From positions 62,001 through 126,000 of the forward strand of contig DASXFZ010000060.1 in assembly GCA_036489315.1 (NCBI GenBank): a stretch of DNA of 64,000 nt. Reading direction: 5' to 3'. A model generated the notes under the pieces. The model searched no databases and was not told the origin of the DNA. It saw only the letters and a list, made by a program, of their open reading frames with translations. This stretch comes from Candidatus Cybelea sp. Its GTDB lineage: Bacteria; Vulcanimicrobiota; Vulcanimicrobiia; Vulcanimicrobiales; Vulcanimicrobiaceae. Positions 1 to 64,000 of this stretch are shown in pieces. The translations under genes and the position numbers were made by a program. Position 1 is the first letter of the stretch, and each line of letters opens with the position of its first letter.

Positions 1-1
1 A

Positions 2-127
2 CCGATTCCGTACCCTTTGCGGCCGCTGGGGCGCTTCAAGACGGTTCGCGGTGCTTATCTCAAGCGAACTAGTAAAAAACACCTGTGGCTTGTTTTACCA
101 GTAACTACCGAAATGACCAAGGACTAA
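2..127 (+). CDS. C-terminal end of an upstream gene (partial)
   Basis: The window opens inside a reading frame that stays open for 41 codons from base 2 and ends at a TAA, two bases before the ATG of the next gene. The visible tail is basic and ends in TTEMTKD. The close spacing and the ribosome site for the next gene lying inside this tail suggest one transcription unit. No domain can be recognised from so short a fragment. It belongs to the integrative element and its 5' part is outside the window. Confidence 0.45.
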   Translation, partial: PIPYPLRPLGRFKTVRGAYLKRTSKKHLWLVLPVTTEMTKD

Positions 128-129
128 AT

Positions 130-627
130 ATGAAATCCAAAACCATCCCCCCGATGGTCCGATGCGCCTATCGCTCTCGCCGAACGGGGCAGTGCATCAA
201 GACTTTCCCGGCTCGCGGTCCGAAGCAGTACTGCCGTCCGGGTCACCGAGTCCGGGCCTCTCACGAGCGGAACAGGCGTCACCTAAAAACCGATGCCTTC
301 CGCCACAGCGTTATCGAGCGAGATGGCGGCTGTGTCAGAAAGCGACCGTCGCAGGACGATTGGGACAATGGTGGCGACTGCGCTGGAAAGCTTTTCGTCC
401 GAATCGTAGACCCCAAAAGGGGTCGAACATTGGAAAACGTCGAGACGCTCTGCGCTCGCCACTTCGGAATGAAAAGCAACGAGCAGTTTCGCGACCGGGT
501 CGGCCCCGAGGTTCACCGTGCGAAAAAGAGAGTCCAAGGCAGCAACTACCTTACGATGAAACTCCTTCGCCTAAAGATGTCCCGCATTTATCATCGCGAC
601 AAGAAGAATCCCATAGACTATTTGTAA
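130..627 (+). CDS. HNH-endonuclease-like protein with N-terminal zinc-binding motif
   Basis: 165 residues. The ATG at 130 is chosen because AAGGA lies 7 bases before it; an ATG at 85 has no ribosome site. The N-terminus has a probable zinc site C12-x9-C22-x12-C35-x3-H39. Residues 60-112 follow the HNH pattern: ERDGGC around C68, C84, N103 in LENVETLC, and C108-x2-H111. The catalytic His expected before IVDP is replaced by Arg91, so nuclease activity is doubtful; it may be a DNA- or RNA-binding derivative. The C-terminus is very basic. It lies in the integrative element and is followed by a terminator at 711-740. Family placement is inferred from motif spacing only. Confidence 0.6.
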   Translation: MKSKTIPPMVRCAYRSRRTGQCIKTFPARGPKQYCRPGHRVRASHERNRRHLKTDAFRHSVIERDGGCVRKRPSQDDWDNGGDCAGKLFVRIVDPKRGRTLENVETLCARHFGMKSNEQFRDRVGPEVHRAKKRVQGSNYLTMKLLRLKMSRIYHRDKKNPIDYL

Positions 628-630
628 AAG

Positions 631-700
631 TGTATACAGGAGTGTCCCTTTCTTTGAGAGGGTTTAAACTCTCATATCAAGACACGGCGACCTTTGTCGC
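631..700 (+). promoter_or_regulatory. Series of dyad-symmetric sequences between two element genes
   Basis: Three palindromes lie in 70 bases: TGTATACA at 631-638, a GAGAG/CTCTC dyad around GTTTAAAC at 656-673, and GCGAC-CTTT-GTCGC at 687-700. They sit just after the HNH-like gene and just before the terminator at 711-740. They could be operators, processing hairpins or part of an origin; the sequence does not decide which. Confidence 0.4.
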
Positions 701-710
701 AATCCATTCC

Positions 711-740
711 GAAAACGCTCAGCCGGGCGTTTTCTCTTTT
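711..740 (+). terminator. Rho-independent terminator after the HNH-like gene
   Basis: AAAACGC at 712-718 pairs with GCGTTTT at 727-733, leaving a short loop, and the right arm runs into TCTCTTTT. The hairpin separates the HNH-like gene from the gene at 754, whose ribosome site starts four bases further on. Confidence 0.75.
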
Positions 741-753
741 CTAGGAGGCCTGA

Positions 754-1059
754 GTGGTCACGGTTACACTACAGTCCGCCGAAGGTTGTGAAGCGGAGTT
801 CGCCTGCACCGACGCACTCACGAGTCTGCTCGTCAGTGCGACAGGTGGTAACGTCGAAGTCAGTTTACAGGCGACGCGAGACGGCCTGACGTGGGGAAGC
901 CCAGTCGCTAACGCTCGTGTCTGCGAAGAGTCGAAGGTGCTGAGGTTTGAGCTTCCAGAACGAACTCGTGCGATACGAGCCATATTGCAAAATAATAGTC
1001 GTAAGTTAGCGACGGTTCGACTTGGCGAAGAGCCCGTCGCGCAAAAGACCAAAATCTAG
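754..1059 (+). CDS. Small beta-rich protein of unknown function
   Basis: 101 residues from a GTG start; AGGAGG at 743-748 lies 5 bases upstream and fixes the start. The sequence alternates hydrophobic and polar residues as in a beta sandwich. It contains a DGLTWG turn of the kind found in carbohydrate-binding or phage structural modules, but no family can be named. Two cysteines near the N-terminus (C12, C18) and one at C57 are seen. It stands alone between a terminator and a non-coding stretch. Confidence 0.6.
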   Translation: MVTVTLQSAEGCEAEFACTDALTSLLVSATGGNVEVSLQATRDGLTWGSPVANARVCEESKVLRFELPERTRAIRAILQNNSRKLATVRLGEEPVAQKTKI

Positions 1060-1579
1060 CCAAAAGAGTTTCGAGTGCTTCGCCAATAAGAACCAATCTT
1101 GGGAGGTTGCTAACAGCCGCCCCTCCTGTCTCGAACTGACACTTTCCACGCTTTACGAAGAAGGCGTGGGAAATGCAACTCGTGGTGAGCGATTGAGTTG
1201 CCTGCTGAGTACACTGCCTCCCTGCTTTGCAGGGCGCGACGGTCATCGCGAGGCTCGCAGCGGCTTCAGCAAGACGTATGCAGGTCGAATGGTTAGCCTC
1301 GGCTTCCTTCGACCTCGCGGCGTCACCTGTAGCGGCAGCAGCTACTCTCCTTTTCCGTGTGCGACGCACGCGGGAACCGGGCTCACTGTATTCCTTGGCA
1401 ACAAGGCGTGACTGTCACTCACGAGTCTCCGCAGTGAAGTCAGACGCATGCGAGCCTGGAGCCTTTTGGTCGAGGCTTCGGGCTCGTGGTGTCGCGGTCA
1501 ATCAGGAGTACATTTACGTTTTTTGTCCCTGCTCGTTCGTAACGTGCAGTCCTTCAACTATTCGTTATGGGAGTAACCT
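1060..1579. other. 520-base stretch without a convincing gene
   Basis: Open frames exist on both strands here, but they have Arg- and Cys-rich, irregular compositions, lack ribosome sites and overlap each other, so none is called. The stretch holds hairpins: TTTCCACGC/GCGTGGGAAA near 1144-1173 with one bulged base, and CCCTGC-TTT-GCAGGG near 1222-1236. It ends with the leader of the seven-gene operon starting at 1580, so it probably contains that operon's promoter. I could not pick convincing -35 and -10 boxes. Confidence 0.45.
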
Positions 1580-1858
1580 ATGAAAACACAGACCCTTTTC
1601 CGGGCACTTGTCAGTCTTGTGGGAAAGCCACAGTATGAACTGGCCTCGGATTTCAAAATCTCGACGGCATCGCTCAGTCGCCACGCAGACGGACTGCTAC
1701 GACGGCCATCGGTGCTTCGGAAAGCAGTCGAGTTTTTTTCCGCTCAGATGCCCGAGAGTGTCGTAGATGCGGACCTCATCTCTACGAAGATACGCGGCCA
1801 GGACCTGGTTCGCTTAGCCCAAGTCCTCAGGAAAGAATCCTTGAAAGGTTCCAAATAA
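1580..1858 (+). CDS. Small putative HTH DNA-binding protein
   Basis: 92 residues, ATG preceded by GGGAG at a good distance. Residues 18-40 (ELASDFKISTASLSRHADGL) have the length and hydrophobic spacing of a helix-turn-helix, and the rest is helical and basic. It is the first gene of a seven-gene cluster and shares TAATG with the next gene, so the two are translationally coupled. A regulator or replication-associated DNA binder is plausible. No named family is recognised. Confidence 0.6.
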   Translation: MKTQTLFRALVSLVGKPQYELASDFKISTASLSRHADGLLRRPSVLRKAVEFFSAQMPESVVDADLISTKIRGQDLVRLAQVLRKESLKGSK

Positions 1859-2397
1859 TGCAATCACTTGTGCTATCGGAAGATGCAACCTCGGCAGCCG
1901 ACGAGTTCGTCAAGTTAGGTTTCGAGTACACAGTGCTTCCCATCTTTCAAGCGCCATACCATTCCACCGTCGATTGGACGAGGGAACCTGACAACGGGTT
2001 CACGGTACTCGGTAAAGTAAATCTCGGAATCCGTTCGGCTAATACCTTCGCGTTACAAATCGAGCGGCCGATGTTCGGCGACCTTCATACGCAACGCGTC
2101 TCCAAGGTCCTTGATACCTTTGGTACGCTGCGGTTTGGACACGAAGGTATTGCAACCTACGTCTTTGGTTATACTGCTCCGCATCACAAAGTGAATGAAG
2201 GCGCTGTTAGCGCCGGGCCTCTGTCGGGCTCGTCGTTTATCACGACGACCGGATGGCTCGCTTTTGGTTTAGCTGTTTCGGACGGTCGTACCGTGCGAGT
2301 CGAGCGCTCGGGTGAACTAAGGCACCTTTCCGACCTCCCCGACCTCGTATGCCTCCTAGAACAAACACAACACTTCCGTCTGACGAGCTACCGATGA
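1858..2397 (+). CDS. Unknown protein, possible degenerate primase-polymerase-like fold
   Basis: 179 residues, ATG overlapping the previous stop. The order of motifs recalls N-terminal prim-pol domains of plasmid and phage replication proteins: a hydrophobic strand ending in LPIF near residue 30, NLGI near residue 55 followed by a strand, then a GHEGIATYVFGY segment where prim-pol has SGG-x-H. The acidic residues expected after NLGI are not in a DxD arrangement (IERP instead), so an active polymerase is unlikely. This is a weak structural guess; the gene is otherwise an orphan of the element. Confidence 0.55.
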   Translation: MQSLVLSEDATSAADEFVKLGFEYTVLPIFQAPYHSTVDWTREPDNGFTVLGKVNLGIRSANTFALQIERPMFGDLHTQRVSKVLDTFGTLRFGHEGIATYVFGYTAPHHKVNEGAVSAGPLSGSSFITTTGWLAFGLAVSDGRTVRVERSGELRHLSDLPDLVCLLEQTQHFRLTSYR

Positions 2398-2549
2398 GTA
2401 CGGCGACAACGGCCATGGCCGAATCTATCGTCACACTTCTAGACGAGGCCGACTCTCTGAGGACGAAAGCAAAGCGCCTAACGTCAAAAGCGGTCGCGCT
2501 AGAGCGGGCAGCTAGACGCATTGTACTCCCACCAAGGACCAAGAAATGA
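2394..2549 (+). CDS. Small coiled-coil protein
   Basis: 51 residues from the ATG that overlaps the previous stop as ATGA. An upstream in-frame ATG at 2349 would overlap the preceding gene by 49 bases, so it is rejected. The sequence is one amphipathic helix rich in Ala, Leu, Arg and Lys, with heptad-like spacing of Leu and Ala from residue 8 to 42. It ends in an ATGA overlap with the next gene. Function unknown; probably an oligomerising partner of a neighbour. Confidence 0.55.
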   Translation: MSTATTAMAESIVTLLDEADSLRTKAKRLTSKAVALERAARRIVLPPRTKK

Positions 2550-2851
2550 AAGATACAGAAGCACTCGCCGAGCAACTTCGGCAGCAAGCCAAGGAGCATC
2601 GCCAAGAGGCGCGCCGACTAGTCCAGGCCGCAGAGATACTCGAAGCCCCCAAGAAGTCCCAGGGCCGTCCTGTCAACCCCAACCGCGACCTTCAGGAAGC
2701 GTTCCAACAAAGCGGACTCACGTACAAAGAGCTTGCCGCGAAGGTAGGCATCGGCTACAGGTACGTGTCGTGGACCATTCGTGGCATGCTTGATAGGCCC
2801 ATACTGACGCAGCGGATTCGCGTAGCTCTGTTGCCGTCTGCTGGAGCTTAG
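2546..2851 (+). CDS. Coiled-coil plus XRE-like HTH protein
   Basis: 101 residues. Residues 1-35 form a charged helix rich in Glu, Gln, Arg and Ala. Residues 55-85 (SGLTYKELAAKVGIGYRYVS) match the XRE/Cro helix-turn-helix pattern, with the recognition helix at GYRYVSWTIRG. The start overlaps the previous stop as ATGA. It is likely the element's own repressor or copy-control protein, but targets are not visible. It is the best-supported DNA-binding protein of the cluster apart from the integrase. Confidence 0.7.
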   Translation: MKDTEALAEQLRQQAKEHRQEARRLVQAAEILEAPKKSQGRPVNPNRDLQEAFQQSGLTYKELAAKVGIGYRYVSWTIRGMLDRPILTQRIRVALLPSAGA

Positions 2852-2857
2852 AAGGTA

Positions 2858-3259
2858 ATGAACGCAGAATCCCTCCACGAGCGCCTTTGTCACCTGCTGG
2901 AAGAGCGACGGCGGCTTCGAAAGCTCATCGCGGCGAAGTTAGCATACAGCTTCGCCGTAAATAACTTAAGCGCAGAGCCTGAGGCGCAGGCAGCAGTCCT
3001 CGAACTAGTGATAGGTCCGTTAGACCTGGACACGGGCGAACTTCCATTTACAACTCACGTTTCCCAGGCGGTCGTGAGCCTGCTCGTTATGTTCGGCAAG
3101 CCTGAATACGTCGAGCATCCCGAGTTGGTCTGGAATCGCGCTACTATCGTTCCCGGCGTGCAAACGCGCGAGTGGCACGCGCATCTTAAGGAAAGACTAC
3201 AAGAGCTTTGCGGACCACTCGACGTTCCTATTAAGCGCTTGTGCGATGACTGTCAATAA
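2858..3259 (+). CDS. Hypothetical protein of the element operon
   Basis: 133 residues, ATG with GAAGG 5 bases upstream. The N-terminal third is helical and basic (LEERRRLRKLIAAK), the middle hydrophobic, and the end has a C-x14-C-x2-C cysteine arrangement (ELCGPLDV ... LCDDC). No domain is recognised. It starts 6 bases after the HTH gene and its 3' end overlaps the next gene by 14 bases, so it belongs to the same operon. Confidence 0.6.
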   Translation: MNAESLHERLCHLLEERRRLRKLIAAKLAYSFAVNNLSAEPEAQAAVLELVIGPLDLDTGELPFTTHVSQAVVSLLVMFGKPEYVEHPELVWNRATIVPGVQTREWHAHLKERLQELCGPLDVPIKRLCDDCQ

Positions 3260-3440
3260 TCCAAAATGCGTGAGGTGCGGCTGCAAGAAGCGCGACCACT
3301 CAGATTCCGGCTGTATCTTTCACGTCAAATGTAAGACCGATGCAGCCGCAGCGCGTTACTTCACGCAGCGAAACCGAACGCCAAAGACTCACCCACTCGC
3401 CGATTACGAAATCAAAAGAGGAGAAATCAACTATGCCTAA
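3246..3440 (+). CDS. Small zinc-ribbon-like protein
   Basis: 64 residues. The ATG at 3246 lies inside the end of the previous gene. The N-terminal half carries C8-x2-C11-x1-C13 and later C23 and C29, with His18 and His26 between, a pattern typical of a small zinc-binding domain. The C-terminal half is basic and unstructured-looking. The 3' end overlaps the start of the next gene by 8 bases. Nucleic-acid or protein binding is likely; nothing more specific can be said. Confidence 0.6.
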   Translation: MTVNNPKCVRCGCKKRDHSDSGCIFHVKCKTDAAAARYFTQRNRTPKTHPLADYEIKRGEINYA

Positions 3441-3777
3441 TGCTCTAGAAGCCGCGCGCGCTGTACAAGCGGCTCGCGCGCTCCAACGCGATAGAGTCGA
3501 ACTAAAAAAGGCCGCCGAGGCCTGGACGACCGCGACAAATCACTCGCAACGGTTGGAATCCGTCGTAAAAGTAAGTCGGCTTCTCGGCACCGAGAACTTT
3601 TTAAGTACCGCCGCAACTAAACTTGCTGCAGGGCTCCTCGCCGAGCGTGGCTTCGTTGGATTCGTTGGCCTTGACGATGCCATCGCTCACATTGCGAAAA
3701 CGCAGAACCTCTCGCAGAAAGAAGTCGCCGACTGCGTGACTCCCGCCGTTAGGGCGCGCTTGGACCAACTCGTCTAG
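3433..3777 (+). CDS. Helical hypothetical protein, last gene of the element operon
   Basis: 114 residues. The ATG at 3433 is chosen because AGAGGAG lies 10 bases upstream; an earlier in-frame ATG at 3340 would overlap the previous gene almost fully. The first 45 residues are a long Ala/Arg/Gln-rich helix, and the last 35 residues resemble a second HTH-like region (LSQKEVADCVTPAVRARL). It ends 33 bases before the convergent integrase stop. No family recognised. Confidence 0.6.
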   Translation: MPNALEAARAVQAARALQRDRVELKKAAEAWTTATNHSQRLESVVKVSRLLGTENFLSTAATKLAAGLLAERGFVGFVGLDDAIAHIAKTQNLSQKEVADCVTPAVRARLDQLV

Positions 3778-3809
3778 CGAAGGCCGAAGACGCAGCTACA
3801 CCGAAAACC

Positions 3810-5033
3810 TTAGAAGGATGGTAGTCTCCCGCCCTTATTGAGTAAGGTCCCGAACCGGACAGGAACCTCGATAATGGGCGGCTCTTGTTCTTCCAAAGCC
3901 TTTCGCAGAATGTTTCCGGCGGTCTTAGCGGCGCGTTTCTTCATATCGTCGAGGACGTGCGCGTAAGTTGTCATTAGGAGCTTCGTGCCTTTATGCCCGA
4001 GCAGGTGCGCGACGGTAACTAGGTCCTCTCCGGCAAACAGCATGAGCGTCGCGAACGTGTGGCGGAAGTCATACAGGGTCATGCTGTCAATACCGGCCTT
4101 GGTCGCTATCGCAGAAAGGACTCTATTCAGGTTCCTCAGGTTGACGGGAACCGGAGCGGCGTCTTCTCGGGACTTTACGGAGAAGATAAGGCCCTGAGTG
4201 GGTTTGCCCAACGCCTTCCATCTATACTTCAAGAGGTCAAGGGCCTCGGCTTCCACTCCGAGCGTTCGGGCAGAAGCTCCGGTCTTCGTCCTCTTTCGAA
4301 CTAGGCGTGTACTGTTGGCGGACTCACGTCCGAGGCTCGCCCGAATCGAGACACTGTTCGCCGAGAAGTCAACGTCACTCCATCGCAGCGCGCAAAGCTC
4401 TCCGGGGCGTGCGCCCGTCGCCAGAGCGAGACGAAAGAACGGCTCCCACTTGTTACCTTTCGCGGCCTTGAAGACTCGCGCCAGTTGGGCCTTCGTGAGG
4501 GACCGAATCTCTTTGACGTGCGTTACCCGCTCGGGGTCCATGAGTTCGACCGGATTGGATTCGAGGAGCTTCTTGCGAATCGCGGTGCGGAACATCAGAT
4601 GAAGAACGGAGCGAATCTTTTCGCGGGTAGCCGGTCCGACGGAGACGTATTTGCCGTCCTTGACGGGGCGCACGTTCATTTCCCCCAGCGGTCGGAGAAT
4701 GACGCGCAGGTCGTTGTCATTGACCTCGCGCAAGGGTTTATCAGCGAGCCGCTCGCAGTGGACGTTGATGACGTTTGCGCGGCTCAGGTACGTTGCAGGT
4801 GCCACTCTGAGGCGCTCCGATTCGAGCCACTCTTTGGAGTACGTGCCGAACGTCACGTCGTTCGCGGGGGTCTGCTTCGACTCGGCCTTGTACTCTTCGA
4901 CGGCTTTGAGAACGGCGGTCTTCGTTCGTCGGGTGATTATCTTCGGCGTCGCGTTACCGTTAGGAATACGCGCCTCCCAACGACCGTCTACGCGGTGACG
5001 CAGTGTGCCTTCGCCCTTCGCTCTTCGTGCCAT
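3810..5033 (-). CDS. int: Tyrosine site-specific recombinase (phage-type integrase)
   Basis: 407 residues, usual length for the family. The N-terminal 45 residues form an arm-binding domain (GEGTLRHRVDGRWEARI), followed by a SAM-like core-binding domain and the catalytic domain from about residue 175. Catalytic residues seen: Arg in GARPGELCALRW, Lys in KRTKTG, Arg in YDFRHTF (the first His of the usual HxxR is Tyr), His in LLGHKG and Tyr in TTYAHV. The gene reads away from tRNA-Val(GAC), which ends 140 bases upstream of its start, the standard layout for integration into a tRNA 3' end. Base composition is lower in GC than flanking host genes. Confidence 0.96.
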   Translation of the reverse strand: MARRAKGEGTLRHRVDGRWEARIPNGNATPKIITRRTKTAVLKAVEEYKAESKQTPANDVTFGTYSKEWLESERLRVAPATYLSRANVINVHCERLADKPLREVNDNDLRVILRPLGEMNVRPVKDGKYVSVGPATREKIRSVLHLMFRTAIRKKLLESNPVELMDPERVTHVKEIRSLTKAQLARVFKAAKGNKWEPFFRLALATGARPGELCALRWSDVDFSANSVSIRASLGRESANSTRLVRKRTKTGASARTLGVEAEALDLLKYRWKALGKPTQGLIFSVKSREDAAPVPVNLRNLNRVLSAIATKAGIDSMTLYDFRHTFATLMLFAGEDLVTVAHLLGHKGTKLLMTTYAHVLDDMKKRAAKTAGNILRKALEEQEPPIIEVPVRFGTLLNKGGRLPSF

Positions 5034-5076
5034 TGCGGCGTCGATTCGTTCAAGGGGGCCGCCGGAACCTGCTGCG

Positions 5077-5098
5077 ATAAGTGGTCAATAAGTGGTCA
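5077..5098. repeat. Perfect tandem 11-bp repeat between integrase and tRNA
   Basis: Two adjacent identical copies of ATAAGTGGTCA occupy 5077-5087 and 5088-5098, 43 bases upstream of the integrase start and 75 bases from the tRNA 3' end. This is where integrases of this type bind arm sites and excisionases bind tandem repeats. The role is inferred from position. Confidence 0.7.
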
Positions 5099-5172
5099 GG
5101 GCAGAAATCGGGCCTACAGAAAAGGAAGCGGTCAAGATATGAAAAAAAGCCTGTGACTACGAGCCTTTTCGA

Positions 5173-5247
5173 TGGTGGGCGGTATAAGGATTGAACTTAT
5201 GACCTCTTCCGTGTCAAGGAAGCGCTCTCCCACTGAGCTAACCGCCC
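5173..5247 (-). tRNA. tRNA-Val (anticodon GAC), probable attachment site
   Basis: A full cloverleaf on the minus strand with encoded CCA (5173-5175) and discriminator A at 5176. The anticodon stem CTTCC/GGAAG encloses the loop TTGACAC, giving GAC. The T stem is AT-rich (ATAAG/CTTAT). Its 3' end faces the integrase at 3810-5033, so the attachment core is probably within its 3' half. No second copy of that 3' segment is seen in bases 1-5170, so the other boundary lies outside the window. Confidence 0.95.
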
Positions 5248-5267
5248 GCGGCGCCTGTGCGCGTCGT

Positions 5268-5283
5268 CTGCGAAGGTTCGCAG
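5268..5283. promoter_or_regulatory. 16-bp palindrome upstream of tRNA-Val and of the 29-codon gene
   Basis: CTGCGAA-GG-TTCGCAG is a perfect 7-bp inverted repeat with a 2-base centre. It lies 21 bases upstream of the tRNA on the minus strand and 27 bases upstream of a -35 box on the plus strand. It looks like a dimer-binding operator, but no regulator can be assigned. Confidence 0.4.
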
Positions 5284-5309
5284 CCTGGCGTTTCGGACCT
5301 TCCCGGCGT

Positions 5310-5359
5310 TTGACAGGGCCTGCGCGTGCGTGATAAAGTGGCGCATATCACTCGCACGC
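5310..5359 (+). promoter_or_regulatory. Strong promoter with an overlapping dyad, for the 29-codon gene
   Basis: TTGACA (5310-5315) is followed after 18 bases by TAAAGT (5334-5339), which is preceded by TG at 5331-5332 as in an extended -10. An imperfect inverted repeat, GCGTGCG-TGATA (5324-5335) against TATCA-CTCGCACGC (5346-5359), covers the -10 box and the probable start of transcription. A repressor could bind there. Confidence 0.65.
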
Positions 5360-5374
5360 CGCTAAGGAGGCACG

Positions 5375-5464
5375 ATGAAAATTAACCGTCAGCTTCCCCG
5401 GACTACGTCGAATCAGGGCGTAGGGTCGCTGTGCGTTGGACCTTCGGAGAGTGGACCGATCTAG
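5375..5464 (+). CDS. 29-residue small protein of unknown function
   Basis: ATG with a perfect AAGGAGG at 5364-5370, four bases upstream. The product begins MKINRQLPRTT and ends in SESGPI; one Cys at position 20, no membrane segment. It is framed by its own promoter (5310-5359) and terminator (5488-5522), so it is a one-gene transcript of about 175 bases. Base-pairing of GGAGGC in the ribosome site with GCCTCC in the terminator arm is possible. The transcript might instead be a regulatory RNA and the reading frame accidental. It lies on the chromosomal side of tRNA-Val, outside the integrative element. Confidence 0.5.
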   Translation: MKINRQLPRTTSNQGVGSLCVGPSESGPI

Positions 5465-5487
5465 GCATCGGTTTCGTAAAGTCTTCG

Positions 5488-5522
5488 AAGGCCTCCGCAA
5501 GAATCGGGGGCCTTTTCATTTC
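5488..5522 (+). terminator. Rho-independent terminator of the 29-codon gene
   Basis: A 10-bp stem AAGGCCTCCG / CGGGGGCCTT with one G-U pair and a 7-base loop is followed by TTCATTT. It lies 24 bases after the stop codon of the small gene. Confidence 0.85.
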
Positions 5523-5563
5523 CCAGTTTTCCTGCAAAATCTTCAATAAAAATGAGGCGAATT

Positions 5564-5761
5564 ATGGATCTTTGGATTCCAAACGAAATCCGGATTCGCC
5601 GTGACGATGCTCTGGAAAACGCCCGCTGCTCGCGGCTTGCACGCCTCGCAGCAGACGGTCGAAGTTTCAGGACGCGCATCCGCATCGCTGAGCTCGCCGA
5701 GGCGATGAGCGATGTGCTGGCGGCGGTGGCACGCAGCCTGCGAAACGGTGAAGCCGTCTAA
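5564..5761 (+). CDS. Small helical hypothetical protein
   Basis: 65 residues. The ATG at 5564 is preferred to the ATG at 5552 because GAGG lies 6 bases before it. It starts MDLWIPNEIRIRRDD and the second half is a continuous amphipathic helix (IRIAELAEAMSDVLAAVARSL). It ends two bases before the stop codon of the convergent TPR gene. No family is recognised; the regular composition and the ribosome site support a real gene. Confidence 0.5.
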   Translation: MDLWIPNEIRIRRDDALENARCSRLARLAADGRSFRTRIRIAELAEAMSDVLAAVARSLRNGEAV

Positions 5762-5762
5762 G

Positions 5763-7220
5763 TCAGGGGAAGTCGGCGCCGGCCAACGTTGTGTCGGCGC
5801 CCTTCCACAAATCGTTGAAACGCACTCGCGCGCGCTGCGCGGCCGCATTCTGCCCGGCCGCGGTTAGCGCCGTAGCTAGGCCGTAAAGGGCGCGCGGGTC
5901 GTTCGGGTACGCGGCGAGCGTCTGCGTAAACGCAGCGATCGCTGCGGCGTTATCGCCGCGCCGAAGTTGGAAGAACCCGAGCGCTTCGCCGGCGGGAATC
6001 AGTGGGATCAGCTCGCCGGAATACGTCGCGGCTTGGTTATCAGCAGCCTGCGTGAGCAGGCGCTGCGCATCGCCGTATTTCCCTTTTGATTCGGCCATGC
6101 GCGAGAGAAGGAACTGCGGCAAGTATCCATGGTTCGAACCGAGTGGGAGATGGGTGACAGCGCTGGTCGCTTCAGCAGCACGGTTCAGATGCAGGGCCGA
6201 AAGTCCGCGGACGCTGGGATTGCCGTAGGATGCCTCAGGTGCGGCGTAGGCGCTTGGATAACGGCCGAAGCGCAGCGCCGTCAAGGCGCCGAGACTCGAG
6301 TTGTACGCTCCGCTGATGCGTTGCGACCACAGGCGAGCGGTCTCGTAGTTTCCGAGCATGAGGGCTGCCGAGTAGCCGACCATAATATCGTGCTTTACGT
6401 AGCGGTTCGCGTGCTGGGTTCCGGCAGGCGTCTCTTCCAGCTTCTGCAGCGCGTCGTAGGAGCGTTCGCTCGAAGCGAGCGCAGCGGCGTAATCTCCCGT
6501 CTCGATCCAATAGTGCGCCGGCATGTGCGTGAGGTGTTCCGCTTCAGCTGGAAAGGCGGCGGCGTCGAGGCGCTGCGCGCACGGAAGGGCGGGCCGGCGA
6601 TCGGGAGCGAGGTCGTAGATGTGTACGCAGAGATGGTTCGCCATCGGGTTACGCGGGTCACTTTGCAAAACGGCCCGTACGAGTTCTAGCGCGGTTCGGG
6701 ATTCGTCGCTCGAGAGCTGTCCGTTCTGCCAGTTGAGGCCACCATGTTCCAGCAGCGCCTCGGCCGCGAGCAACTTTGCGTTCTCGTCGTTTGAGGACTG
6801 GGCGAGCGCGAGCATCGCAGTCCGATAGGCCGCGTCGTCGTGTTGCCAGTCCGCAAACGTTCCGGCGTAGCGCGTCGCCATGATTTCGAGGTACTTCCGG
6901 TCGCTCGGCGACGCCCCGGCTTCCAAGGAGACGGCGTGCCGGATGGCGCCCTGCGCCGCGCCAAACTGCGCGGCGGTGAGCGGAGTATTGAGGTCGGGCC
7001 CGTCGGCGAGGGCGATTCCCCAGCCGGCCATCGCGAGGCCCGCGTCGCGCGACGCAGCTTCTTCAAAAGCTCGCGCCGCTTCGTCGCCGTTATACGCATA
7101 ATAAAGGAAGAGGCCCCGGTCGATCGCCGCCTGTGCGGCCGGAACGTTCGTCGATACCGGGAGGTGAACCGAGGCAGCCGCCGCTACCACGACGGCAATC
7201 ATCAGGGTGGGAAGGGTCAC
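5763..7220 (-). CDS. Secreted tetratricopeptide-repeat protein
   Basis: 485 residues from the GTG at 7220. GGAG lies 11 bases upstream, and longer frames would run backwards through two tRNA genes, so they are rejected. An N-terminal hydrophobic segment (LMIAVVVAAAASV) is a likely signal peptide. The mature part has repeated TPR-like helical pairs. It includes the YAYNGDEAARAFEEA and MAGWGIALADGPDLN motifs typical of a widespread TPR family of unknown function, and C-terminal TPRs (AIAAFTQTLAAYPNDPRALYG). It probably acts in the periplasm or at the cell surface as a protein-binding scaffold. It stands alone, convergent with the small gene at 5564. Confidence 0.85.
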   Translation of the reverse strand: MTLPTLMIAVVVAAAASVHLPVSTNVPAAQAAIDRGLFLYYAYNGDEAARAFEEAASRDAGLAMAGWGIALADGPDLNTPLTAAQFGAAQGAIRHAVSLEAGASPSDRKYLEIMATRYAGTFADWQHDDAAYRTAMLALAQSSNDENAKLLAAEALLEHGGLNWQNGQLSSDESRTALELVRAVLQSDPRNPMANHLCVHIYDLAPDRRPALPCAQRLDAAAFPAEAEHLTHMPAHYWIETGDYAAALASSERSYDALQKLEETPAGTQHANRYVKHDIMVGYSAALMLGNYETARLWSQRISGAYNSSLGALTALRFGRYPSAYAAPEASYGNPSVRGLSALHLNRAAEATSAVTHLPLGSNHGYLPQFLLSRMAESKGKYGDAQRLLTQAADNQAATYSGELIPLIPAGEALGFFQLRRGDNAAAIAAFTQTLAAYPNDPRALYGLATALTAAGQNAAAQRARVRFNDLWKGADTTLAGADFP

Positions 7221-7259
7221 GTCATCTATTTCTCCAAGGAGAGGAGCCGTCACCGGCAC

Positions 7260-7331
7260 GGGCGCGTAGCTCAGTGGGAGAGCATCCGCTTCACACGCGG
7301 GGGGTCGTTGGTTCAATCCCAACCGTGCCCA
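7260..7331 (+). tRNA. tRNA-Val (anticodon CAC)
   Basis: Acceptor stem GGGCGCG/CGTGCCC with one G-U pair, D arm GCTC/GAGC, anticodon loop TTCACAC giving CAC, T arm GTTGG-TTCAATC-CCAAC. No CCA is encoded. It is the first of three tRNA genes in a row. A second valine tRNA (GAC) is at 5173-5247. Confidence 0.96.
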
Positions 7332-7358
7332 AGTCTCCGGAGTTGGCGGCCGCGTCTT

Positions 7359-7435
7359 GGCGCTGTAGCTCAGTTGGTTAGAGCGTCGCCCTGTCACGGC
7401 GAAGGTCGTGGGTTCGAGCCCCATCAGCGTCGCCA
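7359..7435 (+). tRNA. tRNA-Asp (anticodon GTC)
   Basis: Acceptor stem GGCGCTG/CAGCGTC, anticodon loop TGTCACG giving GTC, T arm GTGGG-TTCGAGC-CCCAT, discriminator G and encoded CCA. It lies 27 bases after tRNA-Val. Confidence 0.97.
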
Positions 7436-7503
7436 GCCTCTCGAGCGCATCGCGGTCAACGAGTAAAATCGAAGAACTCGCGGTGCGCTCGCCAAAATGG
7501 CGT

Positions 7504-7579
7504 GCCAAGGTAGCTCAGTTGGTAGAGCACGCGCCTGAAAAGTGCGGTGTCGCCCGTTCGATCCGGGCCCTTGGCACCA
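7504..7579 (+). tRNA. tRNA-Phe (anticodon GAA)
   Basis: Acceptor stem GCCAAGG/CCTTGGC, anticodon stem CGCGC/GTGCG with loop CTGAAAA giving GAA, discriminator A and encoded CCA. It is the last of the three-gene tRNA cluster and is followed by the hairpin at 7588-7617. Confidence 0.97.
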
Positions 7580-7587
7580 AGATAGAA

Positions 7588-7617
7588 ACGGGGCCGGCTA
7601 TGAAAAGGCGGCCCCGT
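7588..7617. terminator. Terminator hairpin between tRNA-Phe and a convergent gene
   Basis: ACGGGGCC (7588-7595) pairs with GGCCCCGT (7610-7617), with further G-C pairs inside. On the minus strand the stem is followed by TTTCT, so it best fits a terminator for the hydrolase gene at 7644. It can also stop transcription leaving the tRNA cluster. Confidence 0.6.
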
Positions 7618-7643
7618 CGTAATTCCCCCACCGTTAAACGGCG

Positions 7644-8333
7644 TTATGCGTTCAGGGTGCGATTGAAGAACTCGACCGTACGCTGCCAGGCCGTTTCGGC
7701 GTGCTCGGGGTGATAGTGGCCGAGGCCGCCCTTGCCGGGTTCGCCCTTATTGTAGAAGCCGTGCTGGGCATCGTAGCGGTGGAACTCGTAACCGACCCCG
7801 CCCGCTTTGAGTTTGCGTTCGATCTCCTCGACGCCGTCGATGGTGAAGTGACCATCGTCGAGCGCGAAGTGCCCCTGCAGCGGAACTTTTATCGTGGCCG
7901 GATCGCCGGCCTCTGCCGGCGGATAGCCGTACCAGATGCTCGCTGAATCGAATTCATTACCGTGCATCTCGGCGAGCAGCGCCAACGCGCCGCCCATGCA
8001 GAATCCCATTACGCCGACGCGCTTTGCGCCGCGTTCCCGGAGAAAACTTGCGGCGCCGGCGGCATCTTGCGTCGCAGCATCGCCGAAATCGAGCCCCTCC
8101 ATTAGGTGGTTCGCTTCCTCGCCTGTGGCGGCAGAGCGCCCCCGAAACAGATCCGGTACGACGACGCTGAAGCCGTGCGTCGCAAGGCGATCGGCCGTCT
8201 CTTTTATCCGGTCGTCGAGTCCCCACCATTCCTCGAAAAGCACGACGCCGGGCGAACCGTCTTTTGGCGCAGGGGCGAAGTAGCCGGGCGCGGTCTTTGC
8301 GTCGGGCCGGCGGAACTCGATCATCGAACCCAT
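7644..8333 (-). CDS. Dienelactone hydrolase family protein
   Basis: 229 residues, alpha/beta hydrolase of the DLH (carboxymethylenebutenolidase) family. The family opens lactone rings of chloroaromatic breakdown products, but most members have unknown esterase substrates. The nucleophile is Cys in GFCMGG, with Asp in FALDDGH and His in AQHGFYN. An early Glu in FEEWWGL is the usual family residue. The ATG at 8333 follows the stop of the DUF5069 gene directly, with GGAG upstream; M4 is an alternative start. Cytoplasmic. Two-gene operon with DUF5069. Confidence 0.9.
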   Translation of the reverse strand: MGSMIEFRRPDAKTAPGYFAPAPKDGSPGVVLFEEWWGLDDRIKETADRLATHGFSVVVPDLFRGRSAATGEEANHLMEGLDFGDAATQDAAGAASFLRERGAKRVGVMGFCMGGALALLAEMHGNEFDSASIWYGYPPAEAGDPATIKVPLQGHFALDDGHFTIDGVEEIERKLKAGGVGYEFHRYDAQHGFYNKGEPGKGGLGHYHPEHAETAWQRTVEFFNRTLNA

Positions 8334-8693
8334 CTACCGGTGCTCCACCGGCGCCGTCTCTTCAGAGTCCTGACGGTCGAGGTTTTCAACTCGCTCGCGT
8401 AAGAGCCAGTCGTTGGCGCGCTGCACGTCCTCAGGGGAGACGCGCTCGCGAAACCATCCATAGAGTTCCTCGTCGGTCGGATATCTGCTCAGCGCTTCGT
8501 CGAAGTCTTTGGGTGTGATCCGCCAGCGCTCCAGCACGCATTGGTCCATCGGACAAGGATAGATGTAGTCGTGGATCGTTCCGGCGGCGGCGGCGCGGCC
8601 TTTATCGGCGGCGCGTAACAGCCAGAGGGCGTCGCCCATCGCTAGGCGGCCACGGCGTGGAAAGGTCATTCCGTCTCTAAAATCGGTTGGCAT
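8334..8693 (-). CDS. DUF5069 family protein
   Basis: 119 residues from the ATG at 8693; a second ATG three codons earlier (8702) is equally possible. The sequence fits DUF5069: FPRRGRLAMGDALWLLRAADKGRA near the N-terminus, then GTIHDYIYPCPMD, and a helical C-terminus with ITPKDFDEAL and WFRERVSP. Function of the family is unknown. No signal peptide. Its stop codon touches the ATG of the downstream hydrolase gene, so they are co-transcribed. Longer upstream starts would cross the divergent gene at 8760. Confidence 0.85.
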   Translation of the reverse strand: MPTDFRDGMTFPRRGRLAMGDALWLLRAADKGRAAAAGTIHDYIYPCPMDQCVLERWRITPKDFDEALSRYPTDEELYGWFRERVSPEDVQRANDWLLRERVENLDRQDSEETAPVEHR

Positions 8694-8759
8694 GCGCCAC
8701 ATAAGGCCGCGCGAGTGCGGCGGGTTGCGTACAGCGGGCGAGCGAACGGTGATCCTCAG

Positions 8760-9449
8760 ATGAAGGACCCAAGGGCGCTTCCGCGTTCCGAGCCGCGCTG
8801 GCACGCCTCGCTGGCGGTGGTCTGCGCGCTGATACTCTATATTACGCTTCCGCCGCGCCTAATCGTCGGGCCGAGCTGGGTCGCCGCAGTGCTGATTCTG
8901 CTGGTCCTGCTTCCGCTCTCGATCATCGCGCCGCACCGCCACCGGGAGACGCGCGGACTGCGCTTCGGGAGCATCACCCTCATTGCGCTGGTAAATTTTT
9001 TTAACCTTGCCTCGGTGCTGCTGCTCATCGCGGGCTTCTTTAACCCGGAGAAAGCGAGTTTGCATTCGGCGGCCGAGATTCTGCGCACCGGCTCGCAAAT
9101 CTGGGTTACGAACATTCTCGTCTTTGCACTGTGGTACTGGGAGCTCGACGGAGACGGCCCCGACACCCGCGCGCACGCCAACGCTGCAACCGAATTCGAA
9201 AATGCGGACTTTTTATTTCCACAGATGCAGATGACGATCGCCAGCGGCAGCAACTCGAGGTGCATCGACCCGCTGTGGAAGCCGCAGTTCGTCGACTACC
9301 TCTATGTGTCGTTTACGAACTCGACCGCGTTCAGCCCGGCCGACACGATGCCGCTCAGCCGCTGGGCTAAAGCGCTGATGGCGATCGAAGCGCTGGTCTC
9401 CCTGGTCACCGTCGCGATCGTGCTTGCCCGATCCGTCAGCCTAATCTAA
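8760..9449 (+). CDS. DUF1345-like integral membrane protein
   Basis: 229 residues from the ATG at 8760 (a GTG at 8715 upstream would overlap the divergent gene). About six hydrophobic segments are seen. The C-terminal half has the family signature: ALWYWELDGDGP, then DFLFPQ, KPQFVDYLYVSFTNSTAFSPADTMPLS and a last membrane helix. The TNSTAFSPADTMP segment resembles a channel pore loop, so ion conduction is a reasonable inference, but the substrate is unknown. It stands alone, divergent from the DUF5069 operon and followed by tRNA genes. Confidence 0.85.
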   Translation: MKDPRALPRSEPRWHASLAVVCALILYITLPPRLIVGPSWVAAVLILLVLLPLSIIAPHRHRETRGLRFGSITLIALVNFFNLASVLLLIAGFFNPEKASLHSAAEILRTGSQIWVTNILVFALWYWELDGDGPDTRAHANAATEFENADFLFPQMQMTIASGSNSRCIDPLWKPQFVDYLYVSFTNSTAFSPADTMPLSRWAKALMAIEALVSLVTVAIVLARSVSLI

Positions 9450-9518
9450 GGGTTGGGCCCGACTGTAGGAGCCGTGTCACGATGCTCGAACCGGAAGGGT
9501 CGCCTGGCGCGCAGGTGT

Positions 9519-9592
9519 GCGGGTATGATGTAATGGCAGCCTGCGACCTTCCCAAGGTTGATGCGTGGGTTCGATTCCCACTACCCGCTCCA
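9519..9592 (+). tRNA. tRNA-Gly (anticodon CCC)
   Basis: Acceptor stem GCGGGTA/TACCCGC, anticodon stem CGACC/GGTTG with loop TTCCCAA giving CCC, T arm GTGGG-TTCGATT-CCCAC, discriminator T and encoded CCA. Confidence 0.95.
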
Positions 9593-9611
9593 CGAAAAGG
9601 CCATTACTCCC

Positions 9612-9686
9612 GGCGACGTAGCCAAGTGGTAAGGCAGGGCTCTGCAAAAGCCCCATTCGGCAGTTCGAATCTGCCCGTCGCCTCCA
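9612..9686 (+). tRNA. tRNA-Cys (anticodon GCA)
   Basis: Acceptor stem GGCGACG/CGTCGCC, anticodon stem GGGCT/AGCCC with loop CTGCAAA giving GCA, discriminator T and encoded CCA. It lies 19 bases after tRNA-Gly. Confidence 0.96.
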
Positions 9687-9729
9687 GATTCGTCCCGCTT
9701 CCCCTCGAGAAGCGGGCCGGTAGCCGGGC

Positions 9730-10674
9730 GTGCGCGTAGCCGTTGCCGGCGCGGGCGCGATCGGCGGATTCGTAGCCGGCGCGCTCGCGAGATCGGGCCT
9801 TTCCGTCGTGGTCCTCGCGCGAGGCGCGCACGCCGAAGCAATCGAGCGCAACGGTCTGCAGGTCGAGAGCGACCTCGGCACCTTTTCGGTGCGCGTTGGC
9901 GTTAGCGAGGATCTGAGCGCCGGCGGTCCCTTCGACTTTGTGCTGTTGACCTTCAAAGCGCATCAGTGGCCCGGCCTACTCGGGCGGCTCGCGCGGTTTT
10001 CGGGTACGGCGACCAGGCTGGCCACGATGCAAAACGGCGTACCGTTCTGGTTCGTGCGCGAGCCGCCGCTGCGCAGCGTCGATCCCGGCGGCGCGGTCGG
10101 CCGCCTCTTTCCCGATTCTCAGGTGATCGGCTCGGTCGTGCACGTCTCGGGACACATCGTCGCACCGGGAAGAATCCGCCAGAGCGGCGGGCTTCGCTAC
10201 ATCTTCGGCGATCCCAATGGCGGAACGGCCGGCGCCCGCAGGCTTGTAGAGCTCTTTCGCAGCGCCGGCCTGGCCGCAGAAGCCGATCCGAACGTGCGCG
10301 AGACCGTCTGGCTCAAGCTCGTCAACAACGTCGGGCTCAACGCGGTCAGCGTACTGCGCGGGATGAAGATCAAGCCGATGCTGCAGAACCCTGACGCGCG
10401 CGAAGAGGTGCGTCTCCTGATGACCGAGGCGCTGCGGGTGGGACAGGCGATGCGCGTCGTCGGCGAGGTCGACGTCGAAGCACGGATCGACTACGCGGCG
10501 CGGCTCGACAACGTCAAGACGTCGATGCTGCAAGATTTCGAGAATCATCGGCCGCTCGAAATCGATCCGATACTCGGCGCCGTGTGCGAGCTGGGCGAAC
10601 GCGCCGGCGTCGCGACGCCGAACGTTGCGCGCGCGTACGCGCAGCTTGTCGAACGAACGGCCGCGAGCCGATGA
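9730..10674 (+). CDS. panE: 2-dehydropantoate 2-reductase
   Basis: 314 residues, GTG start. It reduces ketopantoate to pantoate with NADPH in coenzyme A synthesis. The Rossmann motif GAGAIGG lies at residues 7-13, and the conserved Lys of LTFKAHQ near residue 76 is present. The second catalytic Lys and Asn lie in WLKLVNNVGLNAVS, and the C-terminal KTSMLQDFENHRPLEID is typical. Cytoplasmic. The last bases overlap the recG start as ATGA. coaD, a later step of the same pathway, is 8 kb away. Some ApbA-family members use other 2-oxo acids, so the exact substrate is inferred. Confidence 0.9.
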   Translation: MRVAVAGAGAIGGFVAGALARSGLSVVVLARGAHAEAIERNGLQVESDLGTFSVRVGVSEDLSAGGPFDFVLLTFKAHQWPGLLGRLARFSGTATRLATMQNGVPFWFVREPPLRSVDPGGAVGRLFPDSQVIGSVVHVSGHIVAPGRIRQSGGLRYIFGDPNGGTAGARRLVELFRSAGLAAEADPNVRETVWLKLVNNVGLNAVSVLRGMKIKPMLQNPDAREEVRLLMTEALRVGQAMRVVGEVDVEARIDYAARLDNVKTSMLQDFENHRPLEIDPILGAVCELGERAGVATPNVARAYAQLVERTAASR

Positions 10675-12743
10675 TCTCCGAACGACCGCCGAGCCTCGAC
10701 GTTGCCGCCCTCGATGGCGTCGGGCCAAAAACGGCCGCGCTGCTGCGCGAGCTCGGGGTCGATACGGCAGACGCACTCCTCGATTATCTGCCGTTTCGCT
10801 ACGAGGATCTGCGCTTTCCCACGCCCGCGCTTCGCCTCGGAGAAACCGCTGGAGAGGAAAACGCCGTGGGGCGGGTCGTCGCCGTCAAAGAAAAACGTGT
10901 GCGCGGCCTCGAAATCGTCGAGCTGCAGCTGCGCGACGACGCGGGCGATTCGTTTACGGCGAAATGGATCGGCCGCAACCGTTACGTCGTCGGAAGATTT
11001 CGTGAGGGCATGCGGCTCTTCGTTCGCGGACGCGTCGAGCGAACGTTCTCGGGGCCGGTTGTCAACGTTTCGCAGCACGGCATGCTCGGTGAAGACGAAC
11101 GCTATCGCGGCGAGCTCGTGCCGGTCTATCGCGCCAGCAAAGATCTTGCGAGCCGCAAGATCGCGATGGTGGTAAAGAAGAACCTCGCACGCATGCTCGA
11201 TCTTGCGGCGGCCGACGTCGTACCGCCGGCGATCGCGCAGCGCCGCGGGTATGGTCCGCTTCGCAATGCCTACCGCTCGATTCACGCGCCGCAGACCCCC
11301 GAAGAAGCGGCCGGCGCGCGCGAGCGTTTCATCTTTGCGGAGTTTCTTACGCTGGCAACGGGCGCCCAGCTGCGCCGCGCCGAGCGGGAAAGCGATCACG
11401 ACGCGCGTCCGCTCGAAGTGCCGGCCGGCTTTCTCAAGCGCATTGAGGAGCAGCTTCCCTTCGCTCTAACCGGCGCGCAGCGTCGCGTTATCGAGGAGAT
11501 CTGGAACGACCTGCGACGCGACGTACCGATGAACCGGCTCTTGCAGGGCGACGTCGGCAGCGGCAAGACGCTGGTTGCAGCCGCGGCGATCCTGGCGGCG
11601 GCGGAAAACGGAATGCAGTCGGCGCTTATGGCGCCGACCGAACTGCTGGCGTGGCAGCACGCGAGCAAACTCGCACCGCTGCTGTTGCCCTTCGGCCTCG
11701 GCGTGGAGGCGGTCTTTGGCAGCCAGAACGCGCGCTCGCGCAAGGCCGCGCTGGAAAAACTCGCCGGGGGTCAGGCCGCCCTCGCCATCGGAACGCACGC
11801 GCTGCTGACCGAAGGCGTCGATTTCGATCGCCTCGGCCTGGTGATCATCGACGAACAGCATCGCTTTGGCGTGGAGCAGCGCGCGCGTCTGCGCGGCAAG
11901 GGTGCCTCGCCGCACACGCTGCACATGACGGCGACACCGATCCCGCGCACGCTCGCGCAATCCGTCTACGCCGACCTCGATCTCTCCCTGCTCGACGAGC
12001 TCCCACCCGGACGCACGCCCGTCGAAACCTTTGCGGTTCGCGTGAGCCGCTTGAGCAAAGTCTACGATTTCGTCCGCGAGAACGTCGCCGCGGGGCACCA
12101 GGCCTATATCGTTGCGCCGGCGATCGAAGAGGGCGAGCGGGCGTTGACAAGCGCGGTCGCCGAGGCGGAGCGCTTGCGCAGCGACGTCTTTGGGGATCTG
12201 CGTCTGGGCTTGCTCCACGGGCGGCTTGCCGCGCGAGAGAAGGAGGAGATCATGAGCCGCTTCGTTCGCGGGGAGCTCGACGTGCTTGTCTCGACGACCG
12301 TCGTCGAGGTGGGTGTCGACGTCGCCAACGCGACGGCAATGGTTGTACTCGACGCGCACCGTTACGGGCTCGCTCAGCTCCACCAGCTGCGCGGCCGCGT
12401 CGGCCGGGGCGCGGCGCGGTCGTTCTGCATCCTCGTCTTCCCCGACGAGAGCGTCGAGCGCGAGCGGCTCGAGATCCTCACCGGTTCGAACGACGGATTT
12501 GAGATCGCCGACGAAGACCTGCGGCTGCGCGGCCCGGGGCATCTCTCCGGCACGATTCAATCCGGGGGCGCCGACTTGCGTTTTGGCGATCTCCTACGCG
12601 ATATCGAGGTCTACCGCGCGGCAAAAACCGCTGCGCAGGAGATCGTCGCCCGCGATCCCGGGCTCGCGAGCGCCGAGCACGCCGGCTTGCGCGAGACGCT
12701 CGCCGCACAGCCAAGTACGCGCGCGTTGCTGGTCTCCTCGTGA
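10671..12743 (+). CDS. recG: ATP-dependent DNA helicase RecG
   Basis: 690 residues, the usual length. It remodels stalled replication forks and Holliday junctions. The ATG overlapping the panE stop is used; 29 in-frame codons upstream lie inside panE. The N-terminus has helix-hairpin-helix-like LDGVGPKTAALLRELG, then the OB-fold wedge domain. The helicase core has Walker A GDVGSGKT near residue 292, DEQH near residue 392, MTATPIPRT and the C-terminal QLRGRVGRG motif VI. No residue of the main motifs is missing. Confidence 0.97.
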   Translation: MISERPPSLDVAALDGVGPKTAALLRELGVDTADALLDYLPFRYEDLRFPTPALRLGETAGEENAVGRVVAVKEKRVRGLEIVELQLRDDAGDSFTAKWIGRNRYVVGRFREGMRLFVRGRVERTFSGPVVNVSQHGMLGEDERYRGELVPVYRASKDLASRKIAMVVKKNLARMLDLAAADVVPPAIAQRRGYGPLRNAYRSIHAPQTPEEAAGARERFIFAEFLTLATGAQLRRAERESDHDARPLEVPAGFLKRIEEQLPFALTGAQRRVIEEIWNDLRRDVPMNRLLQGDVGSGKTLVAAAAILAAAENGMQSALMAPTELLAWQHASKLAPLLLPFGLGVEAVFGSQNARSRKAALEKLAGGQAALAIGTHALLTEGVDFDRLGLVIIDEQHRFGVEQRARLRGKGASPHTLHMTATPIPRTLAQSVYADLDLSLLDELPPGRTPVETFAVRVSRLSKVYDFVRENVAAGHQAYIVAPAIEEGERALTSAVAEAERLRSDVFGDLRLGLLHGRLAAREKEEIMSRFVRGELDVLVSTTVVEVGVDVANATAMVVLDAHRYGLAQLHQLRGRVGRGAARSFCILVFPDESVERERLEILTGSNDGFEIADEDLRLRGPGHLSGTIQSGGADLRFGDLLRDIEVYRAAKTAAQEIVARDPGLASAEHAGLRETLAAQPSTRALLVSS

Positions 12744-12777
12744 GGGTTCCGCAGCCCCGGCGCGAATAGCGCCGTCC

Positions 12778-15447
12778 ATGCAGAGCTCCTTCAGGCAGAG
12801 GATTTTTTTCGCCGCAGCGGCGGCTATTGGTTTGTTCGCGGCAATGGGCGCGAGCGCGCGCTGCCAGTCCACCGACGTCGGACGCGCGACGCTCGCCAAC
12901 GGCCTACGCGTGGTCGTCGTGCGCAACACGCTCGCCCCGGTCGTTACCGCGGTGCTCAACTACGAAACGGGCTCGGATGAGCAGTGGATACCCGGGCTCG
13001 CGCACGCTACCGAGCACATGATGTTTCGCGGGAGCAAGACGCTCTCATCCTCGGCTTTGATGGAGTCGATCGGCATAACCGGCGGAGATCTCGACGCCGA
13101 TACGACCAGCACGGTGACGCAGTACTTTTTTACCGTACCGTCGGCCTATCTCGACATCGCACTGCGCGCCGAACGCTCGCGCGCCACCGGCCTCTTGATG
13201 TCGCAAGCGCTCTGGAATCAGGAGCGCGGCGCGATCACGCAAGAGGTACAGCAAGACAACAGCAACGCCTTCTACCGTCTTTTCGTCAAGATGCAGAATC
13301 GCATCATCGGCGGGACGCCGTACGCGAAGAACACGTTGGGCACCGTCGGCGACTTCGCTCACAACGTCAACAGCGCGCAGCTTTTGAAGTTCTATAGGGA
13401 GTGGTATCACCCGAACAACGCGGTCTACGTCATCACGGGCAACGTGGACCCCCAGCAAACGATCGCGCGCGTGCGCGACCTCTTCGGCGACGTGCCGTCG
13501 GCAAAGCTGCCGCCGCGCCCCCCGGTGCGGCTCGCACCGCTGCACGCGGCGCTCTACCGCGACACGTCGGATCAGGCCTTTACCGGCGTCGCGTTCGGCT
13601 ATCGCTTTCCCGGCCTCAACAGCCCCGACTACGCGGCGGGCCAGATCCTCGGCGACGTCTTGACGAGCCAGCGCAGCATCTTCGGCGGACTTCCCTTTAC
13701 CGGTAAGGCGCTTGGAACGCAGTTCTTCACGCAAGACTATCCAAAAGTCTCGGTCGGCGTGGCGTTTGCAGCGGTGCCGGTAACGGTCCCGCCGCAGACG
13801 ATCGCAGACGAGATGCGCACGATCCTCGAGAACTACAAGAAGACCGGGATTCCCGCCGACTTGGTCGAGGCCGCCAAACTCCGAGAGATTTCACAGCTCG
13901 AGTTCGCCGGCAATTCGATCGAAGGACAAGCCTTCGAGTGGAGTCAAGCGATCGCCGTTCAGGGGCTCTCTTCGCCGGACGACATGATCTCGCAGTTCGA
14001 GCGGATTACGCCGGCGGACGTCGACAACGTGCTGCGCAAGTACGTCGATAACCGCAATGCCGTCGTCCTTTACGCCGTTCCCAAAAACAGCGGCACGACG
14101 AGCGCCGGCGGCGAGATGGCCAAAGAGAACAATGAAATTCCGCCGACGACGCACGAGCCGCTGCCCGACTGGGCGCAACGCATCCTGCAAAACCTCTCCG
14201 TGCCCGAGCAGACGATCTCACCGGCGGATATGACGCTTTCGAATGGGATGCGTTTGATCGTGCAGCCTGAGAAGAACACCAGAACGGTCGTCGTCTCCGG
14301 CAGTATCGACAGCAATCCGGCGGTGCAGGAACCGGCCGGTCAAGAAGGCATCCGCGACGTTACCGACGCCCTCTTCCCCTACGGAACGACTACGTACGAT
14401 CGCATCGGCCTTCAGACGGAGCTCGACAAAATCGCGGCTTCGGCGACCGCCGGAAGCGACTTCGACGTCAACGTCCTCTCTTCGCACTTCGAGCGCGGCG
14501 TCCAACTGCTCGCCGATGAGGAGCTGCATCCGGCGATGCAGGACGCGGACTTCAAGATCGTTCAGAGCCAGATGGCGGCCGGACTCACCGGAGAGATGAC
14601 CTCACCCGACCACCTGACGCAGGTTGCGATCAACAAGGCCCTCTATCCGGCAAGCGATCCGGCTCAGCGTTTCGCGACGCCCAAGAGCGTCTCGAGCCTG
14701 ACGCTCGCCGACGTCAAGCAATGGTACGCGACGGCCTACCGGCCCGACATGGCGACGGTCGTCGTCATCGGCGATACGACGCCGGAGGCGGCGCGAACGC
14801 TGTTCGAGCGATACTTCGGGAGCTGGAAGGCGATCGGCCCGAAGCCGAACGTCGAGTTTCCCGCCGTCCCCTTAAGCGCTGCGGCACAAGTGCACGTTCC
14901 CGCGACGGGGCGCGTGCAGTCGTCGGTCCGACTGGTCGAAACGCTCGGGCTCGTGCGCAGCGATCCGGCGTGGCCGCAGCTGCAGGTTGCCAACACCGTG
15001 CTCACCGGCGGCTTCTACTCTTCGCTGCTCTATCACGACTTGCGAGAGATTCACGGCTACGTCTACAACATCGAGAGCCGCGTGTCGGCGGGTAAAACGC
15101 GCGCGACGTTCGGCCTCGACTACGGCTGCGATCCGCAGAACGTCACACCGGCGCAATCGCAGATCTCCGGGATCCTCGCGCAGTTGACGCAACAGCCGAT
15201 CGCCGCGGATCGGCTGCTGCGCTCGAAGGCGCTCCTGATGGGAGAAGTGCCGATCCGCGAAGCGAGTTACGACGGCGTAACCGCGCAGCTGCTCGACTAC
15301 GCGACGCTCGGCCTCCCGCTCGATCAGAATCTGGTCGACGCGCGTGCCGAGCTCTCGGCGAGCGCGCAGAGCGTGCGCGAGGCAATTCAAAAATACGTGC
15401 GCCCGCAGGGATTCGTGCGCGTCGTGACCGGTCCGGGACCGAGCTAA
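12778..15447 (+). CDS. M16 family zinc metallopeptidase, two-domain, secreted
   Basis: 889 residues. The ATG at 12778 is chosen because it gives a signal peptide (IFFAAAAAIGLFAAMGASA); the frame is open further upstream only within recG. The first M16 domain has the inverted zinc motif H76-A-T-E79-H80, with the distal Glu in ERGAITQEVQQ. The second half (from about residue 480, MTLSNGMRLIV) is a second M16 unit without the HxxEH motif, the normal inactive partner domain. It probably degrades peptides in the periplasm. Followed by a HAD phosphatase and a second peptidase-like gene. Confidence 0.93.
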   Translation: MQSSFRQRIFFAAAAAIGLFAAMGASARCQSTDVGRATLANGLRVVVVRNTLAPVVTAVLNYETGSDEQWIPGLAHATEHMMFRGSKTLSSSALMESIGITGGDLDADTTSTVTQYFFTVPSAYLDIALRAERSRATGLLMSQALWNQERGAITQEVQQDNSNAFYRLFVKMQNRIIGGTPYAKNTLGTVGDFAHNVNSAQLLKFYREWYHPNNAVYVITGNVDPQQTIARVRDLFGDVPSAKLPPRPPVRLAPLHAALYRDTSDQAFTGVAFGYRFPGLNSPDYAAGQILGDVLTSQRSIFGGLPFTGKALGTQFFTQDYPKVSVGVAFAAVPVTVPPQTIADEMRTILENYKKTGIPADLVEAAKLREISQLEFAGNSIEGQAFEWSQAIAVQGLSSPDDMISQFERITPADVDNVLRKYVDNRNAVVLYAVPKNSGTTSAGGEMAKENNEIPPTTHEPLPDWAQRILQNLSVPEQTISPADMTLSNGMRLIVQPEKNTRTVVVSGSIDSNPAVQEPAGQEGIRDVTDALFPYGTTTYDRIGLQTELDKIAASATAGSDFDVNVLSSHFERGVQLLADEELHPAMQDADFKIVQSQMAAGLTGEMTSPDHLTQVAINKALYPASDPAQRFATPKSVSSLTLADVKQWYATAYRPDMATVVVIGDTTPEAARTLFERYFGSWKAIGPKPNVEFPAVPLSAAAQVHVPATGRVQSSVRLVETLGLVRSDPAWPQLQVANTVLTGGFYSSLLYHDLREIHGYVYNIESRVSAGKTRATFGLDYGCDPQNVTPAQSQISGILAQLTQQPIAADRLLRSKALLMGEVPIREASYDGVTAQLLDYATLGLPLDQNLVDARAELSASAQSVREAIQKYVRPQGFVRVVTGPGPS

Positions 15448-15469
15448 CGCAGCGTCGAACGCGCTCGGA

Positions 15470-16171
15470 ATGGAAGCGGTACGGGGGATCGGTTTCGATC
15501 TCGACCATACGCTGGCGATCGATAACCGGCTCGAGCGGGTCGCGTTTGCGCACCTATTGGAGCTCCTCGAGGCCGAGGGCGGCCACGCTCTGGGAACGCT
15601 GAGCGACGAAATCGATGCGATCGACGACCTGCTGCGCCGCCAGCGCTGCGCCGAGCTGACGCTCGAGGAAGCGGTCGAGTCGTTCGTCGCGCACCGCGGG
15701 ATACGTCCCGGGGCCCGCTACTTCGATTGGTATCGCGGTGAGGTGCTCTCGATGGTCCCGCAGTTCGTGGTCCCGCTTCCCAACGTCAAGCCGACGATCG
15801 AGGCGCTGCATGAGCGCTCGATTCAGATGGCGGTGCTAACCAACGGCTGGAATCCGCTGCAGCTGCGAAAAGCGGAGCGGGCCGGTTTCACCGGACCCGT
15901 CCTGGTGAGCACCGACATCGGCAAGAACAAGCCCGATCCAGGGGCCTTCGAGCTCCTGCTGGAGCGGCTGGGGACGCCGCCCGCGCAGACCTGGTACGTC
16001 GGTGACGACCCGCGCGGCGACATCGCCGGCGCGCAGCGGGCCGGTATGCAGGCAATCTGGATAAACTGGGAGCGCCGGGAGTATCCGGCCGACCTGCGCC
16101 CGCCCGAACACACGATATCGCGCTTCGAAGAGCTGCTCGAGCTCGTGCCGGAAGCGGCGCCTGCCCCATGA
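15470..16171 (+). CDS. HAD superfamily hydrolase
   Basis: 233 residues. Phosphatase of the HAD superfamily, subfamily I. Motif I FDLDHTL (D10, D12), motif II Thr/Ser in VLTNGW, motif III Lys in GKNKPDPGAF and motif IV GDDPRGDIAGA are all present. A helical cap lies between motifs I and II. The substrate cannot be read from the sequence; small phosphorylated metabolites are typical. Cytoplasmic. It ends in an ATGA overlap with the DUF885 gene. Confidence 0.92.
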   Translation: MEAVRGIGFDLDHTLAIDNRLERVAFAHLLELLEAEGGHALGTLSDEIDAIDDLLRRQRCAELTLEEAVESFVAHRGIRPGARYFDWYRGEVLSMVPQFVVPLPNVKPTIEALHERSIQMAVLTNGWNPLQLRKAERAGFTGPVLVSTDIGKNKPDPGAFELLLERLGTPPAQTWYVGDDPRGDIAGAQRAGMQAIWINWERREYPADLRPPEHTISRFEELLELVPEAAPAP

Positions 16172-17895
16172 CGCTGCGTCTGCTGCTCGCCTTCACGATC
16201 TGCTTTTCGGCCGTAACGGCGCTGGCCGCGCCCGCCGACTACCAGGCCCGGCTGATCGATCTCGAACGCCGCTACACGATGTGGTCGTTCGAGCAGAATC
16301 CGTCGTCGGCGACCGATGCCGGCATTCATACCTACGACTCGCGTCTTGCCGACTACTCGCCGCAGACGCAGGCCGCCCAAATGGTGCGGCTGCGCAAGTT
16401 TCGCAACGAGCTTGCCGCGCTGCAGCCGGCGGCCGGCACGAGTCCGCACGACCGCGTCGACTACCTGCTGATCCGGTCGAACATCGAGGCCGACTGGTGG
16501 GATCGCACGGTATTGCGCGGGCTGCAGCGCAATCCAAGCGTCTACGAAGGCGAGTGCAGTAACGGCATCTTTTCGATCATCAAGCGGCATTACGATAGCG
16601 ACGAGGTCCGCATCCAGAGCGCGATCGCCCGCCTGCGCGCCTGTCCGCGCGTCTTGGAGCAAGGGCGCGCGAACCTCACGCAGCCGGTCCGCGAGTTCGC
16701 GCAGATCGCCTCGGAAGATATCCGTGACGGCGACGCACTCTACACGACGAGTCTCGACGAGGTCGCTCGCGATACGTCGGCGCAGACGCGTCAGCAGCTG
16801 GCCGCGGCGCAAAAAGGTGCGCTGGACGGCCTGCACGGCTATCGCGCCTGGCTCGACTCGCATATGACCAGCTTCCCCGCAGGCGGTTTCGCCGTCGGGC
16901 GCAAGCAGTACGACTGGTTCCTGCGGCGCGTGCTAATGCTGCCGTTCGATTCGAGCCAGGTGGCGACGATCGGCCGGCTCGAGCTCGCGCGCGACCGCGC
17001 GCTCGAAGTGTGGGAGAAGAGCCGCGACGCACACGAACCGAAAGCGACCCCGGCCCCGACCTTCGCAACGAAGGAAGAGTTTCTCGCGTACTACGAGCGC
17101 AGTCTGCAAAAGCTCGTGTCGTTCATCAACTCGCGCCAGATCGTCACGATTCCGCCGTACATCGGTCCCTTCCACATCGTCGAGGTTCCCAAAGCGCTGG
17201 CAGCAACGTATCCGGGCGGCTTCATGAACCCGCCGCAGATGTTCTCCAACGATCGGCAGGGCTTCTATTTCGTTCCGGACTTCGGCTCGGCCAATCAGAG
17301 CTTCTTCGTCGAACAGGCGCGCCAGTCGGTGCTGCCGCTGCTCGGGCATGAGGGAATTCCCGGCCACTTTCTGCAGTTTACCTATGCCTACCATAATCCC
17401 GACTACGTCCGGCACGTTCAGCAGGATGGCGTGTTCGCCGAAGGCTGGGCATTTTACGGCGAAGAGATGCTGATGCGAGAAGGACTGTACGACGACGATC
17501 CCGGCGCGCGGCAGCAGGTAATACACTTGATGCGCCACCGTGCGACGCGCATCGGCGTAGACGTCGGCCTCGCGACCGGGGCGATGACGCTGCCCCAAGC
17601 GATCGCGTACTTCGAGAAGAACGCCGGCATCGACGAGGTTACGGCGCGCGGCGAAGCGACTCGCTTTGCGATGGATCCCGGCCAGGCGATCGACTATCTC
17701 ACCGGCAAAACGCAGATCGAAACGTTGATCGGGATGCTGCACGACCGCGAGGGCACGAACTTTACCCTGCAGGCCTTTCACGATCGACTGCTCTCTTATG
17801 GTACCGTTCCGTATTCGACGATTCGCTACGAATGGCTCGGCGACGACGGCTGGCTTCGCCCCGCGCTGACACCGCTGGGTCCGCAGAGTTTTTAG
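16168..17895 (+). CDS. DUF885 family putative metallopeptidase, secreted
   Basis: 575 residues. A signal peptide (LRLLLAFTICFSAVTALA) is clear. The DUF885 family resembles gluzincin carboxypeptidases. The zinc motif is HEGIPGHF near residue 393 (an HExxxH variant), with the downstream EGWAFYGEEM near residue 424 supplying the third ligand. Family members act on peptides or are lipoproteins; here no lipobox is seen. The start overlaps the HAD gene stop. Together with the M16 gene it suggests a periplasmic peptide-degrading set. Confidence 0.9.
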   Translation: MTLRLLLAFTICFSAVTALAAPADYQARLIDLERRYTMWSFEQNPSSATDAGIHTYDSRLADYSPQTQAAQMVRLRKFRNELAALQPAAGTSPHDRVDYLLIRSNIEADWWDRTVLRGLQRNPSVYEGECSNGIFSIIKRHYDSDEVRIQSAIARLRACPRVLEQGRANLTQPVREFAQIASEDIRDGDALYTTSLDEVARDTSAQTRQQLAAAQKGALDGLHGYRAWLDSHMTSFPAGGFAVGRKQYDWFLRRVLMLPFDSSQVATIGRLELARDRALEVWEKSRDAHEPKATPAPTFATKEEFLAYYERSLQKLVSFINSRQIVTIPPYIGPFHIVEVPKALAATYPGGFMNPPQMFSNDRQGFYFVPDFGSANQSFFVEQARQSVLPLLGHEGIPGHFLQFTYAYHNPDYVRHVQQDGVFAEGWAFYGEEMLMREGLYDDDPGARQQVIHLMRHRATRIGVDVGLATGAMTLPQAIAYFEKNAGIDEVTARGEATRFAMDPGQAIDYLTGKTQIETLIGMLHDREGTNFTLQAFHDRLLSYGTVPYSTIRYEWLGDDGWLRPALTPLGPQSF

Positions 17896-17896
17896 C

Positions 17897-18442
17897 GTGC
17901 CGAAAATTACGGGCGGATCGCTCGGAAGCCGAAAGCTGCGCTCTCCCAAAGGTACGCAGGTCCGGCCGACTCCGGGGCGTGTCAAAGAGTCGCTCTTCTC
18001 CATTTTGATGAATCGTCTCGACGGAGCGCGCGTGCTCGATCTCTTCGCGGGCACCGGCGCGATCGGATTCGAGGCGGCCTCACGCGGCGCCGCGCGGGTC
18101 GTCTCCGTCGAAGCGCAGCGAGAGATCGCGCAGGCGATCGAAGGGGCCGCTAAGGATCTGGGAGTCGACGGTGTCGTGACGGTATTCCCCGCGCCGGCGG
18201 AGCGCGCGCTCTATCGCCTGGAAGGGCCCTTTGACATCGTCTATCTCGATCCGCCATACGCGGACCCGCTGCCGCTGCAGCTCTTTCGCCTGATGCTCGA
18301 GCGCAAATTGCTGGCTCCCGATGCGTTGGTCGTCTACGAACATCCGGCCAAGCGGATCTTGCCGCAGATACCCGGGTATCGCTCGGTTCGCGAAGAAGTC
18401 TACGGCGATGTCGGGCTCGCCTTCCTTTCGCCGGAAAATTGA
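17897..18442 (+). CDS. rsmD: 16S rRNA (guanine(966)-N2)-methyltransferase RsmD
   Basis: 181 residues, GTG start one base after the preceding stop codon. It methylates G966 of 16S rRNA. Conserved N-terminus PKITGGSLGSRKL and RPTPGRVKESLF, SAM-binding LDLFAGTGAIGFEA, and the catalytic DPPY near residue 118. Cytoplasmic. It is followed by coaD, the order common in many bacteria. Confidence 0.96.
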   Translation: MPKITGGSLGSRKLRSPKGTQVRPTPGRVKESLFSILMNRLDGARVLDLFAGTGAIGFEAASRGAARVVSVEAQREIAQAIEGAAKDLGVDGVVTVFPAPAERALYRLEGPFDIVYLDPPYADPLPLQLFRLMLERKLLAPDALVVYEHPAKRILPQIPGYRSVREEVYGDVGLAFLSPEN

Positions 18443-18462
18443 GTAACGGCAAGCTCGAGCGG

Positions 18463-18951
18463 GTGACGCGGGCCATCTATCCAGGCTCGTTCGATCCGCT
18501 GACAAACGGGCATCTCGACGTCATCGAACGCGCCGCGCGATGCTTCGGCGAGTTGATCGTTGCGGTCGTCGTCAACCCGCAAAAACGAGCGCCAATGTTT
18601 TCGCTGGAAGAGCGCGAGGAAATGCTCAAAGAGAGCTGCGCGCCGTTTCTCAGCGTGCGGGTCGAGCATTTTCGCGGTCTCTTAGCCGACTATGTCAAAT
18701 CCGAGCGAGCCGATGTGATCGTAAAGGGCCTGCGTGTCGTCTCCGACTTCGAGAGCGAGATGTCGGCTGCGATGATGAACCGCTCGCTCTCCGACGTCGA
18801 CACGCTTTTCCTGATGTCCGATCAAAAGTATTCGTTCGTCAGCTCGAGCCTAGTCAAAGAGGTCTTCTTTCTGGGCGGCGACGTCGCCGCGTTGGTTCCT
18901 AAGCCGGTGCTCGCGGTCATGACGGCGAAGCGCACGTCACAACGGAGGTAG
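18463..18951 (+). CDS. coaD: Phosphopantetheine adenylyltransferase
   Basis: 162 residues from the GTG at 18463, which gives the usual N-terminus (VTRAIYPGSFDPLTNGH). A TTG at 18439, overlapping the rsmD stop as TTGA, would add eight residues and is the alternative. It makes dephospho-CoA from ATP and 4'-phosphopantetheine. The TxGH nucleotidyltransferase motif (TNGH) and the ending YSFVSSSLVKEV (the ISSxxVKE motif) are present. Next to rsmD, as in many genomes. Confidence 0.96.
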   Translation: MTRAIYPGSFDPLTNGHLDVIERAARCFGELIVAVVVNPQKRAPMFSLEEREEMLKESCAPFLSVRVEHFRGLLADYVKSERADVIVKGLRVVSDFESEMSAAMMNRSLSDVDTLFLMSDQKYSFVSSSLVKEVFFLGGDVAALVPKPVLAVMTAKRTSQRR

Positions 18952-18953
18952 TA

Positions 18954-19505
18954 ATGTCGGTTTATCGCGTGCTTGACAAACTCGAGGCCTACGTCCACGA
19001 AGGAACGTGGCTGCCGGCCGGTTATCGCGTTCTTTCGGAGGAGCGCCTGCTCGAACTGCTGGAAAAAATCAGAGCCTCGCTTCCGGAGGAAGTCGGGCGT
19101 GCCAAAGTGATCGCCAAGGATCACGAGCGAATGATGCGAGCGGCGCAAGAGAAGGCGCAGGCGATCGTCAACGAGGCCGCGTCGAAGCACGAGGAGCTGC
19201 TCGACGATAACGAGATCGTACGGCGGGCGCGCGAGGCGGCCGAAGCCGTGCTCAACGGCGCTCAAGAGAACGCCCGCAAGGTACGCGAAGGCGCCGACCA
19301 CTACGCGGGCGGCGTCTTGGCCGAAATGGAGGCCCGTCTCTCCGGTGCGCTGAGCGCAGTTCGCAAAGGGCGCGACGTGCTCGAGGGCCAGCGCGCGAGT
19401 GCAGTGGCCGACCAGCCGCTCGCCGATGCGGCGGCCAAGAGCAAGCGTGCCGCCTTCGACATGCAGACGGCAAGCGACGAGACCGCTGCTCTAGAATCGG
19501 TCTAA
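18954..19505 (+). CDS. DivIVA-like coiled-coil protein
   Basis: 183 residues, ATG with GGAGG 7 bases upstream and only two bases after the coaD stop. Residues 1-45 are a compact domain (LDKLEAYVHEGTWLPAGYRVL). From residue 45 on there is one long coiled coil rich in Ala, Glu and Arg (AQEKAQAIVNEAASKHEELL), resembling DivIVA or ATP synthase subunit b stalks. No membrane helix. Genes of this type often follow coaD in Firmicutes-like orders and may organise the cell envelope; the role here is an inference. Confidence 0.75.
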   Translation: MSVYRVLDKLEAYVHEGTWLPAGYRVLSEERLLELLEKIRASLPEEVGRAKVIAKDHERMMRAAQEKAQAIVNEAASKHEELLDDNEIVRRAREAAEAVLNGAQENARKVREGADHYAGGVLAEMEARLSGALSAVRKGRDVLEGQRASAVADQPLADAAAKSKRAAFDMQTASDETAALESV

Positions 19506-19534
19506 AAAACCCCAGAAGCGGGCAAGAGGAGAGC

Positions 19535-19951
19535 ATGAAGTACTTAGCAGTCATGCTCGCGCTCGGAGGTTCGCTCTGGACGCTGGCGTTCGCCGACGAA
19601 CTCGGCGGCATCTCCGGTACGGTCGTCGATGCAAAATCGGGGCAGCCGGTCGCCAACGCGCAGCTGTATTACTATCGCAGCCCCTATCGTGAAGGCGGCC
19701 CGAACCACATCATGCAGCTCAAGACGAACGGTCGCGGCTTTTTCAGCGATATCACGCTGGAGCCGGGACGGTATGTCATCATGGCGCGATTCCCGGGCAA
19801 GGTCCAGGGCTGCGCCGTTGACGACGTGATGGGCGGCGAAACCGCGCACATGAAGATCGCGATCGGTCACGATCAGATTATGTGCAGCGGCCCGCGCGTG
19901 CACCCCGCCTTAGTCGACCCCAACGTCACCGCCGACGTCTACCGAATCTAA
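19535..19951 (+). CDS. Secreted carboxypeptidase-regulatory-like domain protein
   Basis: 138 residues, ATG with AGAGGAG upstream. Signal peptide (YLAVMLALGGSLWTLAFA) followed by a CarboxypepD_reg-like beta-sandwich: GISGTVVDAKSGQPVANAQLY, then GRGFFSDITLEPGRYVIMARF. Two cysteines (in QGCAVDD and MCSGPR) could form a disulfide. Likely a periplasmic or surface protein. It is the last gene of the plus-strand run and is followed by the nested hairpin at 19992-20098. Confidence 0.8.
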   Translation: MKYLAVMLALGGSLWTLAFADELGGISGTVVDAKSGQPVANAQLYYYRSPYREGGPNHIMQLKTNGRGFFSDITLEPGRYVIMARFPGKVQGCAVDDVMGGETAHMKIAIGHDQIMCSGPRVHPALVDPNVTADVYRI

Positions 19952-19991
19952 CCGCCAAGACGCGGCTGCGGAAGCTGCCGAACTCATCTAA

Positions 19992-20098
19992 AAGGAAGCC
20001 CTGGGTTCGTTCAGATCGCAAAGCCGGGGGCCGAAGTTTACAATCAGGTAATCGAGGCCCCCGGCGACAAAGAAATGGACGAACCCAGGGCTTTCCTT
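19992..20098. repeat. Large nested inverted repeat between convergent genes
   Basis: Outer arms of 19-20 bases (19992-20010 and 20079-20098, one bulged base, core GCCCTGGGTTCGT) enclose inner arms CCGGGGGCC (20024-20032) and GGCCCCCGG (20056-20064). The minus-strand reading ends in CTTCCTTTT, so it may terminate the CRP-family gene, whose stop codon lies in the right arm. The size and double stem are far larger than a normal terminator and suggest a REP/MITE-like element or a structured RNA. Confidence 0.8.
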
Positions 20099-21044
20099 AC
20101 ACTGGTGGGGCTTGGACGTTGTCGGCGAACGCCTCCAACAGCGCCCGGTCGATCGCACGGACGCGGCCGCGATCGAGTTCGAGCGCGCTCGCATTCTTGA
20201 GCCGCAGCAGAGCACGCGCCGCCATATCGCGCACGGTGCCGGCGGCGGCGGCGATCTGTGCCTGCGAGAGGTTTTCGACCCCGGGTAAGCCGGGAGCCAT
20301 TCCGACCGACGTCCGCGCGTAACCGAGCAAGAACTTCGCTACGCGCTGCAGCACGTGCGCGAACGCGAGATCTGCGATCGTGTCGATCGACCGGCGGCGC
20401 GCTTGCGAGGAGGCGATCAGAAAGCCGAGTGCGAGCTCGGCGTCGTTGCGGGCTGCATGGATCAGCGCTTCGCTCGGCAGCGTGACGATCGTCGCATCGG
20501 TGAGCGCCTCGGCGCGCGTCGTCGCGCCGCCGCCGTCGAACGTGCCGCTCTCGTTGAGCGTGTCGTGCGTCAGCCGCTCGCCGATCGTATGCGTCTTGCC
20601 GTCGGGAGAGAGCAGCGTGTAGATCACCTTACCGCTCTTGACGATGCCCAGGTACGGCCAGACCTCGCCTTCGTCGAAGATCGTCTCACCGGCGCGATAG
20701 GTACGCTCGCTCACCTGGTTCGCCAGCTCCTTGAGCGTCGCGGCTTTGGCCGACGTAAACGCCGGCACGTAGGTGAGGAAGGTGTCGTTGTCCGCGTTCT
20801 CGTCTATGCGTTCGAGGCGCACGGTCCAGCGGTTGCCGCCCAGATTGCGAGCGTCCCACGAAAAACGGCCCGGCCGAAGCTGGGCCATCTCGTTGCGCAG
20901 CGCCCGAGGGTAGGCTTCCTCGGTAATCTCCAGAGCGCTGCCGATCTGCAGCTTGTCGAACTGTTCGAGGATCTGCTCCGTTTTTGTCGCAGGCGGCAGC
21001 GACCGGGCATCGAGCGCGATCGCGGCTGGTCGGTTGATGGGCAT
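20097..21044 (-). CDS. DUF2249-CRP/FNR family transcriptional regulator
   Basis: 315 residues from the ATG at 21044; longer frames overlap the divergent thiolase gene. The N-terminal part (about residues 8-80, LDARSLPPATKTEQILEQF to WTVRLERI) fits DUF2249, a small domain found in nitrogen-oxide-related proteins. Then comes a cyclic-nucleotide-like beta-roll (AGETIFDEGEVWPYLGIVKSGKV). It ends in a CRP-type HTH (LSQAQIAAAAGTVRDMAARALLRL). No cysteine cluster for an Fe-S sensor is visible. It is divergent from the thiolase gene and may regulate it. Confidence 0.82.
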   Translation of the reverse strand: MPINRPAAIALDARSLPPATKTEQILEQFDKLQIGSALEITEEAYPRALRNEMAQLRPGRFSWDARNLGGNRWTVRLERIDENADNDTFLTYVPAFTSAKAATLKELANQVSERTYRAGETIFDEGEVWPYLGIVKSGKVIYTLLSPDGKTHTIGERLTHDTLNESGTFDGGGATTRAEALTDATIVTLPSEALIHAARNDAELALGFLIASSQARRRSIDTIADLAFAHVLQRVAKFLLGYARTSVGMAPGLPGVENLSQAQIAAAAGTVRDMAARALLRLKNASALELDRGRVRAIDRALLEAFADNVQAPPV

Positions 21045-21122
21045 ACGGGGCGGGTTTAGTGACGCTTCGCGACGGCGCCTGCCGGGACGCTCGGCGGGGG
21101 CCGCTGAATAGACGTGCGCGAT

Positions 21123-22340
21123 ATGAATAATTCCATCCGTGATAACGACGTTGTAATTCTCGCCGGCGCCCGCACGCCGTTCGGCAATCTCGGGGGCGAG
21201 CTCTCCACCCTTACTGCCACCGATCTGGCCGTGGCGGCCGCGGAGGGGGGGATCGCGCGAAGCGGGGTGCGCAAGGAGAAGATCGACGAGGTCGTTTTCG
21301 GCAACGTCATTCAAAGCAGCCCCGATGCCATCTACCTCGCCCGCCACGCCGGCCTGCGCGCCGGGCTGCCGATCGGGGTTCCGGCGCTGGTCGTCAACCG
21401 GCTCTGCGGCTCGGGCCTGCAGGCAATTCTCTCCGCCGCGCAGTCGCTGGCGCTGGGGACCGCAACCTACGCGCTCGCGGGCGGAAGTGAGAACATGAGT
21501 CAGGCGCCGCATGTCGTGCGCGGCGCGCGCAAGGGTTTTCACCTCGGACAGCAAGTCGCGTTCGAGGACTCCCTCTGGACCGCGCTCACCGATTCGTACG
21601 GCAATACGCCGATGGCGATTACGGCCGAGAACCTTGCAAAGAAATACGGCGTGTCGCGCGCCGAGTGCGACGAGTTCGCGCTCGTGAGTCAAGAGCGCGC
21701 GCTAGCGGCGCAAAGCAGCGGCTATTTCGCGCAAGAGATCGTCGCCGTCGAGATTCCAGGTCCCAAAGGCACGACGATACGCGTTGAGAAGGACGAGGGT
21801 CCGCGCGCGGGACTCAATATGGAGAAGCTCGGCAAACTGCCGGCGCGCTTCGCAAAAGACGGAGTCGTTACGCCCGGCAATGCGAGCGGAATCACCGACG
21901 GCGCGTCCGCCGTCGTCCTGACGACGGTGAAGCAGGCGCGCGAAGACGGTTTGCAATGGATGGGCCGGCTCATTTCGGCCGGCGTCGTGGGCGTCGAGCC
22001 GTCGATCATGGGAATCGGACCGGCGTTTGCGATTCCGAAAGCGCTCGAGCGAGCCGGTGTCGGCAAAGACGAAATCGCGGTCATGGAGATCAATGAGGCA
22101 TTCGCGCCGCAAGTGCTTGCGTGTCTGCGCGAGATGGGCGAGAAGGCGGACGGAGCGGGGGACTCGCGCCTCAATCCGCACGGCGGCGCAATTGCGCTCG
22201 GCCATCCCTTGGGCGCTTCCGGCGCGCGCCTGGCGCTTACGACGCTGCACGAACTCAAAGCGCGCGGCGGTGGGTACGGCATCGCCTCCGCTTGCATTGG
22301 AGGCGGGCAAGGGATCGCAGCGCTTCTTCGTGTGGATTAG
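21123..22340 (+). CDS. Acetyl-CoA acetyltransferase (thiolase)
   Basis: 405 residues from the ATG at 21123 (a GTG nine bases earlier is possible). It condenses or cleaves acetyl-CoA/acetoacetyl-CoA. The nucleophile Cys95 lies in NRLCGSG; NEAFAPQ, the His motif GGAIALGHPLGASG and the C-terminal Cys in CIGGGQG are intact. Biosynthetic and degradative thiolases cannot be told apart here. It overlaps the thioredoxin-like gene and lies near an enoyl-CoA hydratase, suggesting a role in acyl-CoA or polyhydroxyalkanoate metabolism. Confidence 0.93.
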   Translation: MNNSIRDNDVVILAGARTPFGNLGGELSTLTATDLAVAAAEGGIARSGVRKEKIDEVVFGNVIQSSPDAIYLARHAGLRAGLPIGVPALVVNRLCGSGLQAILSAAQSLALGTATYALAGGSENMSQAPHVVRGARKGFHLGQQVAFEDSLWTALTDSYGNTPMAITAENLAKKYGVSRAECDEFALVSQERALAAQSSGYFAQEIVAVEIPGPKGTTIRVEKDEGPRAGLNMEKLGKLPARFAKDGVVTPGNASGITDGASAVVLTTVKQAREDGLQWMGRLISAGVVGVEPSIMGIGPAFAIPKALERAGVGKDEIAVMEINEAFAPQVLACLREMGEKADGAGDSRLNPHGGAIALGHPLGASGARLALTTLHELKARGGGYGIASACIGGGQGIAALLRVD

Positions 22341-22866
22341 CGATTCGGCGCGCAAGCTCTTTACCTACGGGCGCCTCTGGGACGTTCTGGCACTGCTGGC
22401 GATCGGCTTTGCGATCTGGAAGATCCTCATCGCCCCGCGCTTTCTCGAAGCGCCGAGAGCGCATCGAGCGCCGGCCGCCGTCTACGATCGGCTCGACGGC
22501 GGTGCGTTCCGCCTGGCGCAGCAGCGCGGACACCTCGTTTTTCTCGATTTTTACGCGAGCTGGTGCGAGCCGTGCAAACTCGAGCTGCCGCTGGTTAGGG
22601 GTTGGGCCTCCGCCCATCGGGGAGTGATGGTCGTGCCCGTCGACGTAGGCGAAGGACGCGCGACGGCCGCCGATTTTGCCCGGCGCTACCGCTTACGCGA
22701 CGTCGCGTTGGATCCGCAAAGCAACGCGCGGGCGCTCTTTTCGGTGGAAGGCTTTCCGACGATCGTCGTCGTTGACGGCCGCGGTTACGTGCGCGCTAAG
22801 TGGGAGGGCCTCAATCCGGCGATCGGACTCGCGATGGATAACGCCGTAAAGCAGGTGGGGCCTTAG
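22330..22866 (+). CDS. Membrane-anchored TlpA/ResA-like thioredoxin
   Basis: 178 residues, GTG at 22330 overlapping the thiolase stop by 11 bases. One N-terminal membrane helix (LWDVLALLAIGFAIWKIL, residues 16-33) is followed by a thioredoxin fold with C79-E-P-C82 in FYASWCEPCK and a cis-Pro in GFPTIVVVDG. It is probably exported-side facing and reduces or oxidises disulfides, as in cytochrome c maturation. The 3' end overlaps the convergent enoyl-CoA hydratase by 4 bases. Confidence 0.88.
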   Translation: MWISDSARKLFTYGRLWDVLALLAIGFAIWKILIAPRFLEAPRAHRAPAAVYDRLDGGAFRLAQQRGHLVFLDFYASWCEPCKLELPLVRGWASAHRGVMVVPVDVGEGRATAADFARRYRLRDVALDPQSNARALFSVEGFPTIVVVDGRGYVRAKWEGLNPAIGLAMDNAVKQVGP

Positions 22867-23648
22867 CGGCCCTTCCAGACGGGCTTGCGCTTTTCGAGAA
22901 AGGCGGCCGTGCCTTCTTTGATATCTTCGGTGTCGACGAGCGATCCGAACTCGAGCGCTTCGAGTTCGAGCGCGTCGTCGAGCGACAGGTGCGCACCGTT
23001 GTTGATCGCGCGTTTGCACGCCGCGATCGCGAGCGGCGCCTTCGCGGCGATCAGCGTCGCGATGCGCCTTGTCTCGTTCATCAATTCCGCGGCCGGAACG
23101 ACACGTGTTACGAGTCCGATCCGCAACGCCTCGTCGGCGTCGATGATCTCGCCTGTGAGGCAGAGATGCGTCGCGATGCCTTTACCCGCGAGGCGCGTTA
23201 ACCGCTGCGTTCCGCCGTAACCGGGAATCAGGCCAAGGTTGACCTCGGGCTGGCCGAATTTGGCTTTTTCACTCGCGATGCGTATATCGCCGGCCATCGC
23301 GAGCTCGCAGCCGCCGCCGAGCGCAAAACCGTTGACCGCCATGATGACGGGTTTTCGTAGGCGTTCGATTTTGCGCGTCAAGCGTTGCCCGCTGCGGGCT
23401 TGTTGCGTGCCCGCCCCAGCGCTGGCCAGCGCGTTGAGCTCGCCGATATCGGCGCCCGCGGCGAAGGCCTTTTCGCCGCTGCCCGTGACGACGATCGCCG
23501 CCACTTGCTCGTCGCGCTCCAAGTCATCCAGAGCCGCCGAGACTTCGTCCAGGAGCTGCGTGCGCAACGCATTCAGAACGCCCGGCCGGTTAAGGGTAAT
23601 GAAACCAATCGGCTCCTCGACCGTCACCAGAATATCTTCAAATGCCAT
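22863..23648 (-). CDS. Enoyl-CoA hydratase/isomerase family protein
   Basis: 261 residues, crotonase fold. The two catalytic acids E115 (GGCELAMAG) and E135 (GQPEVNLGLIPG) are present, as are the oxyanion-hole segments AGADIGEL and GGGCEL. It hydrates trans-2-enoyl-CoA in beta-oxidation or related pathways; the exact substrate is not visible. Cytoplasmic. It is convergent with the thioredoxin-like gene and divergent from phoU. Confidence 0.93.
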   Translation of the reverse strand: MAFEDILVTVEEPIGFITLNRPGVLNALRTQLLDEVSAALDDLERDEQVAAIVVTGSGEKAFAAGADIGELNALASAGAGTQQARSGQRLTRKIERLRKPVIMAVNGFALGGGCELAMAGDIRIASEKAKFGQPEVNLGLIPGYGGTQRLTRLAGKGIATHLCLTGEIIDADEALRIGLVTRVVPAAELMNETRRIATLIAAKAPLAIAACKRAINNGAHLSLDDALELEALEFGSLVDTEDIKEGTAAFLEKRKPVWKGR

Positions 23649-23694
23649 CTGAGAGCCTTATGGTTTCATAAAGGATGCAGGTTCCCTCGTCGCA

Positions 23695-23724
23695 TTGCGG
23701 GGAACAGCCCCTTCGACTTATACT
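23695..23724 (+). promoter_or_regulatory. Probable promoter of phoU
   Basis: TTGCGG (23695-23700) and TATACT (23719-23724) are 18 bases apart, 26 bases upstream of the phoU start. The -10 box matches the consensus at five of six positions. No Pho-box-like repeat was recognised. Confidence 0.45.
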
Positions 23725-23749
23725 AGAAGCACATTTGCAGGAGGTGACG

Positions 23750-24391
23750 GTGGCGGTCCGGACGGCGTATCACGAAGCACTGGAATCGACGAGGCTGGAC
23801 GTCGTGCGGCTCGGCGCGCTCGTAGGCGATGCGATTCGCGTAGCGGTCGACGCGCTGGATAATCGTGACGCGTCTGCCGGCGCTCGGGTCGTGGCCGGCG
23901 ACGACGTCGTCGACGATCTGCGGCGACGCATCGAAGGGCACTGCATCGAGCTGATCTGGCGACAGCAGCCCGTTGCCGGCGAACTTCGCGAAATCGCGGC
24001 GATGCTCGAGATCGCAACCGACCTCGAACGGATCGGCGACTACGCGGTGGATATTTCAAAGAACGCGATCAAACTCTCCGATCAGCCGATGCGTCCGCAG
24101 AAAGTCGAGATCGACCGAATTGCCAGCGTGGCTCACGGCATGCTGCTCGACGCGATGCGCGCCTATACCGAGCGCGCCGCCGATCTCGCAAGCGCGGTGA
24201 TCGATCGCGACGACGAGGTCGACAAACTGTATAAGCGCAGCATCAAGCTGCTGCAATCCGAGATGCGCGCCGACCCAGAGATCATCCGTCCGGGAACGCG
24301 CTATCTCTTCGTGCTCGCATCGCTCGAACGCGTGGGCGACCGTGCCGGCAACATCGCCTGGCACACAAAGGACATGATCGGCGCCGAGTGA
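23750..24391 (+). CDS. phoU: PhoU family phosphate-signalling protein
   Basis: 213 residues from the GTG at 23750; AGGAGG lies 5 bases upstream, which decides against the GTG two codons earlier. Two three-helix PhoU repeats are seen, with the metal-binding motifs ATDLERIGDYAVDI in the first and LASLERVGDRAGNIAW in the second. PhoU links the Pst transporter to the PhoR sensor and restrains the Pho response. No pst or phoBR genes are in the window, so it is separated from its usual partners. A GTGA overlap couples it to the aminotransferase gene. Confidence 0.93.
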   Translation: MAVRTAYHEALESTRLDVVRLGALVGDAIRVAVDALDNRDASAGARVVAGDDVVDDLRRRIEGHCIELIWRQQPVAGELREIAAMLEIATDLERIGDYAVDISKNAIKLSDQPMRPQKVEIDRIASVAHGMLLDAMRAYTERAADLASAVIDRDDEVDKLYKRSIKLLQSEMRADPEIIRPGTRYLFVLASLERVGDRAGNIAWHTKDMIGAE

Positions 24392-25542
24392 CGACTCCGC
24401 TTCCACGAAGCGAGTTCGCGGTAACGCAGCGGTATCTCTATCTCAATCACGCGGCGGCCGGCGTGCTGCCGGCGTCGACGGTTGCAGCGATCGAGGAGTT
24501 TGCGCGCGCCCACGCCGCCGCGGGCGTCTTGGGAACCTTTCCCTACGACCTCAAGATGGTCGAGTATCGGGAAAAGATCGGGCGCTTCATCGGCGCGTCG
24601 GGCGCCGAGATCGCAACGGTTCCCAATACCAGCGCGGGCGCGGCGACGATTGCGCTGGGCATCGGCTGGAAACCGGGCGACGAGGTGCTGCTCTGCGATA
24701 ACGAGTTTCCCGCCAACGTCATCGCGTGGCTGGCGTTGCGCCGCCGCGGGGTCGAAGTGCGGCTGCTGCCGGCGGCGCAGGGACGCTTGACGCCGGAGCG
24801 ATTGCGGCGCGAGATCGGCCCGCGTACGCGGGTCGTCACGTGTTCGTGGGTCGCCTACTTCGACGGTTACCGGCACGATCTGGCCGGCCTGGCGGCAGTC
24901 GCGCACGAGATGGGGGCAATGCTGTGCGTCGACGCGATGCAGGGTCTCGGTGCGCTGCCCATCGACGTGCGTTCTTTAGATGTCGACGCGCTCTATTGCG
25001 GCGCCGCAAAATGGATGCTCGGATTGCACGGCGCGGCGTTTCTCTACGCCGGCCCGCGCATCGCGCAGGATCTCGAGGTCGCGATGCCGGGGTGGCGCTC
25101 CGTCGAGGACATGTGGGATTTCCACAATTACGAGCAGCCGTTCGCGCGCGAAGCCTTGCGCTTCGAAGGCGGTACGCCGAACTTGCTGGGCACGTTGTCG
25201 CTTGCCTGCGCGGTCGACCTGTTCAACGCAAGCGGTCCGGAACGGATCGCGGCGCACGTGTTGATGCTCACCGATCGACTCTGCGATGGTCTTCGAGAGC
25301 TTGGCGCTACCTTCTCTACGGAGCGAGGCGAACATTGCTCCTCCGGCATCGTCACCTTCGCGATTCCCCGAAGCGATAGCATCGCGCTCGGTCAGGCGCT
25401 CGAGAGGGAAGGTATCCTCACGACGTACCGAACCGGCGGTATTCGAGTATCGCCGCACGGATACACGACGGCAGAGGAGATCGATGACATGGTGAACGCG
25501 GTCGCGCGGCTTGGGCGCGCAAACGTGGAAGTCTCGCAGTGA
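24388..25542 (+). CDS. Aminotransferase class V family protein
   Basis: 384 residues, GTG overlapping the phoU stop. PLP-dependent fold type I, similar to cysteine desulfurases and isopenicillin-N epimerases. N-terminal LNHAAAGVLPAS, PLP-phosphate contacts NTSAGAATIALG, Asp in LCVDAMQGLGALPIDV, and Schiff-base Lys208 in CGAAKWMLG. The cysteine-loop region of true IscS is not evident, so a desulfurase role is unlikely; substrate unknown. Cytoplasmic. Confidence 0.88.
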   Translation: MTTPLPRSEFAVTQRYLYLNHAAAGVLPASTVAAIEEFARAHAAAGVLGTFPYDLKMVEYREKIGRFIGASGAEIATVPNTSAGAATIALGIGWKPGDEVLLCDNEFPANVIAWLALRRRGVEVRLLPAAQGRLTPERLRREIGPRTRVVTCSWVAYFDGYRHDLAGLAAVAHEMGAMLCVDAMQGLGALPIDVRSLDVDALYCGAAKWMLGLHGAAFLYAGPRIAQDLEVAMPGWRSVEDMWDFHNYEQPFAREALRFEGGTPNLLGTLSLACAVDLFNASGPERIAAHVLMLTDRLCDGLRELGATFSTERGEHCSSGIVTFAIPRSDSIALGQALEREGILTTYRTGGIRVSPHGYTTAEEIDDMVNAVARLGRANVEVSQ

Positions 25543-26201
25543 TGTTGGCAAGCCTGCTGTTGGCGGCGGTCGCCTCCGCCGCTCCCGCGTTCCCGCCCGC
25601 GGGAACCTATTCGTACGCGGCTTCGCTCAACGGCCAACCGGTGGGAAAGTGGTCGGTAAATGTGAAAAGCGCCCAAGCCGGCCCGGAGATCGACGAAACC
25701 TCCGCGGCTTCCTTGATGGGAATGCAGCTGGCGGCGCAAGCCGCGCTGATGCTCTCGGCGGATCTCTCCCCAACGCGTTACGACGGCCACTATCGCACGC
25801 CCAATCAAAGTCCGAACGTCAGCGTCTCGCTATCGCCGACTTCGGCGACGGTGGTGGGCCTTGTGACGAGCCAGGCGCAGCAAGTCTCGCTCGCTGCGGG
25901 CACGCGGCATTTCGTCGTTATCGAGCCGGGCCTGCTCGCCGGGCTCTTCGCGCTCCCCGCGCAGCTGGCGTCGTGGAAAGACCCCGCGGTTACCTGGATC
26001 ACGCCCACGAGCGCGCAGGCACAGGTTCTGACGACCGGATCGGCAGCATCGCAGGCGCATCCCGCCGGCGTTTCAGCGGCCGACGTGCTGCTTTCGATCG
26101 CCTCGCCGATCGCGGTCTCGATTTGGTACGATCCGGCGACGCTCGTCCCCGATCAGATCTCGGTCCCGTCGCAAAACGCGGTGCTCACCCGCGTTCGTTA
26201 G
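25542..26201 (+). CDS. Secreted hypothetical protein, beta-rich
   Basis: 219 residues from the ATG that overlaps the previous stop (TGATG); a GTG one codon earlier is possible. A short signal peptide (LASLLLAAVASAAPA) is followed by alternating polar and hydrophobic strands. The opening pattern, YSYAASLNGQPVGKWSVNVK, recalls DUF3108-like periplasmic proteins, but this is weak. It belongs to the phoU transcription unit by spacing. Function unknown. Confidence 0.65.
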   Translation: MLASLLLAAVASAAPAFPPAGTYSYAASLNGQPVGKWSVNVKSAQAGPEIDETSAASLMGMQLAAQAALMLSADLSPTRYDGHYRTPNQSPNVSVSLSPTSATVVGLVTSQAQQVSLAAGTRHFVVIEPGLLAGLFALPAQLASWKDPAVTWITPTSAQAQVLTTGSAASQAHPAGVSAADVLLSIASPIAVSIWYDPATLVPDQISVPSQNAVLTRVR

Positions 26202-26207
26202 CGGTTC

Positions 26208-26747
26208 CTAGACGACCAGCGCACGAAACTCGGCCGGCTCCAACGGCCGGACTTCCTGCGAGTGCAGGGGCACGCCGCGCAACAGACGCTCTAGGACGCC
26301 GAGCGTGCCGCGGTGCGCGATGACGAGCGAACACCTCGCACCTCGCAAACGCGTCACGACCGGCGAAAGCCGCTCTGCAACATCGGCAAAACTCTCGCCC
26401 GCCGGCGGACGAAAATTCACGGGATCGCGCTGGCGATGCGAGAGCCGCCGCGCGTCGTTGGCCTGCACCCACTGCAGCGTCATGCCCTCCCAGCTGCCGA
26501 AATCGACCTCGCGCAACGCCTCGAGCGTCTCGAACGGAACGTCGGGTGCGACGAGCTCTCGCGTCCGAACGCAGCGGCGCATCGGGCTGACCAGACAATG
26601 CTCGAAGTCGAACTTCGTCAGCAAGGGCTGCAGCGCGCGGCACTGCGCCTCTCCTCCGTCGCTTAAATGGAGGTCGGTCCGCGAGAGAAACTGCCCCGCG
26701 GCATTGCCGGCGGTCACTGCGTGCCGGCAGAGAACGATCGCGCCCAC
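26208..26747 (-). CDS. Histidine phosphatase family protein
   Basis: 179 residues. The phosphoglycerate-mutase-like fold has the phosphohistidine motif CRHAVTAGN (RHG is RHA here), Arg in SPMRRCVRT, Glu in LREVDFGSWEG and the second His in VIAHRGTLG. It resembles cobalamin/alpha-ribazole phosphatases and other small broad-range phosphatases; substrate not decided. The start lies 16 bases downstream of the stop of the putative ATP-grasp gene, so the two may form an operon. Confidence 0.88.
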   Translation of the reverse strand: MGAIVLCRHAVTAGNAAGQFLSRTDLHLSDGGEAQCRALQPLLTKFDFEHCLVSPMRRCVRTRELVAPDVPFETLEALREVDFGSWEGMTLQWVQANDARRLSHRQRDPVNFRPPAGESFADVAERLSPVVTRLRGARCSLVIAHRGTLGVLERLLRGVPLHSQEVRPLEPAEFRALVV

Positions 26748-26763
26748 GCTGCGGGTTCGTTGC

Positions 26764-28200
26764 CTAGGGCGCGGGCTCGCGAAGGATCGACGACGTCATC
26801 ACCGCGTCGGTCATTCCGTGGATGAGGCGCTTGTCGGCGGGAGCAATCGTCGCCAAAATACCGCCCAGCTGCACGCTCTCCTCGCCCGTAACGAAGTAGT
26901 ACGGACAGAGCCGCACGCGCCCGTCGTAGTTGCGGATGTCGTCGACGTCGCGATCGAAGTAGCTCTGACGGATGCGCTTGCCTTTGTGGAACCGCTGGAG
27001 AATGTGGGGCGTGCGGTCGAACGACCCCAGCGCGTTGTCGAGCGCCTCGGTCCACTCCTCACGCGTTAGATCGTCGCCGATTTTTACACCGCGCGAGCCC
27101 CAGGCCAGCGGCGAGAACCCCGAGGGCTTGACGACGTAGGCGCGTTCGCTTTTGGGCAGGGCGGTCAACGCGCGAAATTCGGAGACCGGCGCACCGGCGA
27201 CTTGCAGGCCGGCGATCGCGCCCTGGGGCGGAATCGGCCGCGGATCGATGACCCAGGTTTTCGGGAAGAGTTCGAGGAGCCGTTCGAAGACGTCGTTGCC
27301 GAGTTCGCCGCGCCAGAGCGGTGCAAGCGCGTAATGGTGAAGCAGCGCGAAGGCCAGCTTCTCTTCGAGGGTCGCTTTTGGCGGTGGGGTCATCTTGACG
27401 CGATTGTGACGTGCGGCGTAGAGCATCAGCTCTTGTTTGCTGACGTTGAAGAGATCGAAGAGCTCGAAGTTGCGATAGATCGCGTCGAGCCGCGATTCGC
27501 GGCCGTCTTCGAAGGCGATGAAGAGGCCTTCTTCGGTAAAGGTGACCTCTTGGGGCTTGCGCAGCCACGCGTCGGCGAGATCTAAGCGGCGCAGCGCGTC
27601 GGCGAGCCATGCCATCTCGTTGCGGTAATCCGCGGATTCCTCGGAGACGACGATTGCCACGGTCGGCTTTTCGACGCCGGTTGTATAGCGGAGCATCGCC
27701 GCAAAGCCCTTTGGAATTCCGTCGTCCCCCCCGACGCTCTCGAACCCGAGTTGACAATACGCTTCGGTCATCCCGCCGAGGAAGCCCATGCCGCCAGGAA
27801 TGCTGTCGAGTTCGGTCGCCTTGAATCCATCGGCGGTGACGATCAGATCCGGGCGAATGACGCCGGGAAGCTCTTGTTTGAAGCGATTTTGGCGCGCGAG
27901 CTTGACGACTTGTTCGGGCTTGCCGCGGTCGAGGTATTCGGCGATGAAACTCGGGGCAGTTCCGCGCGCGCTGCGGTTATACAGGTTGTTGAGCCCGCGG
28001 TAGAAGCGAAGAAGATCGACCCCTAAGGACTCGATCGTTGCGACTTGGTCTTTCGATAGTGCAAACGGTTCTGGGCTGACGCGCCATGCGATCCGGTCGT
28101 TTTCGTCTTGAACCCTAAAGAGGCCGGGCGGGATCGCTTCGTAGAGGTAGTGCGCTTGCTCGCGGGGCGTGAGGTTGGGGATGGTTGCCGTACAAGGCAT
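26764..28200 (-). CDS. Uncharacterised protein, possibly ATP-grasp-like
   Basis: 478 residues, no signal peptide or membrane segment. The segment RPDLIVTADGFKATELDSIPGG near residue 120, followed later by YVVKPSGFSPLAWGSRGVKIG, ILQRFHKGKRIRQ and GRVRLCPYYFVTGE, has the order of a circularly permuted ATP-grasp enzyme. In those, a Lys-containing strand and a C-terminal Arg/Glu/Asn set bind ATP. If so, it would ligate an amine to a carboxylate. No family name can be given with confidence. It is transcribed ahead of a histidine phosphatase. Confidence 0.7.
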   Translation of the reverse strand: MPCTATIPNLTPREQAHYLYEAIPPGLFRVQDENDRIAWRVSPEPFALSKDQVATIESLGVDLLRFYRGLNNLYNRSARGTAPSFIAEYLDRGKPEQVVKLARQNRFKQELPGVIRPDLIVTADGFKATELDSIPGGMGFLGGMTEAYCQLGFESVGGDDGIPKGFAAMLRYTTGVEKPTVAIVVSEESADYRNEMAWLADALRRLDLADAWLRKPQEVTFTEEGLFIAFEDGRESRLDAIYRNFELFDLFNVSKQELMLYAARHNRVKMTPPPKATLEEKLAFALLHHYALAPLWRGELGNDVFERLLELFPKTWVIDPRPIPPQGAIAGLQVAGAPVSEFRALTALPKSERAYVVKPSGFSPLAWGSRGVKIGDDLTREEWTEALDNALGSFDRTPHILQRFHKGKRIRQSYFDRDVDDIRNYDGRVRLCPYYFVTGEESVQLGGILATIAPADKRLIHGMTDAVMTSSILREPAP

Positions 28201-28315
28201 ATGGGTGAGCGGTCTCCTCTATCGACAGCCGTCAGGGATCTTGGAGCTGCTAAAGGCGATATAGCGTCGTCGCATACCAGACCTTAGAGCGCCCAGCCCG
28301 GCCGTTGGGTTGCAC

Positions 28316-28699
28316 TCACTTGATCGTAATTGCCCCGGGCGTGAGCAGCGCCCCCTCGACGCGAACCGCTCCCTGGATATAGGCGAGCGTCAGGTGAAGC
28401 GTTCCGGTCAGTCCCAGCTTCGTCAGATCGAGGCTCTCCAGAACCCGTGAGGTCGACTCTTCGGCCAGAAAGTGGAGCTCGGAAGCGCGTCGCAGGGTTC
28501 CCCCCGGTGCCGAGAAGGTTGCCGTGACGGGGACGATGATCTCGTGGCTTGCGGTGGCGCGCGCAGGGCCGGCGACGCAGTAGGAGACGGAGACCGGCGT
28601 GCGACCGACGAGGAGCGTTTCGCTCGTGCAGGCGGGTGCGGCCGCGACGGCGGCCGGGAGTGCGACTGCGACCATTGTCGCGAGCAGGAGTCTGTCCAT
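28316..28699 (-). CDS. Secreted hypothetical protein
   Basis: 127 residues from the ATG at 28699; a much longer upstream extension on this strand runs antisense to moaD and moaE and is rejected. Signal peptide (LLLATMVAVALPAAVAAA), then a beta-rich domain with two cysteines (CTSETLL and SVSYCVAG) likely to form a disulfide. The end, VRVEGALLTPGAITIK, is strand-like. No family recognised. It is divergent from moaD, 65 bases away. Confidence 0.65.
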   Translation of the reverse strand: MDRLLLATMVAVALPAAVAAAPACTSETLLVGRTPVSVSYCVAGPARATASHEIIVPVTATFSAPGGTLRRASELHFLAEESTSRVLESLDLTKLGLTGTLHLTLAYIQGAVRVEGALLTPGAITIK

Positions 28700-28764
28700 C
28701 GGAAGAATCGTCGTTTTACGAATACGGTACGAGTCGAGCCTATACCCGTCGAAAGAGGGAGCCC

Positions 28765-29010
28765 ATGAACGTTCGCGTGGTCGCCTTCGCAAACGTGCGC
28801 GAGATCCTCGAAGGCTCGCCGCGCAGCCTCGCTCTGCCGCAGGGCGCGCGCGTTGGCGAAGCTTGGAGTGCATTGGAGACGTTATTTCCAGCGCTTTGCG
28901 CGCATCGCACCTCGGTGCGGATCGCCCGCAACGGACGGATCGTTTCGCATGAGGAGTCGCTGCTCGAGGGCGACGAGCTCGCACTCCTGCCGCCGGTGGG
29001 CGGTGGATAG
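28765..29010 (+). CDS. moaD: Molybdopterin synthase small subunit MoaD
   Basis: 81 residues, ATG with AGAGGGA upstream. Ubiquitin-like sulfur carrier; the C-terminus ends in Gly-Gly-Gly (LLPPVGGG), the site adenylated by MoeB and then thiocarboxylated. It delivers sulfur for conversion of precursor Z to molybdopterin. The last bases overlap moaE by 8. Confidence 0.92.
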   Translation: MNVRVVAFANVREILEGSPRSLALPQGARVGEAWSALETLFPALCAHRTSVRIARNGRIVSHEESLLEGDELALLPPVGGG

Positions 29011-29425
29011 GGAACTCTTTTCGATCGTCCGCGGGCCGGTCGATCCGCGCTGTCTCGAGGCTCTCGCGAGCGCCGCGCAGGGCGGCATCGTTACGTTCTT
29101 GGGCGTCGTACGCAGTCGCAGCGACGACGGCCGCACCGTCGTTGGTCTCTCGTATGAGGCGTACGAAGCGCCGGCGGTGCGCGAGTTCGAGACGATCGCG
29201 GGTGAAGCGCGCGAGCGCTTCGGTGAGGTTCGGCTCGCCATCGTTCACGCCGTCGGAGAACTCGAGGTCGGAGCGGTGGCCGTTGCCGTTGCCGCCGCTG
29301 CGGAGCATCGCTCCGCGGCCTTCGACGCGTGCCGCTACGCGATCGACGAAGTCAAACGGCGCGCACCGATTTGGAAGAAGGAGCGCTACGCCGGCGGGGA
29401 CGCTCGCTGGAAGAGCAATGAGTAA
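29003..29425 (+). CDS. moaE: Molybdopterin synthase catalytic subunit MoaE
   Basis: 140 residues, GTG at 29003 within the end of moaD. It forms molybdopterin synthase with MoaD. Conserved features: GGIVTFLGVVRSRSDDG with the surface Arg, YEAYEAPAVREF, HAVGELEVGAVAV and the catalytic Lys region EVKRRAPIWKKE. It overlaps the next gene by 8 bases, so moaD, moaE and the hydrolase are translated as one unit. Confidence 0.94.
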   Translation: MDRELFSIVRGPVDPRCLEALASAAQGGIVTFLGVVRSRSDDGRTVVGLSYEAYEAPAVREFETIAGEARERFGEVRLAIVHAVGELEVGAVAVAVAAAAEHRSAAFDACRYAIDEVKRRAPIWKKERYAGGDARWKSNE

Positions 29426-30140
29426 GGTCGAGCTCGTTCGCATCGAGGCGCGGCACAATCCCGTGGCGTTGCTGTATTACGAACCCCGGCGGTCGCGCGG
29501 GGTGACGCTCGTCGCCGGGCACGGCTATTCCTCGAGCAAACAGAACCTCGATTTTCTTTGTTCGTTTCTAGCAAGCCACGGCTTCGGCGTTTACAGCCTG
29601 GATTTTCCGGGCCACAAGCTTGGCACGAGCGGCGGCGAGCTGCGCGGCGTCGACGATTGCATCGACGCAATGCGCGGCGTCGTCGGGTTTGCGCGCGAAC
29701 GTTCGCCCAGCCCAGTCTATACGATGGGGCATAGCATGGGCGGAATGACCGCGCTCTTCACGGCGGCCCTCGATCCGCAAATCACGGGAACGATCGCCAT
29801 CGCGACCGGGTACGGCCGCCCGACCTCCCTCGAGACGCTGCGCAAAGTCGGCGTGACGGATTTCCGCTCCTCATACGTCGCCGGCGTAACGCTTCCCGAG
29901 CTCGTCGCCGGGGTCGAAGGCCGCTATGACGAGCTGCTCCCGCGTCTCGCGCAGCGGCCCGCGCTCTACATCGCCGCGAGCCGCGACGCGATGGTAAGCC
30001 CGCGCAGCGTTCGCGATCTCTTCGATCGCGCGCCCGAGCCCAAGACCTTGGAGACGATCGAGAGCGATCATACCTACGCGGCCGAGCATTCGCGCGCCGC
30101 CGTACTGCAGTGGCTCGACGCTCGTCATCGCGCGCCGTGA
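29418..30140 (+). CDS. Alpha/beta hydrolase inside the moa operon
   Basis: 240 residues, ATG at 29418. Serine hydrolase fold: oxyanion region GHGYSSSK, nucleophile Ser in GHSMGG, Asp in AASRDAMVS and His in ESDHTYA. It resembles monoacylglycerol-lipase or bacterial esterase types; substrate unknown. It is embedded between moaE and moeB with overlaps on both sides (8 and 4 bases), unusual for a molybdopterin operon. Confidence 0.88.
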   Translation: MSKVELVRIEARHNPVALLYYEPRRSRGVTLVAGHGYSSSKQNLDFLCSFLASHGFGVYSLDFPGHKLGTSGGELRGVDDCIDAMRGVVGFARERSPSPVYTMGHSMGGMTALFTAALDPQITGTIAIATGYGRPTSLETLRKVGVTDFRSSYVAGVTLPELVAGVEGRYDELLPRLAQRPALYIAASRDAMVSPRSVRDLFDRAPEPKTLETIESDHTYAAEHSRAAVLQWLDARHRAP

Positions 30141-31240
30141 ATTCGAGCGAGCTGCGGCGCTATAGCCGCCACCTGCTCATTCCCGAGGTCGGCCTGCAGG
30201 GGCAGGAACGGCTGCGCGCCTCGCGTGCGCTCGTCGTGGGCGCCGGCGGCCTCGGTTCGCCAGCGCTGCAGTATCTGGCCGCTGCCGGAGTTGGAACGAT
30301 CGGCGTGATCGACGACGACTCCGTCGACGAGACGAACCTTCAGCGGCAGACGATTTTTTCGATGGCGGATCTTGGCCAGAAGAAAGCGGCCGTCGCGGCA
30401 CGGCGCCTGCACGGGCTCAACCCGGCGATTGCAATCGAACCGTTGCCGTTTGCGCTCGACGAGCAAAACGCGCGCGAGATCGTCCGCTGTTACGACGTCG
30501 TTCTCGACTGCACCGACCGCTTTGCGATCCGCTACCTGATCAACGACGCATGTTTCTTCGAGAAGAAGATCGACGTCTACGCCTCGATCTTTCGCTTCGA
30601 TGGTCAGCTTAGCGTCCTGTGCGCCGGCGACGGGCCGTGTTATCGTTGCCTCTTTCCGGAGGCGCCCCCCGCCGAGGTGACGCCGACCTGTGCCGAAGGC
30701 GGCGTGCTCGGCGCGCTCGCCGGCGTGATGGGCTCGTGGCAGGCCGCGGAGGCGCTCAAGGTCTTGCTCGAGATCGGCGAGCCCCTCGCCGGGCGCATTC
30801 TGCTGGTCGATACGCTGCGGGCACGGGTACGCGAGCTGCGCTTCGAACGCGATCCTGCGTGCGCGCTCTGCGGAACCGCTGCGCGGATCTTCGACATCGC
30901 GGCTCCTCCGCTCGAAGTTGGGTTCGACCGCACGATCGCCGAGGTCGACGCCGGCGTGCTGGGCGAGGCTCTGCGCGAGGCCACGCTGCTCGACGTGCGC
31001 GAGCCGCACGAAGCGGTTCTGGGTACGATCGAGGGCGCCGTCTCCATTCCCGCATCTCAGCTGGAGGCGCGCATGTCCGAGCTCGATACCGCCGTGCGCT
31101 ACGTCGTTGCCTGCCGGGTTGGAGTGAAATCGCGGTGGGCGCTGCGCCGCTTGCGCGAGGCCGGCTTCGGACGTTTGGCTCACCTGCGCGGAGGGCTGCT
31201 TGCATATGCCGCGCGGCAGGAAGACTTCGAGTTCTTTTAG
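30137..31240 (+). CDS. moeB: Molybdopterin-synthase adenylyltransferase with C-terminal rhodanese domain
   Basis: 367 residues, GTG overlapping the previous stop. ThiF/MoeB/E1-like domain, about residues 1-250: the nucleotide loop VGAGGLGSPALQ, RQTIFSMADLGQKKA, the DCTD motif, and zinc-binding pairs CYRC and CALC. The C-terminal rhodanese domain has LLDVREPHE and the persulfide Cys in ACRVGVKS. It activates the MoaD C-terminus and probably supplies sulfur, as in eukaryotic MOCS3. Its position after moaDE supports MoeB rather than ThiF. Confidence 0.92.
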   Translation: MNSSELRRYSRHLLIPEVGLQGQERLRASRALVVGAGGLGSPALQYLAAAGVGTIGVIDDDSVDETNLQRQTIFSMADLGQKKAAVAARRLHGLNPAIAIEPLPFALDEQNAREIVRCYDVVLDCTDRFAIRYLINDACFFEKKIDVYASIFRFDGQLSVLCAGDGPCYRCLFPEAPPAEVTPTCAEGGVLGALAGVMGSWQAAEALKVLLEIGEPLAGRILLVDTLRARVRELRFERDPACALCGTAARIFDIAAPPLEVGFDRTIAEVDAGVLGEALREATLLDVREPHEAVLGTIEGAVSIPASQLEARMSELDTAVRYVVACRVGVKSRWALRRLREAGFGRLAHLRGGLLAYAARQEDFEFF

Positions 31241-31242
31241 CG

Positions 31243-32091
31243 ATGAAGCACAAATCGTTCGGCGCGACCGGCGTCGAGCTTCCGGCGATCGGCCAAGGCA
31301 CCTGGAACATGCCGCAGAGCGGTGCCGGCCGCAAGGAAGCGGAGCGCGCGCTGCGGCACGGTATCTCGCTGGGGATGACGCACCTCGACACCGCCGAGAT
31401 GTACGGCGCGGGCGCGGTGGAGGAGCTGCTCGGCGAAGCTATCGGCGGCCTCGCACGCGAGGGTCTATTCATCGCGAGCAAAGTCTTGCCGGAGAACGCC
31501 ACGTACGAAGGAACCCTCAAAGCGGCGCGGCGCAGCATCGCACGGCTGCGTTGCGACTATCTCGATCTCTATCTGCTTCACTGGCCCGGTTCGCATCCGC
31601 TCGAGGAGACGATGCGTGCGCTCGAGGACCTCGTCGAGCAAGGCACGGTGCGCTTCGTGGGCATCAGCAACTTCGACACCGACGAAATGCTTGCAGCGGC
31701 CTCCTACCTGCGCAAGGTACCGCTAGCGTGCAATCAAGTGCTCTACCATCTCAACGAACGCGGGATCGAGCACCGCCTGGCCGAAACGGCGCGCCGGCAC
31801 GACATCGCGATCGTCGCGTACACGCCGTTCGGGCGCGGAGCATTTCTGCGAGAAGCCTCGCAACGTGAAGTGTTGACGGCCGTCGCGAAGAAGCACGGTG
31901 CGACGCCGCGCCAAGTCGCGCTCGCCTTCTTGACGCGAGAGTCCAACGTCTTTGCAATTCCGAAGTCGGCGAGCCCCATGCATGTCCGGGAAAATGCGAA
32001 CGGGGGCTCGATGACGCTCGACGCCGAGGATTTCGCGGCGATCGATCGCGCGTTTGCGCGCGGGCGCCCGGGCCCGCTGGCGACGCTGTGA
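31243..32091 (+). CDS. Aldo/keto reductase
   Basis: 282 residues, NAD(P)H-dependent TIM barrel. Catalytic tetrad: Asp in HLDTAEMYG with the Tyr four residues later, Lys in IASKVLP and His in LLHWPGS. The C-terminal cofactor site is FAIPKSASPMHVRENA. Substrate unknown; broad aldehyde/ketone reduction is typical. It starts two bases after moeB and ends in a GTGA overlap with queG. Confidence 0.92.
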   Translation: MKHKSFGATGVELPAIGQGTWNMPQSGAGRKEAERALRHGISLGMTHLDTAEMYGAGAVEELLGEAIGGLAREGLFIASKVLPENATYEGTLKAARRSIARLRCDYLDLYLLHWPGSHPLEETMRALEDLVEQGTVRFVGISNFDTDEMLAAASYLRKVPLACNQVLYHLNERGIEHRLAETARRHDIAIVAYTPFGRGAFLREASQREVLTAVAKKHGATPRQVALAFLTRESNVFAIPKSASPMHVRENANGGSMTLDAEDFAAIDRAFARGRPGPLATL

Positions 32092-33242
32092 ACGAAAAGA
32101 TCAAGGAGCTCGCCGTGCGCAGCGCGCTTGCCTTGGGCGCGGGCGCGGTTCGCGTGACGAGCGCGCGTGCCGACGAGGAGTCGCGCCGCCGCATGCAGGC
32201 GGCGTTCGAACGGGGAGATTTCCTCTGCTGGCGCTACGACGCCCGGTACGCGCGCCGCGCGACCGATCCGGGCGAGCTCTGCCGCGGAGCCCGGAGCGTT
32301 ATCTGCATTGCGTTGCCGTACGCGATGCCGGGCGCGCGCAGCCGCGGCCCGTTGCGCGGGCGCGTTTCGAACTACGCGTGGTCGGGTGATTACCACCGGC
32401 GTCTGCGCGCCTTGCTCTCGGAGGTTGCGACGCAGATCGACGCAGCCGCCGGAGAGCCGGTGACCGCAATCGCGTGCGACACCAAGCCGCTCGCCGAACG
32501 GGCACTGGCGGCGCGGGCGGGGCTCGGATGGGTCGGCAAGCACACAAACCTCATCGTCCCGACGCTTGGTTCGTTCGTCTTTCTCGGCGAGGTCGTAACA
32601 ACGCTCGAACTTCCGCCCGATGAGCCGCTGCGCAAGCACTGCGGTTCGTGCCGGCGCTGCATCGACGGGTGTCCGACGCAAGCGCTGCGCGGCGATTACA
32701 CGATCGACGCGAACCGATGCATCTCCGATCTCACGCAGCGCACGGACTCGATCCCGGAGGCGATGCGGGCGTTGATCGGCGATTGGGTTTGGGGCTGCGA
32801 TATCTGCCAGACGGTCTGCCCGCCGACGCGCGAGGCCGGGATCACGGCCGGCGCCCAGTGGCAGCCGCGCGGCCCCGAAGCCGCGCAGCCTGCTCTCGTC
32901 GAGCTCCTCGCGTTGCGGGGCTCGGCGTTCAAGAAACAGTACCGCCCGACGGCGATGGGCTGGCGAGGAGGCGCCGTGCTTCGGCGCAACGCCGCCGTCG
33001 CGCTCGGCAACGCACTCGACCGCTCGACGGTTGGGCCGTTGATCGAGAGCCTTTCCGAGGACGCAAATCCGATGGTGAGGGGTCATGCCGCCTGGGCTTT
33101 GGGAAGAATTGGGTCGCCGAGAGCGATCTCGGCATTACAGCGGCGGCTCGATGTGGAAAGAGAAGGAGAGGTTCGCGCGGAGATCGCGACTGCACTGCGC
33201 CCCTTCCAGCCGCCCGAACGCTCGAAGAAAGCTACGACATGA
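32088..33242 (+). CDS. queG: Epoxyqueuosine reductase QueG
   Basis: 384 residues, GTG start. It reduces epoxyqueuosine to queuosine in tRNA using cobalamin and two 4Fe-4S clusters. The clusters' ligands are in CGSCRRCIDGCPT and CDICQTVCP. The DTKPLAERALAARAGLGWVGKHTN motif is typical, and the C-terminus has a HEAT-like repeat (MVRGHAAWALGRIG). A cobalamin adenosyltransferase lies far away at 61281. Ends in ATGA overlap with the next gene. Confidence 0.95.
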   Translation: MNEKIKELAVRSALALGAGAVRVTSARADEESRRRMQAAFERGDFLCWRYDARYARRATDPGELCRGARSVICIALPYAMPGARSRGPLRGRVSNYAWSGDYHRRLRALLSEVATQIDAAAGEPVTAIACDTKPLAERALAARAGLGWVGKHTNLIVPTLGSFVFLGEVVTTLELPPDEPLRKHCGSCRRCIDGCPTQALRGDYTIDANRCISDLTQRTDSIPEAMRALIGDWVWGCDICQTVCPPTREAGITAGAQWQPRGPEAAQPALVELLALRGSAFKKQYRPTAMGWRGGAVLRRNAAVALGNALDRSTVGPLIESLSEDANPMVRGHAAWALGRIGSPRAISALQRRLDVEREGEVRAEIATALRPFQPPERSKKATT

Positions 33243-33865
33243 TCAATCGACTGACCGTCCTCCCGCTGCTGCTCGCCGTCACCGTCACGACGGCCCGCGG
33301 GGCTGCGGATTCCGGTCTGCTCGACCGCATGGCCGCGCTGAATCCGCACTTGCGTTCGTTCAGCGCGACGATGCACGCGCACGTCGCGATGAAATCGTTC
33401 CCCTTCTTATCCGCCGATCTCGTCGGCACGTACTATTACAAGCAGCCCGACAAAAACAAGGTCGTCTTCACGGGCGGCGTGCCGCTGGTCGCCAAGCAGT
33501 TCGACAACCTCTACGCGCACATCGAACCGCCGGCGCGATGGCCGGACGTCTATTCCGTTACGACCGTTTCGGATAACGGGACGGCGACGCTCTTCCGGCT
33601 CGTGCCGCGCAAGCACGGCAACGTCGACCACATCGACGCGACCGTCGAGGACCGCACGGCGACGGTAACGACGATGCGCTGGAACTACGCCAACGGCGGC
33701 TACGCGGAGATGAACAATCACTACACAACGCAGGCCGGCAACCTCGTTATCGGATCGCAGAGCGGTCACGTGACCGAGCCCGGCTACGACGCCGACATCA
33801 GCTCGACGATCGACGACTACAAGATCAACCCAACGCTTTCCGACGATCTGTTTTCGAGCCAATGA
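33239..33865 (+). CDS. LolA-like periplasmic protein
   Basis: 208 residues, ATG overlapping queG. Signal peptide (LTVLPLLLAVTVTTARGAA), then a beta-rich domain with HLRSFSATMHAHVAMKSFPF and DLVGTYYYKQPDKNKVVF. This fits the outer-membrane lipoprotein-sorting/LolA superfamily, whose half-barrel binds lipid. Whether it carries lipoproteins or another lipid is unknown. It is unexpectedly placed between queG and moaA, with 4-base overlaps on both sides. Confidence 0.72.
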   Translation: MINRLTVLPLLLAVTVTTARGAADSGLLDRMAALNPHLRSFSATMHAHVAMKSFPFLSADLVGTYYYKQPDKNKVVFTGGVPLVAKQFDNLYAHIEPPARWPDVYSVTTVSDNGTATLFRLVPRKHGNVDHIDATVEDRTATVTTMRWNYANGGYAEMNNHYTTQAGNLVIGSQSGHVTEPGYDADISSTIDDYKINPTLSDDLFSSQ

Positions 33866-34854
33866 CGAGCACGCTGGTCGATGGCTTTAGCCGGCCGATA
33901 ACCTATCTCAGGGTCTCGGTTACCGACAAGTGCAATTTACGCTGCGTCTACTGCATGCCGGAATCGGGTCTCCCGTGGCTGCGCCGTGACGAGATCCTGA
34001 GCTACGAAGAGATCGCGCAGATCGTTACGGCGGCGGCCTCCGTCGGAGTGCGCAGCATTCGTCTCACGGGCGGGGAACCGCTCGTGCGGCGCGATCTCAG
34101 CCGTCTGGTGGCGGCGATTGCTGCGACACCGGGGATCGACGACATCTCGCTTTCGACCAACGGACTACTGCTAAAGGAACAGATCGCCGAGCTTGCGGCC
34201 GCGGGACTGCGCCGCATCAATCTCTCGCTCGACACGCTGCGCCCGGAGCGCTTTGAGACGATTGCGCGCCGTCCCGGGCTGGAACTCGTGCTCGGCGGCC
34301 TCGACGCGGCAATCGCGGCCGGCTTGATGCCGGTGAAGATCAACTGCGTAGTGATGCGCGGGAGCAACGACGACGAAATTACGGAGTTCGCGAAGCTGAC
34401 CCGCGACCGGCCGGTCTTCGTCCGCTTCATCGAGGTGATGCCGGTGCACGAGAACGTCGCGCTGCAGCGCGACACCTACGTTTCCTCGGCCGAAGTGCTC
34501 GAACGAGTCTCGGAAATCGAGGAGCTGGTGCCGCACGTTGGACCGGCGGGCAATGGCCCCGCGCGCTATTTCGCCTTCCCGGGCGCGCCCGGTGCGGTCG
34601 GGGTGATAAGCCCGCTCTCGCACGACTACTGCGACCGCTGCAATCGCGTCCGCCTGACCGCCGACGGCCGTCTGCGGCTCTGCCTCTTCGGCGATCACGC
34701 GCTCGACCTCCGAACCCCGCTGCGCTCCGGCGCGAGCGCGCAGGAACTGGCCGCCCTGATGCGCTCGGCGATGCTGATCAAGCCGGCGCGGCACCATCTG
34801 CGCCTCGGAGAGACGTCCTCACGGATGCGGGCCTTTTCGGAGATCGGAGGCTAG
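33862..34854 (+). CDS. moaA: GTP 3',8-cyclase MoaA
   Basis: 330 residues, radical SAM enzyme that makes the first intermediate of molybdopterin synthesis from GTP. The SAM cluster cysteines are C24, C28 and C31 (DKCNLRCVYCMP). The C-terminal second cluster lies in YCDRCNRVRLTADGRLRLCLFG. The usual C-terminal Gly-Gly is present (SEIGG). It closes the operon that began with moaD; moaC, moeA and mog are not in the window. Confidence 0.96.
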   Translation: MTSTLVDGFSRPITYLRVSVTDKCNLRCVYCMPESGLPWLRRDEILSYEEIAQIVTAAASVGVRSIRLTGGEPLVRRDLSRLVAAIAATPGIDDISLSTNGLLLKEQIAELAAAGLRRINLSLDTLRPERFETIARRPGLELVLGGLDAAIAAGLMPVKINCVVMRGSNDDEITEFAKLTRDRPVFVRFIEVMPVHENVALQRDTYVSSAEVLERVSEIEELVPHVGPAGNGPARYFAFPGAPGAVGVISPLSHDYCDRCNRVRLTADGRLRLCLFGDHALDLRTPLRSGASAQELAALMRSAMLIKPARHHLRLGETSSRMRAFSEIGG

Positions 34855-34870
34855 GAGCCCGTCGGGCTCC
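34854..34870 (+). terminator. Hairpin directly after moaA
   Basis: GGAGCCC-GTC-GGGCTCC is a perfect 7-bp stem starting at the last base of the moaA stop codon. There is no T run after it, so it may be an inefficient terminator or an mRNA-stabilising hairpin at the operon end. Confidence 0.5.
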
Positions 34871-34929
34871 CCAAGCGTGTCGTCACAAAGGCCGGCGGCC
34901 AGCCGTTGCTCTCAAGTACAGGAGGCCTC

Positions 34930-35475
34930 GTGAGCACGGGGATGAGAAGCGGTTTGGAAGATTACATCGCGGTAGGCCCGACGGCGATCGCGCAGGGCCG
35001 AGTCGAAGCGCTCGTCATCGAGCATCAGACGAAGCTGGCGCGGTATCTTCGCCGCATGGTCGGGGACGCGGAGACTGCGCTGGACCTCTCGCAAGACGTC
35101 TTTCTCTCTGCCTATCGGATGCTCTGCGCGGACCCGAGCCGCGAGCTGCGCGTCGGCTGGCTCTACCGCGCGGCGACTAATGCGGCGATCTCGTTCATGC
35201 GCCGGCGAAAGATACTGCACGTGCTCTCGCTGGATCGCGACCTCGATGGCAGCTCCTGGCGGATCGATGAAAGGGGTGCGGCCTCTATCGACCTTCAGGC
35301 GGCGCTGGCACGACTGCCCTCGGACCAGGTCGCAGCCTTATTGATGACGAGCTACGCCGGTTACTCCTCCGCCGAAGCGGCGCAGATTCTCGGCACGACC
35401 GCGGATGCGGTTCGCCAACGGGTTTGCCGCGCGATGAAGACGTTGCGGCACGTAATGAACGAGGAACGGGATTGA
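34930..35475 (+). CDS. ECF RNA polymerase sigma factor
   Basis: 181 residues from the GTG at 34930; AGGAGG at 34920-34925 decides the start. Region 2 (HQTKLARYLRRMVGDAETALDLSQDVFLSAYRML, residues 34-67) binds the -10 element and core polymerase. Region 4 (LPSDQVAALLMTSYAGYSSAEAAQILGTTADAVRQ) is the C-terminal HTH. Region 3 is absent as in all ECF factors. The stop shares a base with the ATG of the putative anti-sigma gene, so the two are coupled. Confidence 0.93.
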   Translation: MSTGMRSGLEDYIAVGPTAIAQGRVEALVIEHQTKLARYLRRMVGDAETALDLSQDVFLSAYRMLCADPSRELRVGWLYRAATNAAISFMRRRKILHVLSLDRDLDGSSWRIDERGAASIDLQAALARLPSDQVAALLMTSYAGYSSAEAAQILGTTADAVRQRVCRAMKTLRHVMNEERD

Positions 35476-36074
35476 TGAGAATTAGAGCCGGCTGCGGAGA
35501 AGCAGAAATCTTAGCGGGCGCGATTGCGCTGGGCGAGGCCGGAGACGCCGAACGAAACGCGTACCGAGAACACCTGTCGGTCTGCCGGCGCTGCCTAGTC
35601 TCGGTCGGCGGCGAGCGCGAGATCGAGCGGGTAATGAACGTCATCGCCGAGGCCCGCGCACAAGAGCACTGGCAGCCTCAAGCGCGCGGCCTTTTCTCAC
35701 GCGCGAAAAGCCGTGGACCGTTCGTGCGCTGGACCGCGGCGGCAGCAGCCGCGCTGCTGGTCGTGTTCGTCGCTCGTCAGGGGTATCAAAACCATCCGTC
35801 GGTCGTACACAGCGTGACGCCCGCCGCGCAGACCCGCGTCAGCGCCGAACAAGAGGCGCGCGTCGTCGCCGCACTCGGCACCCAGGCGGTCCCCAAGCGC
35901 GAGCACCACGTGGAATCGTTGGCCTTTAGCGGCCGCGAGAACGGCGCGCAGACGATTACGGTCAAGGTAAGCTTTGACGCTGCGGGTAAGCCGACGCATT
36001 GCAAGGGCTTGCATCGCGCGAACAGTCAGAAGCTCGTCGCAACGCTCTGCAACATGGTGATGCGCGGGCATTAG
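35475..36074 (+). CDS. Putative membrane anti-sigma factor
   Basis: 199 residues. The N-terminal part carries a zinc-finger anti-sigma pattern (H-x3-C-x2-C in EHLSVCRRC near residues 31-38). A single membrane helix follows (WTAAAAAALLVVFVA, about residues 86-100), and then a periplasmic part whose end (TITVKVSFDAAGKPTHCKGL) resembles a TonB C-terminal-like fold. It probably holds the sigma factor encoded just upstream until a signal releases it. Assignment rests on gene order and the zinc motif. Confidence 0.78.
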   Translation: MRIRAGCGEAEILAGAIALGEAGDAERNAYREHLSVCRRCLVSVGGEREIERVMNVIAEARAQEHWQPQARGLFSRAKSRGPFVRWTAAAAAALLVVFVARQGYQNHPSVVHSVTPAAQTRVSAEQEARVVAALGTQAVPKREHHVESLAFSGRENGAQTITVKVSFDAAGKPTHCKGLHRANSQKLVATLCNMVMRGH

Positions 36075-36077
36075 CGA

Positions 36078-36120
36078 AAACGGCCGTCCATGGCGGAGCG
36101 GCCGTTTCTTTATTGTTTTT
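36078..36120 (+). terminator. Terminator-like hairpin enclosing the photolyase start codon
   Basis: AAACGGCCG (36078-36086) pairs with CGGCCGTTT (36099-36107), and CTTTATTGTTTTT follows. The 12-base loop contains the ATG of the photolyase gene (36090). The hairpin can both end sigma/anti-sigma transcription and hide the next start codon. Confidence 0.75.
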
Positions 36121-37517
36121 CGAACGATCTGCGGCTAGAGGATCACGCCGGACTGGCGGCCGCCGCCGCGCGCGGTGAAGTGCTGCCGGTGGTCGTCATC
36201 GACGACGCACTGGAGCGCCGGATGCGTCTCTCGCCGTTGCGGGCGGCCTTTTTTTGCGGCGCGGTCGCGGCGCTCGCCGGCGAACTGCAGGATCGCGGCA
36301 GAACTCTGATCGTGCGCCGCGGCGGGCGCGCGAAGATCCTCAAGTCGCTGGCCCGAGAGATCGGCGCGGCGGGCGCTGCCTGGGCGACGTCCTACGACGC
36401 GGCGGGCATCCAGCGCGACCGCCGTCTGCAATCGGAGCTGGAGGAAGCCGGCCTTTCCGCCCTGGCGGTGCACGATGCGCCGGCGATCCCGCCCGAAGAG
36501 AGCCTCTCGGCACAAGGCGCGCGCGGACAGGGCTATCGCGCATTCGCCGCCTATCTCGACCGCTGGGCGTCGCTGGGCGTCGCCTCGTACGAGCATCCGC
36601 TCTTGCTCAGATTTGCCGCCTTCAACGGCGACTCCGAGCCCATGCCGAGGCCGAGCGATTTCGGTTCGCCGCACGAACCGCCGGCCTCGGGTCCGGTGCG
36701 TGCGCGCCGCCGTTTCGAACGCTTTCTCTCCGAACGCGCCGGACACTACGCGACTGCGGGCAGATTGCCGGCCGACGACGGGACCTCGGAGCTCGGCGCT
36801 CATCTTTCGTTCGGAACGATCTCCGCGCGCAGCATCGTGCGTGCGGTGCGCGAGCGTCTGGGCGATCCGTTTGCGGTTGCCGAGGAACGGCTCTCGCTGA
36901 AGGTGTTTTTGCGCTCGCTCGCCCGACGCGATTTCTTTTTGCAGCTCTCCTGGTTTCATCCGCAAACCAACGGTGAAGCGCTGCAGGAGAAGATGCGCGG
37001 CTTTGCGCCTTTGCGGGCTCATCCGGCGCTCGGCGGGTGGCACGAGGGAAGAACGGGCTATCCGCTCGTCGATGCGGGTATCCGGCAACTTCGCGAGACC
37101 GGCTGGATGCATCCGCTAGTGCGGGCGGTGGCGGCGTCCTTCCTGTGCTTCGATCTGGGTGTCGATTGGCGCCTTGGGCGCGATTATTGGGACCAGCTGC
37201 TCATCGAGGACGACCCGGCTCTGGCGACGGGGAACTGGCAATGGATCGCCGGAGTCGGCGCCGACATGGCGCAATTTCCACGAATTTATAACCCGGAGCG
37301 GCAGCGGCGCCGCTACGACCCGGCGGGCGCTTACGTGCGCCGCTGGATTCCCGAGCTGCGCCACCTTCCGGCCGCCGCATGGCACGGGCGGCCGGCGGAT
37401 TCGACTCAGCTATCGCTAGCGTTGTTCGACGGGAACTCGTATCCGGCGCCGGTCGTCGAGCACGAACCTGCGGCGCGCGCCTTTCTGGAGCGTTATCGGG
37501 CGTTCGTATCGCCCTGA
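36090..37517 (+). CDS. phr: Deoxyribodipyrimidine photolyase
   Basis: 475 residues. It repairs UV-induced cyclobutane pyrimidine dimers with blue light, using FAD and an antenna. The N-terminal antenna domain begins FLYCFSNDLRLEDHAGL. The C-terminal FAD domain has LGAHLSFGTISARS, RRDFFLQLSWFHP, TGYPLVDAGIRQLRETGWMHP and TGNWQWIAGVGADMAQFPRIYNP. The start cannot be later because the first strand begins at residue 6. It follows the ECF sigma pair directly, so it may be under its control. Its 3' end overlaps the convergent gene by 25 bases. Confidence 0.95.
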   Translation: MAERPFLYCFSNDLRLEDHAGLAAAAARGEVLPVVVIDDALERRMRLSPLRAAFFCGAVAALAGELQDRGRTLIVRRGGRAKILKSLAREIGAAGAAWATSYDAAGIQRDRRLQSELEEAGLSALAVHDAPAIPPEESLSAQGARGQGYRAFAAYLDRWASLGVASYEHPLLLRFAAFNGDSEPMPRPSDFGSPHEPPASGPVRARRRFERFLSERAGHYATAGRLPADDGTSELGAHLSFGTISARSIVRAVRERLGDPFAVAEERLSLKVFLRSLARRDFFLQLSWFHPQTNGEALQEKMRGFAPLRAHPALGGWHEGRTGYPLVDAGIRQLRETGWMHPLVRAVAASFLCFDLGVDWRLGRDYWDQLLIEDDPALATGNWQWIAGVGADMAQFPRIYNPERQRRRYDPAGAYVRRWIPELRHLPAAAWHGRPADSTQLSLALFDGNSYPAPVVEHEPAARAFLERYRAFVSP

Positions 37518-38065
37518 GGAAGGCGGTCTTCGAGCCAGCTCGTGACGATCGGCACGCGCACGTCATCGCCGTTCCAGGTCTTGATGCCGTAGTAGACGCT
37601 CGCGACTAAGAAGATCGGTGCGAGCAGCGGCACGAGAATCCAAGCAGAGAAGCCAACGAACGGAATCTGCCCGACGAGCGAAAGGAGTGCCCAGAGGCCG
37701 AAGAACCCGGCGTTGAATCCAAGCGCCTGATACGCCTGTTTCCGAAGCTGTCGCGACTGTTTGCGATCGAGCAGCGAGATGAGCGCGAGGGGCCAGAGCG
37801 GGTAACCGAGGGAGACGAGCGCGCGGGATTCGACGGGGTCTCCGACAGTCGCTACCGTGGCGTTCCCACGGACGCTGGCGGGCGCCGGGCGCGGGGGAAC
37901 CGCACCGGGGATCTGCTGGCGGGTTGCCGTGGCGGCTTCGACTTTAGCCGCGAGCCGGCAGCTCGGACAGCCGCCGCGTTCGTCGCGACAGGTCGCGCAA
38001 ATCCGCTTCCCGCATTCGATGCACGGCGCGATGGACGGGACGTTCGAGTGGAAATAACAATCCAT
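37493..38065 (-). CDS. Zinc-finger membrane protein (B-box-like plus DUF4870-like region)
   Basis: 190 residues. The N-terminus has a B-box-type zinc site (CYFHSNVPSIAPCIECGKRIC and CRDERGGCPSC, residues 3-36). A Pro/Ala-rich linker leads to three hydrophobic helices (LWPLALISLL, FGLWALLSLV, ILVPLLAPIFLVASVYYGI) resembling DUF4870. Membrane topology with a cytoplasmic zinc domain is likely; function unknown. It overlaps the photolyase end by 25 bases in convergent orientation. Confidence 0.8.
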   Translation of the reverse strand: MDCYFHSNVPSIAPCIECGKRICATCRDERGGCPSCRLAAKVEAATATRQQIPGAVPPRPAPASVRGNATVATVGDPVESRALVSLGYPLWPLALISLLDRKQSRQLRKQAYQALGFNAGFFGLWALLSLVGQIPFVGFSAWILVPLLAPIFLVASVYYGIKTWNGDDVRVPIVTSWLEDRLPQGDTNAR

Positions 38066-38159
38066 TTAGTTCCTGATATCCTCCACGGTCTTTCATTCCC
38101 ACGTACCGGAGCAGGCAGCGGGAGGTTTCACGGCGGCGTGGCCGCAACAGCCTGAATTC

Positions 38160-39950
38160 GTGGTACCGGCAGTGTCGCAATTGAGCCGTCGCGAGATCCT
38201 GTACCGCCTGGCCCGCGAGGCGCGCCCTTACTACTCTCGCATCGCGGTTGCGATGGCCATGGGCATCCTCGCCGGCGTTCTGTCGATCGCCCCGCCGCTC
38301 GCTTTTCGCGTCATCATCAATCAGGTGCTCGTGCCCCCGGCGGGACACGCGCCAGATCTGCGGGCCCTCTACCTTTCCTTGGGGTTCACCTCGATCGCGC
38401 TCGTGATGGCGAACGCAGCGATCTACGGCCAGACCTACCTTACGGCTTGGAGCGGCCAGCACTTGGTTGCGCGTCTGCGCGTGCGTCTCTTCGAGCGCCT
38501 TCTGAACTTGCCGCTGCACGAGTTCGACAAGTGGCGCCCCGGCGAGCTGATCGCACGCTTCTCCACCGACCTGCAAATAATGATCGATGCGGTCAGCGTC
38601 TCGGTGCCGCAGCTGGTCGTAGCGCTGGCAACCTTTATCTCGTCGTTTGCGACGATGATCTATCTCGATTGGCTGCTCACGCTCTCGCTCGTTCTCGTCG
38701 CGCCGATCGTCTCGTTCACGGTATCGAACTTCCAGCGTCTGATCTCATCGAGCACGCACCTCGCGCAACGCCGCATCGCGGACCTTACCGCGACGCTTTC
38801 CGAAGTGCTCGGCGGTCAGCGGGTAGTCAAGTCGTTCGGGCGCGAGCAGTTCGAGGTGGCGCGCTTCCGGCAGCGCAACGACGATTTCTTCGGCGCGTAC
38901 ATGAAACTGACACAGTTCATCCAGACCCAGCCGCTCGTGATCTCGACGATCATGGTCGCCGCCGTCGTCGCGATCATGTGGCTCTCGGTGCGCGAGGTAC
39001 TCGTCGGAAGGCTCGACACCGGGCGCGTCTTCATGTACTGGGGGCTGCTGGTGAACCTGATGAATCCGATGAACCGGGTCGCGGCGTTCTTCGGGGACAT
39101 CAGCAAGGCGATGGTCGGGGCGGGACGAGTCTTCGAACTGCTCGACCTGCCCATCGAGGTTGAAGACGCGCCGGACGCAGTCACGCTACCGGCGGTCGAC
39201 GGGCAAATCGATTTCGCGGGAGTGACGTTTCGCTACCATCCGAACGAGCCGCCGGCGCTGCGAGACGTCGTCGCGCGCATCGAAGCCGGTGAGATCGTCG
39301 CGCTGGTCGGCCCCTCGGGCGCGGGTAAGACGACCCTCGTCAACCTCGTGCCTCGCTTTTATTCGCCGCAAGAAGGCAGCGTGCGCATCGACGGCGTCGA
39401 CGTCGCGCGCGCTAAGCTCTCGGACCTTCGCCGTGCGATCGCGATCGTTCCGCAGGACGTGCAGCTCTTCCGCGCCTCGGTCTTGGAGAACATCCGGTAT
39501 GGGAGGCTCGAGGCGACAGACGGCGAGGTGCGTGCCGCCGCGCGCGACGCGAACGTCGAAGAGTACGTCCGCAACTTCCCCGATGGCTACGCGACCGAAG
39601 TCGGGGAGCGCGGCGTTCGCCTATCCGGCGGCCAGCGCCAGCGCATTGCAATCGCCCGGGCCGTGCTGCGAGATCCACGGATCCTCATTCTCGACGAGGC
39701 CACCAGCGCGCTCGATAGTCACTCCGAGGCGATGATCGAAGAGGCCCTCGATCGGCTTCTGCCGGGGCGGACGACGCTGATCATCGCGCACCGCTTATCG
39801 ACCGTTCGGCGAGCACACAAAGTGCTCTACCTCGAGGCCGGCCGCGTGGTCGAGATCGGCACGCACGAGCAGCTGCTTGCCCGAGGCGGCGCGTACGCCC
39901 GCTTGCATGCGGCGCAGTTTGCGGCCGGCTTGCCGCGATCGGCGTCTTAG
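38160..39950 (+). CDS. ABC transporter, exporter type (MsbA/LmrA-like)
   Basis: 596 residues, half transporter. The N-terminal six-helix ABC membrane domain (about residues 25-310) is followed by the ATPase: Walker A GPSGAGKTT, Q loop VPQDVQLF, signature LSGGQ, Walker B ILILDEATSALD and His switch IIAHRLST. It exports lipids or other hydrophobic compounds as a homodimer; the MsbA role is a possibility. The GTG at 38160 or the GTG at 38175 may be the start. It overlaps the convergent VOC gene by 4 bases. Confidence 0.93.
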   Translation: MVPAVSQLSRREILYRLAREARPYYSRIAVAMAMGILAGVLSIAPPLAFRVIINQVLVPPAGHAPDLRALYLSLGFTSIALVMANAAIYGQTYLTAWSGQHLVARLRVRLFERLLNLPLHEFDKWRPGELIARFSTDLQIMIDAVSVSVPQLVVALATFISSFATMIYLDWLLTLSLVLVAPIVSFTVSNFQRLISSSTHLAQRRIADLTATLSEVLGGQRVVKSFGREQFEVARFRQRNDDFFGAYMKLTQFIQTQPLVISTIMVAAVVAIMWLSVREVLVGRLDTGRVFMYWGLLVNLMNPMNRVAAFFGDISKAMVGAGRVFELLDLPIEVEDAPDAVTLPAVDGQIDFAGVTFRYHPNEPPALRDVVARIEAGEIVALVGPSGAGKTTLVNLVPRFYSPQEGSVRIDGVDVARAKLSDLRRAIAIVPQDVQLFRASVLENIRYGRLEATDGEVRAAARDANVEEYVRNFPDGYATEVGERGVRLSGGQRQRIAIARAVLRDPRILILDEATSALDSHSEAMIEEALDRLLPGRTTLIIAHRLSTVRRAHKVLYLEAGRVVEIGTHEQLLARGGAYARLHAAQFAAGLPRSAS

Positions 39951-40315
39951 GCGGCTTCTCGCTGCGGCGGCTTGCGCTGGTGGAGGGCGAAACGATTGCC
40001 GTCCGGATCGCTCGCAAAACAGGTCGTGCAAGCAGGGAATTCGTGCAGCTCACTGACCTCGAGACCCATCGACTTCAAGCGCGAGCGCAACGCGTCGATG
40101 TCGTCGACCTCGAACGCCGCGCCGTTCGAAGCCCCCGGCATGAAGCCTAAGCCCTCGCCGTTTCCGATTCCGAACGTCGCGCTCCCGACGTTGAATTCAA
40201 CCCAGTGGTCGCCGAACGTGTCGCCGACCACGAGGCCGAGGACATCACGATAAAAGTCGCGGGCCCGCGGGACGTCCCGAACCGAGTAGGCGATGAAGGC
40301 GATGTCTTTGACCAT
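39947..40315 (-). CDS. VOC (glyoxalase/bleomycin-resistance) family protein
   Basis: 122 residues, ATG with AGGAGG 5 bases upstream. Two beta-alpha-beta-beta-beta units: IAFIAYSVRDVPRARDFYRDVLGL in the first and AFEVDDIDALRSRLKSMG to FASDPDGNRFALHQ in the second. Metal ligands of true glyoxalase I are only partly present, so substrate and metal are unknown. Single gene, divergent from csrA. Confidence 0.88.
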   Translation of the reverse strand: MVKDIAFIAYSVRDVPRARDFYRDVLGLVVGDTFGDHWVEFNVGSATFGIGNGEGLGFMPGASNGAAFEVDDIDALRSRLKSMGLEVSELHEFPACTTCFASDPDGNRFALHQRKPPQREAA

Positions 40316-40420
40316 GCGATCCTCCTAGAGGGCGTGCAGAATTCCGGATCGGCCGCCGCGGCACCTGTCCTCGAACGGCCGGGGCAAAGGCGCGCACTGC
40401 CGCTCGCGCGAAGGCGCCGA

Positions 40421-40438
40421 TTACGGAGGGTGTACATG
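40421..40438 (+). promoter_or_regulatory. Ribosome site of csrA with CsrA-binding-like motif
   Basis: The leader TTACGGAGGGTGTACATG has GGAGGG as ribosome site and resembles the CsrA target pattern (UAC, GGA core, UGU) around the start codon. CsrA commonly represses its own translation this way. Autoregulation is inferred. Confidence 0.45.
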
Positions 40439-40672
40439 CTGGTGCTGACCAGGAAATCCAATCAATCCATTATGATCGGTAGCGAGATTCGCGTTACCGT
40501 CGTCGGCTTCGACGGCGATCAGGTTAAGATCGGAATCGAGGCGCCGCGCGACGTGGTGGTCCGACGATCCGAGATCTACGATCAACTTCACGAAAAAAAT
40601 GAACCGGACGCTGCGGCCCAGAGCCCGGCGCCGGTAGGAAAAGGCTCCGCCGGGGCCGATACACCGTCGTGA
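40436..40672 (+). CDS. csrA: Carbon storage regulator CsrA
   Basis: 78 residues, ATG after GGAGGG. RNA-binding regulator that acts on mRNA leaders. N-terminal MLVLTRKSNQSIMIG, RVTVVGFDGDQVKIGIEAP and the RNA-contacting RRSEIY are conserved; the last 20 residues are a Pro/Gly-rich tail longer than in enterobacteria. It shares bases with cysD (TGATG), which is unusual: csrA normally lies near flagellar genes and fliW, neither of which is in the window. Confidence 0.95.
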   Translation: MLVLTRKSNQSIMIGSEIRVTVVGFDGDQVKIGIEAPRDVVVRRSEIYDQLHEKNEPDAAAQSPAPVGKGSAGADTPS

Positions 40673-41481
40673 TGCCGACACAGACCGATGCCGACCTTGA
40701 TGTCCTCGAGTCGCGAACGATCTACATTTTACGCGAAGCGTTCTCGTGCGTTTCGCCGATTGCCATGCTCTGGTCGATCGGAAAGGACTCGACCGCACTG
40801 CTCTGGATGGTGCGCAAAGCCTTCCTTGGCGAGATCCCTTTTCCGCTCGTGCTGCTCGACACCGGGATGGAGTTTCCCGAAGTCTATGCGTTCCGCGATC
40901 GACTCGTTCGCGAGTGGCAATTGCCGATCATCAACGAAGTCTGTCCGCCGGAGAGCACGGTCGATCAGACGCTGCCGCCGGCCGCTCGTCATGCGGCGCG
41001 CAAAACCGCGGGGCTGCGCGGGCTTCTGGCGCGAGAAGGATACCGGGGAATCATCTTAGGTATCCGCCGCGACGAACAAGCTATACGCGCTAAGGAGCGC
41101 ATTTTTAGTCCCCGTAACGCGGACGGTTCGTGGGATCCGCGAACGCAGCCGCCGGAACTGTGGGACTTTTTTCCATACGAAGTTCCCGATGGTGCGCACG
41201 TTCGGATTCATCCGCTCTTACATTGGACGGAGCTGGATATCTGGCGTTACACGCGACGCGAGGGAATTCCGTACGTGCCGCTTTATTTAGCCAAAGACGG
41301 CATGCGTTTCCGCTCTCTGGGTGAGAGCAACATTACGATTCCGATTCCCAGCACGGCGGACACGCTCGATGCGGTCATTTCGGAGTTGGAAAAGACGCGC
41401 GAGCCTGAACGCGCCGGCCGCACGATGGATAGCGAAAGCGAAGACGCTTTCGAACGCCTCCGCACAACGGGGTACATGTGA
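40672..41481 (+). CDS. cysD: Sulfate adenylyltransferase subunit 2 CysD
   Basis: 269 residues from the ATG overlapping the csrA stop (a GTG one codon earlier is possible). It transfers AMP from ATP to sulfate, driven by the GTPase CysN. The PP-loop SIGKDSTALLWM near residue 35, the LLDTGMEFPE segment, GIRRDEQ and RSLGESN are typical. A GTGA overlap leads into cysNC. Cytoplasmic; first step of assimilatory sulfate activation. Confidence 0.95.
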   Translation: MPTQTDADLDVLESRTIYILREAFSCVSPIAMLWSIGKDSTALLWMVRKAFLGEIPFPLVLLDTGMEFPEVYAFRDRLVREWQLPIINEVCPPESTVDQTLPPAARHAARKTAGLRGLLAREGYRGIILGIRRDEQAIRAKERIFSPRNADGSWDPRTQPPELWDFFPYEVPDGAHVRIHPLLHWTELDIWRYTRREGIPYVPLYLAKDGMRFRSLGESNITIPIPSTADTLDAVISELEKTREPERAGRTMDSESEDAFERLRTTGYM

Positions 41482-43307
41482 GACAAGTTCGGATAGTCAT
41501 GGTTGGAGACGTCGACGCTGGTAAGTCGACGATCCTGGGAAGAATGCTGGTCGATCTCGGCCAGGTAACGCCGGCAAAGCTCGAGGAGCTGCAGAGCTCC
41601 AGTACCAAGCGAGGCGTCCCGATCGAGTACTCGTTCCTGCTGGACGCTTTCCAGCTCGAGCGCGATCAAGCGATCACCCTGGACATCTCGCGTATCTGGT
41701 TGCGCATGCCCGATCGCGACTACGTCTTCGTCGATGCGCCCGGCCACCGGGAGCTGATCCGGAACCTGCTTACCGGTGCTTCCGAGGTCGACGCAGCGAT
41801 CATGGTCGTTGCGGTCGACGAGGGCATCACGCTGCAGACCCGGCGGCAGGCGCTCTTCCTGCAGTGGTTCGGTTTCAAAGAGCTGCTGGTCGTGGTCAAC
41901 AAGCTCGACCTCTCCGACGAGCCCGAAACCGCGTTCGTGGCGCGCCGTGCGGAGATTCGCACCTTCCTCGAACAGCTCGGCATCACGCCGATCGAAATCA
42001 TCCCGCTGGCCGCGCGCGACGGCGATAACATCGCGGTGGCCACCCAGCGCTGGTCGTGGTGGAAGGGCCCGACGCTGCTCGAGTCGCTCGCCCAGCTTCA
42101 TCCGTATACGGCACCGGCCGGCGGCCCGCTGCGGTTCGTCGTACAAGACGTCTATCGTCGCGACGGCAATCGGCTTATCGCCGGGCTCGTCGAGGCGGGC
42201 ACGCTTCGCGCGGGCGAACGCGTTGTCTTCTGGCCCCTGCAGACCGACGCGGTCGTTAGTGCGATCCATCGGTGGCCGCAAGAAGTCGATGAGGCAAAGG
42301 CCGGCGACGCGGTGGCGATCGCGCTCGACGAGCGAATCTTCGTCGACCGCGGCGCGGTGGCGAGTTATCCCGGCGATGGACCCGCACTCGGACACGCGGT
42401 GCAGGCGACCGTCGTTTGGCTCGGCGGCGATCCGGTCATGCCCGGCGAGACGCTTCGTCTACGCATCGGAACGCGCGAGATGCCCGTTACCCTACAACGC
42501 ATCGACGAAGTGATCGATCCCGACACGCTCGCCGGCAAGCCCGGCGATGTGGTTGCAAAGAGCGACGTCGCGGTCATCACGCTCGCGGCGCGCGAGCTGA
42601 TCGCCGCCGACGATGAGTTGGAGACGACCAGCATCGGACGTTTCGTCCTGCTGCACGGCACCAACGTCGTCGCCGGCGGCCGCGTTCGCTCGGTCATCGG
42701 GCGCCCGCGCTCGGAGGGCGCGACCGATATCGTCGCGCAGACTTCCTCGGTGCAGCCGAATGAGCGATTCTGGCGCAACGGTCATCGCGGCGGCGTCTTC
42801 TGGCTCACCGGGCTGCCGAGCGCCGGTAAGTCTACGCTCGCCATGACGGCGCAGCGGATGCTCTTCGATCGGGGCCGGCACGTCTACGTTCTCGACGGGG
42901 ACACGCTGCGGACCTCGTTGAATGTTGACCTAGGTTTCTCTGAGGAGGACCGCTCCGAGAACGTCCGGCGGACGGCAGCCGTGGCTGCGGTGCTCGCCGA
43001 TGGGGGTTTCGTGGTGATCTGCGCGCTGATCTCACCCTTTTCTGACGACCGTACCAAGGCGCGTGCTTCCTACCCCGGCGGCTTCCACGAAGTCTACGTT
43101 TCCTGCGACCTGCAAACGGCGGAAGGTCGCGACGTCAAGGGTCACTACAAGCGGGCTCGCGCCGGAGAGATCGCCCGCTTCACCGGAATCTCCTCGCCGT
43201 ACGAGGCGCCCCAGAATCCCGACTTGGCGGTCGATACAACCCGGCAGTCGATCCCCGAGTCGGCGGCGACGCTCATCGAGTATATCGAGGAGCACACCAA
43301 GCCTTGA
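41478..43307 (+). CDS. cysNC: Bifunctional sulfate adenylyltransferase subunit 1 / adenylylsulfate kinase
   Basis: 609 residues. The N-terminal GTPase CysN domain has GDVDAGKST (residues 10-18), DAPGH and NKLD, and beta-barrel domains run to about residue 425. The C-terminal APS kinase has Walker A GLPSAGKST near residue 445, VLDGDTLR, FSEEDRSENVRR and ISPF. The fusion makes PAPS from sulfate together with CysD. GTG start overlaps cysD. It ends in a TTGA overlap with the sulfite-exporter-like gene. Confidence 0.96.
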   Translation: MRQVRIVMVGDVDAGKSTILGRMLVDLGQVTPAKLEELQSSSTKRGVPIEYSFLLDAFQLERDQAITLDISRIWLRMPDRDYVFVDAPGHRELIRNLLTGASEVDAAIMVVAVDEGITLQTRRQALFLQWFGFKELLVVVNKLDLSDEPETAFVARRAEIRTFLEQLGITPIEIIPLAARDGDNIAVATQRWSWWKGPTLLESLAQLHPYTAPAGGPLRFVVQDVYRRDGNRLIAGLVEAGTLRAGERVVFWPLQTDAVVSAIHRWPQEVDEAKAGDAVAIALDERIFVDRGAVASYPGDGPALGHAVQATVVWLGGDPVMPGETLRLRIGTREMPVTLQRIDEVIDPDTLAGKPGDVVAKSDVAVITLAARELIAADDELETTSIGRFVLLHGTNVVAGGRVRSVIGRPRSEGATDIVAQTSSVQPNERFWRNGHRGGVFWLTGLPSAGKSTLAMTAQRMLFDRGRHVYVLDGDTLRTSLNVDLGFSEEDRSENVRRTAAVAAVLADGGFVVICALISPFSDDRTKARASYPGGFHEVYVSCDLQTAEGRDVKGHYKRARAGEIARFTGISSPYEAPQNPDLAVDTTRQSIPESAATLIEYIEEHTKP

Positions 43308-44086
43308 TTTGGAGCTACGTGGTTGTCGGCTTCATCGTCGGAGCCTGCACAGCGTATAGCGGCGTCGGGGCGGGTGCCATCACGACGCCGCTGCTCATCT
43401 TCCTCGGGGTCGGCACGGACAAGGCAATCGGTTCTGACCTGCTCTTCGCGCTTGGTACGCGGCTCGTTGCCATGATCGCACACGTGCAGAAACGGACGGT
43501 GCAGGTTTCCGTCCTTTGGCGGCTCTCGATCGGCGGGCTCCCGGGGGCGATCATCGGCGTTGCGCTCAGCGTTTGGCTGCACAAGCACCTCGATATCCGG
43601 CAGCTCGAACACACGTTGCGGCTTGCGGTCGCCGGCGCACTGCTGATCTCGGCGGCCGGAATCATCTTCAATCGCAGGCTCGCCGGCGATTTCTCCGATA
43701 CGGCCGCGAACAAGCTTCCCACCCTGCGGCTCGCACTGATCGGGTTCTTTGTTGGGATTACGGTCAGCATTACGTCGATCGGCGCCGGGTCGCTGACGCT
43801 TCCGCTCTTGCTGTTGGTTGCGCCGGTCGTTGCGCTGCGCCGCCTCGTCGGAACGGATCTCGCCTTCGCCGTCGTCGTCCTCGTACCGTCACTGCTCGGT
43901 CACTGGAAGATCGGGGACGTCAATCCGATGATCGCCGGGTCGTTGCTGCTTGGCTCGATACCGGGCGTCTTCGTCGGAGCGCACTTTGTAACGCGGCTGC
44001 CGGAACGGTGGTTCCGCGGCGCGCTGGCGTGCCTGCTCGTGATCGTCGCGCTCTTCCTTCTGCCGATCGGCGCGCCGCACTCCTAG
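43304..44086 (+). CDS. TauE/SafE family membrane transporter
   Basis: 260 residues, TTG start coupled to cysNC. About seven to eight membrane helices in two halves, each beginning with the family motif (FIVGACTAYSGVGAGAITTPLL and FFVGITVSITSIGAGSLTLPLL). The family moves sulfite, sulfoacetate or similar anions, and the link to cysDNC suggests sulfate or sulfite transport. Direction of transport is not decided. Its stop is convergent with rmlA, overlapping by 4 bases. Confidence 0.9.
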   Translation: MIWSYVVVGFIVGACTAYSGVGAGAITTPLLIFLGVGTDKAIGSDLLFALGTRLVAMIAHVQKRTVQVSVLWRLSIGGLPGAIIGVALSVWLHKHLDIRQLEHTLRLAVAGALLISAAGIIFNRRLAGDFSDTAANKLPTLRLALIGFFVGITVSITSIGAGSLTLPLLLLVAPVVALRRLVGTDLAFAVVVLVPSLLGHWKIGDVNPMIAGSLLLGSIPGVFVGAHFVTRLPERWFRGALACLLVIVALFLLPIGAPHS

Positions 44087-44817
44087 GAGCGCAGGCGGGG
44101 CGCTCGCTCCTTCGCGACGAGTTCGTTGGCGCGGAAGAGGCTCTCAAAGGTTCCCGCGTCGGTCCACCATCCTTCGAGAACGTCGTAGTGCAGATCGCCC
44201 TGCGCGATGTAACGATTGTGCACGTCGACGATCTCCAGCTCGCCACGCTGCGAAGGCACGAGCGTACGAATGAACTCGAAGACGCGGCGGTCGAACATAT
44301 AGATACCCGTCACGGCATAGGAGCTCTTCGGTTCGGCCGGCTTCTCCTCGATCGCGACGATCTGCTCTCCATCGAGCACCGGAACGCCGAAGCGGCTGGG
44401 GTCGGCGACCGCCTTGAGCAGAATGCGCGCGCCGGAAGGCTGGGCGCGGAAGCGCTCCACATACGGTGCGATGCTCTCCTGAAGCAAATTGTCTCCCAGA
44501 ACGACGACGATCCGTTCGCCCTCGGCGAAGTGCTCGGCGAGACGGAGCGCGTCGGCGATGCCGCCTTCGCCTTCCTGATACGTGTAGTAGATGTCGTGCA
44601 GGCCGAACTCCGCGCCGTTTCCCAGCAAGCGGAGGAAGTCGCCGGCGGAGCCGCCCCCGGTGACGATCATGATGTCGCGAATGCCCGCCGAACAGAGCGT
44701 GTGCAGCGGATAGTAGATCATCGGGCGGTCGTAGACCGGCAGAAGATGTTTGTTGGTCACCTTCGTCAGCGGGCGCAGACGGCTGCCGAGCCCGCCCGCG
44801 AGGATTACGCCCTTCAT
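44083..44817 (-). CDS. rmlA: Glucose-1-phosphate thymidylyltransferase
   Basis: 244 residues from the ATG at 44817. Nucleotidyltransferase with GVILAGGLGSRLRPLTKVTNKHLLPVYDRPMI, VVLGDNL and EEKP motifs, then EIVDVHNRYIAQGDLHYDVL and WWTDAGTFESLF. It is shorter than classic RmlA (about 290), resembling the short class that lacks the last helices. It makes dTDP-glucose for surface sugars. The start overlaps the rmlB stop by 4 bases. Confidence 0.92.
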   Translation of the reverse strand: MKGVILAGGLGSRLRPLTKVTNKHLLPVYDRPMIYYPLHTLCSAGIRDIMIVTGGGSAGDFLRLLGNGAEFGLHDIYYTYQEGEGGIADALRLAEHFAEGERIVVVLGDNLLQESIAPYVERFRAQPSGARILLKAVADPSRFGVPVLDGEQIVAIEEKPAEPKSSYAVTGIYMFDRRVFEFIRTLVPSQRGELEIVDVHNRYIAQGDLHYDVLEGWWTDAGTFESLFRANELVAKERAPRLRS

Positions 44818-45797
44818 GCGGGCGCCGCTTTCAAGGGACGCCACCACGCTTCGTTGCGGCGGTACCAGTCGATCGTTCGCGCGATGCCCTCGGCGAAGGG
44901 CACGCGCGGTTGCCATCCCAGCGAGTGCAGCCGCGAGCTATCGATGGCGTAGCGGCGATCGTGCCCGAGCCGGTCGGTGACGTGTTCGACGTGGCGTTCC
45001 ATCGAACGGCCGCAGCCTTCGACGAGCAGCCGCGTGAGCTCCATATTGGTCATCGGTGTTCCCCCGCCGAGGTTGTAGGCGCGCCCCGTTTCGCCGCGCT
45101 CCAAGACGTCGAGAATTCCGCGCGCATGATCTTCGACCCACAGCCAGTCGCGGATCTGTAATCCATCACCGTAGACGGGAACGCGCCGGTCGTCAAGCAG
45201 GTTGGTAATGAAGAGCGGGACGATCTTCTCAGGAAATTGATTCGGCCCGTAGGTGTTGCTGCCGCGGGTGATGACGACCGGCGATGCGTACGTCGCGTGA
45301 TACGCCAGCGCGAGCAGATCGCCCGCCGCTTTGCTGGCCGCGTACGGACTGCGGGGCCGCAGCGGATCGCTTTCGCGCGACGCACCTTCGGGGACGTGCC
45401 CGTAGACTTCGTCGGTCGAGACTTGAAGCATGCGCGGTACTCTTTGGGCGCGCAAGGCTTCGAGGAGAACGTGCGTTCCGAGGGCGTCGGTGCGGACGAA
45501 GTCTCGTGCGTCGGCGATCGAACGGTCGACGTGGGTCTCGGCGGCGAAGTTCACCAACGCCTCCGCGCCGGAGCCGATCGCCTCGCGTACTGCCGCGGGG
45601 TCGCAGATGTCCCCCTTGATGAAGCGATATCGCGGATTGCCTTGCACGTCCGGCAGATTTTTGGGATTGGCGGCGTAGGTCATCGCATCGAGATTGACGA
45701 CCTCCACGTTTGGACGCTCGCGCAGCACGAGGCGAACGAAGTGCGATCCGATGAAGCCCAAGCCTCCGGTGACAACCCAGCGCATTGCGCGCGGCAT
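44814..45797 (-). CDS. rmlB: dTDP-glucose 4,6-dehydratase
   Basis: 327 residues, ATG with GGAG 9 bases upstream. Extended short-chain dehydrogenase: NAD site GGLGFIGSHF, NFAAETHVDRS, Thr-Asp-Glu in STDEVYG, catalytic YAASK, and SNTYGPNQFPEKIVPLFI. It converts dTDP-glucose to the 4-keto-6-deoxy sugar. With rmlA it gives the first two steps; rmlC and rmlD are not here, so the final sugar is unknown. Confidence 0.95.
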   Translation of the reverse strand: MPRAMRWVVTGGLGFIGSHFVRLVLRERPNVEVVNLDAMTYAANPKNLPDVQGNPRYRFIKGDICDPAAVREAIGSGAEALVNFAAETHVDRSIADARDFVRTDALGTHVLLEALRAQRVPRMLQVSTDEVYGHVPEGASRESDPLRPRSPYAASKAAGDLLALAYHATYASPVVITRGSNTYGPNQFPEKIVPLFITNLLDDRRVPVYGDGLQIRDWLWVEDHARGILDVLERGETGRAYNLGGGTPMTNMELTRLLVEGCGRSMERHVEHVTDRLGHDRRYAIDSSRLHSLGWQPRVPFAEGIARTIDWYRRNEAWWRPLKAAPA

Positions 45798-45830
45798 TCG
45801 GTGCTCCGCCGGAAAATCTTAGGGAGTCTT

Positions 45831-48580
45831 TTACGATTGGGCGGCCACGAGCGCGATGAGCTGGCGCCGCGACGTCAGGTCGAAACGATCGAAGATCGCG
45901 GCGATGTGGGTCTCGACGGTGCGTTCGCCGATGAAGAGGCGCGCCGCGATCTCGCGATTGCTCAGGCCGCCGGCCGCCAGTTGCGCGACCTCCAACTCGC
46001 GCGGCGTAAGGCGGTCGCCCGCGGCTCGGTGACGCGCCCGTCGCCGAGCGGAATCCAGCTCGCGGAGCTGCCGATGATAACCGAGCCGCAGGTAGATTTC
46101 CCGCGCCTGGGCGTGCCGGCCCGCGACCTCGAGCGCCGCGGCTCGTTCCCAAGGCCAGCCGATCGCTTCGAATTCCGCTGCGGCTCGCAACGCGAGCGAC
46201 TTCGCAAGCGCCGGCTGCCGTTGCCGGCGGGCAACACGTGCGTCGAAGAGCGCGAGGTGGGCGCGCGCCGATAAGTGTGCCTCGTCGCCGGCCGCTGCCG
46301 CGAGCAGTGCGCGTGCCTTCTCCCGCTCGGTGCGCTGCTCGCCGGCGCCCACCTGATCGATCAGCCACAGCGAGAGATCTGCCGACGAGATGGCGGCGAT
46401 CGCCCGCGTTCGCAATCTCTGCGCCTCGCTCGTCTGCCCGGTCGAATCGAGATAGGCAGCGAGCGCGCCCGACAACAGTCCGATGTTTTGCGTCTCGCGG
46501 GATTCGAACGCGGCCGCGACGGCGTCGTCGAATGCGCTTCGATCGAACGGAAGCTCTTCGTCCGCGAGATAGGCGAGCCTGATCTCCATCGCGACCTGCG
46601 CGGTCTGCGCGAGCACCATTTCGGAGACCGCCTGGCGTCCGCGCGCGTGCGTGGCGCGCGCCGCGCCGATATCCCCGCTCATCAGGCGCGCCGACGCCAA
46701 TCCCTGGTTCGCGAGCATGCCAATTTTCCCGAACTCGTCGATCGGAAGGAGCTCGACGGATTCACCGTAGGCGCCCAGCGCGCGCTCCGTATAACCGGTC
46801 GCCAGCGCCCGGCTGGCATAGTTGCTCAAGGCCCACGTGAGCTGCTCGGGATCGCCGACCTCGCGCGCGATCGCGACCGCGCGTTCGTAATCCTCGAAGG
46901 CGGTTCGCAAACGTGCCGTCGTTGCCCGTACGAGCGCGCGCACCATGTGAAAATCGCGGCGCTGCGAGGGCGGCGGCCGGCCGGGTAAGAGCGCCGCTCG
47001 CTGCAGCTGCGCGTCGGCCTCCTGCAAACGTCCTTGCAGCGCGGCGAAGTGCGCGAGCGTCACGTGCGCGTCGAACGCGATCGCGCCGCCTCCCTCGCAG
47101 AGCTGCAGGGAGCGCGCAATGGCCCGCGACGCGTCGTGCGGGCGCGCGTACTCGAAGTATCTGCGGGCCAGCCGTGTCGCGAGCGACGCCGCTTTGCGCC
47201 GATCGCCCCGCGCCTCGTAGGCGTCGACGGAGCGCTCGAGATAGAGACACGATTCGGCGAGGTTGCCGCCGATCGAGAGCGCGCGAGAGTACTTCTCGTA
47301 GAGGGCGGCAACGTCCGCGCCCGGCTCGGCGCGCATGCGTGCCGCCCGACCGTACGCGTCTTGCGCGTCGCGGTGCGCGTTGCGCGCTGCCGCGTGATCG
47401 CCGGCCAGTTCGTAGGCGCGGGTTGCGCGTGCGCTTTCGCCCGCGGCGCTCCAGTGAAAAGCGATCTGCCCGGGGTCGGCCGGCCATTTGGCGCGCTCCA
47501 AGAGGGCTGCCAGCTCGCGATGCGTCATTTGCCGCTGCGCTTGCAGCAGTTCGCGATAGAGGATTTCGCGCGTAAGCGCGTGCCGAAATGCGAAGAGTCC
47601 GCTGCCTTCGATCTCGCGCACGAGCTGCAGGTCCCGCGCCCCGATGAGCGCGGCCGCAACGCCGCGCTCATCTCGTTTCGTGAGTTCGGCGAGCAGCACC
47701 GGCGAGAACGTTTGGCCGATCACCGAGGCTTGCAGCAGCGTATCTCGATCGTCGCGAGGGAGGCGCTCGAAACGCGCGAGGATTCCCGCGCGAATGCTCA
47801 GCGGCACCGCATCGAAGGACGCCGGGGCATCGAGCGCCACCGTGCTGCTGACCAGTTCCTCGGCGAAGTATGGTTTGCCCTCGGCGAGCGCGCTGATGCG
47901 TTCGACCTGGTGCGAACGGTGCGGTGATTCGAGCGGCAGCAATAGCGCGACCAGACGATGCATGTCGTCGCGGCCCAGCGGGTCGACGTTGACGCGGCGC
48001 GCTCCGTTTCGCAGCAATGTGTTGAGCGCGTCGAGCCGCGCGTGGTCGCGTTCGAGGTCGTCGGAACGCACGGTAGCGATCGCGAGGACCGGTGCCGCTC
48101 CGAACCGGCGTGCGAAAAACGCGAGAAACTCCAAGGTTGCAAAATCCGCCCAGTGGAGGTCTTCGAGCAGCACGAGGATGGGAAGCTGCGTCGAGGCGAG
48201 GGCAGCGCTCGCCGCAACAAAGGCCCGATATCGCTTCGCCTCGGAGGCCGCTCCGCTGCCCGAGAGCTCCTCGCCGGTCTCGAATGGCGCTGGGAGCGCG
48301 AGGGCGGAAAAGATCTCGCGTAACGGCGCAAAAGGCGGGCAGAGACCATCGGCGCACGTACCAAGCGCGACGCGCGCGCCGTCGGTCGCCACCCTCGCAC
48401 CGAAATCGTCGAGCAGGCGCGTTTTCCAACGCCTGCCTCGCCCCACAGCAAAAGGAAGCTCGCGCGACCGTCGTCGCGGACTCGCTGGTAAACCTCCTCG
48501 AGCTCGGCCAGCACGGACTCTCGGCCGATGAGCGGGCTCCGAGCTCGGGCGGCGTTTCCTCCGTACACGCCCCGATGCAC
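45831..48580 (-). CDS. LuxR-type ATPase transcriptional regulator with apparent frameshift
   Basis: About 917 codons if one base is restored. Reading from a GTG at 48580 gives SPLIGRESVLAELEEVYQRV and Walker A GEAGVGK; the frame is then lost, and the continuation KTRLLDDFGARVATDG lies one frame over. The break is at a run of four T on the plus strand (48422-48425), and one more T restores the match. Beyond it the frame is open: Walker B LVLLEDLHWAD, a long TPR-like helical region and a C-terminal LuxR HTH (LTPRELEVAQLAAGGLSNREIA). Large LuxR regulators sense unknown inducers. It is divergent from a methyltransferase. Confidence 0.85.
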
Positions 48581-48636
48581 GACTCCGATAGCTTCCGTAT
48601 GCTAGTGCAGAAAATCTTTCAACGGAGGAAACCACT

Positions 48637-49710
48637 TTGAGTATTACTACCGCGCCGCTCGATCCGGAGAAGCTTCACGCCGCCGTGCTGCGCTTTCTCG
48701 GCGACGTCGGCAGCGCGATAAGCGCGGTCGCGGTCGTCACCGGCGATCGTCTGGGGCTCTACAAGGCACTGGCGGAAAACGGGCCGCAAACCTCAGAGGA
48801 TCTGGCGAAAGCGACGAAAACGCACGAGCGTTACATTCGGGAATGGCTGGCAAACCAAGCCGCATCGGGCTACATCACGTACGATGCCGGAACGCAGCGT
48901 TTCTCTCTGCCGGCGGAGCACGTTCCGGTACTCGCCGACGACGATAGCGAGGTAAACATGTGCGGCCTCTTTGCGATGGCGCAGCCGCTGTTCGCCGACG
49001 AACCAGCGATCACCGAAGCGTTTCGCAGCGGAAAGGGTGTCGGCTGGCACGAGCACGATTCGCGCCTGTACGGACTGACGAATCGTGTCTTCCGCAATGG
49101 GTATGCGGCGCATCTAGTCGCCGACTGGATCCCGGCGCTCGAAGGGGTGGAGGCAAAGCTGCGGCTCGGTGCGACCGTCGCCGACCTCGGCTGCGGGTAC
49201 GGCAGCTCGACGATCATGATGGCCGAGGCCTACCGGATGTCCCGATTCATCGGCTATGACTACCACGCCGCTTCGATCGAGGCCGCCCGCAAGGCCGCCA
49301 AGCGAGCCGGCGTCGCAGACCGGGTCAGCTTCGAGGTCGGAACCGCCGAGACGATGCCTCAGGGGCAGTTCGACCTGATCTGCTGCTTCGATTGCGTCCA
49401 CGATATGGGCGATCCGGTCGGAGTGCTTGCCGGCGCGCGCCGCGCGCTCAAGGCCAACGGCACGCTGTTGATCGTCGAACCCTACGCCGGGGACGCGCTC
49501 GAGCAGAACCTCAATCCGATCGGCCGGATCTTTTACGGCGCCTCGACGATGCTCTGCACGCCGGCGTCGCTCGCTCAAGAGGTGGGCTTGGCGATGGGGG
49601 CGCAAGCAGGCGAGGCGGCGATCCGCAAGGTGGTCACCGGCGCCGGGTTTTCGCACTTCCGGCGGGCGTCCGAGACCCCATTCAACCTGATCTACGAAGC
49701 CCGCCCGTAG
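48637..49710 (+). CDS. SAM-dependent methyltransferase with N-terminal winged helix
   Basis: 357 residues, TTG start with GGAGG 7 bases upstream. The N-terminal 90 residues are a dimerisation/winged-helix region (GLYKALAENGPQTSEDLAKATKTHERYIREWL). The class I methyltransferase domain has VADLGCGYGSSTIMMAEAY, FIGYDYHAASIE and CFDCVHDMGDP. It resembles mycobacterial Rv2258c-like and plant-type small-molecule O-methyltransferases; substrate unknown. It is divergent from the LuxR-type regulator, which may control it. Confidence 0.9.
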   Translation: MSITTAPLDPEKLHAAVLRFLGDVGSAISAVAVVTGDRLGLYKALAENGPQTSEDLAKATKTHERYIREWLANQAASGYITYDAGTQRFSLPAEHVPVLADDDSEVNMCGLFAMAQPLFADEPAITEAFRSGKGVGWHEHDSRLYGLTNRVFRNGYAAHLVADWIPALEGVEAKLRLGATVADLGCGYGSSTIMMAEAYRMSRFIGYDYHAASIEAARKAAKRAGVADRVSFEVGTAETMPQGQFDLICCFDCVHDMGDPVGVLAGARRALKANGTLLIVEPYAGDALEQNLNPIGRIFYGASTMLCTPASLAQEVGLAMGAQAGEAAIRKVVTGAGFSHFRRASETPFNLIYEARP

Positions 49711-49722
49711 CCCTCTTGGACT

Positions 49723-49890
49723 CTAGGAGTCGGTCGGGTTATGCCAAATTCTCGTCTCTGCGCCGCGTTTTGTCGGAATACGTCGTTGCTCTTCGCTCGC
49801 AAAGCGCTGCTTTTGTCGCTCATCGCGCCTCGTCTTCGAACAAAATTCGGCGCCAAATCCGAAAATTGCCATAACCCGACAGACTCCTAG
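49723..49890. repeat. 168-bp imperfect palindrome (MITE-like) upstream of rpsB
   Basis: The left arm from 49723 reads CTAGGAGTCGGTCGGGTTAT and the right arm, read backwards from 49890, CTAGGAGTCTGTCGGGTTAT. They match over 27 bases with two differences, then again at GCGCCG-nn-TTTTGT. The halves stay complementary with mismatches to near the centre. No coding frame is seen inside. With the adjoining bases at 49891-50021 it fills the gap between the methyltransferase and rpsB. No clear target duplication was found. Confidence 0.8.
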
Positions 49891-49907
49891 GAGCCGCGCG
49901 GTTCGCG

Positions 49908-49916
49908 TGCTATAAT
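49908..49916 (+). promoter_or_regulatory. rpsB: Extended -10 promoter of the rpsB operon
   Basis: TGCTATAAT at 49908-49916 is a perfect extended -10 box. No good -35 box lies 16-18 bases upstream, where the palindrome at 49723-49890 ends. Transcription would start near 49923, giving a leader of about 100 bases. Confidence 0.75.
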
Positions 49917-49922
49917 CGCGCG

Positions 49923-50021
49923 GTTGTCCTACTCCACCCGGCAGGGAGGCTGGGTGTCTATGGCTCCAAAGAGGACCCCCGGTCAGGATGGGCGGAGGTC
50001 GGGAGCCAGAAAGGTTATCTC
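49923..50021 (+). promoter_or_regulatory. rpsB: Structured leader of rpsB mRNA
   Basis: Two hairpins fill the leader: CACCC (49935-49939) with GGGTG (49952-49956), and GGCTCC (49962-49967) with GGAGCC (50002-50007), the latter enclosing GACC/GGTC. The second ends just before the ribosome site AAAGG and the ATG. Ribosomal protein S2 represses its own operon through such leaders in other bacteria; the same is inferred here. Confidence 0.5.
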
Positions 50022-50795
50022 ATGAGCGTCGTCACCATGCGCGAGCTTCTGGAGGCGGGCGTCCATTTCGGACACCAGACCCGCCGCTGGAACCCGAAGA
50101 TGAAGCCGTACATCTTCCAAGAGCGCAACGGTATCTATATCATCGACCTCGCGCTGACCGTGCAGAAGCTGCGGGAGACCTACGAGGCCGTTAGGGACCT
50201 CGCGCGCGCGGGCCGGGTCATTCTCTTCGTCGGCACCAAGAAGCAGGCACAAGACGTCGTTCGCGAAGAGGCCGAGCGCGCGGGCACGTATTTCATCAAC
50301 CAGCGTTGGTTGGGAGGCACGCTGACCAACTTCGCGACGATTCAGAAGCGGATCGCCCGTTTGCGTGAGCTCGAGAATATGAAGCTTCAGGGCGACTTCG
50401 AACGCCTGCCCAAGAAAGAGGTCGCGAACCTTCAAGACGAGATGAACCGCTTAGAGCGCTTCCTCGGCGGCATCAAAGACATGCACCGCCTGCCCGATGC
50501 AATCTTCGTGGTCGATCCGAAGAAAGAACGCATCGCGGTACTCGAAGCCCGCAAGCTGAAAATCCCGATTATCGCGGTGATCGACACAAACTGCGATCCT
50601 GACGAGATCGACTATCCGATTCCCGGCAACGATGACGCGATCCGCGCCGTCAAGCTGATGGTCGGCAAGATCGCCGACGCGATCATCGAGGGGAAGACGG
50701 AGAGCGAGAGCGCCTACGATCAAGGAGCCTATGAGGAGCCGGCGCCGTCGTACGGCGAGGAAGCTGCCCCAACGATGGCGGAGGCGGGACGTTGA
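50022..50795 (+). CDS. rpsB: 30S ribosomal protein S2
   Basis: 257 residues, ATG with AAAGG upstream. Typical S2: [27 protein letters not shown] at the N-terminus, [24 protein letters not shown], and [25 protein letters not shown] near residue 185. The C-terminal tail is acidic with Tyr and Glu. First gene of a ten-gene cluster; TTGA overlap with tsf. Confidence 0.98.
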
Positions 50796-51391
50796 TCTCC
50801 TATCAGCCCAAAGCCGATGAGATCAAATCGCTCCGTGAGGCGACCAGCGCGCCGATGATGGACTGCCGCCAGGCGCTCGTCGACGCGGCCGGCGACTTCG
50901 AGCGCGCAAAAGCGGTGCTGCTCGAGCGCGGCGCAGCGCAGGCGGCCAAGAAGGCCGAACGCGTCGCCAACGAAGGCCTGATAACGAGCTACGTTCACGC
51001 CGGCGGCAAGATCGGCGTCCTCGTGGAGGTGAACAGCGAAACCGACTTTGTCGCGCGCAATCCGAAGTTCGCGGAACTCTCGCGAGACATCGCGATGCAC
51101 GTCGCGGCGATGTCGCCGCAGTACCTCGATCGCCAGAGCGTCCCGGTCGAGATCGTCGATCGGCTGCGCGAAGAGTTCAGGGCCGCGATTCCGGCCGGCA
51201 AACCTCCCGACGTCGGCGAGAAAATCGTGCAAGGGAAGCTCAACAAGTGGTTCGAGGAGCACTGCCTGCTCGATCAGGCGTTCGTCAAGGACGACTCGCT
51301 GAGCATCGGCGATTTGCTGCACCGCAGCATCGGCGCGCTCGGTGAAAAGATCAAAGTCAGACGCTTCACCCGATATACACTCGGTGACTGA
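50792..51391 (+). CDS. tsf: Elongation factor Ts
   Basis: 199 residues, TTG overlapping the rpsB stop. N-terminal UBA-like [20 protein letters not shown], then the core with [29 protein letters not shown], the region that contacts EF-Tu. It is the short form with one dimerisation unit, about 200 residues, as in many non-enterobacteria. The stop overlaps the pyrH GTG by 8 bases. Confidence 0.97.
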
Positions 51392-52133
51392 ATCCGACCG
51401 GCCGCGATTCTCCCGCGTCCTCCTCAAGATCTCGGGCGAGGCCTTTACCGGGCCGGCCAATAGTATCGACGTCCAAAAGACGGACGCAATGGCCGAACAG
51501 ATCGCCGACGTCAGCCACGACGGCGTCTCGATCGCGATCGTCGTCGGAGGCGGGAACATCTGGCGCGGTAAGGTGCACGAAGAGGCCGGCATGGAGCGCG
51601 CGACCGCCGACTACATGGGGATGCTCGCTACGGTTATCAACGCGCTGGCTCTGCAAGACGCGCTGGAACGTATCGGCGTCGCTTCGCGCGTGCAGACCGC
51701 GATCGCCATGCATCAGATCGCCGAACCGTACATTCGGCGACGCGCGATTCGCCATTTGGAGAAGGGCCGCATCGTCATCTTCGCCGCCGGAACGGGCAAT
51801 CCGTATTTCACGACGGACACGACCGCGGCGCTGCGCGCCGTGGAAGTGAACGCCGAAGCGATCCTCAAGGCCACGAAAGTCGACGGCATCTACTCTGCCG
51901 ATCCGAAGAAGGATCCGTTGGCCACGCGTTTCGAGCAGATCGACTACATGGACGTGCTTCAGCGCGGTCTCGAAGTAATGGACTCGACCTCGATGGCGCT
52001 GTGCATGGACAACGCGCTTCCGGTCGTCGTCTTCGATATGGCGGTGCCGGGAAATATCCGGCGCGTCATCTGGGGCGAGGCGATCGGCACGTACGTCGGG
52101 CGGCAACCAGCCCCGGTCGGTGGAAGGAGCTAG
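51384..52133 (+). CDS. pyrH: UMP kinase
   Basis: 249 residues from the GTG at 51384. It phosphorylates UMP to UDP. Amino-acid-kinase fold: [59 protein letters not shown] and [14 protein letters not shown]. All expected motifs are intact. Cytoplasmic hexamer regulated by GTP and UTP in known examples. Followed after four bases by frr. Confidence 0.97.
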
Positions 52134-52137
52134 GAAG

Positions 52138-52695
52138 ATGTCCGATCCTCAATTCAAAGAAGTCGAAGATAAGATGCATAAGTGCGTCGAGGCGACGCGA
52201 GGTGAGTTTGCCTCGATTCGTACCGGCAGAGCCTCGCCGGCGCTGCTCGACCGGCTCGTCGTCGAGGCCTACGGGCAGCCGGTGCCGCTCAAACAAGTCG
52301 CCGGCGTCTCGACGCCCGATTCCCGGACGCTGCTGATCTCCGCGTGGGACAAAGGGGTCGTGCCCGAAATCCGCAAGGCGATCGACAAGAGCGATCTCGG
52401 CCTGACGCCCAACGTCGACGGCACTTCCGTTCGCCTGGTGATCCCGCCGCTCAACGAAGAACGGCGCAAAGACCTGGCAAAGCTCATTAAGAAGAAGGCG
52501 GAGGACGGCCGGGTGGCGGTTCGCAACGTGCGCCATCACGCGCACGACGATCTGAAAGGGCAGCTCAAATCTTCGGCGATCACCGAGGACGACAACAAGC
52601 GGCTGCAAGAGTCGCTGCAGCGGCTGACCGACCGGTACGTCAAGGAGATCGACGCACTGGTCGTCGCCAAAGAAAAAGAGATCATGGAAGTGTGA
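52138..52695 (+). CDS. frr: Ribosome recycling factor
   Basis: 185 residues, exactly the usual length. The ATG at 52138 is chosen because AGGA precedes it and the product begins MSDPQFKEVEDKM. Three-helix bundle plus beta domain: FASIRTGRASPALLDRLVVEAYG, then DGTSVRLVIPPLNEERRKDL and VRNVRHHAHDDLK. It splits ribosomes after termination with EF-G. GTGA overlap with the next gene. Confidence 0.97.
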   Translation: MSDPQFKEVEDKMHKCVEATRGEFASIRTGRASPALLDRLVVEAYGQPVPLKQVAGVSTPDSRTLLISAWDKGVVPEIRKAIDKSDLGLTPNVDGTSVRLVIPPLNEERRKDLAKLIKKKAEDGRVAVRNVRHHAHDDLKGQLKSSAITEDDNKRLQESLQRLTDRYVKEIDALVVAKEKEIMEV

Positions 52696-52886
52696 GCGAG
52701 GACCTGATATTGATGCCGGAGGTGCAGGCTCGCCGCGCGCTCGATGCCCGGCACGTACGGCTGGCGGTCCTTTCCCCGGCGGGAGCGTGGATCGGCGCCG
52801 GCGCGTTGCGCGTGCTTCGCATAAACGTTCGCGACGACGGTTCCGCCGACGTGACGGCCGGCTACGAGTCGTACCTCCAGCTATGA
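52692..52886 (+). CDS. 64-residue hypothetical protein between frr and uppS
   Basis: GTG overlapping the frr stop (GTGA) and stop overlapping the uppS start (ATGA), so the reading frame is embedded in the operon by 4-base overlaps on both sides, strong evidence of translation. The product looks like a small beta barrel: VRLAVLSPAGAWIGAGALRVLRINV, DDGSADVTAGYESYLQL. No family recognised and no membrane segment. Confidence 0.65.
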   Translation: MSEDLILMPEVQARRALDARHVRLAVLSPAGAWIGAGALRVLRINVRDDGSADVTAGYESYLQL

Positions 52887-53626
52887 CGATTTCACTCGCG
52901 CGAAGCGCCGCCCCGTCGCTCTCCGGGGGATCGCCGCCGCGCCACGTTGCGATCATCATGGACGGAAACCGGCGCTGGGCCAAGGAGCGTGGTCTTCCGG
53001 CCATCGAGGGCCATCGCCGCGGGATGGTCGCGCTGCGCCATGTCACGCGCGCCGCCTCGGACATGGGGATCTCGGTACTAACCGTCTACGGCTTCTCAAC
53101 CGAGAACTGGAACCGCGCCGCCAAAGAGATCTCGCTGCTCTTCGATTTGTGCGTGCACTTTGCGCGTAACGAACTGATCGAACTGCGGCGTAACAACGTG
53201 CGCGTGCAAGTGATGGGAGACTGGGAGTCGCTCCCGCCCGCGCCGCGCGCGGCGCTCGCCGATCTGCAGGCAGAGACGGCGCACAACACGGGGCTGCTGC
53301 TCAATATGGCGGTCAACTACAGCTCGCACGCCGAGCTCGAGCGCGCGGTCGCCGCCATTGCCCGCGACGTCGCGAAGGGAGCGCTGCAGCCGGATGCGGT
53401 CGACGGGGCCCTGATCCGCAAGTACCTCTATACCGCGGGACTTCCCGAGCTCGACCTGCTGATCCGTCCGGGCGGCGAGCGGCGTCTTTCGAACTTTCTG
53501 CTCTATCAAGCGGCCTACGCCGAGCTCGTGATGTGCGACGTTTACTGGCCGGAATTCTCAAAGGATGATCTCGCTCGAGCGATCGCGGAGTTTACACGGC
53601 GCCAGCGGCGCTTCGGCGGAGCTTGA
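52883..53626 (+). CDS. uppS: Undecaprenyl diphosphate synthase
   Basis: 247 residues from the ATG at 52883. cis-Prenyltransferase making the lipid carrier for peptidoglycan and surface polysaccharides. HVAIIMDGNRRWAKERGLP with the catalytic Asp, VYGFSTENWNR, the DLLIRPGGERRLSNFLLYQAAYAEL motif (usual RTSGE is RPGGE) and a final WPEF. TTGA overlap with cdsA. Confidence 0.96.
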   Translation: MTISLARSAAPSLSGGSPPRHVAIIMDGNRRWAKERGLPAIEGHRRGMVALRHVTRAASDMGISVLTVYGFSTENWNRAAKEISLLFDLCVHFARNELIELRRNNVRVQVMGDWESLPPAPRAALADLQAETAHNTGLLLNMAVNYSSHAELERAVAAIARDVAKGALQPDAVDGALIRKYLYTAGLPELDLLIRPGGERRLSNFLLYQAAYAELVMCDVYWPEFSKDDLARAIAEFTRRQRRFGGA

Positions 53627-54426
53627 GCGCACGGCGGATCGTCGTCGGCCTGATCGTCGCGGCGATCGGACTCTTCTGCGTAATTTTCCCCTGGGCGTTC
53701 TATCTGCTGCTGCTGGCCATCGGTCTGGCGAGCATCTACGAATTCAACTATCTCTGTGCGATCAAGGGACAGCCGCTGGAGTACCCTGTCGCGCAGCTCG
53801 GCGTCGTCGCCTACATCGCGATGGCCGTCTTCAACGTCCTGCACAACTGGGAAGGCGTGCTGCTCGCCGGAATCATCGTCGCCGCCTTTTGGATCGGCAT
53901 GTACGGCGAGCAGAAGGGATACTTCGCGCGCACCGCCTACACGCTGCTCGCGGTCCTCTATATCGGCAAGCTCCTGACCTATTTCGTGTTTATTCGACAG
54001 ATCGACGGCAACGGAATGTGGCTGACGTTCTACGTCATCGCGATCATCGCGCTAACCGATATCTTTGCGATGGTCGTGGGCTCGCTCATCGGGCGGCACC
54101 GGCTGAGCAAGATCTCTCCGAACAAAACGATCGAAGGCTCCGTCGGGTCGATGCTGCTCGCCACCGCCTTCGCAACGGGCGCGACCTGGTTTGCGCCTTT
54201 GCACCTGCAATGGTGGCAGGGCGCGGCGCTCGGCGCATTGACCAGCGTTGCCGCACAAATCGGCGACTTGGTCGAGTCTGCCTTCAAACGTGACGCCGGC
54301 GTGAAAGATGCGGGCGGGATGATCGTCGGCCACGGCGGCGTGCTCGATCGTTTTGACTCCTATCTTCTCGGCGGCGTAACGTTTTTCGCGCTGCTGCATC
54401 TCTTGGGCGTGCTGCAGCTCCAATGA
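53623..54426 (+). CDS. cdsA: Phosphatidate cytidylyltransferase
   Basis: 267 residues, TTG start. Integral membrane enzyme making CDP-diacylglycerol from CTP and phosphatidate. About eight membrane helices and the C-terminal signature SAFKRDAGVKDAGGMIVGHGGVLDRFDS. The KISPNKTIEGSVG loop is typical. ATGA overlap with dxr. Confidence 0.95.
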   Translation: MSARRIVVGLIVAAIGLFCVIFPWAFYLLLLAIGLASIYEFNYLCAIKGQPLEYPVAQLGVVAYIAMAVFNVLHNWEGVLLAGIIVAAFWIGMYGEQKGYFARTAYTLLAVLYIGKLLTYFVFIRQIDGNGMWLTFYVIAIIALTDIFAMVVGSLIGRHRLSKISPNKTIEGSVGSMLLATAFATGATWFAPLHLQWWQGAALGALTSVAAQIGDLVESAFKRDAGVKDAGGMIVGHGGVLDRFDSYLLGGVTFFALLHLLGVLQLQ

Positions 54427-55592
54427 GCGAACGCAAGCGGGTTGCGATTCTTGGTTCGACGGGATCGATCGGGACACAAGCGCTCGACGTCATCGCCGCG
54501 TACCCCGAACGCTTTGAGGTGGTGGGCCTTGCGGCGGGACGCAACATCGAGCTGCTGACGGCGCAGGCCGCGCGCTTTGGGGTCGAGATCGCAACGTCGG
54601 CCGCAAACGGTCCGCAAGGGCTCATGCGAGTCGCCGTGGAGAGCGAACCCGAGATTCTGCTTGCCGCGACCGACGGTTCGGTCGCGTTCGACGCGGTCTT
54701 TGCAGCGGTGCAGCGCGGTACCGACATCGCCGTCGCCAACAAGGAGCTGGTCGTCGCAGCGGGCGAGCTTTTCGTGGAAGCGGCCCGCGCGAGCGGCGCG
54801 CGTCTGCTGCCTGTCGATAGCGAACACAGCGCGATCTTTCAGTGCCTCATCGGCGAAGAGCGTTCGCGAGTCGCGGCGATCGTGCTCACCGCCTCGGGCG
54901 GACCATTCTGGGGCACGCCGCGCGAGGTGATGGAACGCGCGGATCTTGCCGCGGCGCTCGCGCACCCGACCTGGCGTATGGGAACGAAGAACACGATCGA
55001 TTCGGCGACGATGATGAACAAGGGCCTCGAAGTCATCGAAGCGAGCCGCCTCTTTGGTTTTGGCGGCGAGCGCGTGCTCATCGTCGTGCACCCGCAGTCG
55101 ATCGCTCACGGCTTTGTCGTCTTCACCGACGGCAGCGTAAAGTCGCAGCTAGCCGCGCCCGATATGCGCCTGCCGATCGGCTACGCGCTCGCGTACCCCG
55201 ACCGGCTGGTCGCGCCGGAGCTGCCGGCTTCCCCGCTCGATCCGCAATCGGGCGTGCTCCGTATTTTAGGGGCAAAGCAAGAGACGGGGGCCTTGCGTTA
55301 CGAATTCGAGGCTCCGGATCCGGTTCGATTCCCCTGCGTCGCCCTGGCCTACGAAGCCTTAGCCCAGGGAGGCGCGATGCCCGCGATCCTTTCCGCTGCA
55401 AACGAAGTCGCCGTGCATGCGTTTGTTGAAGGAAGGATTGCGTTTGGGAACATTTCCGAGGTCATCGAGGTAGCCATGGAGCGGAGCGGACCGGCAGAGC
55501 TCAGCCTCGACGGGGTTCGCCTGGCCGATCGGGAGGCCCGGGCCAATGCGCAAGTAATCGTAGATAGTATCGAAAGGTCGCTAAGTCGTTGA
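54423..55592 (+). CDS. dxr: 1-deoxy-D-xylulose 5-phosphate reductoisomerase
   Basis: 389 residues. NADPH-dependent first committed step of the MEP isoprenoid pathway. NADPH loop LGSTGSIGTQALDV, ANKELVVAAGEL, metal and substrate residues in LPVDSEHSAIFQ, TASGGPFWG, HPTWRMGTKNTIDSATMMNKGLEVIEA, and the C-terminal helical domain. TTGA overlap with rseP. Confidence 0.97.
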   Translation: MSERKRVAILGSTGSIGTQALDVIAAYPERFEVVGLAAGRNIELLTAQAARFGVEIATSAANGPQGLMRVAVESEPEILLAATDGSVAFDAVFAAVQRGTDIAVANKELVVAAGELFVEAARASGARLLPVDSEHSAIFQCLIGEERSRVAAIVLTASGGPFWGTPREVMERADLAAALAHPTWRMGTKNTIDSATMMNKGLEVIEASRLFGFGGERVLIVVHPQSIAHGFVVFTDGSVKSQLAAPDMRLPIGYALAYPDRLVAPELPASPLDPQSGVLRILGAKQETGALRYEFEAPDPVRFPCVALAYEALAQGGAMPAILSAANEVAVHAFVEGRIAFGNISEVIEVAMERSGPAELSLDGVRLADREARANAQVIVDSIERSLSR

Positions 55593-56737
55593 TTCTCATC
55601 GCCGCCGTCAGCCTGATCGGATTCGAGAAGGTCGTTACCTTCCTGCTGATGCTTTCCGTTCTCATCGTGCTGCACGAGTTCGGCCACTTCGTGATGGCCC
55701 GGCGCAACGGCGTGCGGGTCAATGAGTTTGCCGTGGGTTTCGGCCCGCGGCTGGCCGGCTGGACGAGCCCGCGTAGCGGAACCCTCTATTCACTGCGCGC
55801 CTTTCCCATCGGCGGCTTCTGCGCGATGGAAGGCGAGGACGGGCGCGTCTCGGAGGCCGAGCAGCAGCGCAACTTCCGCAGCAGCGCGCGGGGCGGCGAA
55901 GCGAACTTCCAGGCGAAATCGCCCTGGGTACGGCTCGTGATTATTCTCGCGGGCCCATTTGCCAATTTCGTGCTCTGCTACGTCATCTTGCTCGTCGGCG
56001 CGCTGGCCTTCGGCGTTACATCGGATAAGCCGAATCAGGCCGTTCAGCCGATCGTCGGCCAGGTAAACGCGGGATCGCCCGCCGAGATCGCGGGGATCCG
56101 CGCCGGGGACCGCATCGTTGCAATCGGCGACGTTCCGGTGACCAGCGGCAAAGAGCTGGTCGACACGATTCATGCATCGCTGGGCAAGCGGCTCGATCTC
56201 GTCTATCAGCGCAACGGTGCTCGTACGGAGGTCTACGTCCAGCCGAAGCCCTGTCCCGCGCAAGTCGTCGGCCGCGGCAAAGGCTGCATTGGGTTTTCGC
56301 CGGTGCCCGAACTTCAGCGCGTCGGACTTGCCGAGGCCGTCCGTGCCAGTGGAGAAGAGTTCGCCGGCATCGCCGATCAGACGGTCGAAAGCATCGTGTT
56401 GCTCGTCACGCAGTTCTCAAAATACGCGCCGCAGATCTCCGGACCGATCGGCATGGGGCAGGTCGCCATCACCGTTCAGGATTGGGGTTGGGGCCCGTAC
56501 TTCACGCTCGCGGCGACGATCTCGTTTGCCCTGGGGCTCTTTAATCTGCTTCCGATTCCGGCGCTCGACGGCGGCCGCGCGGCGTTCATCATCGCCGAAC
56601 TGATTCGCGGGCGTCCGGTGGACCCGGAGAAGGAGGCGATGGTTCACCTGGCAGGGTTTGCGGCGCTGATGGCGCTGATCATGCTCGTGGCCTTTCACGA
56701 TATCGCCCGAATCGTCTCCGGACAGGGAGTGATGTAA
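55589..56737 (+). CDS. rseP: RseP/site-2 protease family zinc metalloprotease
   Basis: 382 residues, TTG start. Intramembrane protease with zinc motif H29-E-F-G-H33, one PDZ domain (GSPAEIAGIRAGDRIVAIGDVPVTSGKEL, about residues 160-205) and the second metal motif NLLPIPALDGG. It cleaves membrane-bound anti-sigma factors in known systems; the ECF anti-sigma at 35475 would be a possible substrate, but this is only an inference. In the dxr-rseP-ispG order common to many bacteria. Confidence 0.95.
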   Translation: MILIAAVSLIGFEKVVTFLLMLSVLIVLHEFGHFVMARRNGVRVNEFAVGFGPRLAGWTSPRSGTLYSLRAFPIGGFCAMEGEDGRVSEAEQQRNFRSSARGGEANFQAKSPWVRLVIILAGPFANFVLCYVILLVGALAFGVTSDKPNQAVQPIVGQVNAGSPAEIAGIRAGDRIVAIGDVPVTSGKELVDTIHASLGKRLDLVYQRNGARTEVYVQPKPCPAQVVGRGKGCIGFSPVPELQRVGLAEAVRASGEEFAGIADQTVESIVLLVTQFSKYAPQISGPIGMGQVAITVQDWGWGPYFTLAATISFALGLFNLLPIPALDGGRAAFIIAELIRGRPVDPEKEAMVHLAGFAALMALIMLVAFHDIARIVSGQGVM

Positions 56738-56740
56738 CCG

Positions 56741-57895
56741 ATGCTGCGCGTGAGACGTAAGAGCAACCCGATCTTTCTGCAGAACAAGACCGGCAAAGCC
56801 GACGCGAAGAGCGTCTGGATCGGCGGCGACCATCCCGTCGCCGTGCAATCGATGACGACGACCGATACCGCCGACGCCGACAAAACGCTCGAGCAGATCT
56901 ATGGGCTCGCGATGGAGGGCTGCGAGATCGTGCGGGTGACCGTCAAGGATCCGCCCGATGCCGCCGGCTTGCCGGCAATCGTCCACCGTTCTCCGGTGCC
57001 GATCGTCGCCGATATCCACTTCGATCACAAGATGGCGCTCGCAGCAATCGAGGCGGGCGTAGCAAAGCTTCGTCTGAATCCGGGCAACATCCGTGATCCC
57101 AAGAAGGTCGTCGAGGTCGTTACCGCAGCGAAAGCCAGAGGCATTCCGATCCGCGTGGGCGTCAACATGGGATCGCTCGCACCGGACCTCGAGAAATCGC
57201 TGGGACACACGGCCGAGGCGATGGTTCTATCGGCGCTGCGCCATGTCGAGATCCTCGAGGACCATGGGCACACCGAGATCGCGATTTCGCTCAAGGCGCA
57301 CGACGTAGCGACGACCGTCGCGGCTTACCGTATGATGGACGCGCGTCTGCGTGAACGTGGAACGCCCTACGCGCTGCACCTCGGCATCACCGAGGCCGGA
57401 CTGTTGCGCGACGGCACGATCAAATCGTCGATCGGCCTCGGCATTCTGCTCTGGGAGGGGATCGGCGATACGATCCGCGTCTCGCTGGCCGACGATCCGA
57501 TCGAAGAAGTGCCGGTCTGCTGGGGCATCCTCAAGTCGCTCGGCCTGCGGGAGAAGGGCTTCGAGATTACGGCCTGTCCGTCGTGCGGGCGCGCAGAGAT
57601 CTCGGTGCTCGAGCTGGGGCGCGCCGTCGAGGCGATCGCGAAATCGTACAGTGCACCGGTGAAAGTGGCCGTCATGGGCTGCGTCGTCAACGGGCCGGGT
57701 GAGTCAAAGATGGCCGACGTCGGCGTCGCCGGCGGAAAAGGCAAAGGCGCGATCTACCGTGCCGGCGAGCTGGTCGGTACGTACCCAGAGAGCGAACTGC
57801 TCGGCATGCTGCGTCTCGAAATCGAAAAGGTCATCGCCGAGAAATATCCCGCCTACGCCGGAGAGATCGGCGAGGCGCGGGGAGCGGCCGTGTGA
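56741..57895 (+). CDS. ispG: 4-hydroxy-3-methylbut-2-en-1-yl diphosphate synthase (flavodoxin/ferredoxin)
   Basis: 384 residues. Penultimate MEP-pathway enzyme with a 4Fe-4S cluster: ligands in ACPSCGR and MGCVVNGPGE. The N-terminal TIM-barrel has VQSMTTTDTADADKTLEQI, LRLNPGNIRD and SIGLGILLWEGIGDTIRVSL. It is the short bacterial form. GTGA overlap with the next gene. In many genomes proS follows directly; here it is 4 kb away. Confidence 0.97.
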   Translation: MLRVRRKSNPIFLQNKTGKADAKSVWIGGDHPVAVQSMTTTDTADADKTLEQIYGLAMEGCEIVRVTVKDPPDAAGLPAIVHRSPVPIVADIHFDHKMALAAIEAGVAKLRLNPGNIRDPKKVVEVVTAAKARGIPIRVGVNMGSLAPDLEKSLGHTAEAMVLSALRHVEILEDHGHTEIAISLKAHDVATTVAAYRMMDARLRERGTPYALHLGITEAGLLRDGTIKSSIGLGILLWEGIGDTIRVSLADDPIEEVPVCWGILKSLGLREKGFEITACPSCGRAEISVLELGRAVEAIAKSYSAPVKVAVMGCVVNGPGESKMADVGVAGGKGKGAIYRAGELVGTYPESELLGMLRLEIEKVIAEKYPAYAGEIGEARGAAV

Positions 57896-58362
57896 TACAC
57901 CGCGCGAGCGAGCTGTATGCGGGTCTGCGCTGGCAGAGTCTCGTCATCGTTGCGCTCTGCGCGCTGGCAATCTCGTGCGTGCTCGCCTTTTCGACGCCGA
58001 TCGCGATGTTCGTCGACGGGGAGCGTGTCGATAGCGACGTCGCGCCGGTCACGACGGCCAGCGAGCACGCCTTCGTGCCGCTGCGCTCGATCGCCGACGC
58101 GCTCGGCGCCGAGACGGTGGTCGACAAGCCGGGTGTGATTACCGTTACGCTCGGCGACCAGAGCCTGCGCCTGCGGGTCGGCGATATGCACGCGAAACTC
58201 AACGGCATGCCGCTCACCCTCAAACGCGCCCCTTTTCGCGTCCGCGGGCGCGTGCTGGTCCCGATCGATGCGATCGCGAGCGCGCTCCACGTTCATGCGA
58301 CCTACGATCCTCGAACGGCGCGGATAGAAGTGCGCACCCCGGGCATCGGCCAAGTTCCTTAG
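57892..58362 (+). CDS. Copper amine oxidase N-terminal-like domain protein, membrane-anchored
   Basis: 156 residues, GTG overlapping ispG. One N-terminal membrane segment (SLVIVALCALAISCVLAFS, residues 16-34) and a copper-amine-oxidase-N-like module in the exported part: FVDGERVDSDVAPVTTASEHAFVPLRSIADALGAE, then a second half ending VPIDAIASALHVHATYD. Such modules bind cell-wall or other surface ligands in Firmicutes. No enzyme domain follows. It closes the rpsB-ispG cluster. Confidence 0.85.
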   Translation: MIHRASELYAGLRWQSLVIVALCALAISCVLAFSTPIAMFVDGERVDSDVAPVTTASEHAFVPLRSIADALGAETVVDKPGVITVTLGDQSLRLRVGDMHAKLNGMPLTLKRAPFRVRGRVLVPIDAIASALHVHATYDPRTARIEVRTPGIGQVP

Positions 58363-58390
58363 GGGTCTGGATTTAGCCTCAGTCGTTGTC

Positions 58391-58433
58391 GCCGCAGGGC
58401 TCGGTTACGCAATAGTAAACTTCGCCCTGCGGC
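58391..58433 (+). terminator. Hairpin at the end of the ispG cluster
   Basis: GCCGCAGGGC (58391-58400) and GCCCTGCGGC (58424-58433) are perfect 10-base inverted copies around a 23-base loop. There is no T run. It lies 29 bases after the last gene of the cluster and marks where the GC-poorer segment begins. Confidence 0.5.
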
Positions 58434-58484
58434 TCCTAGACTGGGGGAGTATAGAACGCACAAACGAAACGGAAATCTCATCGT

Positions 58485-58925
58485 ATGCAAAACGAGAGGC
58501 TTGGAAAGCGGGCACTTACGTACTTTCCAGTATGGGCGACGGCGCTTCTCTGGACGGTGTTCTATTCCGAGGGCGCTGGTTTCGGTGCGGCAACGTACAG
58601 AAATGAATGCGTGCATCGCCAACTAGGGGGATTGTGCCCGCTAGTATACCACGCATTGTTCCCCCCGCACATAGCTGTGTCAGCGTTCATAGGTAATGTT
58701 GTGTCCCTCTGGGTCGACGGGATCTACGACGTTGGTTTTCTGTTCGCGATTATCGTGTGCATCAGCCTCTTACTTATTGCGAGTCGAATGAGTCGGTACG
58801 TAGCGGAACGTGCCTTCTCTTGGCCGGCCATGGTCCTCGGCTGCATATGTTTTGGATTTATTGGCTACTTCTACGAGATCCACCAAACATTGAATACAGG
58901 CGAAGCGCGCGTGCCGATGCTCTAG
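58485..58925 (+). CDS. Small membrane protein of unknown function
   Basis: 146 residues, four hydrophobic segments (about residues 12-30, 52-75, 80-103 and 112-130). A Cys pair (NECVHRQLGGLCPL) lies in the first loop. Codon use is less GC-rich than in neighbours (GTATAC, TTACTT), suggesting recent gain. The ribosome site is weak (GGAAA). No family recognised. It sits in the segment that separates ispG from proS. Confidence 0.55.
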   Translation: MQNERLGKRALTYFPVWATALLWTVFYSEGAGFGAATYRNECVHRQLGGLCPLVYHALFPPHIAVSAFIGNVVSLWVDGIYDVGFLFAIIVCISLLLIASRMSRYVAERAFSWPAMVLGCICFGFIGYFYEIHQTLNTGEARVPML

Positions 58926-59020
58926 ACGAGCGCGTTCGGCCCTGCTCCCCGCCGGAACTGGCAGCGTCGGCGCCGAACGCCACTTAGCTGTTCCTTTGGG
59001 GCTTCCGGAGGTACGGCAAG

Positions 59021-59577
59021 GTGAAGATTTCAGGTTGTAGCCGCCACACAATCATTGCAGGCGTCGCGACCGCGTCGGCTACGATTTTCCATCTGCCGCG
59101 GTCGCTCAGGTCTCTCCGCAGCCACCAACGACCACGTCGGCGAGCAATGGGTTGAGCATTTCGTGGCCGTCTCATATTGACATCGCATCGTCGTCCCTTG
59201 CGGACTTTAATCGATTCAATAAAGATGTTGGGACATTTGTCGTCTTCGTCAGGTGCGACGGAACAAAATCTGCGATCATTCCACCTACGCCCGACATCGA
59301 TGATGCCCTGAGGTCTAGCGTTCAGAACTTCCTGAGCGATGCTCAGGTCACAGCCGGCTCAAATTGCCAAAATGAAATGTTCCTCGTGGGCTTTCACGTA
59401 CCAAGTGGAGTTATGACGGGGTCGAGGTATCTCTGCCGCGCAGATAGCCCCGCCCCGCGATCGCAGAGGCGTTGCGTGTCGCTTGGCCGCTGGAGGGGTG
59501 CACGCCGCGTCCTCGCACTGCAACTGCGAGGCGCCACGCGGCGCGGCGGCTCAGCTCGCAGCGTGCCCGCAGTTTAG
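59021..59577 (+). pseudogene. Secreted hypothetical protein gene with apparent frameshift
   Basis: A GTG at 59021 with GGAGG 9 bases upstream starts a signal-peptide-like sequence (MKISGCSRHTIIAGVATASA). The frame is lost at a run of four T (59085-59088). One extra T would continue it as TIFPSAAVAQVSPQPPTTTS, giving a proper signal-peptidase site (AVA-Q) and joining the long open frame to 59577. The mature part has two to three cysteines and a TFVVFVRCDGTK strand. The last 45 residues are Arg-rich and may be out of frame again. No family recognised; GC content is lower than in neighbours. Confidence 0.55.
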
Positions 59578-59654
59578 CAGCCTAGATCGATCAGCCGCGA
59601 TCGGCTAGCCCTGACCCGCCGATGTAAGCGCCGCGATCCAAGCGGCTAAACTGC
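59569..59654. repeat. Inverted repeat at the end of the GC-poorer segment
   Basis: GCAGTTTAGC (59569-59578) and GCTAAACTGC (59645-59654) are perfect 10-base inverted copies, with a smaller hairpin AGCCG-CGAT-CGGCT between them. It lies between the frameshifted gene and the 3' end of the permease gene and may be a bidirectional terminator or an element end. Confidence 0.5.
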
Positions 59655-59726
59655 CCCATAAAGCCGAGCTGCGTTCGAAGCGTTTCATTTCCTCAATTGC
59701 CGCGGTGCCTGGAAAACGCGAGCCCT

Positions 59727-61253
59727 TCACGCGTATTCGCTGATGCCGGCGGGCTCTTCGACGGGCACGACGTCGGCCGGATTCGATTTGCGGAAGCCGT
59801 ACGAGAAGAAGAAGACCAGGCCGACGACGAGCGCGAGGACGAACCACGTCCAGGTCGCGCGCGAGAGCCCGAAGACGGCTAAGAAGAGCGAGAAGACGAT
59901 GCCGAGGATCGGGAAGAGCGGGACGAACGGTACCCGAAAGCTTCGCGGAAGATCGGGCTTCCGGTGGCGCAGATAGAGCACGCCGCCGCACACGACAGAA
60001 AACGCAATCAGCGTGCCGATGTTGACGAGGTTGAGCAGGTTGTTCAGCGGCACGATGAGCGCCAGAAATGCGACCGCCACGCCGGTGATGACCGTCGTTA
60101 CCAGCGGTGTCTTGAAACGCGGGTGAACCGCCGCAACGATCGGCGGCAGCATCCGGTCGCGCGCCATTACGTAAAAAATCCGTGACTGTCCGAGCAGCGA
60201 GGCCAGCGCGACGCTCGTCGTACCGGCGAGAACACCGATCGTGATCACCCAGCTCAGCACCGGAATATGCAGCGGCGCAAGCGCATAGACGAGCGGATTT
60301 TTGATCGGAACCTGGTTCCACGGCACTGCCCCTACGAGGACGACCGCCGTCGCGCAGTAGACCAGCGTGCCGATCGCGAGCGCGCCGATGACGCCGACGG
60401 GAATGTCGAACTGCGGGTTCTTGCATTCTTCGGCGGTCGTCGTCGCCGTATCGAAGCCGATGTAGCTAAAAAAGACGTAGGCGCCGATCGCGATGATCCC
60501 ATAGGGCTGGGCCGAGGACGAGTAATCGGCCATTCCTCCGAAAGGCCTCAGGCTTCCCCATCCAATTGGGTTGAAGTTGTGCAGGTTCGCGGCGTGAAAT
60601 AGAAAGAATCCGGCGATGACGAAGACGACCAGGGCTGAGATCTTTAGAACGACGAAGATGTTGTTGATCGTCGCCGATTCGCGAATGCCCACCGAAAGCA
60701 ACGCCGACAGACAGAGCACGAAGATCGCCGCGACCACGTCGAACTGCGAGTGGAAGACGTCCCAATTCGTCGGCAGCCACCACGCCCCATGGACGATCAA
60801 GTTCGACTGCTGCGCCCAGGCCGGCAGCGAGAGCCCGGCGCTCTTGGCAACGTCTTGAATTGCGGCGGAGAACTGCTGCGCGACCGGAGCGGCGCTGATG
60901 CCGTATTCGAAGATCAGGGCAAAGCCGATGATCCAAGCGAAGAGCTTGCCCATCGTCGCGTACGCGTAGGTGTACGCGCTGCCAGCAACCGGCACCATCG
61001 CGCCGAGTTCGGCGTAGCAGAGGGCGGCGAAGAACGAGGTTAGGCCCGCCAGCAGGTATGAGACGATGACCGCGGGGCCCGCCCCTTTCACACCGGTTCC
61101 AATCGTCGTGAAGATGCCGCCGCCGATCATCGTTCCAAGCCCGATCGAGATCAGGTCTTTGGCCGTCAGGGCGCGGCGTAGGATTTTACGCGTGCCCAGC
61201 TCCCGCAGCTTTTCAACGTCGGTCGTAGCGAAGAGCGCCGAGAAAAACGACAT
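59727..61253 (-). CDS. APC family amino-acid permease
   Basis: 508 residues, about 12-14 membrane helices. The N-terminal MIGGGIFTTIGTG motif is the substrate-binding first helix of the APC/cationic amino-acid transporter group; CYAELGAMVPVAGSAYTYAYATMG and FFSYIGFDTATTTAEECKNPQ are typical. It probably imports amino acids by proton symport; specificity is not visible. The stop is followed by the inverted repeat at 59569-59654. Likely transcribed after the adenosyltransferase gene or alone. Confidence 0.93.
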   Translation of the reverse strand: MSFFSALFATTDVEKLRELGTRKILRRALTAKDLISIGLGTMIGGGIFTTIGTGVKGAGPAVIVSYLLAGLTSFFAALCYAELGAMVPVAGSAYTYAYATMGKLFAWIIGFALIFEYGISAAPVAQQFSAAIQDVAKSAGLSLPAWAQQSNLIVHGAWWLPTNWDVFHSQFDVVAAIFVLCLSALLSVGIRESATINNIFVVLKISALVVFVIAGFFLFHAANLHNFNPIGWGSLRPFGGMADYSSSAQPYGIIAIGAYVFFSYIGFDTATTTAEECKNPQFDIPVGVIGALAIGTLVYCATAVVLVGAVPWNQVPIKNPLVYALAPLHIPVLSWVITIGVLAGTTSVALASLLGQSRIFYVMARDRMLPPIVAAVHPRFKTPLVTTVITGVAVAFLALIVPLNNLLNLVNIGTLIAFSVVCGGVLYLRHRKPDLPRSFRVPFVPLFPILGIVFSLFLAVFGLSRATWTWFVLALVVGLVFFFSYGFRKSNPADVVPVEEPAGISEYA

Positions 61254-61280
61254 TCCGCGGTCGGTTCGCCCCCTTAGCGC

Positions 61281-61883
61281 TCAGGCCTCCGGCGGCCGGC
61301 TTGCCGGATTCCAGATATGTTCGGGCTCGCCAAGCGCGTCGTTGATCCAGCGCGCCCAGACAAAGAGCGCGTCGGAGAGCCGGTTGAGATAACGCAGCGA
61401 GTCGGACGAAATACCTTCGCCTTCCTCGAGCAGCGCGACGACGAGCCGCTCGGCGCGCCGACAGATCGTGCGTGCGACGTGAAGCTGCGCGCCCGCCGGC
61501 GCACCGCCGGGTGAGATAAAGTTTGCGAGCGGCGCAAGGTCGCGCTGGGCTCGATCGATCGCGTGCTCGAGCGCCGCCGAATCCTCCGGCCCGACCCGAG
61601 GCATCGAATCGCGCAGATCCCCGGGAAGCGTGGCGAGCTCGGAGCCTAAATTGAAAAGCACGTCTTGGCTCCACGCGAGCCAAGCGTCGAGCGCGACCGC
61701 CCGCTCGAGGCTTTTTGTCAGCGGGCGCAAGGCCGCGCGCGCGACGCCGATCGCGCTGGAGAGTTCGTCGATGGTGCCGTAGGTCTCGATGCGGGGAGCG
61801 CGCTTGCTGACCCGCTGGCCCCCGACCAGGCCCGTCGAGCCGCCGTCTCCGGTACGCGTGTAGATTCGGGTGAGCTTCGGCAT
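61281..61883 (-). CDS. Cob(I)yrinic acid a,c-diamide adenosyltransferase, PduO type
   Basis: 200 residues from the ATG at 61883; further in-frame codons upstream overlap the proS leader. It adenosylates cob(I)alamin with ATP to form coenzyme B12. N-terminal IYTRTGDGGSTGLVGGQRVSK, TYGTIDELSSAIGVAR, and the RTICRRAERLVVAL and YLNRLSDALFVWARW segments hold the ATP- and cobalamin-binding residues. A user of adenosylcobalamin is not in the window. Confidence 0.94.
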   Translation of the reverse strand: MPKLTRIYTRTGDGGSTGLVGGQRVSKRAPRIETYGTIDELSSAIGVARAALRPLTKSLERAVALDAWLAWSQDVLFNLGSELATLPGDLRDSMPRVGPEDSAALEHAIDRAQRDLAPLANFISPGGAPAGAQLHVARTICRRAERLVVALLEEGEGISSDSLRYLNRLSDALFVWARWINDALGEPEHIWNPASRPPEA

Positions 61884-61963
61884 TTTGGTGCTATTGCGAG
61901 CCCACGCGATGGATATCCCCGCGCGAAGGCTGTTTGAGCGTTCCAAGCGAAACGGGGCCGGTC

Positions 61964-63424
61964 ATGTCCGAAGCGCTCGCTGCCGGCGCCGTTAAGGAGA
62001 TTCCTCCGAAAAGCGCCGATCTTTCAGCCTGGTACACGGCCGTGTGTCTGCGGGCGCAGTTGGTTTCCTATTCACCCGTGCGCGGCTGCGTCGTGCTGCG
62101 ACCCTACGGGTTCGGCCTCTGGGAGAACCTCCAACGGGAACTCGACGCGCGCTTCAAGGCGACCGGGCACGAGAATGCTTATTTCCCGCTGCTGATTCCC
62201 GAGAGCCTGCTCGTGAAGGAGGCCGAGCACGTCGAGGGCTTCGCCCCGGAGGTGGCGTGGGTCACGCAGGGCGGCAGCGAAACGTTGACCGAGCGTCTTG
62301 CGATCCGTCCAACCTCGGAAGCGATGATCGGCACGATGTACTCGCAGTGGATCGAATCGTACCGGGACCTGCCGATTCTCATCAATCAGTGGGCGAACGT
62401 CGTTCGTTGGGAAAAGGCCACGCGTCCGTTTCTGCGCACGATGGAGTTTCTCTGGCAAGAGGGGCACACGGCGCACGCCGACGCGCGGGAAGCGCGTGAG
62501 GAGACGCTGCGCATTCTCGATCTCTACCGAGACTTTGCCGAGAACGTCGCCGCGGTGCCGGTCTATGCCGGCGCAAAGAGTGCGAGCGAACGCTTTCCGG
62601 GGGCGGTCGAGACCTTTTCGATCGAGGCCCTGATGCCCGACGGCAAGGCACTGCAGTCGGGTACCTCCCACGACCTGGGACAGAACTTCGGCAAGGCCTA
62701 CGACATAAAATTCGTCGACGCCGATCAGGCGATCAAGTTTGCGTACACGACGTCTTGGGGCGTTTCGTGGCGTATGATCGGCGCTTTGATCATGGTGCAC
62801 GGAGACGACCGCGGGCTGCGTATACCGCCGAAGATGGCGCCGATCGAGGCGGTGCTCGTGCCGATCGTTCGTTCCTCGGACGACCGCGCGATCGCGGTCT
62901 GCAACGCGCTCGCCCAGACGCTCGCCGCGGCGGGGCTGCGGGTGCGCGTCGATGCGCGCGACGCTCAGCCCGGCTGGAAATACAGTGAGTGGGATCTGCG
63001 CGGGGTGCCCATCCGAATCGAGATCGGTCCGCGCGACGTCGACGCGCAGACGGCCGTGCTGGCGCGCCGCGATCGCGAGAGGGGCGATCCGGATCAGCGG
63101 CGCAGCGTGGCGTTGGGCGAGATCGTTCCCGTCGTGCGCGCGCTGCTCGGCGACATCCAAGACTCGCTCTACCGGCAAGCCAAAGACTTTCTCACCTCGC
63201 ACACGTTTGCGACGAAGGATCGCTCCGAGTTTCTCGAGCTGTGCTCGACGAAGGCCGGCATGGTCGACATTGCGTGGTGCCAACGAGCGGAGTGCGAAGC
63301 CGAGGTAAAGCGCGCGACGACCGCGACCACGCGCGTTTTGCACGCCCTCGATCCGGGCGACACGATTTGCATCGCCTGCGGCGAACCGGCGAAGGTCAGA
63401 GCCTATTTTGCGCAGTCTTACTGA
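61964..63424 (+). CDS. proS: Prolyl-tRNA synthetase, archaeal/eukaryote-like type
   Basis: 486 residues from the ATG at 61964; a TTG at 61934 is also in frame. Class II synthetase lacking the editing insertion of the long bacterial form. Motif 2 FLRTMEFLWQEGHTAHA, the proline-site TSHDLGQNFGKAY, motif 3 SWGVSWRMIGALIMVHGDDRGLRIPPKMAP, anticodon domain, and a C-terminal zinc-like domain with CQRAECEAE and CIACGEP. It usually follows ispG; here it is displaced. Confidence 0.96.
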   Translation: MSEALAAGAVKEIPPKSADLSAWYTAVCLRAQLVSYSPVRGCVVLRPYGFGLWENLQRELDARFKATGHENAYFPLLIPESLLVKEAEHVEGFAPEVAWVTQGGSETLTERLAIRPTSEAMIGTMYSQWIESYRDLPILINQWANVVRWEKATRPFLRTMEFLWQEGHTAHADAREAREETLRILDLYRDFAENVAAVPVYAGAKSASERFPGAVETFSIEALMPDGKALQSGTSHDLGQNFGKAYDIKFVDADQAIKFAYTTSWGVSWRMIGALIMVHGDDRGLRIPPKMAPIEAVLVPIVRSSDDRAIAVCNALAQTLAAAGLRVRVDARDAQPGWKYSEWDLRGVPIRIEIGPRDVDAQTAVLARRDRERGDPDQRRSVALGEIVPVVRALLGDIQDSLYRQAKDFLTSHTFATKDRSEFLELCSTKAGMVDIAWCQRAECEAEVKRATTATTRVLHALDPGDTICIACGEPAKVRAYFAQSY

Positions 63425-63971
63425 GCGGCTTGCGCTGGGTGCGCTGGCGGCCGCGTTCTGCTGGGCAGCGGTGAGCGCCGTCGCGCTTGCTTACGAGCCG
63501 ACCGTTGCCGATCTCGACGCGCAAGCGCGCGCCGCGGGAAACCGCAAAGACATCGCCGAGCACATCGGGGTAGCGCTCTTCAGTACGCAGTGGTCGGCCG
63601 AAATCAGCCAAGTCTCCGCCAACGAGATGGGCAAGCACCTCATCGTGGGCATCCGCATCTGGGGAGTGAAGTTCCACCGCCCGTTGAGCCGTGAGGAGTT
63701 CGTCGACGAGGTTGTCTCGATTACCGAACGCGTCTTCGCCGCGGCGCCCAACACTGAAGAGGTGGATTTTTGGGCGAGCGTTCCGATCGTCGTCGGTAAA
63801 GACGTAGTGGTGAACGGCGACCTTGCGAGGCCGACGACCAAGACGGTCTTTGCGCTGACCGTTGCCCGCCAGGAGAGCGAGCAATCCCTGCAGCAGCGCG
63901 CGCTGCGGACCAGCGACGGCGTGTACTGGGACGAAGAGTGGGTCGGCGAAGCCCTTCGGCCGGCCGCGTAA
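63408..63971 (+). CDS. Secreted hypothetical protein
   Basis: 187 residues, TTG at 63408 inside the end of proS; no later start would keep the signal peptide (LALGALAAAFCWAAVSAVALA). The mature part has strands and helices (LIVGIRIWGVKFHRPLSREEFVDEVVSITERVF) and an EVDFWASVPIVVGKD segment. No family recognised. It is coupled to proS by the overlap and followed by the window end. Confidence 0.65.
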   Translation: MRSLTERLALGALAAAFCWAAVSAVALAYEPTVADLDAQARAAGNRKDIAEHIGVALFSTQWSAEISQVSANEMGKHLIVGIRIWGVKFHRPLSREEFVDEVVSITERVFAAAPNTEEVDFWASVPIVVGKDVVVNGDLARPTTKTVFALTVARQESEQSLQQRALRTSDGVYWDEEWVGEALRPAA

Positions 63972-64000
63972 CGCCCGCCGATGTATAAGAAGACAACGCT

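Follow-up and report, generated by a model that had tools for sequence, protein, structure and literature searches.

A probable ribosome-controlled transcription attenuator ahead of a small arginine-rich protein gene in Eremiobacterota

Transcription attenuation by leader peptides was elucidated in model bacteria that grow in culture, and the Eremiobacterota are a largely uncultured phylum, mostly known from metagenome-assembled genomes. The closest described case to the locus reported here is duf1127-1 of Sinorhizobium meliloti, where translation of a 29-aa upstream open reading frame (uORF) keeps the gene for a downstream small Arg-rich protein off; the attenuation is relieved by tetracycline, and induction is also seen with chloramphenicol (PMC12218461). 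This system has been proposed to sense ribosome availability, and a short RNA containing the uORF has been seen; it has no working intrinsic terminator, Rho being proposed instead, and one attenuation element lies at uORF codons 3–10 (PMC12218461). In the mycobacterial ilvB1 leader, a ribosome at the uORF stop codon masks the antiterminator and the intrinsic terminator forms, whilst stalling gives readthrough; mycobacterial whiB7 is induced by stalling in its own uORF (PMC13236596). In Bacillus subtilis, transcription attenuation with a uORF is described for vmlR, whose product, an ABCF resistance ATPase, guards against antibiotics directed at translation; pausing of RNA polymerase, attenuation of translation and (p)ppGpp are described as extra layers (PMC9226507).

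Here we describe a locus within a 64,000-nucleotide stretch of DNA (hereafter the window, meaning the whole stretch analysed) from a soil bacterium of the phylum Eremiobacterota, in which a 29-codon frame probably serves as leader ORF in a transcription attenuator under ribosome control, lying ahead of a gene for a 65-aa protein. As in duf1127-1, a uORF of 29 codons precedes the gene for a small Arg-rich protein; unlike duf1127-1, an intrinsic terminator and a co-varying antiterminator strand at codons 17–25 are predicted, and the target has no DUF1127 match in Pfam-A or NCBIfam. As in ilvB1, a ribosome reaching the uORF stop is proposed to favour the intrinsic terminator, although the branched-chain codons (LVVI) and enzyme target of ilvB1 have no counterpart here, in that no regulatory codon run was found. 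The whiB7 target is a transcription factor, whereas the target here is an uncharacterised small protein; the likeness to vmlR lies in transcription attenuation with a uORF, and the difference in a target which is not an ABCF ATPase. Mechanisms of this kind are already known; what is new is the family of the target protein, together with the seeming absence of regulatory codons. The case, which parallels the recent Sinorhizobium DUF1127 system, attaches leader-peptide attenuation, supported by co-variation, to an unannotated family of small proteins rather than to a biosynthetic or resistance gene.

Architecture of the leader and its downstream gene

The predicted parts of the locus are listed in Table 1. 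An earlier note on this sequence had described a stand-alone mini-gene with a consensus promoter overlapped by a dyad, a perfect ribosome-binding site, a 29-codon frame and a strong terminator. The promoter, the Shine–Dalgarno (SD) sequence and the complete frame are all present. The promoter matches the consensus at 10 of 12 positions and is the sole promoter-like match in 4800–6200 (shuffle mean 0.2); a promoter-like pair with at least 9/12 matches lies upstream of the uORF in 35 of 43 leaders, with an exact TTGACA in 24 of the 26 close ones. Most of the 43 leaders also have an SD-like site before the uORF, which is ambiguous in two of them (L143 and L144). A partial dyad (GCGTGCGTGATA..TATCACTCGCACGC, 5324–5359) does span the -10 box and the transcription start region, but relatives retain only traces of it, so a role as an operator is uncertain.

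Table 1. Coordinates of the predicted features in the window
Feature	Position	Strand	Basis or remark
Divergent tRNA-Val(GAC)	5173..5247	-	Syntenic neighbour in most relatives
Sigma-70-type promoter, TTGACA-18-TAAAGT, TG before -10	5310..5339	+	Sequence, promoter scan
TTGACA box	5310-5315	+	
TAAAGT box	5334-5339	+	Spacer 18 nt
SD AAGGAGG of leader ORF	5364..5370	+	Sequence; found in nearly all relatives
Leader ORF (uORF) MKINRQLPRTTSNQGVGSLCVGPSESGPI, 29 codons	5375..5464	+	ATG 5375, stop TAG 5462-5464
Hairpin A, within uORF	5405..5421	+	Predicted fold and helix co-variation
Antiterminator 5′ strand GGTCGCTGTGCGTTGGACCTTCGGA, uORF codons ~17-25	5424..5448	+	Duplex test and co-variation
Hairpin B GGACCGATCTAGGCATCGGTTTC, contains uORF stop codon	5453..5475	+	Predicted fold; variable among relatives
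Antiterminator 3′ strand TTCGAAGGCCTCCGCAAGAATC	5484..5505	+	Overlaps terminator 5′ arm and loop
Intrinsic terminator: stem GGCCTCCG/CGGGGGCC (5490-5512), then T-tract TTTTCATTTC	5490..5516	+	
SD-like GAGGCG of 65-aa gene	5554-5559	+	
Target gene, 65-aa Arg-rich protein	5564..5761	+	ATG 5564, stop 5759-5761

The intrinsic terminator between the uORF and the target, recognised from sequence and predicted fold, consists of a 9-bp hairpin (about -15.5 kcal/mol) and a T-tract; both are conserved across the family and occur in all leaders examined. To call it strong, as had been done, is somewhat overstated, because the tail falls short of the 5 T in 8 bases that our simple terminator scan requires, which is also why the hairpin is absent from that scan.

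The unit does not stand alone: almost all of the relatives examined carry a conserved 65-aa gene behind it, in the same orientation. The small transcription unit, which escapes length cut-offs, does appear genuine, and the guess that it might be a regulatory RNA came close, except that the element belongs to the 65-aa gene as its 5′ leader and is no free mini-gene. In the window this gene (MDLWIPNEIRIRRDDALENARCSRLARLAADGRSFRTRIRIAELAEAMSDVLAAVARSLRNGEAV) starts 47 bases past the T-tract; the corresponding distance is 31–47 nt in 25 of 26 leaders and 89 nt in the remaining one (L036), which leaves little room for a separate target-gene promoter in most relatives. A promoter-like match of even 8/12 occurs in this interval in only two of the 26, the window included.

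The 65-aa protein contains 12 Arg and no Lys (pI 9.9), and is predicted by AlphaFold2 to form one long helix (pLDDT 84.6, pTM 0.40). It belongs to no Pfam or NCBIfam family, and these scans show no resemblance to an enzyme or transporter; PHROGs scores are weak, with nothing convincing amongst them. The DUF1127 profile gave no match in Pfam-A scans with HMMER filters at E limits of 10 and 1, nor was one found in NCBIfam. Searches with the small protein against plasmids (tblastn), and with the single protein against genome contigs, likewise returned no match.

Competing helices and the proposed mechanism

Codons ~17–25 of the uORF (consensus GGGTCGACGTGC..TTGGACCTTCGGA) are complementary to the 5′ arm and loop of the terminator (CGAAGGCCTCCGCGATCGACC), and are a better partner for the terminator arm than the SD sequence with which it had been suggested to pair. 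The predicted antiterminator overlaps the terminator, is mutually exclusive with it, and co-varies with it across relatives. Co-variation was counted in the 14 near leaders only, because MAFFT misaligns distant leaders; the latter were assessed with an alignment-free test which compares the duplex of each leader with its cognate terminator to that with swapped terminators.

In the near leaders, the antiterminator together with hairpin A contains nine pairs changed on both sides, against a mean of 3.1 in shuffles, of which 1 in 500 reached as high a count; 87% of cells are paired, compared with 31–45% when the strands are slid by 1–3 columns. Hairpin A taken separately has 82% of cells paired and two pairs with two-sided changes in this alignment; it is weak in the window and reads ACGCCG/CGGCGT in most relatives. 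The stem of the terminator is nearly invariant amongst the same 14 leaders.

The duplex test gave a mean of -33.5 kcal/mol for cognate pairs and -27.4 kcal/mol for swapped pairs over 26 leaders (0/20000 permutations), and -31.4 versus -26.5 kcal/mol (0/20000) for the 13 members from outside the genus alone, in permutations which do not fully remove phylogeny; shared ancestry, and not pairing, could account for part of the identity in codons 17–25. In the window itself the antiterminator is one of the weaker cases (z -2.05), with the terminator ranking 18th of 26 for its leader. For validation, uORF starts and terminator positions were chosen by eye in 17 more leaders before pairing was tested, and two near-duplicates (L144, L153) were excluded; the 15 remaining, very divergent leaders again preferred their cognate terminators (-28.7 versus -25.3 kcal/mol, p=0.0006), whilst a control region (5′ UTR/early ORF) in the same leaders showed no such preference (z -0.1). 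Several of these independent leaders (L072, L073, L147) had no significant cognate pairing in this test.

The frame itself is kept. It is 24–46 codons long in the 43 leaders, where it intervenes between the promoter and the target gene, and its stop codon lies 21–43 nt (mean 29) ahead of the terminator. Each of the family's 26 leaders has its first in-frame stop ending 20–40 nt upstream of the terminator, for which base-shuffled sequence gives an expectation of about 0.08 per leader.

In the mechanism we propose, the nascent RNA would form either the antiterminator, from uORF codons ~17–25 and the terminator 5′ arm and loop, or the terminator. A ribosome that trails the polymerase as far as the final third of the uORF would melt or cover the antiterminator 5′ strand; with that strand masked, the terminator, starting 21–43 nt past the stop, would be free to form and the target would be off. 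Where no ribosome initiates, or one stalls within approximately the first half of the frame, the antiterminator would be left to form, resulting in readthrough and expression of the 65-aa gene. A terminating ribosome at the stop codon would cover part of the antiterminator strand, not the terminator.

This was modelled at folding equilibrium by sliding the ribosome, represented as a crude unpaired mask, along the uORF and refolding the remainder. For the 14 near leaders, the mean modelled terminator probability is 0.1–0.2 with the A site 18–26 codons before the stop, 0.9–1.0 from 13 to 1 codons before it, and falls to 0.64 when the ribosome sits precisely on the stop. The window's own leader has values of at most 0.2 at codons 2–12 and ~1 from codon 17 on. 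For the family's 12 more distant leaders the averaged model prefers the terminator in each state considered, so that a kinetic (co-transcriptional) argument is needed there. The footprint model, the spacing of the stop and the scarcity of promoter-like sequence together suggest that efficient translation would lead to termination and failing translation to readthrough; we infer that the 65-aa gene would be switched on by impaired translation. The signal is most likely general translation capacity, as reduced by inhibitors or by a shortage of ribosomes or charged tRNA. Since the anatomy of the attenuator predicts the on-state of its gene, it offers a testable hypothesis, translation stress, for proteins which homology cannot annotate.

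Alternative readings of the leader

The same anatomy would serve an amino-acid-specific attenuator of the trp/ilv type, in which an early codon senses one charged tRNA and the 65-aa protein takes part in the physiology of that amino acid. Thr is the commonest residue of the stall zone, occurring at least once in 39 of 43 leaders, a tRNA-Val gene adjoins, and a weak model match in another genome (L109 in G060) has Cys/Met codons in its leader and a substrate-binding-like target. The stall-zone residues are mixed, however, with Thr at 11%, which no amino acid exceeds, and Val at 7%; just 17 of 43 leaders have two Thr side by side, and no run of regulatory codons for one amino acid is conserved in the stall zone of the 43. 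Neither is the 65-aa target like an enzyme or transporter, and we consider this explanation unlikely. General translation capacity is the likelier signal, because no amino acid dominates the stall zone.

We also give little credence to translation-dependent control of the opposite sign, or through another device such as Rho, with the hairpin secondary. The S. meliloti duf1127 case, uORF-dependent without a working intrinsic terminator and for which its authors favour Rho (PMC12218461), is a precedent, but the hairpin and T-tract found in every leader examined here, and a competing helix which co-varies with the hairpin, argue for attenuation at an intrinsic terminator.

The earlier note had also raised the possibility of a functional microprotein, and the good SD, a frame intact in all relatives and a GPSE motif recurring near the peptide C-terminus within the genus could be taken to mean that the 29-aa peptide acts in trans, with the terminator merely ending its transcript. 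In the uORF, codon positions 1/2/3 are about equally diverse (0.40/0.36/0.38; 0.44/0.49/0.46 for codons 2–10), as opposed to 0.24/0.19/0.40 in the 65-aa gene, where the pattern is, at the sequence level, the signature of a selected protein; we rejected the trans-acting peptide on this ground, there being no purifying selection on its sequence or codon positions. The peptides are unalignable beyond close relatives except for the recurring Pro-Ser codons, CCTTCG, which are themselves the paired antiterminator strand, and a microprotein gene would leave the downstream gene without a promoter in most relatives. With frame and stop position kept and the peptide variable, it seems to be translation that counts, and apparently not the peptide; we regard this reading as very improbable. 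The comparison across relatives proposed earlier for telling peptide from RNA falls on the side of RNA: the pairing co-varies and the peptide is not conserved. What looks like a 'microprotein with full expression signals' can turn out to be a regulatory leader, and codon-position diversity set against pairing co-variation tells the two apart.

Barely credible is a small RNA or SD-sequestration switch in which CCTCC of the terminator arm would bind the GGAGG of the same leader, or else other mRNAs: the window does hold 6 bp of complementarity (GGAGGC/GCCTCC), and a terminated leader of ~170 nt would be expected as a short RNA under any attenuation model, yet predicted SD–arm pairing is ~0 in 25 of 26 leaders and 0.14 in one, the SD is unchanged where the arm is altered to GGCCCCCG (L034, L037) or GACCCTCG (L044), and Rfam yields no family at gathering score, only sub-threshold matches (at E 5, the best has 21.4 bits against a cut-off of 50).

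Distribution and neighbouring elements

The layout of the window recurs across the class: it is identical in 26 leaders of one family, the window counted, with the same architecture in 17 more distant ones, the common order being promoter, uORF, terminator and small gene, in most cases next to a divergent tRNA-Val(GAC); this recurrence goes beyond chance. When 60 related genomes were searched at the DNA level, the region turned up in members of the window's own genus and family. Ten relatives share the order of promoter, SD, 26–30-codon frame, hairpin and 63–65-aa protein, mostly with the tRNA-Val(GAC) gene, and a genus-level alignment search returned eight named Candidatus Eremiobacterota loci, all metagenome-assembled. 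The leader occurs once in the window's genome. Within the family, a protein search found the 65-aa protein in 31 of 99 genomes, and the genus members without a match are incomplete genomes (63–79% complete); the matches of a class-wide profile search fall almost entirely within this family.

Diverged relatives at other loci and in a sister family (L071–L074, L112, L113) also lie behind a leader frame and terminator, as do 11 of the 12 distant profile matches fetched, so the module is wider than the tRNA-Val locus. Judged by their sequences, these diverged small proteins may be homologous or merely alike in composition; profile scores are weak. It is possible, though somewhat less likely than not, that there is a class-wide Eremiobacterota module, an intrinsic-terminator attenuator that lacks regulatory codons and reads translation capacity itself, which would control a fast-diverging family of Arg-rich helical proteins of ~50–75 aa with a role in the response to translation stress, functionally parallel, and not detectably related, to alphaproteobacterial DUF1127.

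More diverged small proteins in sister family f3 and elsewhere (L142–L149) are also found behind a leader frame and terminator, and several of this set end in a motif like RVARALLxxGYLLLDAGHSLE. Covariance-model matches weaker than E 0.001 were spot-checked by eye: L109, L112 and L113 resemble genuine leaders; L114, L115, L118 and L119 fall within apparent coding sequence and were put down to chance. At L109 (G060:C25:17870-17992) a leader frame, MSNLHVMCHMCLVPAPDRRRLASRISK, is followed by a terminator and a gene for an ABC substrate-binding-like protein; the Cys/Met codons of the frame point to an attenuator that responds to sulfur.

A different species of the genus (L041, genome G016) has integrase-like sequence directly adjoining this tRNA-Val; there, the tRNA is apparently followed by the second half of the 65-aa gene, with the leader and the gene's first half missing from between them, which may reflect either a deletion or an assembly error. 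In the window, a phage-type integrase (3810–5033, minus strand; Pfam PF00589, E 7e-21) lies just inside the tRNA-Val gene. Forty-nine bases identical to the 3′ half of this tRNA gene (window 5172–5220) occur at G000:C60:43541-43589 (L155), about 23.6 kb leftward on the same contig; an integrative element of ~23.6 kb probably occupies the tRNA-Val gene, with its right end at about window position 5172.

Follow-up and report, generated by a model that had tools for sequence, protein, structure and literature searches.

Bacterial MITEs are usually viewed as shortened versions of individual insertion sequences. Among the palindromic repeats that have been described, the closest analogue of the element reported here is MRSC-65-2, a single covarying stem with more than 20,000 representatives in diverse phyla that is marked by a UYCCGG repeat, reaches dozens of copies per genome and sometimes lies near a transposase gene; in the accessible part of that report, which covers 250 mobile or repeat candidates, the authors leave room for the structure being important as DNA (PMC11109978). 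The ERIC (IRU) sequences of enterobacteria are described, in the accessible part of their source, as a TA-flanked palindromic MITE (PMC2229807). GTAG and CGTC REPs are small palindromic repeats of several phyla, and the accessible part of the corresponding study places some of them as dimers inside longer palindromes and reports CGTC repeats to be without a dedicated transposase (PMC3733652).

We analyzed a 64,000-nt stretch of DNA from Candidatus Cybelea sp., called the window below, in which a long palindrome lies next to the rpsB promoter, and found in it a 43-nt core that also occurs, across many phyla, within MITEs whose ends are unrelated. Like MRSC-65-2, these elements form a long single stem with strong covariation and occur in diverse phyla at dozens of copies per genome. 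According to the accessible text, MRSC-65-2 is defined by its UYCCGG repeat, whereas TYCCGG was present in 2 of our 91 core regions, its complement in 6 of 91, and a double occurrence in 0 of 91. Going by the accessible part of that study, the core may be another of its 250 candidates, and we therefore make no claim to first sight of the motif. The center of ERIC, GGAGC-hairpin-GTGAC (E. coli, L248:301-344), is similar to the core's inner block; ERIC differs in length (127 bp), and membership in that family was rejected, the match of our covariance model R1 (see below) to an ERIC copy being nonsignificant (5.7 bits, E 0.31 over 644 bases). REPs, in the accessible description, are units of 20-40 bp with an unpaired GTAG or CGTC tag, whereas the present element is ∼160 bp long, with TA duplications and a G.A-rich core; judged against that description, the element sequences carried no unpaired GTAG or CGTC tag on a 20-40 bp hairpin. 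In the main texts of the open-license literature, we found no recognizable description of the core. A search of the open-license literature, including the accessible parts of PMC10969869, PMC3733652, PMC8632094, PMC6429828, PMC2229807 and PMC11109978, likewise yielded no description of the near-fixed geometry, the strand asymmetry or the exchange between ends of different transposase families reported below. Overall, we read the window element as a MITE mobilized in trans at the edge of the rpsB promoter and belonging to a core-sharing class, with a folded strand that may aid its own spread; we give this whole account a probability of roughly 0.6.

Boundaries and copies of the element

The 168-bp imperfect palindrome at 49723-49890 proved real, with 60-nt arms that are 75% complementary and 48 nt between them. 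Two details of the initial annotation needed correction: the 27-base ends, described as differing at two positions, differ at three (10, 22 and 26; 24 of 27 identical), and the interval between 49890 and the -10 box (TATAAT, 49911-49916, plus strand) is 20 bases rather than 18. Read together with its relatives, the element proper spans 49726-49887 (162 bp) and is bounded by TA dinucleotides. The left TA duplication (49724-49725), recognized from the sequence and the flanks of other copies, is followed by the left arm (49726-49783, plus strand), which has the terminal repeat GGAGTCGGTCGGGTTATG and runs for 58 nt to the core. The conserved core, GCGATGAGCGA-hairpin-GAGCGAAGAGCAACG on the G/A-rich minus strand, occupies 49784-49826, and the right arm (49827-49887, plus strand), whose terminal repeat reads GGAGTCTGTCGGGTTATG as the reverse complement, measures 61 nt to the core and is followed by the right TA duplication (49888-49889). 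Both strands fold into a single hairpin, the plus strand as RNA with a z of -7.6 and the minus strand as DNA with a z of -8.8, each equaled by 0 of 200 shuffles. A 160-aa frame overlaps the element, which we read as open by chance only, and the element is noncoding. At the 23 element-bearing loci scanned, no Rfam family scored above its gathering cut-off at the element; the sole match above cut-off in these loci was a tRNA elsewhere in L209.

The suggestion that the palindrome may be a MITE was backed by its copies, its relatives in sister species, the TA duplications, empty rpsB sites and, in a sister species, an IS1182-family element whose ends are the same. The genome-wide copy search that had been proposed found four to five copies in the host genome at 90-93% identity, the number depending on whether the partial copies that end contigs C27 and C32 are a single one split by assembly. 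DNA matches were detected in 17 of 60 genomes, the host included, some of them in the core only. Copies are flanked in the form Y-TA/GG...CC/TA-R, where the slashes mark the element ends; the duplication is TA because the flanking bases differ between left and right. The element is thus shorter than ∼300 bp and noncoding, with terminal inverted repeats, a target-site duplication, dispersed copies and empty sites, and we hold with high confidence that the palindrome is a MITE and that its core has the structure described below. As a MITE, it is an ordinary member of its kind.

Position at the rpsB promoter

Downstream of the element lies rpsB (50022-50795, plus strand, 257 aa), preceded by the -10 box and, 17 bp from it, the presumed -35 hexamer TAGGAG (49888-49893, plus strand), whose first two bases are the right TA duplication. 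A -10-like box was present in 21 of 21 rpsB loci compared, with TTGGAG or TTGGAC exactly 17 bp upstream of it in 9 of 21. The earlier proposal that the palindrome supplies the -35 region does not hold for the hexamer, which lies outside the element except for the duplicated TA, and stands only for the sequence upstream of the -35. The MITE as a source of the -35 box was accordingly mostly rejected, TAGGAG occupying the position that TTGGAG or TTGGAC has in the nine loci. Since the right TA duplication is the start of TAGGAG, the insertion adjoins the hexamer without shifting it and without changing the spacer or the -10 box. The 162-bp MITE entered a TA at the upstream edge of the promoter, sparing these parts, which explains the odd promoter neighborhood in the window.

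A check for empty sites found the palindrome at the rpsB locus of the window only and not at the 20 other loci of the 21; by eye, from the sequence, three of the empty loci (L106, L107 and L111) retain the same upstream gene. We also considered a regulatory role for the palindrome in the rpsB operon, as a leader or attenuator, which its position next to the promoter might suggest. It lies upstream of the -10 box and therefore outside the rpsB transcript, is missing from the 20 compared loci and has further copies elsewhere in the genome, so that a regulatory leader of rpsB was rejected and such a role seems hardly conceivable. The initial annotation had set a MITE against a conserved structure, and both are true here: no palindrome is kept at rpsB, while the core is kept across phyla as a mobile structure. 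A scan of 30 rpsB loci with R1 picked up the core in L117, at another place, as well as at the window locus. This second core (L117:2997-3072, 74.3 bits; G018, another genus of the family) lies ∼0.7 kb downstream of rpsB and represents an independent insertion near the same operon.

Distribution of the core

Element positions 59-107 match sequences elsewhere at up to 98%, and the arms do not match there. A core pattern with free positions was found in at least 117 stretches of the species-level genome collection. By their record titles, the matches listed fall in Pseudomonadota, Acidobacteria, Verrucomicrobia, Elusimicrobia, Myxococcales, Bacteroidetes groups and Eremiobacterota, and also in Acidimicrobiia, Patescibacteria, Thermodesulfobacteriota, Gemmatimonadales, Bacteriovoracaceae and Nitrospinota; in any of these groups, a lone find in a binned genome may come from a misplaced contig. 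For three phyla, Pseudomonadota, Myxococcota and Bacteroidota, the core is confirmed by named isolates.

The covariance model R1, built on an alignment of 69 sequences (71 nonredundant ones minus a few, plus that of the window), matches the window at 49768-49842 with 70.9 bits and finds such elements across phyla. It counted 78 copies in Thiodiazotropha endolucinida, 26 in Azotobacter chroococcum, 8 in Pseudomonas sp., 10 in Sphingomonas sp., 15 in Endozoicomonas sp., 13 in Nannocystis pusilla and 28 in Phaeodactylibacter xiamenensis, with the highest numbers, 130 and 136, in two binned genomes. Matches were present in 74 of 148 genomes sampled from the phylum of the window, including the host, where they fell at MITE copies only. 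The viral contig collection held only three core-pattern stretches (L347, L348 and L349), against the at least 117 of the genome collection.

Structure and covariation of the core

The minus strand of the window carries the core as GGxGCGAnGAGn'GA-hairpin-GAm'CGAmGAGCRACG; the search pattern left n, n', m', m and R open and did not include x. We counted pairs in 90 of 91 distinct cores, L061 having been dropped for want of the full pattern and L138, L170 and L171, which are simple GAGCGAC repeats, having been excluded before the first counts. Positions n and m form a Watson-Crick pair in 78 of the 90 (shuffle mean 30.2, maximum 49), and n' and m' do so in 66 (mean 33.9, maximum 51); x and R are C-A in 71 and A-G in 16. 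Held-out cores, from which matches in L215 and L237 were dropped as simple repeats, gave the same picture, with Watson-Crick pairs in 28 of 31 for n-m (shuffle mean 12.8, maximum 22) and 23 of 31 for n'-m' (mean 15.6, maximum 21). The shuffles keep the relatedness of the cores, a point that the held-out cores and the occurrence in many phyla answer in part. RNAalifold, unaided, recovered an equivalent stem, isolated pairs included. Over the whole named structure, 81.6% of cells were paired compared to 58.5% after shuffling, and the covariation score was 0.559 compared to at most 0.195 when the structure was slid.

Between the Watson-Crick pairs lie tandem blocks of GA over AG, which we take to be sheared G.A pairs, as in such motifs generally. 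In this structure, the G/A-rich strand alone folds into a tandem G.A stem with covarying Watson-Crick separators and a variable hairpin cap.

Strand asymmetry, geometry and exchange of cores

We compared mismatches between the arms on the G/A-rich strand in 61 representatives of the elements that passed a 55% arm filter (129 of 139). There were 228 G.T and 113 A.C mismatches (p 5e-10), G.T exceeding A.C in 45 elements and the reverse holding in 10. No asymmetry of this kind is expected from a duplex repeat alone, and from the excess of G.T the G/A-rich strand therefore appears to be selected to fold alone. The excess fits RNA and single-stranded DNA alike and does not separate them.

The core is internal to all of these MITEs, and its distance from the ends is nearly constant. 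Ends were found for 58 of 165 core sites, many of which are the same site in overlapping loci; the others had diverged, were truncated or lay at the edge of a contig. Among the 58 end pairs are a few inner TA matches, with arms of 41-51 nt. A clean single-unit end pair was obtained in 37 of 140 unique contexts. In these 37 single-core elements, the left arm measured 60-61 nt in 28 and 57-62 nt in 30, despite unrelated end sequences, and the other 7 were read as inner TA matches. Elements of ∼265 bp contain two cores, the second inverted, and fit an arrangement of 59+44+59+44+59. In L225, two cores 161 bp apart (6956-7030 and 7117-7191) have the same orientation, unlike the usual inverted pairs. 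The left arm is 85-86 nt instead of 59 nt, ∼27 bases more, in L137, L172, L190 and L218, from Thiodiazotropha-type symbionts.

Cores and arms do not travel together. The core of the window is identical at 42 of 43 positions to those of L048, L049 and L050, whose arms agree with the window arms at ∼50%, no better than shuffled sequence. Conversely, sister-species loci L028 and L031-L036 have a left arm of the window type (47-50 of 55-56 positions) with a different core (34 of 44). Since cores are shared without arms and arms without cores, core and ends have separate histories. Cores pass between MITE families by recombination, including families with IS1182- and IS5-matching ends.

A shared core could also reflect common ancestry only, one old element being the source of all copies, with no present function. 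Between families, however, the arms have diverged to chance level while the core retains invariant positions and compensatory pairs, and arm length is retained without arm sequence. We consider ancestry alone very improbable.

Role of the core

The G/A strand showed no clear bias relative to the sense of flanking genes in three sets (++ 23 and -- 15, after removal of 43 elements that a crude ORF overlapped; 10 and 12; 20 and 11). A replication-strand bias, suggested by 13 of 39 elements on the positive-skew strand (p 0.053), was not reproduced in a second set (25 of 55). An excess between converging genes, 27 compared to 9 between diverging genes by crude ORF calls, was also set aside, with 9 compared to 8 and 12 compared to 10 in the other sets. 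From the lack of a clear gene bias and of a reproducible replication-strand bias, we place the role of the core in the element rather than in its neighbors.

Our best guess, held at somewhat less than even confidence, is that the core is a hairpin cap serving the spread of the element itself. The folded strand, as single-stranded DNA or the arm of a cruciform, would cap the long palindrome, and the cap would let a host factor tolerate or use the hairpin during replication or transposition. Alternatively, the core may work as RNA, a stable transcript of the G/A strand, made from neighbors or from the element, that shields transcripts, takes part in their processing or acts in trans, so that selection is on the RNA. 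The preference for G.T pairs on the G/A strand, a column pair (30-50) that is G-U in 43 of 69 sequences and invariant loop letters resembling those of structured RNA are consistent with such a role. The absence of a clear orientation bias, the position of the G/A strand antisense to both neighbors in the window and the lack of a matching Rfam family argue against it, leaving an RNA role possible but short of probable. For studies of how long palindromes survive and spread in bacteria, the core narrows the target to one base pair and a few G.A blocks.

Transposases and element ends

In a sister species (G008), locus L319 encodes a 466-aa transposase with the Pfam domains DUF772 and DDE_Tnp_1 that belongs to NCBIfam NF033551 (IS1182; 280.3 bits compared to a cut-off of 270). 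It is flanked by the ends TAGGAACCTGTCGGAGT and TAGGAGCCTGTCGGAGT, which match the MITE family of the window, and 16 bases of its right end are the same as in L043, a MITE of the same end family. On the evidence of these sequences, the MITE and an autonomous IS1182 element of a sister species have their ends in common. Judging from end similarity, an IS1182-family transposase would most likely have moved the MITE in trans through its terminal repeats; a search of the draft host genome yielded no autonomous partner. The window element is like IS1182-family MITEs in being short, noncoding and present in several copies, with TA-flanked terminal repeats as in the sister-species element. It differs in that its interior is not a remnant of an autonomous element: L319 is without the core, and the core recurs with unrelated ends. 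In nine tested transposase loci, L319 among them, the core had no significant match (best E 0.035).

A further MITE, L199, agrees over its first 16 bases with L317, a locus with an IS5-family transposase. With the IS1182 match, the ends therefore point to at least two transposase families. For Thiodiazotropha, an autonomous partner searched for by end sequence was not found among the matches listed, of 182 ends. An Azotobacter element matched five records of the plasmid collection, two of which were inspected and had no annotated transposase beside the match; a Sphingomonas element had no match in that collection. Four draft genomes with 39-136 core copies (G060, G067, G068 and G071) gave 0-1 match to the two Pfam families DDE_3 and DDE_Tnp_1.

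More speculatively, the core may be a transposase-independent, exchangeable propagation module, recruited in many phyla by MITEs of unrelated transposases, with the fold, ∼60 nt from each end, recognized by a conserved host factor of replication, repair or RNA. We think this rather unlikely; if true, a host factor and not the transposase would set which small palindromes multiply. That a conserved, covarying, strand-specific core has been swapped among IS1182-type, IS5-type and other ends suggests that successful MITEs are selected by something other than transposase. At the ends of contigs C1 and C2 of the host genome (L298 and L301) are two 85-aa fragments of DDE_3 (IS630-type) that score equally and fall short of the family cut-off; they may stem from a repeat that broke the assembly.
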